From an uncultured Pseudomonadota bacterium (GTDB taxonomy: Bacteria > Pseudomonadota > Gammaproteobacteria > Burkholderiales > SG8-41): a DNA stretch of 28,431 nt. The notes under the pieces are model-generated. The model had not been told where the DNA came from, ran no database searches, and saw only the letters and a list, made by a program, of their open reading frames with translations. The translations under genes and the position numbers were made by a program. Below, piece by piece: positions 1 through 28,431 of the stretch (position 1 is the stretch's first letter; every line of letters starts with the position of its first letter). The DNA lies in contig CAMPGR010000032.1 of the NCBI GenBank assembly GCA_946885605.1, positions 1 through 28,431 on the forward strand, given 5' to 3'.

Positions 1-1030
1 CCATGTAGCGATCGAGCTTGTGGTCCACGATCGCAAGCTCGCGCCCGGCGAACGCTCCGGCGTACTTGTAGGCGGCCCCGAGCGCGCCATAGTCGAGCAG
101 GTACTTGCGCCAGATATCGGGGCTGATGAGCGCAAAGTGGCTCCAGTTCACGCCGTTTTGTCCGGCGAGCCGGCGCTGCAACGGCCGCAGCGTGCTCTTG
201 CCCGACGCCGACGCGCCTTTCGTGTTCATGACGACGGGCGCTGACTGCGCCGGCAGCAGCGCGTAGCCTTCGCTCTCGGCAGAGCGGCGCATATGGGGTT
301 CGATCAACGCGCCTACGACGTCGCTGCCGAGCTCATTGGATGCGATTCCGACGGCAAGCCGCGAGAGCAGCGTCCTGTCGCCCCACACGCGCCCATGCGC
401 GGCGCGAATCGAAGACACCACGCGGACCAACGCCTCGCACGCCGCTCTCTTTACCGAAGAGTCCGTGCATTGCGCCGTCGTGGCCCAGCCCTTGAGCACG
501 CGGGTGCCGCGCGCCCAATCGCTCTCCTCGGACTGCGCGCTCGCGCGCACCGGGCGGAGCGCATGCAGGAAGTCGAGCAGTCCGGCCGACACCTCCTCTC
601 GAGAGGCCACCGGAAAAAGCGCCGCGATTTCCGCCTCGACCATCCTCGACAAGGCGCACTGCATGGCCTCGTACTCCGCGACGATTGCACCCATGTGAGG
701 CGCGATGTAGCGCGTGAGTATGGTCTCCATCATCCGCCGGAAGTTGATGCCGAGATCCTCGACCCGCGGCCCATCCGGCACGGAAAGATCGGCGGTCACG
801 CGGACGAGCAGCTCGTGCACCACGAGCCGCTCGGGGCGAAAGACGATGAGCTCTTCGGTCTGGAGGCCGGTGAGCGCGCGCAGCTCGTCAACCGAGCGCG
901 GCTCGGAGCGTGTGTTTTCCGGCCGGAATATCGTGGAGAGCGGCTGCAGCTCGGCAGGGATCTCGGACTCGATGCCGGGATTCCATGGGCCGTACTCGAT
1001 GGCGGTGCTGCTCGGGACGTCGAGGGTCAT
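1..1030 (-). CDS. P-loop (zeta-toxin/AAA kinase-like) protein, 3' end off window
   Basis: An open frame starts at ATG 1030 and runs through 343 codons off the left edge with no stop, so the protein is incomplete. Residues 1 to about 260 look alpha-helical and match no family I recognise. A Walker A motif, GASASGKST, lies at about residues 272-280 after a hydrophobic beta strand (APVVMN). About 25 residues later comes ISPDIWRKYLLDYG. That spacing and the D-x-x-R-K-like sequence recall zeta-toxin-type P-loop kinases, where the motif positions the substrate. If that is right, the protein would phosphorylate a small molecule or nucleotide sugar, but this is inference. There is no antitoxin-like small gene upstream; the neighbour is a GST gene. 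The ribosome-binding site is weak. It could equally be a large hypothetical ATPase of another P-loop family. Confidence 0.75.
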   Translation of the reverse strand, partial: MTLDVPSSTAIEYGPWNPGIESEIPAELQPLSTIFRPENTRSEPRSVDELRALTGLQTEELIVFRPERLVVHELLVRVTADLSVPDGPRVEDLGINFRRMMETILTRYIAPHMGAIVAEYEAMQCALSRMVEAEIAALFPVASREEVSAGLLDFLHALRPVRASAQSEESDWARGTRVLKGWATTAQCTDSSVKRAACEALVRVVSSIRAAHGRVWGDRTLLSRLAVGIASNELGSDVVGALIEPHMRRSAESEGYALLPAQSAPVVMNTKGASASGKSTLRPLQRRLAGQNGVNWSHFALISPDIWRKYLLDYGALGAAYKYAGAFAGRELAIVDHKLDRYM

Positions 1031-1075
1031 AGGTCTGCCCTGTATGGCCGCCACAGCTCATGCGGTGCGCCGCGT

Positions 1076-1100
1076 CCCCCGGGTCACAGCGCCCCGGGGG
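1076..1100. terminator. GC-only hairpin between P-loop gene and GST gene
   Basis: An 8-bp inverted repeat (1076-1083 with 1093-1100, CCCCCGGG arms, 9-base loop) lies just downstream of the GST stop codon. It has no T-tract, so it would be at best a weak or Rho-assisted terminator, or an RNA-stability element. Confidence 0.35.
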
Positions 1101-1109
1101 CACACGGGC

Positions 1110-1697
1110 TCAACTGCGTTTCGGCCAGCCCGGCAGCGCCTCGCAGCGCTTGAGCCACGCGGAGACGGAAGGATAAGCGTCGAGATCGAAGCCGCCCTCG
1201 GGGGCGACCTGCACGTATGGGAAACAGGCGACGTCCGCGAGGGTCGGCCGGTCGAGCGCGAGCCACTCGTGGTTCCTGAGCCGCCCTTCCATCACCGCGA
1301 GCCCCTGCCGCCCGTAACCCTGGTATTCCTCGACGTTGCCCTGCTTGATGCCGCGCTTCACACCGCGCGCCCACTGCACGCCGTAGTGGATCTCGTTGTT
1401 CGCGAGCGCCAGCCACTGCATGACTTCCGCCATGCCGAGCGGATCGGTCGGCAGCCACTTTTCCCCGCCGTACTTGCGCGCAATGTAAACGAGGTTCGAA
1501 GTCGAATCCCAGAATACCTTGCCTTCGGCTTCGAGCACCGGCACCTGCCCGCGCGGGTTCAGATTGAGGAACGGCTTCTTCTTGTGCTCCTTGTTCGGGA
1601 AATCGACGATCGCTTTCTCGTATGGCACGTTGAGGAGCGCGAGCAGAATGCGTACCTTGAAGGCGTTGCCCGAGTTGTCGGTCATGTAGAGTTTCAT
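1110..1697 (-). CDS. Glutathione S-transferase family protein
   Basis: This 195-residue protein has the usual cytosolic GST length. The thioredoxin-like N-terminal domain spans about residues 1-80. It begins MKLYMTDNSGNAFKVRI, contains the cis-proline segment NPRGQVPVLE, and has DSTSNLVYIARKYG where GSTs bind the gamma-glutamyl part of glutathione. The all-helical C-terminal domain ends with LADVACFPYV. The start at ATG 1697 is chosen because AAAGGAG precedes it at ideal spacing and the family start fits; the frame stays open upstream but reads through the palindromic repeat. The gene follows the MmgE/PrpD gene by 55 bases, mostly occupied by that repeat. A detoxification or isomerase role in the acid-catabolism cluster is possible. 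The substrate cannot be told from sequence. Confidence 0.93.
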   Translation of the reverse strand: MKLYMTDNSGNAFKVRILLALLNVPYEKAIVDFPNKEHKKKPFLNLNPRGQVPVLEAEGKVFWDSTSNLVYIARKYGGEKWLPTDPLGMAEVMQWLALANNEIHYGVQWARGVKRGIKQGNVEEYQGYGRQGLAVMEGRLRNHEWLALDRPTLADVACFPYVQVAPEGGFDLDAYPSVSAWLKRCEALPGWPKRS

Positions 1698-1716
1698 GGT
1701 CTTCTCCTTTCGGTGA

Positions 1717-1747
1717 GGGGTCAGACCCCGAGTCGGGCTCTGACCCC
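1717..1747. repeat. Dispersed palindrome, copy A
   Basis: The left arm GGGGTCAGACCCCGA (1717-1731) and right arm TCGGGCTCTGACCCC (1733-1747) are inverted repeats with one mismatch. The left arm also contains its own short palindrome, GGGGTC-A-GACCCC. It fills most of the gap between the MmgE/PrpD stop and the GST ribosome-binding site. Related copies lie at 7027-7056 and 27456-27487. In RNA it would form a strong hairpin and could act as an attenuator or stability element between these genes. Confidence 0.85.
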
Positions 1748-1752
1748 GGTGA

Positions 1753-3111
1753 TCATGCGTCTTTGCGCATCCGCGCCGCCGGCACCGAAGCACGCGCCAC
1801 TTCCGCCGCGTCCTTCAACTTGCCCACCTCCCAGCACAGCCGGATCAGCTTGTCGGTCTCGCTCCCTGAAAGGATGCCCTCGGCGAGCCCGCGAAACTTC
1901 GCTTCGAGGTCCGCATCCGACATCGGCCGATCCAGGCTCCCGACCGCATGCTCGACGAATTTCTCGAGCGTGCGCCCGTCCTTGAGCCTGATCGCGATGT
2001 GCACTTGGTCCTCGTGCATCGCGGCATCGGCATTCGCGCTCACGCGATCGCGCAGCGCGATCACCTTGGGATCGCGCACGCAGGCATCGCTGTACTGCGC
2101 CTCGCCCCCCGCACCGTGGATGATGGCGACCGCCGCGGAGTGATAAACGCTGAACTTGCCTTCGAGCCCGACCTGAGGCGTTTTCTTGCCGGTCAACTCG
2201 AGCACCAGTGGGTGGGTGCGGAGCGCAATGCTCTCGATATCCTCCGCCTTGAGCTTGTGCTCGTTCCGGAGTTGAATGCAGCCATCGATCGCAGGGTGAA
2301 TCACGATCCCGCACGCAAAAGGCTTGTAGGTGTTGAGCGCGATCTCCCAGGTCTCCCCCAGCCGTGCGGTGATTTCCTCCGGCTTGAAGAGGGTGGAGAG
2401 CACGTTCGCAAACCCGCGCTTCGCCTCGATGCCCTGACTCGAGCTGGTGAAGTTCTGCTGCGCGAGGAGCGCCGCGAGAAGGCCGTTCTTCGCCGCGTTG
2501 CCCGGATGAAACGGCTTGCACATGGTCCCGAACATCTCGCGCAGCCCGCTCGATTGCGTCGCCGCGATCCCGAGCGCCCACGTCATCTGCTGCGCGCTCA
2601 GGCCGAGCAGCCTGCCCGCGGCCGCCGCCGCGCCGAACACGCCGGCCGTGCCCGTGATATGCCAGCCCACATCGTAGTGCGCCGGATAAACCGAGTTGCC
2701 GATGCGGCACTCCACCTCGACGCCGAGTATGAAGGCGTGCAGGAAATCGGCGCCGCTCACGGGCTTGCGTTCCGCAAGGGCGAGGATCGCGGACGCGACC
2801 GGCCCGCTCGGATGAATCACGGTCTTGAGATGCGTGTCGTCGAAATCGAAGGTGTGCGACGTGATGCCGTTCATCAGCGCCGCCTGCATGATGTCGAGCC
2901 GGTCGCCGCGCCCGAGCACGGTCGCTTCAGCAGGTCCGGAGAAGGGCGCAAGCGCCGCGAGCGCGCGCTCCACCGTTTCGTGGCACGAGCCCCCGACCGC
3001 GCAGCCCACCCAGTTCAGAAACGAGCGCGCCGCCTCGTGCCGCACGCCTTGCGGGATGTCGGCGTAGCGGTGCTCGACGAGAAAGCGTGCGAGGGTGCGT
3101 GTTACATCCAT
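1753..3111 (-). CDS. MmgE/PrpD family protein (2-methylcitrate dehydratase-like)
   Basis: This 452-residue cytoplasmic protein has the length and motifs of the MmgE/PrpD fold (2-methylcitrate dehydratase, cis-aconitate decarboxylase, iminodisuccinate epimerase). Visible signatures are FDFDDTH at about residues 88-94 followed by HPSGPVASAILAL at 100-112, and the helix DVGWHITGTAGVFGAAAAAGRLLGL at about 147-171. The C-terminal lid domain begins near residue 270. ATG 3111 has an AGGTGGAG ribosome-binding site. It is the sixth gene of the leftward cluster, 24 bases after the PrpB-like lyase. PrpD proteins dehydrate tricarboxylates, and dehydratase plus hydratase plus lyase in one operon points to an alkyl-citrate-type substrate. 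The exact reaction cannot be assigned because the family also has decarboxylases and epimerases. Confidence 0.93.
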   Translation of the reverse strand: MDVTRTLARFLVEHRYADIPQGVRHEAARSFLNWVGCAVGGSCHETVERALAALAPFSGPAEATVLGRGDRLDIMQAALMNGITSHTFDFDDTHLKTVIHPSGPVASAILALAERKPVSGADFLHAFILGVEVECRIGNSVYPAHYDVGWHITGTAGVFGAAAAAGRLLGLSAQQMTWALGIAATQSSGLREMFGTMCKPFHPGNAAKNGLLAALLAQQNFTSSSQGIEAKRGFANVLSTLFKPEEITARLGETWEIALNTYKPFACGIVIHPAIDGCIQLRNEHKLKAEDIESIALRTHPLVLELTGKKTPQVGLEGKFSVYHSAAVAIIHGAGGEAQYSDACVRDPKVIALRDRVSANADAAMHEDQVHIAIRLKDGRTLEKFVEHAVGSLDRPMSDADLEAKFRGLAEGILSGSETDKLIRLCWEVGKLKDAAEVARASVPAARMRKDA

Positions 3112-3135
3112 GCTCCACCTTGAGAAAGTTGGAAA

Positions 3136-4035
3136 TTATTCTGGCGTGGCTGCGCCGCGATTCAGCAAATACTGCTTCTCCCACGCTTCGACTTCGCCCA
3201 GCCCCAGCGCTTCGTTGTACTCGGTGAACGAGAGCATGCGGCTGCGCGCATTGCGGGTGCTGCCCTCGCGCTTCAGCACGCCGAGCGCTTCGCGTATCGC
3301 ATAACCCGCGGCATAACGCGCGAGACCCGGATAGATCGCGATGCGGAAACCCAGCTTTTCGATCTCCTCCACCGTAAGCTCGCCCAGTTTTCCGCCGCCA
3401 TCGATGTTCACCAGGCACGGCGCATCGATCTCGGACGTTACCCGTTGCAGGTCTTGCATGATGGCCGGGCCGGTTTTCAGCTCGACGAAAACCACGTCCG
3501 CGCCCGCCTCACGATAAGCCTTTCCGCGCCGGATCGCCTCCTCCAGCCCGTGGGCGGAGGCAGCATCGGTCCGCGCGATGATGATGAAGTCCGGATCGCG
3601 ACGCGCGGCGAGCGCCGCTTCGATCTTCCCGACATGCTCGTCCATCGCGACGACCGGGCGCGAGCCTGGCATATGCCCGCAGCGCTTCGGCGCGACCTGG
3701 TCCTCGAGGTGTATGGCCGCCACACCAGCCGCTTCGAACTCTTCGACGGTGCGCCGCACGTTGACCGCATTGCCGTAGCCGGTGTCCGCGTCGCAGATCA
3801 GCGGAATGTTGACGCACGCGGCGACCCGGTGCGCGTGGCTTGAAATCAGCGTGAGATCGATGAGGCCCACGTCGGGGTGTCCCAGGAGGCTCGCCGAGAC
3901 ACCGTTGCCCGTCATGTACACCGCTTCGAATCCGGCCTGCTCCACAAAGCGCGCGCCGTAGGCGTCGTAGATGCCGGGCGCAACGATCATCGGCGCCCGA
4001 GTGAGCCGCTGGCGCAGTCGCTGTCGGACGTTCAC
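3136..4035 (-). CDS. Isocitrate lyase/PEP mutase family lyase (PrpB-like)
   Basis: This 299-residue TIM-barrel enzyme belongs to the PEP mutase/isocitrate lyase superfamily. It keeps the metal and substrate residues CDADTGYGN (about residues 81-89), LEDQ (110-113) and IARTDA, and the lyase signature KRCGH at about 117-121. The cysteine in KRCGH is the catalytic acid of methylisocitrate and isocitrate lyases, so C-C cleavage is more likely than phosphonate chemistry. The start is GTG 4035, which overlaps the stop of the preceding MLE gene as GTGA. Upstream in-frame residues read as antisense-like arginine-rich sequence, which supports this choice. With the dehydratase genes on either side it would release a keto acid plus succinate or glyoxylate from an isocitrate-like acid. 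Oxaloacetate decarboxylases of the same superfamily are the main alternative. Confidence 0.92.
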   Translation of the reverse strand: MNVRQRLRQRLTRAPMIVAPGIYDAYGARFVEQAGFEAVYMTGNGVSASLLGHPDVGLIDLTLISSHAHRVAACVNIPLICDADTGYGNAVNVRRTVEEFEAAGVAAIHLEDQVAPKRCGHMPGSRPVVAMDEHVGKIEAALAARRDPDFIIIARTDAASAHGLEEAIRRGKAYREAGADVVFVELKTGPAIMQDLQRVTSEIDAPCLVNIDGGGKLGELTVEEIEKLGFRIAIYPGLARYAAGYAIREALGVLKREGSTRNARSRMLSFTEYNEALGLGEVEAWEKQYLLNRGAATPE

Positions 4036-5165
4036 GCCGTCGCCTCGCTCACGTCGAAGCGATAGCGTGCGAGCTTCGCCTCGTCCAGCATGACGCCAAG
4101 GCCCACCCCCCCTGGCAACGGGATGCTGCCCGAGGTGAGATCGAGCTTGTGCGTCACGATGTCGTCGGAAGTCTTGAGCGGCCCCACGCACTCCAGCCCG
4201 TCGATCACGTTCTTCGATGTCGCGGCGAGCATGATCTCAGCCATGGTATTGATGCCGAGCCCGAAGCCGTGCCCCACCACGCAGCGGATGCCGGCCGCCT
4301 CGGCGGTCGCGATCATGCGCCGCGTATTGAGAAAGCCGCCCTGCTTCATGACCTTGACCTTCACGATGTCCGCGGCATCCATCCTGATAATACCTATCAG
4401 GCTACCGTGATCGAGCACCGACTCGTCGGCCATCACCGGCACGCCGACCGCGTTCGCCTCGCGGCGCACGCGCGCCATGCCGCCGATGTCGTCCGCCGGG
4501 ACCGGCTGCTCGAAAAGCTGCAGCTTGTACGGCGCGACCATGCGTGCGAGCTTAATGGAGGTGTCGGCGTCGTAGCCGGCGTTGGCGTCGATGCGGATGT
4601 TGAAATCGGGCCCGACCGCCTCGCGGACCGCTTTCACCCGGTCGCGGTCCGCTTCGATGCTGCCGCCGACTTTGATCTTCGCCGAGCGGAAGCCGCGCTG
4701 CTTCCAGCTCATCGTCTCCTTGACCGCCTCGTCCGGCGACACGATGCCGATCCAGGCGTTGAAGAGGAGCCGGTCCTTCACCGCGCCGCCGAGGTAGGCG
4801 TGCACTGGCATGCGCGCGGCGCGCGCCGCCAGATCGACGCACGCCATTTCAATCGCTGCCTTGGCATCGAGGAATTCCGCGATTGCCGGCTCGATCCGCT
4901 CCAGCACGCGATGGATGTTGATGGGGTCCAACCCCACGACTGCCGGTGCAAGCTTCGATTCCAGCACGCGCAGGTTGTCTTCGATGGTCTCCTTCGAATA
5001 CCCGGGAGACGGATCGATGTTCCCGAGGCCAACGCTGCCGTCGTCCGCTGTGACGCGCACGAGGGCGCTCTCCTGGACAGTCTTTGCGCGATACGCGTTC
5101 TTGTACTCGCCGATCAGCGGCACGGCGACGCCAAACACTTCCACGCGTTCGATCCTGAGATTCAT
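4032..5165 (-). CDS. Mandelate racemase/muconate lactonizing enzyme family protein
   Basis: This 377-residue enolase-superfamily enzyme has a capping domain at about residues 1-130 and a barrel after it. Catalytic and metal residues are visible in order: KIK (163-165), RIDAN with Asp193, LFEQP with Glu219, ADES with Asp247/Glu248, KVKVMKQGG with the second lysine near 269-271, and GHG at 298-300. Lysines on both sides of the barrel are typical of the muconate lactonizing subgroup (cycloisomerases, o-succinylbenzoate synthases, epimerases). The start at ATG 5165 overlaps the LeuD-like stop as ATGA, and the stop overlaps the next gene as GTGA, so all three are translationally coupled. Abstraction of a proton alpha to a carboxylate (racemization, lactone opening or dehydration of a hydroxy acid) fits the cluster. 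The substrate is unknown. Confidence 0.92.
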   Translation of the reverse strand: MNLRIERVEVFGVAVPLIGEYKNAYRAKTVQESALVRVTADDGSVGLGNIDPSPGYSKETIEDNLRVLESKLAPAVVGLDPINIHRVLERIEPAIAEFLDAKAAIEMACVDLAARAARMPVHAYLGGAVKDRLLFNAWIGIVSPDEAVKETMSWKQRGFRSAKIKVGGSIEADRDRVKAVREAVGPDFNIRIDANAGYDADTSIKLARMVAPYKLQLFEQPVPADDIGGMARVRREANAVGVPVMADESVLDHGSLIGIIRMDAADIVKVKVMKQGGFLNTRRMIATAEAAGIRCVVGHGFGLGINTMAEIMLAATSKNVIDGLECVGPLKTSDDIVTHKLDLTSGSIPLPGGVGLGVMLDEAKLARYRFDVSEATA

Positions 5166-5662
5166 GCCAACTCCCACTGCGGGTGCTGCTTCAAAAACGG
5201 GATGAGTCCGCCCGCGGACAGGATCGCGCGAATTTCCTGCGGCAACTGCGGCACACGGCGCTCGATGCCGCGGGCGGCGACAGCGATGCGCCCGTTTTCC
5301 AGATCGACCGCAACGTCGTCGTTTTCCGCGATGCCCGCGATATCGCACTCGACGACCGGGAGGCCGTTGTTGATGGCATTACGGAAGAACTGCCGTCCGA
5401 ACGACACGGCGACGATCGCTGCAACGCCCATCATGCGCATGACGTGCACCGCCTGCTCGCGCGAGGAATTGATACCGAAGTTCCTGCCCGCGACGATGAT
5501 ATCGCCCGGCTCGAAGCGTTCCGCGAACCCCGGCGCCACTTGCTCGAAGGCACGCTGCGCGATATAGGCGGTGTCACGTCCCGGCAGGTATTTGCTCGAG
5601 CAGTGTACGTCGGTATTGATCTCGTCGCCGAGCAGGTGCGCGCGGCTGTTGATTATGCTCAC
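5162..5662 (-). CDS. 3-isopropylmalate dehydratase small subunit (LeuD) family
   Basis: This 166-residue aconitase-swivel domain protein is the partner of the LeuC-like subunit encoded just upstream. It has the short form typical of the homoaconitase/archaeal-type small subunit. The signature GDIIVAGRNFGINSSREQAV lies at about residues 53-72, with the loop serine and arginine that contact the substrate carboxylate, followed by FGRQFFRNAINNGLP. The start is GTG 5662, which overlaps the LeuC-like TGA by four bases. The stop overlaps the next ATG. Together the two subunits would form a 4Fe-4S hydro-lyase that isomerises a hydroxy di- or tricarboxylate. The operon contains no leucine biosynthesis genes, so a catabolic substrate is more likely than isopropylmalate. 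Confidence 0.94.
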   Translation of the reverse strand: MSIINSRAHLLGDEINTDVHCSSKYLPGRDTAYIAQRAFEQVAPGFAERFEPGDIIVAGRNFGINSSREQAVHVMRMMGVAAIVAVSFGRQFFRNAINNGLPVVECDIAGIAENDDVAVDLENGRIAVAARGIERRVPQLPQEIRAILSAGGLIPFLKQHPQWELA

Positions 5663-6957
5663 GCCGCTTCCTCCAAATTAACGGGGCGCCATTCGCCCCC
5701 CGCGATTTCACGCGGATCCGTAATGCGTCCGGCGAGTGCGGACGCCGCCACGGTCGCCGCAGACCCGATCCAGATTTCGGAGTCGGGATTGCCGAGCCGC
5801 CCCTTGAAGTTGCGGTTTGCGCTCGAAATCACCACCTGTCCGTCGCCGGTGATGAGATGCCCGGTGATGTTGACGCACGTGCCGCATCCCGCGGCCTCGA
5901 CCGATGCGCCGGCGAGTGTCAGCGCCTCGATCAGACCTTCGCGCGCCGCGGCGAGGTACACCTGACGCGAAGCAGGCGTCACGATCATGCGCACGCCACG
6001 GGCAATGCGCTTGCCTTTGAGTATCGCGGCCGCCTGCCTGATATCGTCGAGCCGGCCGTTGGTGCAGGTGCCGATCAGCGCGACGTCGATTTTCTGGCCC
6101 GCAACCTGGGGCACGCCGGTCACATCGTCGATGCGATGGTTGCGCGCGACCTGCGGCGCGAGCGCGGACGCATCGATCTCGATCCGCTCCACGTAGCGCG
6201 CGTCGGAATCCGCCGTGACCGGACGCGGTTCACCCGCGCCGTGCGACTTGAGCCAGGCAAAGGTCTTCGCGTCCGCTTCCAGGATGGCGGCCTTTGCGCC
6301 GAGTTCCGCCGCGTGGTTGGCGAGCGTCATGCGATCGTCGATCGCCATGGCGCAGACCGCGGGGCCGCAATACTCGATGGCGCAATAGTTGGCGCCTTCG
6401 GCGCCGAGCCGACCGAGCATCGCGAGCGTGATGTCCTTCGCCCACACGCCGGGTGCGAGCTTTCCCCTCAACTCGACGCGGATCGATTCGGGCACCCGGA
6501 ACCACAGCTTGCCGGTCATCATCACGGCCGCCACGTCGCTGCCCTCCACGCCGGTGCCGAGCGCGTTGAACGCGCCGTAGGTGGTCGAGTGCGTGTCCGT
6601 GCCGACCACGAGATCGCCGCACGTGAGATGGCCGCCTTCGGGCAGCACCTGGTGGCAGATGCCGTCGCCCACGTCATAGAGCAGTGCGCCGTGCCGCTCG
6701 GCAAACGCGCGCATCGCGACGTGGATGTTCGCCGCCTCACGGTGCGGCGGCGGCGAGTAGTGGTCGAGCACGAATGCCGTCTTCTGCGCATACGGCAGAC
6801 GCTCCGCCCCGAGCTCCTCCACCCGCTTCAGCGCGTTGCCGGCGCGCGCATCGTGGACCATCGCGAAGTCGACGCATGCCACGACAACATCACCCGCGGC
6901 AACCGGCCTGCCGCCGGCGTGCGCGCCCAGTATTTTTTCAGCAATGGTCGAGCCCAT
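5659..6957 (-). CDS. 3-isopropylmalate dehydratase large subunit (LeuC) / homoaconitase-like
   Basis: This 432-residue aconitase-fold large subunit has a typical length for the homoaconitase/HACN type of LeuC. The three 4Fe-4S ligands are Cys298 (GTCTNGR) and Cys358 and Cys361 (AGCGTC). The active-site segment VGTDTHSTTYGA is at about residues 118-129. The second cluster motif is AGCGTCVN where classical LeuC has PGCGPC, one sign of a divergent substrate class. ATG 6957 has GGAGG five bases upstream. About 100 bases separate it from the HpcH/HpaI aldolase gene, and copy B of the dispersed palindrome lies in that gap. Its likely job is the hydration or isomerization step after the PrpD-type dehydratase. 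Confidence 0.94.
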   Translation of the reverse strand: MGSTIAEKILGAHAGGRPVAAGDVVVACVDFAMVHDARAGNALKRVEELGAERLPYAQKTAFVLDHYSPPPHREAANIHVAMRAFAERHGALLYDVGDGICHQVLPEGGHLTCGDLVVGTDTHSTTYGAFNALGTGVEGSDVAAVMMTGKLWFRVPESIRVELRGKLAPGVWAKDITLAMLGRLGAEGANYCAIEYCGPAVCAMAIDDRMTLANHAAELGAKAAILEADAKTFAWLKSHGAGEPRPVTADSDARYVERIEIDASALAPQVARNHRIDDVTGVPQVAGQKIDVALIGTCTNGRLDDIRQAAAILKGKRIARGVRMIVTPASRQVYLAAAREGLIEALTLAGASVEAAGCGTCVNITGHLITGDGQVVISSANRNFKGRLGNPDSEIWIGSAATVAASALAGRITDPREIAGGEWRPVNLEEAA

Positions 6958-7026
6958 TAAGTCCTCCAGTGGATCGCGTGCCGCGAGAGACGCAGAGGAA
7001 AGAGCGTGATTCTAACAGCCTTCGTG

Positions 7027-7056
7027 AGGGTCAGACCCCGACTCGGGTCTGACCCT
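7027..7056. repeat. Dispersed palindrome, copy B
   Basis: The left arm AGGGTCAGACCCCGA (7027-7041) and right arm TCGGGTCTGACCCT (7043-7056) pair with one bulged base. The right arm overlaps the first two bases of the aldolase stop codon (complement of 7055-7057). It lies between the aldolase and LeuC-like genes, which are read in the same direction, so it may modulate readthrough. Confidence 0.85.
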
Positions 7057-7825
7057 ATTTCGATTTGACGGCGTTCATGCGCCGCACCGCGTCGATAAAC
7101 AGATGGCCGTCGGTGCCGAGCACCACGAGACTGACGCCGCGCTTCGCGACCGTCCGCCCGTATTCCGGATCGAGCCGGTTGCCTATCGTCGTCATGACGT
7201 GCTTGCCATGGCGGCGCGCGGCGGCAATCACCGTGTCGAGCGCCGCGCCCAGCCTTTCATCGTCGAACGTCGCGCCCGGCACGCCGAGAGAAACGGCGAG
7301 ATCCGTCGGACCGACGAAAAACACTTCGAGTCCCGGCATCGCGGCAAGATCGTCGAAATGTTGCAGGCTTTCCTTGTCCTCGAGGAGCGGAATCACCATG
7401 ACCCGCTGATTCGCCGCGGCCGCATACTCGTTCCAATCCGGCGGCGAGTAGCGCGCCGCGCGCACGATGGGACACGCGCCGCGCACGCCCTCGGGCGCGT
7501 ACTTGACAGCCTGGAGCGCCGCGACGCACTTGTCGCGATTCGCATGCGGGACCGCAATGCCCAGGGCACCGAGGTTGAGAAGCTTTTTGATGAGCGCCGC
7601 ATCGACCTCCGGCACGCGCACCAGAGGCGTGATGCCGGCCGCATCGGCCGCGCGGATCAAATGCGCGCAACGATCGAGATCGAGCGCGCTGTGTTCCATG
7701 TCGATGATGACGAAATCGACGCCCGCCGCCGCCATCATCTCCACGATCATCGGGCTGCCCGTGAAGAGCAGCATGCCGGTCACCGTCTTACCGCGCGCGA
7801 GAGCTGCCCGAATCCTGTTTTCCAT
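7055..7825 (-). CDS. HpcH/HpaI aldolase/citrate lyase family protein
   Basis: This 256-residue class II pyruvate-type aldolase (2-keto-3-deoxy acid or 4-hydroxy-2-oxoheptanedioate aldolase family) acts in the cytoplasm. The residues known in E. coli HpaI occur here at the same positions: Asp42 and His45 (IDMEHS), Arg70 (LVRVP), Glu149 (LLED) and Asp175 (GPTDLAVSLG), the last two binding the divalent metal. The start at ATG 7825 lacks a good ribosome-binding site. A promoter candidate lies 37-65 bases upstream, making this the first gene of the leftward cluster. It would split a hydroxy-keto acid into pyruvate (or oxaloacetate) plus an aldehyde. The aldehyde partner cannot be deduced. Confidence 0.95.
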   Translation of the reverse strand: MENRIRAALARGKTVTGMLLFTGSPMIVEMMAAAGVDFVIIDMEHSALDLDRCAHLIRAADAAGITPLVRVPEVDAALIKKLLNLGALGIAVPHANRDKCVAALQAVKYAPEGVRGACPIVRAARYSPPDWNEYAAAANQRVMVIPLLEDKESLQHFDDLAAMPGLEVFFVGPTDLAVSLGVPGATFDDERLGAALDTVIAAARRHGKHVMTTIGNRLDPEYGRTVAKRGVSLVVLGTDGHLFIDAVRRMNAVKSK

Positions 7826-7861
7826 TTAGCGCAGAAAGGAACGGTGACGAAGGGAAACCCG

Positions 7862-7890
7862 AGCGTACCGAGGCCCCGGAAATCGGTCAA
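7862..7890 (-). promoter_or_regulatory. Candidate sigma-70 promoter of the leftward catabolic cluster
   Basis: On the minus strand TTGACC (7890-7885) is followed after exactly 17 bases by TACGCT (7867-7862). This would start transcription near 7855 and leave a leader of about 30 bases before the aldolase ATG. The -35 box is good and the -10 box is poor, so an activator is plausible. Confidence 0.45.
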
Positions 7891-7903
7891 GTACGCGCGC
7901 AGG

Positions 7904-7929
7904 TTCGCGCATGGCGACACGTGCGCGAA
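7904..7929. promoter_or_regulatory. Operator-like palindrome in the divergent promoter region
   Basis: TTCGCGCA (7904-7911) and TGCGCGAA (7922-7929) are perfect 8-base inverted repeats separated by 10 bases. The site lies between the divergent aldolase and MmgE/PrpD genes and just upstream of the leftward -35 box. The layout (two half-sites about 18 bases centre to centre) suits a dimeric regulator such as a GntR, LysR or TetR protein. No regulator gene lies in the window. Confidence 0.55.
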
Positions 7930-7984
7930 TATGGTAAAAAGCCGTTCTCTTCATGCACCGTAGTCAATAATTCCAAGGGGCGTC

Positions 7985-9436
7985 ATGGCTTCCGATTCTC
8001 TCACCGCGTACGTTGCTCAGTTCATCACCCGCGCCCGCGCTTCCGCCATCCCGAAGGACGTGATGCATCTCGGCAAGCGCTCGATCCTCGACGGCATCGG
8101 GCTTGCGATTGCGGGCAACGCGGCTCAATCCGGGCACATCGTCCGCACGTATCTGAGAACGCTCGGCTGCCCGACGGACAAGGGCTGCACGGTGATCGGC
8201 ACCCAACTCAAGCTTCCCGCGCGGTTCGCAGCCTTCGCGAACGGTGTCGCGATTCACGCCGACGACTACGACGACACGCAGCTCGCGGTCGCCAAGGACC
8301 GCGTCTACGGTCTCCTCACCCACCCGACCGCTCCGGCGCTGCCTCCCGTGCTCGCACTGGGCGAACTGGGTAACCGCTCGGGGCTCGATGTGTTGACGGC
8401 ATATCAGATCGCCGTCGAAGTCGAAACGAAAGTCGCAGAAGCCATCGATCCGCGCCACTACGATCACGGCTTTCATACCACCGCCACGGTCGGCACGATC
8501 GGCGCGACCGCAGGCGCTGCGCGGCTCCTTGGGCTCGATGCCGAGCAGACACAGCGCGCCCTTGGCATCGGCGCGAGCCAGGCAGCGGGTCTCAGGGAGA
8601 ACTTCGGCACGATGACCAAGCCCTTCCACCCCGGGCGCGCCTCCGAGAGCGGCGTCGTTGCGGCGGAATTCGCGAGCCTCGGTTGGACGGCCACCCCCAT
8701 CGTGCTCGAGGCGAACCGCGGCTTTTTTCGCGCGGCAGGCGGCGGCTACGATCCCGCTGCAATCCAGGACAAGCTGGGCAATCCGTGGACCTTCGCCTCG
8801 CCGGGCGTCTCGATCAAGCCGCATCCGTCCGGCTCGCTTACGCATCCCGGCATGGGTAAGATGCTGGATCTCATCCGCAGCCACGACATCCGGCCCGAGC
8901 AGGTGGTGAAGGTGCGGGTGGGGACCAACCGCCACATGCCGAACGCGCTCATCCACCATCGCCCGAAAAACGAGCTGCAGGCTAAGTTCAGCATGGAATT
9001 CTGCATGGCGATCCTGCTCCTCGAGCGCAAGGCGGGGCTCGCGCAGTTCACCGATCAAGTCGTCAATCGGCCCGACGTGCAGAGAATGATCGAGCGGATC
9101 GACTTCGATGTGCATCCCGAAGCGGAAGCGGCCGGCTATGAAAAGATGACGACCATCATCGACATCGAGCTCAAGGATGGACGCACGGTCAGCGGCCGCG
9201 CGGATTTCGGCAAAGGCAGCCCCGCGAACCCGATGAGCGATCAGGAGCTCGCGGACAAGTTCCGTGAATGCGCGGCGTGGGGGAAGCTGCCGCGCGCGCA
9301 GGCCGACAAGGTCGTCGATCTCGTCTTCGCGCTCGAGAAGCTGAAGAGCATCCGCGAGTTGACCCGACTGCTCGCCCCGGCGCGCGCCGCCCGCAAGCGA
9401 AGCGCTCCTCCCCGCAAGAAGGCGCGACGCAGATGA
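7985..9436 (+). CDS. MmgE/PrpD family protein, second paralogue
   Basis: This 483-residue MmgE/PrpD-fold protein is clearly diverged from the copy at 1753-3111. It keeps HADDYDDT (about 91-98) where the other copy has FDFDDTH, LTHPTAPALP (111-120) and DHGFHTTATVGTIGATAGAARLLGLD (160-185), and a similar GLRENFGTMTKPFHPG segment. The last about 20 residues are a lysine/arginine-rich tail (RAARKRSAPPRKKARRR) not typical of the family. ATG 7985 has AAGGGG just upstream, and the stop overlaps the following pdxA-like ATG as ATGA. It would dehydrate, decarboxylate or epimerise a hydroxy polycarboxylate. Having two copies on divergent operons suggests two substrates or two successive steps. Confidence 0.93.
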   Translation: MASDSLTAYVAQFITRARASAIPKDVMHLGKRSILDGIGLAIAGNAAQSGHIVRTYLRTLGCPTDKGCTVIGTQLKLPARFAAFANGVAIHADDYDDTQLAVAKDRVYGLLTHPTAPALPPVLALGELGNRSGLDVLTAYQIAVEVETKVAEAIDPRHYDHGFHTTATVGTIGATAGAARLLGLDAEQTQRALGIGASQAAGLRENFGTMTKPFHPGRASESGVVAAEFASLGWTATPIVLEANRGFFRAAGGGYDPAAIQDKLGNPWTFASPGVSIKPHPSGSLTHPGMGKMLDLIRSHDIRPEQVVKVRVGTNRHMPNALIHHRPKNELQAKFSMEFCMAILLLERKAGLAQFTDQVVNRPDVQRMIERIDFDVHPEAEAAGYEKMTTIIDIELKDGRTVSGRADFGKGSPANPMSDQELADKFRECAAWGKLPRAQADKVVDLVFALEKLKSIRELTRLLAPARAARKRSAPPRKKARRR

Positions 9437-10443
9437 CCCTACGCACGCCGCTGATCGGCCTCATGCTGGGCGACGTGACCGGCATCGGGCCCGAAATCTC
9501 GGCGAAGCTCCTTGCCTCCGGCGCGCCCGCTCGCGCGAACGCTCGTGTTGCCGTCATCGGTGATGCGCGGGTGCTCGCGCTCGGCGCTCGCGATGCAGCC
9601 GTCGAGCTCGCGTGGTGCGCGTACGAGCGCATCGAAGCGATCGACTGGACGAAGCCGGAAATGCCGCTCATCGATCTCGGCAATGTCGATCCCGCACGGT
9701 TCCAGCGCGGCGCGGTCTCTGCCGAATCGGGCCGGCTGACCGGCGAGACTCTCAAGCGCATGATCGACCTCGCGCTCGCAAGCCGTCTCGACGGCATCTG
9801 CTTCGCACCGCTCAACAAGGGCGCGCTGCACCAGGGCGGCTGGAAATTCCACGACGAGCACCAGATGTTCGCCCATCTCACGCGCCACAGCGGGTTCTTC
9901 GGCGAGATGAACGTGATCAAGGAGTTCAGCACGTTTCGCGTCACTTCGCACGTCGCGCTGCGGGAGGCCGTCAACATGATCACGCCCGAGCGGATCGCGG
10001 CGGCGATCTCGCTTGCCGACGAAACGCTGCGTGCGGCGGGGCGCGAGAAACCGCGGATTGCGGTCGCGGCGCTCAACCCGCACGGCGGAGAAGGCGGACT
10101 CTTCGGCGACGAGGAAATCCGCATCATCCGTCCGACGGTGGAGAAGATGCGCGCCGGCGGCGTTGCCTGCGACGGTCCGATTCCGTCCGACACGATCTTC
10201 CTCAAGGCGCTGCGCGGCGACTACGATGGCGTCGTGATGATGTACCACGACCAGGGACAGATCGCGACCAAGCTGCTCGGCTTCAACAAGGGTGTTACCG
10301 TAACGGCCGGGCTCAAGACCGTCTTCACGACGCCCGCGCATGGCACCGCGTTCGACATCGTGGGCAAGGGCAAGGCGGACCCCGGAGCGCTCGAACACGC
10401 GTTCGCACTGGCGGCAAGGTTCGCGGCCGCCCGCCTGCACTGA
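9433..10443 (+). CDS. pdxA2: PdxA2-type 4-phospho-threonate/hydroxythreonine-4-phosphate dehydrogenase family
   Basis: This 336-residue protein has the PdxA fold: a metal- and NAD(P)-dependent oxidative decarboxylase of a phosphorylated 3-hydroxy acid. The entry motif is GDVTGIGPEI (13-22), as in the PdxA2-type catabolic group rather than the GDPAGIGPE of pyridoxal synthesis. The metal histidines are His173 (TSHVAL), His217 (NPHGGEGG) and His272 (YHDQGQ). Substrate-side motifs are HDEHQMF (140-146) and PSDTIF. The C-terminus has AHGTAFDIVGKGKADP. The start at ATG 9433 overlaps the stop of the MmgE/PrpD gene. In known pathways PdxA2 acts after a DUF1537 kinase on threonate-type acid sugars; no such kinase is in the window, so the role here is open. 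Confidence 0.93.
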   Translation: MTLRTPLIGLMLGDVTGIGPEISAKLLASGAPARANARVAVIGDARVLALGARDAAVELAWCAYERIEAIDWTKPEMPLIDLGNVDPARFQRGAVSAESGRLTGETLKRMIDLALASRLDGICFAPLNKGALHQGGWKFHDEHQMFAHLTRHSGFFGEMNVIKEFSTFRVTSHVALREAVNMITPERIAAAISLADETLRAAGREKPRIAVAALNPHGGEGGLFGDEEIRIIRPTVEKMRAGGVACDGPIPSDTIFLKALRGDYDGVVMMYHDQGQIATKLLGFNKGVTVTAGLKTVFTTPAHGTAFDIVGKGKADPGALEHAFALAARFAAARLH

Positions 10444-10519
10444 GAGCGTTGGACATAAGGAACCACGTGTGCGTTGCACCCAGGACGGATTGATCACGCG
10501 AAGGGTCCCTGCCCGGCGA

Positions 10520-10525
10520 TATAAT
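10520..10525 (+). promoter_or_regulatory. Candidate -10 box of the Bug receptor gene
   Basis: A perfect TATAAT lies 38 bases before the ATG at 10564, in the 120-base gap after the pdxA2-like gene. No convincing -35 hexamer stands at 16-18 bases (TTGATC at 10490-10495 is too far), so this may be an activated promoter. Confidence 0.4.
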
Positions 10526-10563
10526 CGAGGCAGCACAATACCGAGAACCATATTGAGGAGAAG

Positions 10564-11547
10564 ATGATGGTACTACGCGCATCCCATTCCACGTTTTTTG
10601 CGCTCGCGGGCGGTGCACTGCTCCTCGGCGCCTCCGTGCTTTCGGCTTCGGCAGCCGATTTTCCGACCAAGCCGGTACGGCTCGTCATCGGGTTCGCCCC
10701 CGGCGGGGGCACCGACACGACGGCGCGTGCGCTCAGCAACAAGCTGAGCGCATCCCTCGGCCAACAGGTCGTGGTGGACAATCGGCCCGGCCACTCCGGC
10801 ACGATCGCGGCCGACATCGTTTCGAAAGCGACCCCCGACGGCCACACGGTGCTGCTCGGCACGATCGCGCTCGTCGTCAATCCCAGCCTTACCGAGAAGA
10901 TGCCGTTCGATACCTTGAAGGATCTTGCGCCGGTGACACAGGCCGCCGATTCGACCAACATACTCGTGGTGCACCCCTCGGTTCCGGCGAAGTCCGTCAA
11001 GGAGCTGATCGCGCTTGCCCAGGCGAAGCCGTTGAATGCGGGATCGTCGGGCGTCGGCGGAACGGGTCACCTCGCCGTGGAGCTTTTCAATCTGCAGGCC
11101 GGCACGAAGATCACGCACGTGCCGTACAAAGGCGGCGGACCTGCGATGGTCGATCTGCTCGCCGGCAACATTCAGCTCATCTTCGCGACCGCAGCCAGCT
11201 CGATCGGCCACATCAAGGCGGGCAAGGTCCGCGCGATTGCCGTTTCGACGGCAAAGCGCTCTGCGCTCGTGCCGGATCTACCCACCGTGGCGGAAGCGGG
11301 GCTCCCCGGCTACGAAGCCAACAACTGGAACGGATTCTTCGTTCCGGCCAAGACGCCGCGGCCCATCATCAACCGGCTGAACAAGGAGATCGCCGCAGCG
11401 CTCAATGCGCCGGATATCAAGGAGTTCCTGTTCAAGCAGGGGCTCGATGCCGCGCCCAACACGCCGGAGCAGTTCGCCGCGTACATGAAGTCGGAAATGG
11501 CGAAGTGGGCGAAGGTGATCAAGGCGGCCGGCATCAAGCCGCAATGA
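10564..11547 (+). CDS. Tripartite tricarboxylate transporter (Bug/TctC) substrate-binding protein 1
   Basis: This 327-residue periplasmic receptor of the Bug/TctC family has an N-terminal signal peptide of about 31 residues (hydrophobic FFALAGGALLLGASVLSASA, cleavage near ASA-ADF). Family marks are the start of the mature protein FPTKPVRLVIGFAPGGGTDTTAR, DNRPGHSGTIAA, TPDGHTVLLGT, and the lobe motif VPYKGGGPAMVDLLAGNIQL. Bug proteins bind carboxylates through backbone contacts, so the ligand cannot be read from these motifs. ATG 10564 has GAGGAG upstream. No TctA/TctB membrane genes are nearby, so it either works with a transporter encoded elsewhere or as a sensor. Confidence 0.95.
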   Translation: MMVLRASHSTFFALAGGALLLGASVLSASAADFPTKPVRLVIGFAPGGGTDTTARALSNKLSASLGQQVVVDNRPGHSGTIAADIVSKATPDGHTVLLGTIALVVNPSLTEKMPFDTLKDLAPVTQAADSTNILVVHPSVPAKSVKELIALAQAKPLNAGSSGVGGTGHLAVELFNLQAGTKITHVPYKGGGPAMVDLLAGNIQLIFATAASSIGHIKAGKVRAIAVSTAKRSALVPDLPTVAEAGLPGYEANNWNGFFVPAKTPRPIINRLNKEIAAALNAPDIKEFLFKQGLDAAPNTPEQFAAYMKSEMAKWAKVIKAAGIKPQ

Positions 11548-11556
11548 TGTAACGGG

Positions 11557-11615
11557 TGCGGCGGCCGCCATCCGAGCCGCCGCAACCTTTCGCGACGGCG
11601 CTTGTTCAGCGCCGT
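11557..11615 (+). terminator. Tandem hairpins after Bug receptor 1
   Basis: There are two perfect inverted repeats. The first has 9-base arms, 11557-11565 with 11576-11584 (TGCGGCGGC), and is followed by ACCTTTCG. The second has 8-base arms, ACGGCGCT 11595-11602 with 11608-11615, and a 5-base loop. They follow the stop codon by about 10 bases and probably end or attenuate transcription before the second receptor gene. The T-tract is short. Confidence 0.5.
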
Positions 11616-11696
11616 ATCTCCGCAGTCCAGCACCGGAGGCCGCAACGCGCTCTTCCGGCCTCTCAATCACTTCAACAATCAAGGGGAGAGGATACT

Positions 11697-12713
11697 GTGG
11701 CCCGCTCGGCCGTTCTCGATTTTCCATTGGCATGGCGCACGGGGCGTGCGCTCGTATCGGCGTGTCTCGCCCTCTCGATCTCGGTTCCGCTGCATGCGCA
11801 AGCTTATCCGGCGCGATCGGTGCACCTCGTGACGGCGGCGCCCGCGGGCTCGGCATCCGACTTCGTCGCGCGGCTCCTCGCTCCCCAATTCTCGGCATCG
11901 CTCAAGGCGCCCTTCATCGTGGAAAATCGCCCCGATGCCGGCGGCACGAATGTGCTCAGAAGCGCTGTAGCCGACGGCCACACGTTGCAACTCGCGAGCC
12001 TTGGATCCCTCGTGATCGCGCCCGCCATCGCCAGCGCCCCCTACGATCCGCTGGAGTTTCTCGCGCCGGTTGCGCAAGTAGCATCCATGCCCAACGTCCT
12101 CACGGTGCATCCCGATGCTGGCGCCACCACGCTGGACGACCTTATCGCGCTCGCCAAGAAGGAGCCGGGAAGAATACGCTACGCCACCGCAGGCAACGGC
12201 ATGCCGGGCATCTATGCCGGGGAGCTCTTCAAGTCTGTCGCGAAGGTCGATCTCGCCTTCGTGCAGCCCAGGAATGGAATCGCTGCCCTCGACGATCTCG
12301 CGCAGGGCCGCGTGAATTTCCTCATCGCCGCTACGCCGACTGCCGTCCCGCACGTCAAGACCGGGAAGATCCGGGCGCTCGCGGTGACGGCGAACCGGCG
12401 GCTGCAGGCGCTGCCCGACGTACCGACCGCGATCGAGAACGGGCTCGCCGGCTACGAGGCGACCACCTGGTATGGCATCGTCGTGCCCGCCGGCACGCCG
12501 CAGCGGATCATCGATCGCCTGCACAAGGAAACGGCGAATATCCTCAGCTCGCCCGAGACCGCACAGACGCTCGAGGCGCGCGGCATCGAAGTGACGCCCA
12601 GCCTGCCGGAGCAGTTCTCGGCGTACATCAAGCGCGAGACTTTGAAGTGGAAGAAGGTCATAGGCGCGGCAGCCGATAACCAGGACGTCGTTCAGGCGTT
12701 CAGGAAGCGGTAA
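11697..12713 (+). CDS. Bug/TctC substrate-binding protein 2
   Basis: This 338-residue secreted receptor starts at GTG 11697, chosen because AAGGGGAGAGG stands just upstream and the frame before it is arginine/proline-rich noise. The signal peptide spans about residues 1-35 (RALVSACLALSISVPLHAQA, then YPARSVHLVTAAPAG). Bug motifs are present but degenerate: AAPAGSASDFVARLLA instead of the glycine-rich loop, ENRPDAGGTNV, and VQPRNGIAALDDLAQGRVNF where other members have VPYKGGG. That loop lines the ligand pocket, so its ligand probably differs from that of receptor 1. Its 3' end overlaps the 3' end of the opposite-strand hydrolase gene by 22 bases. Confidence 0.93.
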   Translation: MARSAVLDFPLAWRTGRALVSACLALSISVPLHAQAYPARSVHLVTAAPAGSASDFVARLLAPQFSASLKAPFIVENRPDAGGTNVLRSAVADGHTLQLASLGSLVIAPAIASAPYDPLEFLAPVAQVASMPNVLTVHPDAGATTLDDLIALAKKEPGRIRYATAGNGMPGIYAGELFKSVAKVDLAFVQPRNGIAALDDLAQGRVNFLIAATPTAVPHVKTGKIRALAVTANRRLQALPDVPTAIENGLAGYEATTWYGIVVPAGTPQRIIDRLHKETANILSSPETAQTLEARGIEVTPSLPEQFSAYIKRETLKWKKVIGAAADNQDVVQAFRKR

Positions 12714-13576
12714 AGCGCGTCGTACGTCTCCTGCGGCGCCTGCTCCTGGGGGTAATGACCGGCGGGTAACGGCACGAAGCCCGCAATGTTCGCGGCATAC
12801 TGCGGCCACGCCTCCCGCGGCTTGAAGTGCTGCTCGACGTGGCTCTTCGCGCCCCACATGACGAGCACCGGGCACTTCACCTTGTTCCCGGCATTGAAGT
12901 CGGCGGTATCCATTTCGAAGTCGATCGTGGCGGCGGCACGATAATCCTCGCACACGCCGTGTATCTGCTCGGGCGTGCAGCAGCGGATGTACTCCGCAAC
13001 CGCCTCGGGCTCGAGCCCGCCCTGGCCGTGCATGTGCTTCTCCAGCTTCTTGCGCATGTAGTACTCGAGATTGGACGACAGCAGCCGCTCGGGAAAGTCG
13101 TACGGCTGCGCCATGAACATCCAGTGATACGAGTGCAGCGCCCAGCCGCGCGGGAAAGCGTTCCACACGTGGTGCGTCGGCACGATGTCGATGCTGGCGA
13201 ATTTCTGCACGCGCTCGGGATGATCGAGCGCCATGCGAAACGCCGCGCGCGCGCCGCGATCGTGCCCGACGAGATGGAACGTGCTGAAACCCAGCTCCTC
13301 CATCACTTCCACCTGGTCCTGCGCCATGCGCCGGAACGAGTAGTTGCTGTGGTCGGGCTTGCCCCGCGGCTTGGAGCTGTCGCCATAGCCCCGCAGGTCC
13401 GTGGCGACAACGGTGAAATGTTCGGCGAGCCGCGGCGCGATCTTGTGCCACGTGACGTGCGTCAGCGGATTGCCGTGGAGGAGCAGCAGTCCCGGCCCCT
13501 TTCCGCCGTAGCGCAGGTTGATTTTCACTTCCGGATCGCTCGTCTGGATGGTGGTGTGCGTGAAGCCTTCGAACAC
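12692..13576 (-). CDS. Haloacetate (fluoroacetate) dehalogenase-like alpha/beta hydrolase
   Basis: This 294-residue alpha/beta hydrolase carries the full residue set known from fluoroacetate dehalogenases. There is an aspartate nucleophile Asp106 with carboxylate-binding Arg107 and Arg110 (GHDRGAR), an acid Asp130 (SIDIVPT), halide-pocket His151-Trp152 (SYHWMF) and Tyr212 (CEDYRAAA), and a catalytic His274 (AGHYPQE). The oxyanion region is HGNPLTHVTWH at 34-44, with the typical DLRGYGDSSKP at 60-70. The start is GTG 13576 with GGAGAG upstream. It would release halide from a 2-haloacid by an ester intermediate. It is divergent from the lactonase/dehydrogenase pair and convergent with Bug receptor 2. 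Epoxide hydrolases share the fold but lack the His-Trp-Tyr halide set. Confidence 0.92.
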   Translation of the reverse strand: MFEGFTHTTIQTSDPEVKINLRYGGKGPGLLLLHGNPLTHVTWHKIAPRLAEHFTVVATDLRGYGDSSKPRGKPDHSNYSFRRMAQDQVEVMEELGFSTFHLVGHDRGARAAFRMALDHPERVQKFASIDIVPTHHVWNAFPRGWALHSYHWMFMAQPYDFPERLLSSNLEYYMRKKLEKHMHGQGGLEPEAVAEYIRCCTPEQIHGVCEDYRAAATIDFEMDTADFNAGNKVKCPVLVMWGAKSHVEQHFKPREAWPQYAANIAGFVPLPAGHYPQEQAPQETYDALYRFLNA

Positions 13577-13683
13577 AATCGCTCTCCTGCGGATTTCCGA
13601 GTATGGATACGCTACACCAAGTGCCGTTGCCGGGCCACTCGTTCACGATGTGGGCTGCGGTCGGTGTTGGCGCACGGCGTTTT

Positions 13684-13692
13684 TGCTAACAT
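13684..13692 (+). promoter_or_regulatory. Extended -10 promoter candidate of the lactonase operon
   Basis: TGCTAACAT (TG-n-TAACAT) lies 35 bases before the lactonase ATG, with T-rich sequence ahead of it and only a poor -35 (GTGTTG, 17 bases upstream). An extended -10 can work without a -35. Confidence 0.4.
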
Positions 13693-13727
13693 GGCCGCCT
13701 CTGTCATCCAAAACACTACAACAAGTC

Positions 13728-14654
13728 ATGTTCAATCCCTTTCAGAAGCTGGAGTTGATCAAGGCCGAAGTCCATACTTCGATGCCGAAAAAATTTCGCA
13801 ACCGGCAGCGCACCGATTGGTCGGACCCGAACCGCCAGGGTGCCGAAGTGGAATGCTTTCTCGAGGGCCCGTCCTTCGATCGCGAAGGCAATCTGTGGCT
13901 CGTCGATATTCCTTTCGGGCGCATCTTCCGCATCTCTCCGAAAAAGGAATGGGAGCTCGTCGTTCAGTACGACGGCTGGCCCAACGGCCTCAAGTTTCAC
14001 AAGGACGGCCGCGCCTACATCACCGATTACAAGGTCGGCCTGCTTGTGCTCGATCCGAAAACGGGCAAGCTCGAAACGCTGCTTCGCACCGCGTACAGCG
14101 AAAGCTTCAAGGGGCTCAACGATCTGCACTTCGCATCGAACGGCGATCTCTATTTCACCGACCAGGGGCAGACGGGAATTGCCGACCCCACCGGCCGCGT
14201 ATACCGCCTGAGCGCCAAAGGCGAGCTGCGCCGCCTGTGCGACAACGTGCCGAGCCCCAATGGCATCACGCTCTCCACGACCGAGAAGCACTGTTACGTC
14301 GGCGTGACGCGCTCGCAGCAGATCTGGCGGCTGCCGATCATGGCGGACGGCTCGGTTTCCAAGACCGGCGTGGCGATACAATTGTCCGGCGGCGCCGCGG
14401 GTCCTGACGGCATCGAGATGGATGCCGAGAACGGGCTCCTCGTCTGCCACCTCGGCGTCGGCGTGTGGCGTTTCGATGCGAACATGCTGCCCACCCATCT
14501 CGTCCACTCAGATGGGCCGCACCATCACCATCTGGACAACTGCGCTTTCGGCGGCCCCGACATGAAATCGCTCTACATCACGGAAGCGCTTTCCGGCGAC
14601 GTGCTCGTTGCGCCGATGCCCGTCGCGGGCAAGAAGCTCTACGGACTGCAGTAG
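13728..14654 (+). CDS. SMP-30/gluconolactonase/LRE family protein
   Basis: This 308-residue six-bladed beta-propeller belongs to the SMP-30/gluconolactonase family. The metal-site signatures occur in order: CFLEGPSFD (Glu ligand), GWPNGLKF, KGLNDLHF (Asn/Asp), VPSPNGITL (Asn) and GPDGIEMD (Asp). Such enzymes open lactones of sugar acids or other hydroxy acids, or hydrolyse related esters. ATG 13728 gives the usual length but has no Shine-Dalgarno sequence. It is followed after only 11 bases by the dehydrogenase gene and is divergent from the dehalogenase-like gene. A lactonase followed by a hydroxy-acid dehydrogenase is biochemically sensible. No signal peptide is seen, so it is cytoplasmic. 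Confidence 0.92.
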   Translation: MFNPFQKLELIKAEVHTSMPKKFRNRQRTDWSDPNRQGAEVECFLEGPSFDREGNLWLVDIPFGRIFRISPKKEWELVVQYDGWPNGLKFHKDGRAYITDYKVGLLVLDPKTGKLETLLRTAYSESFKGLNDLHFASNGDLYFTDQGQTGIADPTGRVYRLSAKGELRRLCDNVPSPNGITLSTTEKHCYVGVTRSQQIWRLPIMADGSVSKTGVAIQLSGGAAGPDGIEMDAENGLLVCHLGVGVWRFDANMLPTHLVHSDGPHHHHLDNCAFGGPDMKSLYITEALSGDVLVAPMPVAGKKLYGLQ

Positions 14655-14665
14655 GGAGGGCGCGC

Positions 14666-15721
14666 GTGAAGATACTTGTCCTGCCGGGCGACGGCATCGG
14701 GCCCGAAATCACCGAAGCGACCCTTGCCGTGCTCGACCGCGCGAATGCGCGCTTCAAGCTCGGGCTCGAATGGCAGCGCGAAGAGATCGGCATGGTCGCG
14801 CTCGCCAAGCGCGGATCGACGCTGCCCGCCGAAGTGATGGAAGCGGCGCGCGCGGCGCCGGGCATCATCCTCGGGCCGGTCGATCACCTCCAGTATCCGC
14901 CGCGCGACAGGGGCGGCATCAATCCCTCCGGCGAATTCCGGGTGAAGCTCGACCTCTTCGCCAATATCCGCCCGGCGAAGTCGCGCATGGGCGTCGGCTT
15001 GACGGGCAAGCCCGTCGATCTCGTGATCTTCCGCGAATGCACCGAAGGCTTTTACGCCGACCGCAATATGTACCAGGGCATTGGCGAATTCATGCCGACC
15101 GAAGATCTCGCGCTGTCGGTGCGCAAGGTGACGGCGCGGCAGTCGCGGCGCATCGCGCAGGTTGCCTTCGAGTGGGCGCGGCGGCGGCGCGGGAAAGTCA
15201 CCGCGGTCCACAAGGCGAACGTGCTGCACATCACCGAGGGGCTCTTTCTGCGTGAAGTGCGGAATGTCGCCCGGCAGTTTCCCGATTGCGTGCTGGAGGA
15301 AGTCATCGTCGACGCGATGGCGGCGCTTCTCCTGCGCGACCCGCAACGATTCGACTGCGTAGTGACGGGCAACATGTTCGGCGACATATTGTCCGATGAA
15401 GCGTCGGAGCTCTCCGGCAGCCTCGGGCTTGCGGGATCGGTGATGGCCGGAGACGATCGCTGCTGCGCGCAGGCACAGCACGGCAGCGCGCCCGACATTG
15501 CGGGTCAGGACAAAGCCAATCCCACTTCGCTCATTCTGTCGGCGGCAATGCTGCTCGAGTGGCTCGGCACGCGCCATGCACGCCCGGAGTTCGGGCAGGC
15601 CGCGCAAGCGATCGAAGCTGCAATCGACGGCGCGCTCAAGAATCCGGCGACGCGCACCGCGGATCTCGGCGGCAAGCTCGGCACGCGAGTCTTTACCTCG
15701 GAAATCGCCGGCCGGATCTAA
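14666..15721 (+). CDS. Isocitrate/isopropylmalate dehydrogenase family protein
   Basis: This 351-residue beta-decarboxylating dehydrogenase starts at GTG 14666, with GGAGG seven bases upstream. It shows GDGIGPEI (8-15), the substrate arginines in FRVKLDLFANIRP (91-103) and FRECTEGFY (122-130), catalytic Lys183 (VHKANV), and metal aspartates Asp216 (VDAMA), Asp240 and Asp244 (FGDILSDEAS). The NAD-type loop is HGSAPDIAG (272-280). The segment RECTEGFYADR replaces the RELTGGIYFG of leucine biosynthesis and is nearer to isocitrate, homoisocitrate or tartrate dehydrogenases, so a leucine role is unlikely. It is probably co-transcribed with the lactonase. The substrate would be a 2-hydroxy acid with a 3-carboxylate or a tartrate-like acid. 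Confidence 0.93.
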   Translation: MKILVLPGDGIGPEITEATLAVLDRANARFKLGLEWQREEIGMVALAKRGSTLPAEVMEAARAAPGIILGPVDHLQYPPRDRGGINPSGEFRVKLDLFANIRPAKSRMGVGLTGKPVDLVIFRECTEGFYADRNMYQGIGEFMPTEDLALSVRKVTARQSRRIAQVAFEWARRRRGKVTAVHKANVLHITEGLFLREVRNVARQFPDCVLEEVIVDAMAALLLRDPQRFDCVVTGNMFGDILSDEASELSGSLGLAGSVMAGDDRCCAQAQHGSAPDIAGQDKANPTSLILSAAMLLEWLGTRHARPEFGQAAQAIEAAIDGALKNPATRTADLGGKLGTRVFTSEIAGRI

Positions 15722-15747
15722 CGTATGCGCTGGCGCGCTTCGCGGGC

Positions 15748-15831
15748 CGGAGGCGGCCTCCGAAACACATAGCCCGCCTCCGAGGTCGGCCGCATGTCCG
15801 CCTGCACGGTCGCGTCCCCGCTATAGCGGGG
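15748..15831. terminator. Inverted repeats between convergent genes
   Basis: There are two strong hairpins. CGGAGGCGG (15748-15756) pairs with CCGCCTCCG (15774-15782) across 17 bases. The perfect palindrome CCCCGCTATAGCGGGG (15816-15831) overlaps the last codons of the VOC gene. No T-tract follows, so any termination is probably factor-assisted. They separate the rightward dehydrogenase from the leftward VOC gene. Confidence 0.45.
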
Positions 15832-16246
15832 CCCCTGCTCCGCGCTCCGGCGGACCCTTCAGCTCTACGGTATTGCCTTCCGGGTCGGTGAGATACATCG
15901 ACGGCCCCTCGCCTTCCGCGCCGTAGCGCATCTTCGTCTCACCCGGCACGACGCCGTGGCGCAAGAGATGGGCCGCGATCCCGCCTGAATCGAAAGGCTC
16001 TACCCGCAGGCAGAAATGATCCATGTTGCGGCCTTCTCTCCCGGGCGCCGCGCCGCCCTTCCCGCCCGGCTCGCCCGTCACGGCAACGAGATCGATGATC
16101 GACTGGCCCGCCCGCAGCTGCACGAGACCGAGCCCTGGGCGCTCGCGCTCGACGCGGCATCCCAGCACGTCGCAATAGAAACGCACCATGCGCGGCATGT
16201 CGTTCGCCCGCAGCACCACATGATCGAGACCGAGGATCTGGAACAT
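15821..16246 (-). CDS. VOC (glyoxalase/bleomycin resistance/dioxygenase) family protein
   Basis: This 141-residue vicinal-oxygen-chelate protein has two beta-alpha-beta-beta-beta modules. Metal ligand candidates are His9 (GLDHVVL), the histidine of MDHFCLRV near residue 75, and the glutamate of NTVELKG near residue 128. FYCDVLGCRVERE and SMYLTDPEGNTVEL are typical of glyoxalase-like VOC proteins. A glycine-rich insert (GEPGGKGGAAPGREG) separates the modules. The function may be metabolite isomerization, dioxygenation or resistance; sequence alone does not decide. It lies between the dehydrogenase gene (convergent) and dedA (divergent). Confidence 0.93.
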   Translation of the reverse strand: MFQILGLDHVVLRANDMPRMVRFYCDVLGCRVERERPGLGLVQLRAGQSIIDLVAVTGEPGGKGGAAPGREGRNMDHFCLRVEPFDSGGIAAHLLRHGVVPGETKMRYGAEGEGPSMYLTDPEGNTVELKGPPERGAGAPL

Positions 16247-16275
16247 CTGCTCTATGTCGCAAGCTGCACGATGCG

Positions 16276-16281
16276 ATTATA
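16276..16281 (-). promoter_or_regulatory. Candidate -10 box of the VOC gene
   Basis: TATAAT on the minus strand (complement of 16276-16281) lies 29 bases before the VOC ATG in an AT-rich patch. No good -35 hexamer is visible, and the same patch could serve the divergent dedA gene. Confidence 0.35.
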
Positions 16282-16359
16282 AAATAACCGGGTGAAAGCC
16301 TCGCTCGATGGTCGCAGCGCTCCCCCGGGCGGCAATCGAACAGGGCCGGAGACCGTGCT

Positions 16360-16929
16360 GTGCCAGGATCGCTTCAGGAGTTGATCGGCAATTTCGGCTA
16401 CCTCGTCGTCTTCCTCGGCACTTTTCTCGAAGGTGAGACCGTGCTGGTGCTTGGCGGCGTCGCCGCGCGCCTTCGCTACCTCGAGCTCCCGTGGGTGATC
16501 GTCTGCGCCTTCGCCGGTTCGCTGCTCGGCGATCAACTCTGGTTCTGGATCGGCCGGCGTTACGGCCCCCGCGTGCTCACGCGTCACGCGGACTGGCGGC
16601 CGCGCGTCGATCGCATACATCGACTCCTCGATCGATTCGAAATCCCGGCGCTCGTCGGCTTCCGCTTCGCCTACGGGATTCGCAGCCTCGCACCGTTCGT
16701 TTTCGGCATGAGCCGCATCGCCCCGGCGAAGTTCCTGCTTCTCAATGCGCTGGGTGCCCTGCTTTGGGCGTTTGCAGGCGCCTTACTCGGATACGCCTTC
16801 GCGCATGCGGGGGACGCGCTCCTCGGCGACATCAAGCGCTTCGAGATGGAGCTCTTTGCGCTGATCGTCGCGCTCGGTCTGGCCCTCTGGGGTTACCGCC
16901 AGCTCGGACGGCGCCGGAAGAGCGCCTGA
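16360..16929 (+). CDS. DedA family inner-membrane protein
   Basis: This 189-residue membrane protein belongs to the DedA (SNARE-associated/VTT domain) family. It shows the re-entrant N-terminal part FGYLVVFLGTFLEGETVLVLGG (about 12-33), with the acidic residue of F/LE-G-E, then GSLLGDQLWFWIGRRYG (53-69) and the conserved R-x-x-x-P/G-like FRFAYGIRSLAPFVFGMSRI (99-118). Two further hydrophobic helices occur at about 123-147 and 165-182. DedA proteins are linked to undecaprenyl phosphate or phospholipid flipping and proton-motive-force homeostasis. The start is GTG 16360 with GGAG nine bases upstream. There is no obvious functional link to its neighbours. Confidence 0.94.
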   Translation: MPGSLQELIGNFGYLVVFLGTFLEGETVLVLGGVAARLRYLELPWVIVCAFAGSLLGDQLWFWIGRRYGPRVLTRHADWRPRVDRIHRLLDRFEIPALVGFRFAYGIRSLAPFVFGMSRIAPAKFLLLNALGALLWAFAGALLGYAFAHAGDALLGDIKRFEMELFALIVALGLALWGYRQLGRRRKSA

Positions 16930-16931
16930 AC

Positions 16932-16966
16932 AAAAAAATGCCACCGGCGTCAGACACGGTGGCATT
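16932..16966 (-). terminator. Intrinsic terminator (leftward)
   Basis: A perfect 10-bp stem, AATGCCACCG (16966-16957) with CGGTGGCATT (16946-16937), has a 10-base loop. On the minus strand it runs into seven consecutive T residues ending at 16932. On the plus strand no T-tract follows, so it is directional for leftward transcripts although it sits right after dedA, which is read rightwards. Confidence 0.9.
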
Positions 16967-17059
16967 CATTGCTGCAGCGAAGACTGTTTACAGATGTCCG
17001 GGCCTGTAGCAAGGGCTACAGAATATGCTTATGAAGCCGCAAGCGGGGAACACCCAGGA
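16932..17059 (-). ncRNA. Candidate structured small RNA (about 128 nt)
   Basis: A minus-strand TATAAT (17071-17066; weak -35 TTCCTG at 17093-17088) predicts a start near 17059, and the intrinsic terminator predicts an end near 16932. Between them lie two compact hairpins. One is CCG-CTTG-CGG. The other is a perfect 7-bp stem CTGTAGC-CCTT-GCTACAG (17021-17004). The outer segments GGTGTTCC and GGACATC could pair around them. No open frame with a ribosome-binding site lies inside. The closing stem slightly recalls 6S RNA but the transcript is too short, so I leave it unnamed. Alternatively it is the long 3' UTR of the hypothetical gene at 17246-17611. Confidence 0.5.
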
Positions 17060-17109
17060 AGGCCGATTATACTTCTCAATACACGATCAGGAACAGCGCG
17101 CTACCCGCC

Positions 17110-17184
17110 ATGCTTGACAGCCTCGCAATTCTTGTCGTAGGCGGTGTCTTTTTGATCGCGGGCACTGTCAAAGGAAAGAGGTGA
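17110..17184 (+). pseudogene. Remnant of a TauE/SafE-type membrane protein start (24 codons)
   Basis: The frame reads MLDSLAILVVGGVFLIAGTV-KGKR then stop. The hydrophobic stretch ending in AGTVKG looks like the first transmembrane segment of sulfite exporter TauE/SafE proteins, where KG is normally followed by a GLGLPT-like loop. Here the frame ends at once and no continuation was found in the other frames. It may be a decayed fragment or a real 24-residue membrane peptide. There is no clear ribosome-binding site. Confidence 0.35.
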
Positions 17185-17245
17185 CTTAGGTGAAAGGATG
17201 CAGTCAAGATCCTCGCAACTGCGGCGCGCCTGTAGCGCTTCTCCC

Positions 17246-17611
17246 TTACGGCGCGTCCGGGTCATCGGACGTGAGGATTTCCGGACTCCCCATAATGCGG
17301 TATTTCCGTGTTCCGATCTTGGTCACCTGCCGGCCATCGGCCGTCATGATGTGTTTCGTGCCCTTCCGCTCGGCATCGGGATCGTTTCGCGTACCGGCAT
17401 CAAGGTACTGCTGGTAGAGCGATAAGGTGTTGACGTCCCCGCGACTGTCCCGTGCCGTGAACGTTCCAACGAGCCGCGTGCGCTTCGTCGGCTCCTGACC
17501 CGGCTCGCCCTCTCTATTCGAACCGCGTCCGAGCAGTGCGCTTATCGCAATCCACACCACGCACGCTAGACCGCCTACTGCGGCAACCTGAGCTGTGATC
17601 GTTCCGTCCAT
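17246..17611 (-). CDS. Small hypothetical protein with N-terminal membrane anchor
   Basis: This 121-residue protein belongs to no family I recognise. Residues 8-28 (QVAAVGGLACVVWIAISALLG) form one transmembrane helix or uncleaved signal, followed by a charged linker (GSNREGEPGQEPTKRT). Then comes a soluble region with LVGTFTARDSRGDVNTLSLYQQYLDAGT and a C-terminal strand-rich part GRQVTKIGTRKYRIMGSPEILTS. The composition looks like real coding sequence. The ribosome-binding site is not convincing: AGGAGG lies too far upstream of ATG 17611. It follows the PilZ gene by about 95 bases in the same direction and could share its transcript. Confidence 0.6.
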   Translation of the reverse strand: MDGTITAQVAAVGGLACVVWIAISALLGRGSNREGEPGQEPTKRTRLVGTFTARDSRGDVNTLSLYQQYLDAGTRNDPDAERKGTKHIMTADGRQVTKIGTRKYRIMGSPEILTSDDPDAP

Positions 17612-17705
17612 ACGCTATACGGTGTCCGCCTCCTCTGACGTAGCCTTCCGATTCATTCGTTCACCCGCTTCAGCGGCCCTGATCATCTCGCGATCATAGT
17701 GCTGA

Positions 17706-18203
17706 TCATAGCCGCGTGCGTCGCTCAGCGAGCTTTGGCTGACCGGAATAGTGGCGCCGCAGGAACTGATCCCAATTTCTCTGCGACTCATCATCGGCTT
17801 CCACGAGCTCGGCCCCGAAACAACCGTCGTTGAAGTGCTTTACCTTGATCCTCCCGGAAAAGCCGGACCCCGGTTCGAGCTCAAATTCCACATCCAGCTT
17901 CAATCCTATCTCGAGGTCATAGTTGCAAATGAGGAACATCCCGTTCTCACTGATGTCCTGGATCAGGCATGCAAAACGATGGTCTTCGTATCTCAATATG
18001 CCTCTGCGGCTGATTTGAAAACGGCGGGAACGCTCCACCTGATCCCTGTTCATTGGCGTTCCGACCGCATGCGAAGACATTCGCCCGTCTTTGCCGCGGA
18101 ACTGGGCGGGCTGCTGTGTCGATTGATGCTTCTGTCTTGAAGCAGGCGATGGCGACGCGGCGCGGCCGGCCGGTTGTCGCAGTGGCGATGAGTAAGACGA
18201 CAT
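17706..18203 (-). CDS. PilZ domain protein (cyclic di-GMP receptor)
   Basis: This 165-residue protein has an about 60-residue low-complexity, glutamine- and serine-rich N-terminus followed by one PilZ domain (about 66-137). The two cyclic di-GMP-binding motifs are intact: R-x3-R as R67-G-I-L-R71, and D-x-S-x-x-G as D83-I-S-E-N-G88. The beta-barrel strands follow (MFLICNYDLEIGLKLDVEFELE, GRIKVKHFNDGCFGAELVE). The start at ATG 18203 is chosen for its strong GGGGAGAAAGG site directly upstream; ATG 18053 would also give a PilZ domain. A GEMM-I riboswitch lies upstream in the same transcript, so the ligand probably controls both synthesis and activity of this receptor. The output partner is unknown. 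Confidence 0.93.
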   Translation of the reverse strand: MSSYSSPLRQPAGRAASPSPASRQKHQSTQQPAQFRGKDGRMSSHAVGTPMNRDQVERSRRFQISRRGILRYEDHRFACLIQDISENGMFLICNYDLEIGLKLDVEFELEPGSGFSGRIKVKHFNDGCFGAELVEADDESQRNWDQFLRRHYSGQPKLAERRTRL

Positions 18204-18204
18204 C

Positions 18205-18279
18205 CTTTCTCCCCGGAAAATGGCTCCTGTTTCGGGCAGCCGCGACTGAGAAAATGATACTTTCTCAGCGGGGAGAAAG
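18205..18279 (-). promoter_or_regulatory. Expression platform: anti-Shine-Dalgarno segment and hairpin
   Basis: In the pilZ leader CTTTCTCCCCG (18279-18269) is perfectly complementary over 11 bases to CGGGGAGAAAG (18215-18205), which is the pilZ ribosome-binding site. Between them an 8-bp hairpin, CTGAGAAA with TTTCTCAG (18268-18246), would bring the two strands together. Folding this way would bury the ribosome-binding site, so translation should depend on the fold of the upstream aptamer. Confidence 0.65.
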
Positions 18280-18303
18280 CCGATGGCTACGAGGGAAAGT
18301 AAT

Positions 18304-18430
18304 CGGGCAAAAACAGAAATGCCGAAGCCCGGCTACCAGCCCTCGGCAATCTCTCGGTCATGGAGCCCTGGGGCTCTTTAGACCAGCGACTTTGCGTCCC
18401 CGCCTTTCGGTCGGGTTTGCCCTTTTCGAA
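18304..18430 (-). promoter_or_regulatory. Cyclic di-GMP-I (GEMM-I) riboswitch upstream of pilZ
   Basis: The minus strand carries the GEMM-I core in order. GGGCAAACC is at 18422-18414. A short helix is capped by a GAAA tetraloop (18408-18405). GACGCAAAG is at 18398-18390. A second helix follows whose TCTAAAG (18382-18376) and CATGA (18362-18358) resemble the 11-nt tetraloop receptor, capped by GAGCC-CCAG-GGCTC. The 3' part is GGTAGCCGGGCTTCGG. The middle G of AGGGCAAA is kept, which in this class favours cyclic di-GMP over cyclic GMP-AMP. Its 3' strand also forms a hairpin (18347-18321) followed by ATTTCTGTTTTT, a possible terminator. TTTGCCC (18311-18305) can pair with the core GGGCAAA. Confidence 0.88.
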
Positions 18431-18572
18431 GTCAGCGGCGCATGTACGAAACGCCGCGTGGTTCGTAGTGTAGGCGGAATGTCGCCGGAGCAACTATGAA
18501 CTTTCTCACGAATCCCGTTGGTAATATGTCAATAGGATTGATGCAGCAAGATGCGGCACTACGCTGCCCGCT

Positions 18573-18607
18573 CCGGAGTAGAGGTATCTTGCACGCCTCC
18601 ACTCCGG
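18573..18607 (-). terminator. Long hairpin after gabD
   Basis: A 12-bp stem with one G-U pair (18607-18596 with 18584-18573, CCGGAGT core) and an 11-base loop begins eight bases after the gabD stop. It lacks a T-tract. It separates gabD from the PilZ leader; a TTGACA hexamer on the minus strand (18532-18527) just beyond could be the -35 of the pilZ promoter, though no good -10 follows. Confidence 0.5.
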
Positions 18608-18614
18608 ATGGCTC

Positions 18615-20096
18615 TTACTTGTGAATGTCGCCCATGCAGAGATACTTGACCTCAAGGAATTCATCCATGCCGTATTTCGATCCCTCGCGTCCGATCCCCG
18701 ACTGCTTCACTCCGCCGAAAGGCGCGACCTCGGTCGAGATGATGCCGACATTGATGCCGACGATGCCGGATTCCAGTCCTTCGGCAACGCGCCAGATGCG
18801 GCCGATGTCGCGGCTGTAGAAGTAGGCCGCGAGCCCGTACTCGGTGTCGTTCGCAAGCCGGATCAGCTCCTCTTCGGTCTTGAACCGATAGAGCGGCGCG
18901 ACCGGCCCGAACGTCTCCTCGTGCGTCACCTTCATCGCCGGCGTCACATCCGCTAGCACCGTGGGCTGGAAGTACTGCCCGCCCTTTTCGTGCCGCTTGC
19001 CGCCCGTCATGACGCGCGCGCCCTTCGACAGTGCGTCGTCGATGTGCTCTTCCACTTTTTCGACCGCTTTCATGTCGATGAGCGGCCCCTGCACCACGCC
19101 TTCTTCGAGGCCGTTGCCCACTTTCATCTGGCTTACCTTGTCCGCAAACTTCCTGGCGAAGGCCTCGTACACCCCGTCCTGCGCGAAGATGCGGTTCGCG
19201 CAGACGCAGGTCTGGCCGGTGTTGCGATACTTGGATGCCATGGCGCCTTCCACCGCCGAGTCGAGATCCGCGTCGTCGAACACAATGAACGGTGCATTGC
19301 CGCCGAGCTCGAGCGAGACCTTCTTCACCGTGCTCGCGCACTGCGCCATCAACTGCTTGCCGATCTCGGTGGAGCCGGTGAAGGTGAACTTGCGCACGAG
19401 CGGGTTCGTCGTGAGCTCCTTGCCGATCGGCCCGGAAGCGCCGGTCACCACCGACAGCACGCCTTTCGGTATCCCGGCGCGCTCGGCAAGCTCGCATAGC
19501 GCGAGCGCCGAGTACGGCGTCGCGGACGCGGGCTTGATCACCATCGTGCACCCTGCCGCAAGCGCGGGGCCCGCCTTACGCGTGATCATCGCGTTGGGGA
19601 AGTTCCACGGCGTCACCGCGGCGCACACGCCGATCGGCTGCTTGATGACGACGATTCGCCGGTCCGGCCACGGCGCCGGTATGGTATCGCCATAGACGCG
19701 TTTCGCTTCTTCCCCGAACCACTCGATGAAGGAAGCGCCGTACGCGATCTCGCCGCGCGATTCGGCGAGCGGCTTGCCCTGTTCCACCGTCATGAGGACC
19801 GCAAGATCCTCCTGGTTCGCCATCATGAGCTCGAACCACTTGCGCAGGCACGCCGCGCGCTCTTTCGCGGTCTTCGCGCGCCATGCCGGCCAGGCGGCGT
19901 GCGCCGCCTCTATGGCGCGGCGTGTTTCCGCGGCGCCCATGTTGGGCACCGTGCCGATCTGCTGGCCGTCCGCCGGATTGTGCACGGCGATCGTCGCCTT
20001 GCTGTCCGCATCCACCCATTCGCCGTTGATGTAGCACTGCTGGCGGAACAGGCTCATGTCCTTCAGTTGAAAAGCGGGTTTCACTTTCTGGAGCAT
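18615..20096 (-). CDS. gabD: NAD(P)-dependent succinate-semialdehyde dehydrogenase
   Basis: This 493-residue aldehyde dehydrogenase is of the GabD type, oxidising succinate semialdehyde (or glutarate semialdehyde) to the diacid in the cytoplasm. Landmarks are CYINGEWVDADSK (21-33), TPWNFPNAMITRK (162-174), FTFTGSTEIGK (237-247), LELGGNAPFIVFDDADLD with general base Glu263, and NTGQTCVCANR with nucleophile Cys297 followed by Cys299, the redox pair seen in GabD. It ends in GREGSKYGMDEFLEVKYLCMGDI, typical of GabD. ATG 20096 has GGAGG eight bases upstream. No gabT is adjacent. It would feed semialdehydes from 4-aminobutyrate or other catabolism into the TCA cycle. Confidence 0.95.
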   Translation of the reverse strand: MLQKVKPAFQLKDMSLFRQQCYINGEWVDADSKATIAVHNPADGQQIGTVPNMGAAETRRAIEAAHAAWPAWRAKTAKERAACLRKWFELMMANQEDLAVLMTVEQGKPLAESRGEIAYGASFIEWFGEEAKRVYGDTIPAPWPDRRIVVIKQPIGVCAAVTPWNFPNAMITRKAGPALAAGCTMVIKPASATPYSALALCELAERAGIPKGVLSVVTGASGPIGKELTTNPLVRKFTFTGSTEIGKQLMAQCASTVKKVSLELGGNAPFIVFDDADLDSAVEGAMASKYRNTGQTCVCANRIFAQDGVYEAFARKFADKVSQMKVGNGLEEGVVQGPLIDMKAVEKVEEHIDDALSKGARVMTGGKRHEKGGQYFQPTVLADVTPAMKVTHEETFGPVAPLYRFKTEEELIRLANDTEYGLAAYFYSRDIGRIWRVAEGLESGIVGINVGIISTEVAPFGGVKQSGIGREGSKYGMDEFLEVKYLCMGDIHK

Positions 20097-20119
20097 AGTC
20101 GGATCCCTCCGATGGGATA

Positions 20120-20136
20120 TGACGAAGCTTTCGTCA
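20120..20136. promoter_or_regulatory. Palindrome in the gabD leader
   Basis: TGACGAA (20120-20126) and TTCGTCA (20130-20136) form a perfect 7-bp inverted repeat with a 3-base spacer. It lies between the predicted gabD start point and its ribosome-binding site, so it could be an operator or a 5'-end stabilising hairpin. Confidence 0.4.
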
Positions 20137-20148
20137 CGGGGAACGGGA

Positions 20149-20157
20149 ATTATAGCA
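20149..20157 (-). promoter_or_regulatory. Extended -10 promoter of gabD
   Basis: The minus strand reads TGCTATAAT (20157-20149), a perfect extended -10 box, with no good -35. The start would be near 20142, giving a leader of about 45 bases. Confidence 0.6.
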
Positions 20158-20201
20158 AAGCGGAATCGCGGCTTTTAGCGCTGCTTCAGGCAAAAGTTGG
20201 C

Positions 20202-20232
20202 TTTACCGGGGTATTTGGCGGCTTGCTATAAT
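20202..20232 (+). promoter_or_regulatory. Promoter of mlaA
   Basis: TGCTATAAT (20224-20232) is a perfect extended -10. A TTTACCG-like -35 at 20202-20208 stands 18-19 bases upstream. It places the start near 20239, so the mlaA ATG at 20273 is used rather than the ATG that overlaps the -10 box. Confidence 0.65.
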
Positions 20233-20272
20233 GCCCGCGCACAATAACAGAACGAGCCAACGGAAATTCCCG

Positions 20273-21205
20273 ATGAATCCTGTCCTTGTCCGGTTTCGCG
20301 TGCTTGCGTGCGTGTTCGCCTTCGCCCTCGCCGGCGGTTGCGCGACCACCGGCGACCCCCGTGATCCGCTGGAGCCGATCAACCGCGGGATTTTCACGTT
20401 CAATGAAGCTGTCGACACGACGGTCCTCAAGCCCGCGGCCGAGCTCTACAGCGGGCTTGTGCCGCGCGTCGTGCGCACCGGCGTGAGCAACGTCTTTGCG
20501 AACATCAATGACGTCATCATCGCGCTCAACAACCTGCTGCAGGGCAAGTTCGGTGATGCGGCGTACGATACCGGGCGCATCGTGGTGAACACGACCGTCG
20601 GACTCCTCGGCATCTTCGATGTCGCGACGGATTTGGGGCTGGAAAAACATAACGAGGACTTCGGGCAGACGCTCGGCTACTGGGGAGCGGGCGACGGACC
20701 GTACCTCGTGCTGCCGATCTTCGGGCCGAGCAACGTGCGCGATGCGTTCGGGCTTGCCGTGGACATCCTGACCGATCCGCTCACGTATGTGGAAGGCACG
20801 CGGGAACGCAACATCATCTGGGGCGCGCGCGCGGTGAACCGTCGTTCCGAGCTGCTGGACGCGACGACGATCCTCGAGACTGCGGCGCTCGATAAATACG
20901 TGTTCTTGCGCGATGCGTACCTGCAGCGGCGCCGCAACCTGGTCTACGACGGTAAGCCGCCCAAAGAGAAGGACGAGGACTTCGACACCAAGCCGCGGAG
21001 CGGAGGCGATGCGAAGCCTCATGCACGATCCGATACCTGGACCGGCTCCATACTCATAAGCGGCGAGCCGCCGACGCCGGCGCAACGGGAGGCGCTCGAA
21101 AAAGCGGCCCGTGAGGCGCACGCGCAATCCGCGACCCCGACCGCGCCGAAGGCGACTGGCGAAGCGCGCATGGTGCGCTTCTGGGCGCCGCAGCCAGCCT
21201 ATTGA
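20273..21205 (+). CDS. mlaA: MlaA (VacJ) outer-membrane lipoprotein
   Basis: This 310-residue protein belongs to the MlaA/VacJ family, which removes misplaced phospholipids from the outer leaflet of the outer membrane and passes them to MlaC. The lipoprotein signal is at residues 1-22 (VLACVFAFALAGG-Cys), with an AGGC lipobox slightly off consensus. Family motifs are DPLEPINRGIFTFNEAVD, NVFANINDVIIALNNLLQGKF, the amphipathic TVGLLGIFDVATDLGL, and HNEDFGQTLGYWGAGDGPYLVLPIFGPSNVRDAFG. After residue 240 comes a charged proline/lysine-rich tail of about 70 residues (KPPKEKDEDFDTK and beyond) longer than in E. coli. No mlaBCDEF genes are nearby. Confidence 0.96.
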   Translation: MNPVLVRFRVLACVFAFALAGGCATTGDPRDPLEPINRGIFTFNEAVDTTVLKPAAELYSGLVPRVVRTGVSNVFANINDVIIALNNLLQGKFGDAAYDTGRIVVNTTVGLLGIFDVATDLGLEKHNEDFGQTLGYWGAGDGPYLVLPIFGPSNVRDAFGLAVDILTDPLTYVEGTRERNIIWGARAVNRRSELLDATTILETAALDKYVFLRDAYLQRRRNLVYDGKPPKEKDEDFDTKPRSGGDAKPHARSDTWTGSILISGEPPTPAQREALEKAAREAHAQSATPTAPKATGEARMVRFWAPQPAY

Positions 21206-21210
21206 CCCTC

Positions 21211-21233
21211 GCGCAACCGGTTCCCGGTTGCGC
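21211..21233. terminator. Bidirectional hairpin after mlaA
   Basis: A perfect 10-bp stem, GCGCAACCGG (21211-21220) with CCGGTTGCGC (21224-21233), has a TTC loop. It lies between the convergent mlaA and alpha/beta hydrolase genes. There is no T-tract on either side. Confidence 0.6.
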
Positions 21234-21239
21234 CTCGAA

Positions 21240-21280
21240 TCTCCCCTCGTCCGCAACGGGGAGAGGGGCGGGGGTGAGGG
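21240..21280. repeat. CTCTCCCC-type intergenic repeat
   Basis: TCTCCCC (21240-21246) and GGGGAGA (21258-21264) flank an 11-base loop and are followed by a G-rich GGGGCGGGGGTGAGGG tail. This arrangement matches a type of short intergenic repeat I know from many proteobacterial genomes (translated as LTPAPLP). Only one copy is in the window. Confidence 0.55.
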
Positions 21281-21295
21281 CAGATGCAGTTTTCT

Positions 21296-22093
21296 TCAGA
21301 AGCCGCTTTCCTCCAGCCAGGCGAGTATCCACCCCGCCGCATCCTCCCAGTCCGGCTCGAGCATCATGGCGTGCGCCATGCCGGAGAAAATCTCGGCACT
21401 GACGCCGTAAATCGCGGCGCTTTGCTCGACCATCCACGGCGCAAATAGCGCGTCCTTTTCCGCACCGACCACCAGCACCGGAATCGCCGCCGGCTCGAAG
21501 AACAGGTACTGTGGCCAGCTCAGATCGAAGAGCGCGCGCTCGGATTCGGGCTGCATGCGCTTCAGATGGCGCAGCGCCAGCGCATCCGAGAGCTTGTTGG
21601 AAAAGAGCGCCCGGCGCAGGCTTTTGAAGCGGTCGGGCGGCAGGTGGACCTGCTCGAGGAGCGCCACGTCGCGCAAGAGTTCGGGATCGCGTTGCGTGAG
21701 GGCGAGACCGGGCACGACGAGCCCGGAGGGCGGAACCGGCGTCATCAGCACCGCGCAAGGCGCGCGGCTGCGCCGCAGCGCGCGTTGCACCAGGATCGCG
21801 CCCATTGAATGGCCGATCAGTATCGGCGGCGTGTCGAGCGAATGCGCAACGGCCAGTATATCGGCAACGTAATCGTCGATGCCGGCGGAATCGAGCGACT
21901 CGCGCCCCGCGCTTTCGCCGTGCCCGCGCAGGCTCGGTGCGTACACCGCGTAGCCGTGCTCGGCGAAGTACGGCAGGAAGTGCTCGTCCCAGCACCACGC
22001 GCCGACATACGCGCCGTGCACGAACAGGATCGGCGTGGCGTGCGGCACGCCGCGCGGCGCGTAGCGCAACACTTCAAGCGATGGCATGCGCAT
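21296..22093 (-). CDS. Alpha/beta hydrolase (lysophospholipase-like)
   Basis: This about 265-residue cytoplasmic alpha/beta hydrolase has the oxyanion segment LFVHGAYVGAWCWDEHFLPYF (about 23-43), SLRGHGES, and the nucleophile elbow IGHSMGAI with the catalytic serine near 95. The aspartate is in GAEKDALF and the histidine in GMAHAMMLEPDW. The start is uncertain: GTG 22096, ATG 22093 and ATG 22087 are in frame and none has a good ribosome-binding site; ATG 22093 is used. Its 5' end faces the M20 hydrolase gene across only 67 bases, so the two share a divergent control region. The substrate is unknown; an ester or lipid is likely. Confidence 0.92.
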   Translation of the reverse strand: MRMPSLEVLRYAPRGVPHATPILFVHGAYVGAWCWDEHFLPYFAEHGYAVYAPSLRGHGESAGRESLDSAGIDDYVADILAVAHSLDTPPILIGHSMGAILVQRALRRSRAPCAVLMTPVPPSGLVVPGLALTQRDPELLRDVALLEQVHLPPDRFKSLRRALFSNKLSDALALRHLKRMQPESERALFDLSWPQYLFFEPAAIPVLVVGAEKDALFAPWMVEQSAAIYGVSAEIFSGMAHAMMLEPDWEDAAGWILAWLEESGF

Positions 22094-22160
22094 CACGAAT
22101 GGTAAACTGCCAATGCTGGAAGAGCGTCATGAAAACACAACGCTTCGTACGCAGGCAACA

Positions 22161-23573
22161 ATGAAAGAGGGGAAATCGCGCGTGGCCGATGCGAGGGAGC
22201 TCAGTCTCATCAAGAAAAAAGTCCACAAGCTGATCAACCGCGATGCGCTGCTCGAGATCGCCTGCGATCTGGTCAACATCCCGAGTCCCACCGGATTCGA
22301 AAAGGCCTGTGCGGATTACATCATCGAGCGCTACCGTGCCGCCGGCATCAAGGTGCTGCAACAGGCGATGGAGGAGACCCGCGCGAATGCGATCGGCATC
22401 ATCAAGGGCAAAGGGAGCGGCCCTTCGCTCATGCTGAACGGCCACATGGACACGTCCTACGTGGGCGACGAAGCGTATCTGCCCGACACCCCGGGGTACA
22501 AGCCGAAGGCGGTCGTGGACGGCGAATGGATCTACGGGCTCGGCATCTACAACATGAAAGGCTCGCTCGCCGCGTTCCTCCATGCGGCGGAGGCGCTGCA
22601 GCGCGCGGGCGTCCAACTGGAGGGCGACCTCGTGATCGCCTGTGTCGCGGGCGAAATCGAGAAGGCGCCGGTGGACCGCTTCCAGGGGCCGCTCTATCGC
22701 GGCGGAGGCTGCGGAACGTGGTACGCGATTACGCACGGCGCCCTTGCCGATTTCGCGGTCGTCGGCGAGCCCTCCGGCATGACGCTGATGCGCGCGCACG
22801 GAGGCTACGTGTGGACGCGCATCACGCTCGTGGGCGACCCGATGCACACGATCTACGGCACGGCGCGCAACAACACGATCAACAATATGATGAAGCTCAT
22901 GCGCGCGCTGCAGCAATGGGGCGAAGATTACGAAAGGCGCCGTGCCTACCTCGGCATGCCGGCGCACGTCACGCTCTCGGCGATCGAGGGCGGGTGGCCG
23001 TACCGCTGCTCGCGGGTGCCGGTCGCCTGCACGCTCTACGTCGATACAAGGCTCCTGCCGGGACAGGAGCCGCTCGAAGTGCAGCGCGAGATCGAAGCGG
23101 TGGTGGCGCGCGTACGGCGCGGCGATCCCGACCTCAAGAAGCTCCACCTCGACATGAACGTGTTCATGAACCAGTGGGGCTCCGAGTGCCCGCCGGAGGA
23201 GTTCATCTATCAGGCAGTGGCGGAAGCGCACCACGAAACAACGCGCAAGGCAGTGGAAGTGACGGCGATCCCGTTCGCGTCCGACGCGGGCGAGCTGAAC
23301 GCCCACGGCATCCCCGCGCTAAATTACGGGGCGACCGGCCGGCTCCGCACCTTTCAGCCCGAAGAACGGCCCGGCGATCTTGCCAAGGACTGGAATCCGC
23401 AGCAAGGCGAGCACGCGTCCATCGAAGACATGCTGCAGGCAACTCGCGTCTACGTGAACCTGATATTGAACGTCTGCACGCGCACCCGCGCCGAGCTCGG
23501 TCTCGATCGTTCGCACCGGCACGCAGAAGCCGGTGCCTCCATACCCACCACCAACAGGAGGAAAAGAAGATGA
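22161..23573 (+). CDS. M20 family metallohydrolase (ArgE/DapE-like) with altered metal site
   Basis: This 470-residue M20-family amidohydrolase has LMLNGHMDT (His95, Asp97), the catalytic glutamate region VAGEIEKAP (Glu165), the metal glutamate VVGEPSG (Glu203), the dimerization-domain histidine of GDPMHTIYGTARNN (His229), and a C-terminal metal histidine in GEHASIEDML. The bridging metal aspartate, normally in G-x-x-D-M-K-G, is asparagine here (GLGIYNMKGS, Asn131). ATG 22161 is chosen for length; GTG 22182, with GAGGGG upstream, is an alternative. The stop overlaps the Bug receptor start as ATGA, so hydrolase and receptor are made together and may share a substrate, for example an N-acyl or amide-linked acid. 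Confidence 0.92.
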   Translation: MKEGKSRVADARELSLIKKKVHKLINRDALLEIACDLVNIPSPTGFEKACADYIIERYRAAGIKVLQQAMEETRANAIGIIKGKGSGPSLMLNGHMDTSYVGDEAYLPDTPGYKPKAVVDGEWIYGLGIYNMKGSLAAFLHAAEALQRAGVQLEGDLVIACVAGEIEKAPVDRFQGPLYRGGGCGTWYAITHGALADFAVVGEPSGMTLMRAHGGYVWTRITLVGDPMHTIYGTARNNTINNMMKLMRALQQWGEDYERRRAYLGMPAHVTLSAIEGGWPYRCSRVPVACTLYVDTRLLPGQEPLEVQREIEAVVARVRRGDPDLKKLHLDMNVFMNQWGSECPPEEFIYQAVAEAHHETTRKAVEVTAIPFASDAGELNAHGIPALNYGATGRLRTFQPEERPGDLAKDWNPQQGEHASIEDMLQATRVYVNLILNVCTRTRAELGLDRSHRHAEAGASIPTTNRRKRR

Positions 23574-24559
23574 GGAGTCCCGCATCGCTCATTGCACTCT
23601 GCGGCGCCGCGCTCGTCGCACTTGCCGCGAATGGCGCAGCCGCCGCGCCGGCTCCGAAAGACGCCTACCCCAACAAGCCCGTCCGCATGGTGATTCCCTT
23701 TGCGGCCGGCGGTTTCTCGGATGTGGTCGGGCGCATCGTCACTCAGAAACTATCGGAGCAACTGGGTCAGCCGGTGGTGGCCGACAACCGGCCGGGCGCG
23801 AGCGGCATCATCGGAAGTGAGATCGTCGCGCGCGCCGTTCCCGACGGCTACACGCTGCTCCTCAACAGCTTCAATCACGTGGTGAACCCGAGCCTCATGC
23901 GGCTGCCGTACGACCCGATCAAGGGGTTCACCGTCATCAGCATGATTGCGGGTGGACCCCCGCTCGTCATGATGGTGAACCCGTCCTCGCCGATCAAGTC
24001 CGTGCAAGACCTGATATCACTCGCGAAAAAGCGGCCTGGGCATCTGAATTACGCCAGTTCGGGCATCGGCACATCGGGGCACCTGATCGGCGAGCTCTTC
24101 AAGCTCAGGACCGGAGTCGACATCGTGCATGTCGCATACAAAGGCAGCGGCGCGTCGATGACCGCGATCGTCGGTGGCGAAGTCAATATGGCATCCACCT
24201 ATATGCCAGTTGCCCTGCCGCAGGTTCAGTCCGGGAAGCTGCGCGCGCTTGCCGTCACCAGCGCACGCCGCTCGCCGGTGCTGCCGGATGTGCCGACGAT
24301 GGCGGAGACGGGCGTGAAAGGCATCGAAGTCATTGGATTCGCCGGCCTGCTCGGGCCGCCCAAGATGCCGGCGCCGCTCGTCAAGCGCCTGCACGGGGAG
24401 ATGGTCAAGCTCGCGAAGGACCCGGACTTCGTCAAGCGCTACGGGGCCTACGACATGGAGCCTGTAGCGACTACGGGGGAAGAATTCATCCGCTACATGC
24501 AGCGCGAAATTGCGCTGTGGTCGGAAGTGATCCGCAGCGCGGGCGTCAAGCCGCGGTAA
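23570..24559 (+). CDS. Bug/TctC substrate-binding protein 3
   Basis: This 329-residue periplasmic receptor has a signal peptide of about 26 residues (LIALCGAALVALAANGAAAA) and mature start YPNKPVRMVIPFAAGGFSDVVGR. The Bug family segments are ADNRPGASGIIGSEIVARAVPDGYTLLL, FNHVVNPSLM, SSGIGTSGHLIGELFKL and VAYKGSGASMTAIVGGEVN. A strong AGGAGG site precedes ATG 23570, which overlaps the M20 stop by four bases. The next gene is a close paralogue. Coupling with a hydrolase suggests that the bound solute is processed by that enzyme after uptake. No membrane components are adjacent. Confidence 0.96.
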   Translation: MRSPASLIALCGAALVALAANGAAAAPAPKDAYPNKPVRMVIPFAAGGFSDVVGRIVTQKLSEQLGQPVVADNRPGASGIIGSEIVARAVPDGYTLLLNSFNHVVNPSLMRLPYDPIKGFTVISMIAGGPPLVMMVNPSSPIKSVQDLISLAKKRPGHLNYASSGIGTSGHLIGELFKLRTGVDIVHVAYKGSGASMTAIVGGEVNMASTYMPVALPQVQSGKLRALAVTSARRSPVLPDVPTMAETGVKGIEVIGFAGLLGPPKMPAPLVKRLHGEMVKLAKDPDFVKRYGAYDMEPVATTGEEFIRYMQREIALWSEVIRSAGVKPR

Positions 24560-24582
24560 CCATCAACCGAAGGAAAAAATAG

Positions 24583-25572
24583 ATGAGGAGAATTGTCATT
24601 CACGCCGCAACGCTCGGCGTGCTTGCCGCTGCCCCCGGTTCTCAGGCGATTGCCGCACCACCGCCCGCGAAAGCCGGCTATCCGGAGCGGCCCATCCGCA
24701 TGGTGATACCGTTCGGCGCAGGCGGCCTTTCCGACGTGGTGGGGCGCATTGTGGCCCAGAAACTCTCCGAAAGTCTCGGGCAATCGGTGGTTGCGGACAA
24801 CCGCCCCGGTGCAAGCGGCATCATCGGCAGCGAGATCGTCGCCCGCGCAGCGCCCGACGGCTACACGCTGCTTCTCAGCAGCTTCAATCACGTGGTCAAT
24901 CCGAGTCTCATGAAGCTGCCATACGACCCGATCAAGGACTTCACCTCCATCAGCCTCATCGCTGACGGGCCGCCGCTCGTCATGCTCGTCAGCCCTTCGT
25001 CGCCCCTGAAGGGCGTGAAGGACCTGATCGCGCTTGCGAAGAAGCGGCCCGGGCAATTGAATTACGGCAGCTCCGGCATCGGCACTTCCGGTCACCTCAT
25101 CGGGGAATTTATAAAGCTCAAGACCGGCGTGGATATGGTGCACGTCGCGTACAAGAGCAGCTCGCTTTCGATGCAGGCCATCCTGGGCGGGGAAATTACG
25201 ACGATCTCCACCTACATGCCGACCGCCCTGCCCCAGGTCAAGTCCGGCCGCTTGCGTCCGATTGCCGTTACGTCGTCGCGCCGCACTCCGGCGTTGCCCG
25301 ACATCCCGACCATGGCCGAATCCGGAATCGACGGACTGGAGGTAAGCGGGTTCACGGGGCTCATGGGGCCGCCCAAGATGCCGGAGCACCTCGTAAAGCG
25401 CCTGCATGCCGAGGCGGTCAAGATGGCCAAAGACCGGGATTTCGCCGCGCGCCACGCTGTGTATGACATGCAGCCGGTGGCCAGCACGCCGCAAGAGTTC
25501 GTGCGCTATATGCAGCGCGAAATCGAGCGTTGGGGAGTAGTGATCCGCAGCGCCGGAATCAAAACTCAATAA
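24583..25572 (+). CDS. Bug/TctC substrate-binding protein 4 (tandem duplicate)
   Basis: This 329-residue receptor has the same length as the gene before it and is by eye about 70 percent identical over the mature part, starting 23 bases after its stop. The signal peptide is at about 1-25 (VIHAATLGVLAAAPGSQAIAA). The pocket loop reads VAYKSSSLSMQAILGGEIT instead of VAYKGSGASMTAIVGGEVN. That change at the ligand-facing loop, with the rest conserved, suggests divergence in specificity after a tandem duplication. GAAGGAAAAAATAG precedes ATG 24583. It ends 10 bases from the convergent SirB1-type gene with no visible terminator. Confidence 0.96.
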   Translation: MRRIVIHAATLGVLAAAPGSQAIAAPPPAKAGYPERPIRMVIPFGAGGLSDVVGRIVAQKLSESLGQSVVADNRPGASGIIGSEIVARAAPDGYTLLLSSFNHVVNPSLMKLPYDPIKDFTSISLIADGPPLVMLVSPSSPLKGVKDLIALAKKRPGQLNYGSSGIGTSGHLIGEFIKLKTGVDMVHVAYKSSSLSMQAILGGEITTISTYMPTALPQVKSGRLRPIAVTSSRRTPALPDIPTMAESGIDGLEVSGFTGLMGPPKMPEHLVKRLHAEAVKMAKDRDFAARHAVYDMQPVASTPQEFVRYMQREIERWGVVIRSAGIKTQ

Positions 25573-25582
25573 GCGGCGGCAC

Positions 25583-26434
25583 TCAGTTCAACCGCGCCAC
25601 GCGCTGCTCGAATTCCATCGCCTTGCCCCGCACTTCATCCGCGTCGCCGGCATCCGGTTTGAGCAGGAGATAAGACCGGAAATCGGCGAGCGCGGCGCGG
25701 AAGCACTCGAGCTGCGCATAGATTCTTCCGCGCTCCTGGAATTCCTCCGCCGCCTGCGGGGCAAGCGAGATGATGCGGTCCGAGGCGTGCAGCGCCTTGG
25801 ACAGCAGGCCCTTGCCGAGATAGATGCCGCGCAGGTTGCGCAGGATGCGCGCGAGAATTTCCCGGCTACCGGCGGTAGCGAGCATGCTCTTCACGAGCTC
25901 CGCGTCCGGCTCGAGCCCGCTGTGCCAGGCCCTCAGGCGCCGCATGAGATCCTCTACGCCCAGCGAAATGCCCTTGGAGTACGGGTCGAGCACGATTGCG
26001 CCGTCCCGGACGATGCACTTCACCAGGAAGTGGGACGGAAACGAGATGCCGTGGAGCGGCAGGCCGATGCGGCGCCCCACCTCGATATAGATGACGGAGA
26101 GCGTGATCGGAATGCCGAGCCGGCGCTCGATCACGTCGTTCAGGAAACTGTTGCGCGGATCGTAATAGTCGTCGGTATTGCCCGCGAAGCCGAGTTCCTC
26201 GAAGAGATAGTGGTTGAGCGTGCGGATCGAGTCGCCGGTGCTGATGTCCGGCCTCAGCCGCCGGCGCAGCGTCGCGCCCATCTCGTCAAGCCGGTCGAGA
26301 TACCTGCGGATATCGAGCTCGCGATACTCCTCGGCGGCGATTGCGAGCGCCGCCTCCGCAAGGTTGATGCTTTCGTCGGGCTCCGCGACGATGCGCGCCC
26401 AGTGCTGCGCGCCGGGTGTCGTCTCACCGGTCAT
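25583..26434 (-). CDS. SirB1 family protein (transglutaminase-like plus TPR)
   Basis: This 283-residue protein has the SirB1/transglutaminase-like N-terminal domain. It includes LNHYLFEELGFAGNTDDYYDPRNSFLNDVIERRLGIPITLSVIYIEVGRRIGLPLHGISFPSHFLVK (about 90-155), with the family's LGIPITLS and GISFPSHF motifs. A tetratricopeptide-like C-terminus follows (LLSKALHASDRIISLAP, ECFRAALADFRSYLLLKPD). The start at ATG 26434 overlaps the stop of the DUF6352 gene as ATGA; the upstream frame is arginine-rich noise. The biochemical function is not established. The family is widely conserved and cytoplasmic. The usual active-site cysteine of transglutaminases is not evident. Confidence 0.92.
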   Translation of the reverse strand: MTGETTPGAQHWARIVAEPDESINLAEAALAIAAEEYRELDIRRYLDRLDEMGATLRRRLRPDISTGDSIRTLNHYLFEELGFAGNTDDYYDPRNSFLNDVIERRLGIPITLSVIYIEVGRRIGLPLHGISFPSHFLVKCIVRDGAIVLDPYSKGISLGVEDLMRRLRAWHSGLEPDAELVKSMLATAGSREILARILRNLRGIYLGKGLLSKALHASDRIISLAPQAAEEFQERGRIYAQLECFRAALADFRSYLLLKPDAGDADEVRGKAMEFEQRVARLN

Positions 26435-27438
26435 GCCGGCCTCGCGAGCGGCAGATTGACGAGCAGGTTCTGCGGCTTCATGCGCAGCGTCCCGTCCGCC
26501 GCGGACGCAAGACCGATGAATACCGGCGATCCCGCAAGCTCGGGGCGCAGCACCGCCGGGTCTTTGAAATCGACGCGATAGAGCCCAATGATGCGTTTCA
26601 TCCGTTCTTCGTCCACCGTTCCGCCATCGTAGATGTCGTTCAGCATCGCGGTCGCCTCGGTATCGAGCCCGACGTGCCACTTCCACTCTTCGTCGGGTAT
26701 CTCGCGCACCGGTTTCACGTTCGCCTCGATGCCGTGAAAATGCGCGAGCCAGCGCTCCATCACGCGGCACAAGGCGAGCGCGCCGGGCCGCCCGAAATTG
26801 AGGTTGAGCACCGTATCGTAGCGCTCGTCGCGCCGCCAGTATTCGTCGCGATTCTTTTCGTCCAGCACGTCGAGTTCGACCACGCGCCGGGGCTGCGACT
26901 CGCGGATAAGCTGCGTGAGCCCGCCCGCAGCGGCGCTCACCGCGTGCATCTCCACCGTTTCATCGTCGGCGAGCATGATGGAGCCGTCCTGCACGCTCAC
27001 GCGCTGCCTGCGAAAGAAGAGCTCGGCGGCCCGCGCTTCCAGCCCGTCGCGGCTCGCATCGAGTATGCCGCGCACGATTACCTGAACGGTGTGATGAATG
27101 AACTCGGGCGGCACCGCGACATCGCCCCGGAAGAGATCGAAGTAGAACGCTTCGAGCGTCGGCGCCGCGAGAAGTTGCCTGCGGAAGCGCAGCATCACGC
27201 GGTAATTCCCCTGTGCATCCCGGTCCGCTATCGCGCCGATCTCCTCATCGGAGATTTCGCGGCGCGGCTCGGCCATCAGCGCATCGTGCAGCGCGCGCTC
27301 CGCGTCACAGGATTCGGGCACGGGCGCGAGCTCCGGGCGCATGAAGTAGGCGCGCAGATAGTCGTCGGTGACGACGAGCCGCCCCTCGCGGCTGCGCCGC
27401 AGCAGCTTGTAGCCGCAACTCGTCCAGAAATCGTTCAT
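26431..27438 (-). CDS. DUF6352 family protein
   Basis: This 335-residue protein matches the family I know as DUF6352, recognised by its start MNDFWTSCGYKLLRR-x-x-x-GRLVVTDDYLRAYFMRPELAPVPESC. No catalytic motif is visible. It has no signal peptide or membrane segment, so it is probably cytoplasmic. It is translationally coupled to the SirB1-type gene by an ATGA overlap, which suggests a joint function. ATG 27438 has only a weak ribosome-binding site. Copy C of the dispersed palindrome lies just upstream, between it and uup. Confidence 0.85.
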   Translation of the reverse strand: MNDFWTSCGYKLLRRSREGRLVVTDDYLRAYFMRPELAPVPESCDAERALHDALMAEPRREISDEEIGAIADRDAQGNYRVMLRFRRQLLAAPTLEAFYFDLFRGDVAVPPEFIHHTVQVIVRGILDASRDGLEARAAELFFRRQRVSVQDGSIMLADDETVEMHAVSAAAGGLTQLIRESQPRRVVELDVLDEKNRDEYWRRDERYDTVLNLNFGRPGALALCRVMERWLAHFHGIEANVKPVREIPDEEWKWHVGLDTEATAMLNDIYDGGTVDEERMKRIIGLYRVDFKDPAVLRPELAGSPVFIGLASAADGTLRMKPQNLLVNLPLARPA

Positions 27439-27455
27439 AAGCCTAGGTTATGCCT

Positions 27456-27487
27456 GGGGTCAGACCCCGAATCCGGGGTCTGACGCC
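27456..27487. repeat. Dispersed palindrome, copy C
   Basis: The left arm GGGGTCAGACCCCGA (27456-27470) is identical to that of copy A. The right arm TCCGGGGTCTGACGCC (27472-27487) is its imperfect inverse. It lies between uup and the DUF6352 gene, both leftward, in the same position relative to its flanking genes as the other two copies. Confidence 0.85.
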
Positions 27488-27509
27488 TGTTCTTCCCCTT
27501 CACCGGATT

Positions 27510-28431
27510 TTACTTTTTTGCGTCCAGCGCTTCCCAGCACGCGAGACACGCCATCAGTTCCTCTTCCAGTTCGCTGTAGCGCGCCTGCAACGCCTTGACG
27601 CGGTCCGGCGCATCGCGATAGAGCGCGGGATCGGCGAGCGTCTCCGTAATGCGCGCCTGTTCCTCTTCCAGGGCGCTCACGCGTTCGGGCAGCGCCTCCA
27701 GTTCCCGCGTTTCTTTGTAGGAGAGCCTGGCGCGGCCTGACGCTCGCGCTTCACGCTTGGCAGCAGGCCGGCGCGCCGCGCGCGCGGCTTCCGCCTCCGC
27801 GGCGAGCGCTTCCCGCCGCTGGCGCTCCCAGTCCGTATAGCCGCCCGCGTACTCGTGGAGCTTCCCCTCCCCTTCCAACGCGATCACCTGCGTCACCACG
27901 TTGTCGAGAAAAGCGCGGTCGTGGCTCACCACGAAGAGCGTGCCCGCATACTCCTGCAGCAGCGCTTCGAGGAGTTCGAGCGTCTCGATATCGAGATCGT
28001 TGGTCGGCTCATCGAGGACGAGCGCGTTCGCCGGGCGCGTGAAAAGCCGCGCGAGAAGCAGCCGGTTGCGCTCGCCTCCGGAGAGCGACGACACTTTCGC
28101 GCGCGCCCGCTGCGGCGGAAAGAGGAAGTCGCCGAGATAGCCGATGACATGCCTGCGCTCGCCCGCCACTTCCACAAACTCGGAGCCCGGGCTGATGGCA
28201 TCCACCAGCGTCGCCTCATCGTCGAGCTGTTCGCGCAGCTGGTCGAAATAGGCGATGGCGAGCCGCGTGCCGCGCCGTACCGTTCCGCTGTCGGGCTCGA
28301 CCTCGCCCAGCATGAGGCGGAGCAGCGTCGTCTTTCCGCTGCCGTTGGGCCCGATGAGGCCAATCCGGTCGCCGCGCAGGACGCGCGTCGAGAAGCGGTC
28401 GATCACCGTCTTGCCGTCGAACCGCTTGGTG
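27510..28431 (-). CDS. uup: ABC-F ATPase Uup, C-terminal half, 5' end off window
   Basis: The frame is open to the right edge (TKRFDGKTVIDRFS at the edge) and ends at TAA 27510; about 307 residues are visible. This is the second ATP-binding domain of an ABC-F protein: Walker A GPNGSGKTT, signature SLSGGERNRLLLAR, Walker B LVLDEPTNDLD, and the H-loop VVSHDRAFLD. An alanine/arginine-rich linker leads to a C-terminal coiled coil (LSYKETRELEALPERVSALEEEQARITETL), typical of the Uup C-terminal DNA-binding domain. Uup acts on ribosomes and in suppressing transposon excision. The first ATPase domain must lie beyond the window. Confidence 0.93.
   Translation of the reverse strand, partial: TKRFDGKTVIDRFSTRVLRGDRIGLIGPNGSGKTTLLRLMLGEVEPDSGTVRRGTRLAIAYFDQLREQLDDEATLVDAISPGSEFVEVAGERRHVIGYLGDFLFPPQRARAKVSSLSGGERNRLLLARLFTRPANALVLDEPTNDLDIETLELLEALLQEYAGTLFVVSHDRAFLDNVVTQVIALEGEGKLHEYAGGYTDWERQRREALAAEAEAARAARRPAAKREARASGRARLSYKETRELEALPERVSALEEEQARITETLADPALYRDAPDRVKALQARYSELEEELMACLACWEALDAKK

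Follow-up and report, generated by a model that had tools for sequence, protein, structure and literature searches.

A c-di-GMP-I aptamer before a PilZ-domain gene, and a related leader before other genes of a betaproteobacterial family

The aptamer and the PilZ-domain gene downstream

In the window (the whole 28,431-nt stretch of DNA analyzed here), a c-di-GMP-I (GEMM) aptamer lies on the minus strand at 18342-18431, and the first gene downstream of it on that strand encodes a PilZ-domain protein, of 165 aa if read from the ATG at 18203 (17706-18203). A cmscan of the whole window returned one Rfam match at the gathering score, RF01051, at 18431-18342 of the minus strand (63.2 bits versus a gathering score of 35, E 2.3e-10, full model 1-87), and our own model R1 gave 71 bits at the same place. 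An earlier sequence-only reading had put a GEMM-I riboswitch in the leader of this PilZ gene and had named an RF01051 search of the minus strand as the way to check it; the score bears that assignment out, and every motif quoted there is found in the stretch, namely GGGCAAACC, a GAAA loop, GACGCAAAG, TCTAAAG, and CATGA. Helix P1 (18341-18431) is formed by CUUCG (18431-18427) with CGAGG (18345-18341), as judged from the sequence and a pair check, its counterpart at locus L034 being CUUCG with CGAAG. Helices P2 and P3, the GAAA (GNRA) loop, and the UCUAAAG/CAUGA receptor-like stretch are all present as well. No sigma-70-like site was found in 17000-18700, where 0.7 were expected.

The core positions of the hit, G11 (18421), A35 (18397), and C86 (18346), are all present in the window, and we take them to be the equivalents of G20, A47, and C92 of the Vc2 aptamer. 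Across 24 aptamers, the window's included, G11 and C86 are invariant, and the A35 position is a G in 3. Excerpts of PMC11218506 describe G20, A47, and C92 of c-di-GMP-I aptamers as bases that contact the ligand.

Helix P3 departs from the common form. The window aptamer carries GACCGAGAGAU where most of the 24 aptamers have GACAGCGGGAU or a sequence near it, and two P3 pairs are nonstandard (C.A and G.A) in the Rfam register. With an alternative register (C46-G79, U47-A78, and G48-C76), all 15 pairs tested are standard. Moreover, a P3 variant of the form GACCGAG[AG]GAUUGCC is common to nine loci of the related genomes G402 to G406, with GGCCGAG in L182 and L198 and ACGACCGAG in L189. Because of this full pairing and this sharing, the P3 of the window looks like a lineage form rather than a product of decay, and we rejected the idea of a degenerate aptamer with a broken P3. 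The aptamer stands at the weak end, its 71 bits with model R1 being the lowest of 82 matches in one locus set; weaker matches occur in a second set.

An A at the G20 position is the mark of the cyclic GMP-AMP (GEMM-Ib) variant. It is absent from the window aptamer, whose base at 18421, equated with position 20, is a G. According to excerpts of PMC7288161, cGAMP can be bound by a G20A mutant. We therefore regard it as very improbable that the aptamer senses cyclic GMP-AMP or is a variant of the GGC type (RF03167, c-di-GMP-I-GGC): such variants do exist among RF01051 hits, and L191 and L192, from the same bacterial family, score better with RF03167 and are thus c-di-GMP-I-GGC aptamers, but best-of-clan reporting gives RF01051 alone for the window. 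Two further loci, L193 and L185, resemble c-di-GMP-I-GGC aptamers yet are reported as RF01051.

The ATG at 18203 comes 138 nt after the aptamer, with no ORF of at least 80 aa between the aptamer and the PilZ ORF on the minus strand. The PilZ identity of the gene, also proposed earlier, was upheld by Pfam (PF07238, 37.2 bits versus a cutoff of 22.5, residues 57-148 of the ORF 18203-17706). Its start, placed at 18203 in the sequence-only reading, is less firm. Of 28 homologues, 26 do not exceed 119 aa; the best, a 115-aa protein with 99% identity, begins at Met51, i.e., at the ATG at 18053; every database match covers at most 70% of the 165-aa frame; and residues 1 to 50 have no homologue among the database relatives. 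A strong Shine-Dalgarno sequence, GGGGAGAAAGG, precedes the ATG at 18203. Both starts are possible, 18203 or, as in most homologues, 18053, which gives 115 aa.

The PilZ domain (17760-18035, minus strand) is marked by R58-x-R60-R61 and D83-x-S-x-x-G88. It had been claimed that both ligand-binding motifs of the family are kept, the first as R67-x3-R71. The second motif stands, with D83 in 27, S85 in 28, and G88 in all 29 aligned sequences. The first was rejected: R71 occurs in 2 of the 29, and the conserved arginines are R58, R60, and R61, which together with R66 are invariant in the 26 aligned sequences that reach them. RxxxR at the canonical spacing is absent, since E57 occupies D83-26, with R61 at D-22 and R58 at D-25. 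Binding of c-di-GMP by this protein is plausible from its sequence rather than proved, because the arginine spacing is noncanonical. The predicted model has block-mean pLDDT values of 88 to 94 over residues 61-150, except for 77 at residues 121-130, and supports a beta-barrel fold. By predicted fold, the top Foldseek structures are BcsA, VCA0042, and MapZ, with YcgR lower down, and the matches include c-di-GMP-bound PilZ structures. By sequence, the best solved match is PA4608/MapZ, and it is weak (E 0.005).

A 121-aa ORF of unknown function follows 94 nt after the PilZ gene (17246-17611, minus strand) and is possibly cotranscribed with it. It matches nine database proteins, itself included (eight relatives), two of which lie on contigs equal in size to those of PilZ relatives (62641 for P0152 and P0011; 3354 for P0153 and P0021); because of these equal sizes, the two genes are likely neighbors there too. 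Elsewhere, the plus strand of the window carries four TctC-type solute receptors in two tandem pairs (10564-12713 and 23729-25572), and the window also holds two MmgE/PrpD genes, an aconitase-family gene, and an enolase-like gene.

Alternative folds of the leader

Overlapping the 3' side of the aptamer, on the same strand, lies a terminator-like hairpin (18309-18354). It consists of UGCCGAGGGCUGGUAGCCGGGCUUCGGCA (18348-18320), whose stem is extended by AGAGAU/AUUUCU, followed by UUUCUGUUUUU (18319-18309). The 5' arm of the hairpin lies within the aptamer, being its own P3/P1 3' strand, and includes C86, predicted to contact the ligand. The stem has an energy of -19.5 kcal/mol; it was matched by 2 of 1,000 dinucleotide shuffles and is the best among 110 leaders from the bacterial order, that is, those of 150 in which the start codon comes 30 to 260 nt after the aptamer. 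A simple terminator scan over 1.7 kb showed no excess of sites (2 versus 1.2 expected). None of 200 shuffles folds as well as the whole leader (z -3.56).

Folding the growing transcript in silico showed that the aptamer is complete and near the minimum energy at 92 nt (-35.2 versus -35.9 kcal/mol) and again at 105 nt (-38.0 versus -38.9 kcal/mol), before the 3' arm of the hairpin exists. At 122 nt, the equilibrium model puts the hairpin fold at -54.1 kcal/mol and the full aptamer at -42.6 kcal/mol. Because the terminator fold wins at equilibrium by 11.5 kcal/mol, the on/off choice must be kinetic, made during transcription. Since the hairpin uses the 3' strand of the aptamer, ligand binding and hairpin formation would be mutually exclusive, and an ON switch is thus predicted. 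In such a cotranscriptional choice, the aptamer would be completed before the 3' arm of the hairpin is made; a bound ligand would then hold the aptamer and let RNA polymerase pass, and the hairpin would win where ligand is lacking.

Transcripts that stop at the hairpin would be short, about 120 nt, and the leader RNA might thus act mainly as a separate small RNA. The two inputs would likewise be uncoupled if the PilZ protein were no c-di-GMP receptor, for which its noncanonical arginine spacing, with E57 at D83-26, could speak. We hold this pair of alternatives to be quite improbable, given that R58, R60, and R61 are kept in 26 of 26 sequences and that the nearest solved relatives of the protein are PilZ proteins that bind c-di-GMP.

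Farther downstream, a second pairing involves the Shine-Dalgarno region. Element a (CUUUCUCCCCG, 18269-18279, inverted repeat I3) is complementary over 11 bp to CGGGGAGAAAG (18205-18215), the Shine-Dalgarno region of the ATG at 18203, and also to the aptamer core. Nested inside this stem are elements b and c, the hairpin CUGAGAAA/UUUCUCAG (18246-18268; inverted repeat I7 and predicted fold); all these parts lie on the minus strand. The duplex of element a with the Shine-Dalgarno region reaches p 0.005 in the window, and that with the core reaches -23.4 kcal/mol (p 0.05). In every modeled state the Shine-Dalgarno sequence of the ATG at 18203 is buried (unpaired 0.00 to 0.07), so that translation would be permanently low unless it actually starts at 18053. 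In these models, the stem could be a brake or a slow OFF gate, or it may be irrelevant if translation starts at 18053.

The complementarity of element a to both partners suggests an opposite scheme, a translational OFF switch, in which a ligand-locked aptamer would free element a to pair with the Shine-Dalgarno sequence of the ATG at 18203, and without ligand element a would pair with the core and leave that sequence open. In its favor, the pairing with the core appears in the RNAalifold consensus of ten leaders (the window and the nine related loci), and the altered element a of L189 still pairs with its core at -25.5 kcal/mol. Nevertheless, we consider this scheme rather unlikely: the pairing with the Shine-Dalgarno region wins at equilibrium with or without the aptamer (0.82 to 0.94), the pairing with the core is no better than in shuffles in L190, L178, and L196, and any anti-Shine-Dalgarno element partly matches the GGGGA of the core. 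Nor does the core complementarity extend to the order at large (109 leaders in the core test, mean z -0.16, p 0.12), which leaves an anti-core element unsupported as a general design there. As a design common to the order, Shine-Dalgarno stems fared weakly too. Stems of at least 7 bp occur in 34 of 110 leaders versus 20.9 expected, those of at least 9 bp in 12 versus 4.6 expected, and those of at least 10 bp in 2 versus 2.2 expected.

The leader in related genomes and the census of the order

In the five related genomes, the nine loci carry a near-identical aptamer and about 100 nt of further leader. With the window, this makes ten sequences of about 190 nt of aptamer plus platform, with a mean column identity of 85%. 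By eye, the homology stops before the genes, which encode cNMP-binding proteins at L179, L181, L182, L190, and L198, ankyrin proteins at L176 and L196, and a pilin at L189; at L178, the contig ends before the gene. The cNMP-binding proteins behind this c-di-GMP leader are single-domain proteins of 146 to 152 aa. Conserved blocks of the leader are complementary to the aptamer (GCCC/GGGC, CGGUAAUCUC/GAGAUUGCCG, UCGUA with the P3-P1 strand, and element a with the core); in the window, GCCC lies at 18305-18308 on the minus strand, is complementary to the aptamer GGGC at 18422-18419, is invariant in all ten sequences, and pairs with this GGGC in the predicted fold.

A 12-bp counterpart of the hairpin stem is possible in the nine related leaders, with one mismatch in L181. 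When scored over 104 cells, 97.1% were paired, versus 42 to 61% when the structure was slid by 1 to 3 columns, a control biased toward the counterpart stem, since its structure came from the same sequences. Two-sided changes were found in none of its 12 pairs, and 500 of 500 letter shuffles reached the observed score. By minimum energy, L178 and L190 prefer another fold over the stem, and these two are the only ones of the nine relatives with a long U tract after it. The window's version of this stem is a compact hairpin with UUUCUGUUUUU after it. The energy of the Shine-Dalgarno duplex was not significant in the five cNMP leaders and the one pilin leader; in the two ankyrin leaders it was likewise not significant with the start initially chosen (p 0.57 and 0.61), and only when the start was shifted to a GGACAC site did it give p 0.01 and 0.005.

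Very stable downstream stems are seen in both modeled states of the window leader, and they might mask the effect of ligand, leaving an RNA that binds c-di-GMP and switches poorly, as excerpts of PMC11218506 describe for Bc1 of Bacillus thuringiensis. We judge this unlikely, as the preservation of about 190 nt in ten sequences argues for use, though within one bacterial family.

For the census, RF01051 matches were found in at least 146 of the 399 genomes of the order sample. Among the matches listed, 155 in number, four duplicates in overlapping loci were removed, and the 151 aptamers left gave 147 proteins, because L157 has no downstream DNA and three tandem aptamers share a gene already taken. 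Tandem c-di-GMP-I aptamers about 240 to 265 nt apart are seen at L020/L044, L024/L045, and L032. As the downstream gene we took whichever same-strand ORF with a start within 600 nt was longest, a rule that may pick a wrong ORF or start. Among the matches listed, the 147 proteins, the window's included, comprise 49 DUF1631 proteins, 16 subtilases, and 4 PilZ proteins. DUF1631 is thereby the commonest family after c-di-GMP-I aptamers in the order (L014 to L160); its C-terminal part looks PilZ-like by eye only, Pfam found no PilZ domain in the one full-length protein searched, and the literature searched, at the level of listings, yielded no link of DUF1631 to c-di-GMP.

The other PilZ cases are REC-PilZ genes, 3 of the 146 other downstream genes among the matches listed (L055, L091, and L111). 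From this recurrence, receptor genes would seem to be genuine targets of the riboswitch class; the three cases resemble one another and may represent a single event. Seven genomes hold 37 PilZ matches, 0 to 12 each, on which basis PilZ genes after the riboswitch are probably above background.

The MlaA gene of the window is closest, among the 399 genomes of the order, to those of G001 (61%), G323 (66%), and their family. In 17 of 74 genomes of that family, RF01051 was over the cutoff, and 30 of the 31 family matches were taken in (G424:C93 was left out). A strong homologue of the window PilZ protein occurs only once in the 399 order and 74 family genomes searched, in G001, and no aptamer is present at that locus (L001, the same place as L002), the sole close PilZ homologue with DNA context. 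With model R1, none of the 13 loci L001 to L013 has an aptamer; these loci are 12 places, and all but L001/L002 hold distant relatives. The idea that the riboswitch regularly accompanies this PilZ family is hence unsupported. A tblastn search of viral contigs found no close relatives, and plasmids gave a single 46-nt match only.

A predicted feed-forward circuit and comparison with known systems

Taken together, these data suggest that the ligand-bound fold of the aptamer would exclude the terminator-like hairpin, so that c-di-GMP would turn on the PilZ gene. Provided that the protein binds c-di-GMP, as predicted, the signal would thereby increase its receptor in amount as well as in activity; we give this reading an even chance. 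An 11-bp stem over the Shine-Dalgarno sequence of the ATG at 18203 would add a second gate that damps translation. The earlier term "closed control loop" does not fit such a circuit: the signal would act on receptor amount and on receptor activity, and no feedback on c-di-GMP is seen in the circuit as drawn from the sequence. Wired in this way, the gene would belong to a coherent feed-forward loop, which should give a sharper response. The predicted target is a protein receptor of the same signal that the RNA senses; the signal would set the dose of its own reader.

On a wider view, which we offer tentatively and rate somewhat below an even chance, a c-di-GMP leader of about 190 nt was copied or moved within one betaproteobacterial family to sites before small second-messenger receptors and surface genes, the targets being PilZ in the window and cNMP-binding, ankyrin, or pilin genes in relatives. 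Acting through two controls in series, a transcription gate and then a Shine-Dalgarno trap, it would make receptor dose dependent on c-di-GMP, in a feed-forward loop with a cross-wire to cyclic-nucleotide sensing. The new element here is the set of nine related loci, in which a closely similar aptamer and some 100 nt of leader precede genes for cNMP-binding, ankyrin, or pilin proteins, apart from the one contig end. Through the cNMP-binding genes, a link from c-di-GMP to cyclic-mononucleotide sensing is possible, one that is concrete and testable.

The locus thus represents a known riboswitch class with an unusual target, a PilZ receptor gene. Many GEMM-associated genes serve the production, degradation, or signaling of c-di-GMP, according to excerpts of PMC7266159. 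No description of a riboswitch before a PilZ gene was found in the parts of the literature searched, including those of PMC7266159, PMC12564702, PMC11218506, PMC7288161, and PMC11124144.

Compared with RF01051 aptamers generally, the window aptamer is complete, with the core bases, the GAAA loop, and the receptor-like stretch, but its P3 can use another pairing register and its target is a single-domain PilZ gene. Its protein shares the PilZ fold (TM 0.68 by target length, 5y4r_C) and DxSxxG with PA4608/MapZ, also a single-domain PilZ protein, at 16% identity, and differs in its arginines, which stand at D-25, D-23, and D-22, in contrast to R9 and R13 of PA4608 at D-26 and D-22. We know of no riboswitch before PA4608. 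In the REC-PilZ loci L055, L091, and L111, from three other genomes of the order, an aptamer likewise lies 66 to 140 nt before a PilZ-domain gene; unlike that of the window, their proteins have two domains and 250 to 260 aa, their PilZ domain begins with RxxxR, and by eye their leaders are without the window's platform. The arrangement thus occurs with two different kinds of PilZ protein. Finally, the Bc1 leader of B. thuringiensis, as described in excerpts of PMC11218506, likewise has a c-di-GMP-I aptamer, an extended platform, and multiple control stems; it places two terminators before a chemoreceptor gene, whereas in the window the PilZ gene is preceded by a single terminator-like hairpin and a single Shine-Dalgarno stem.
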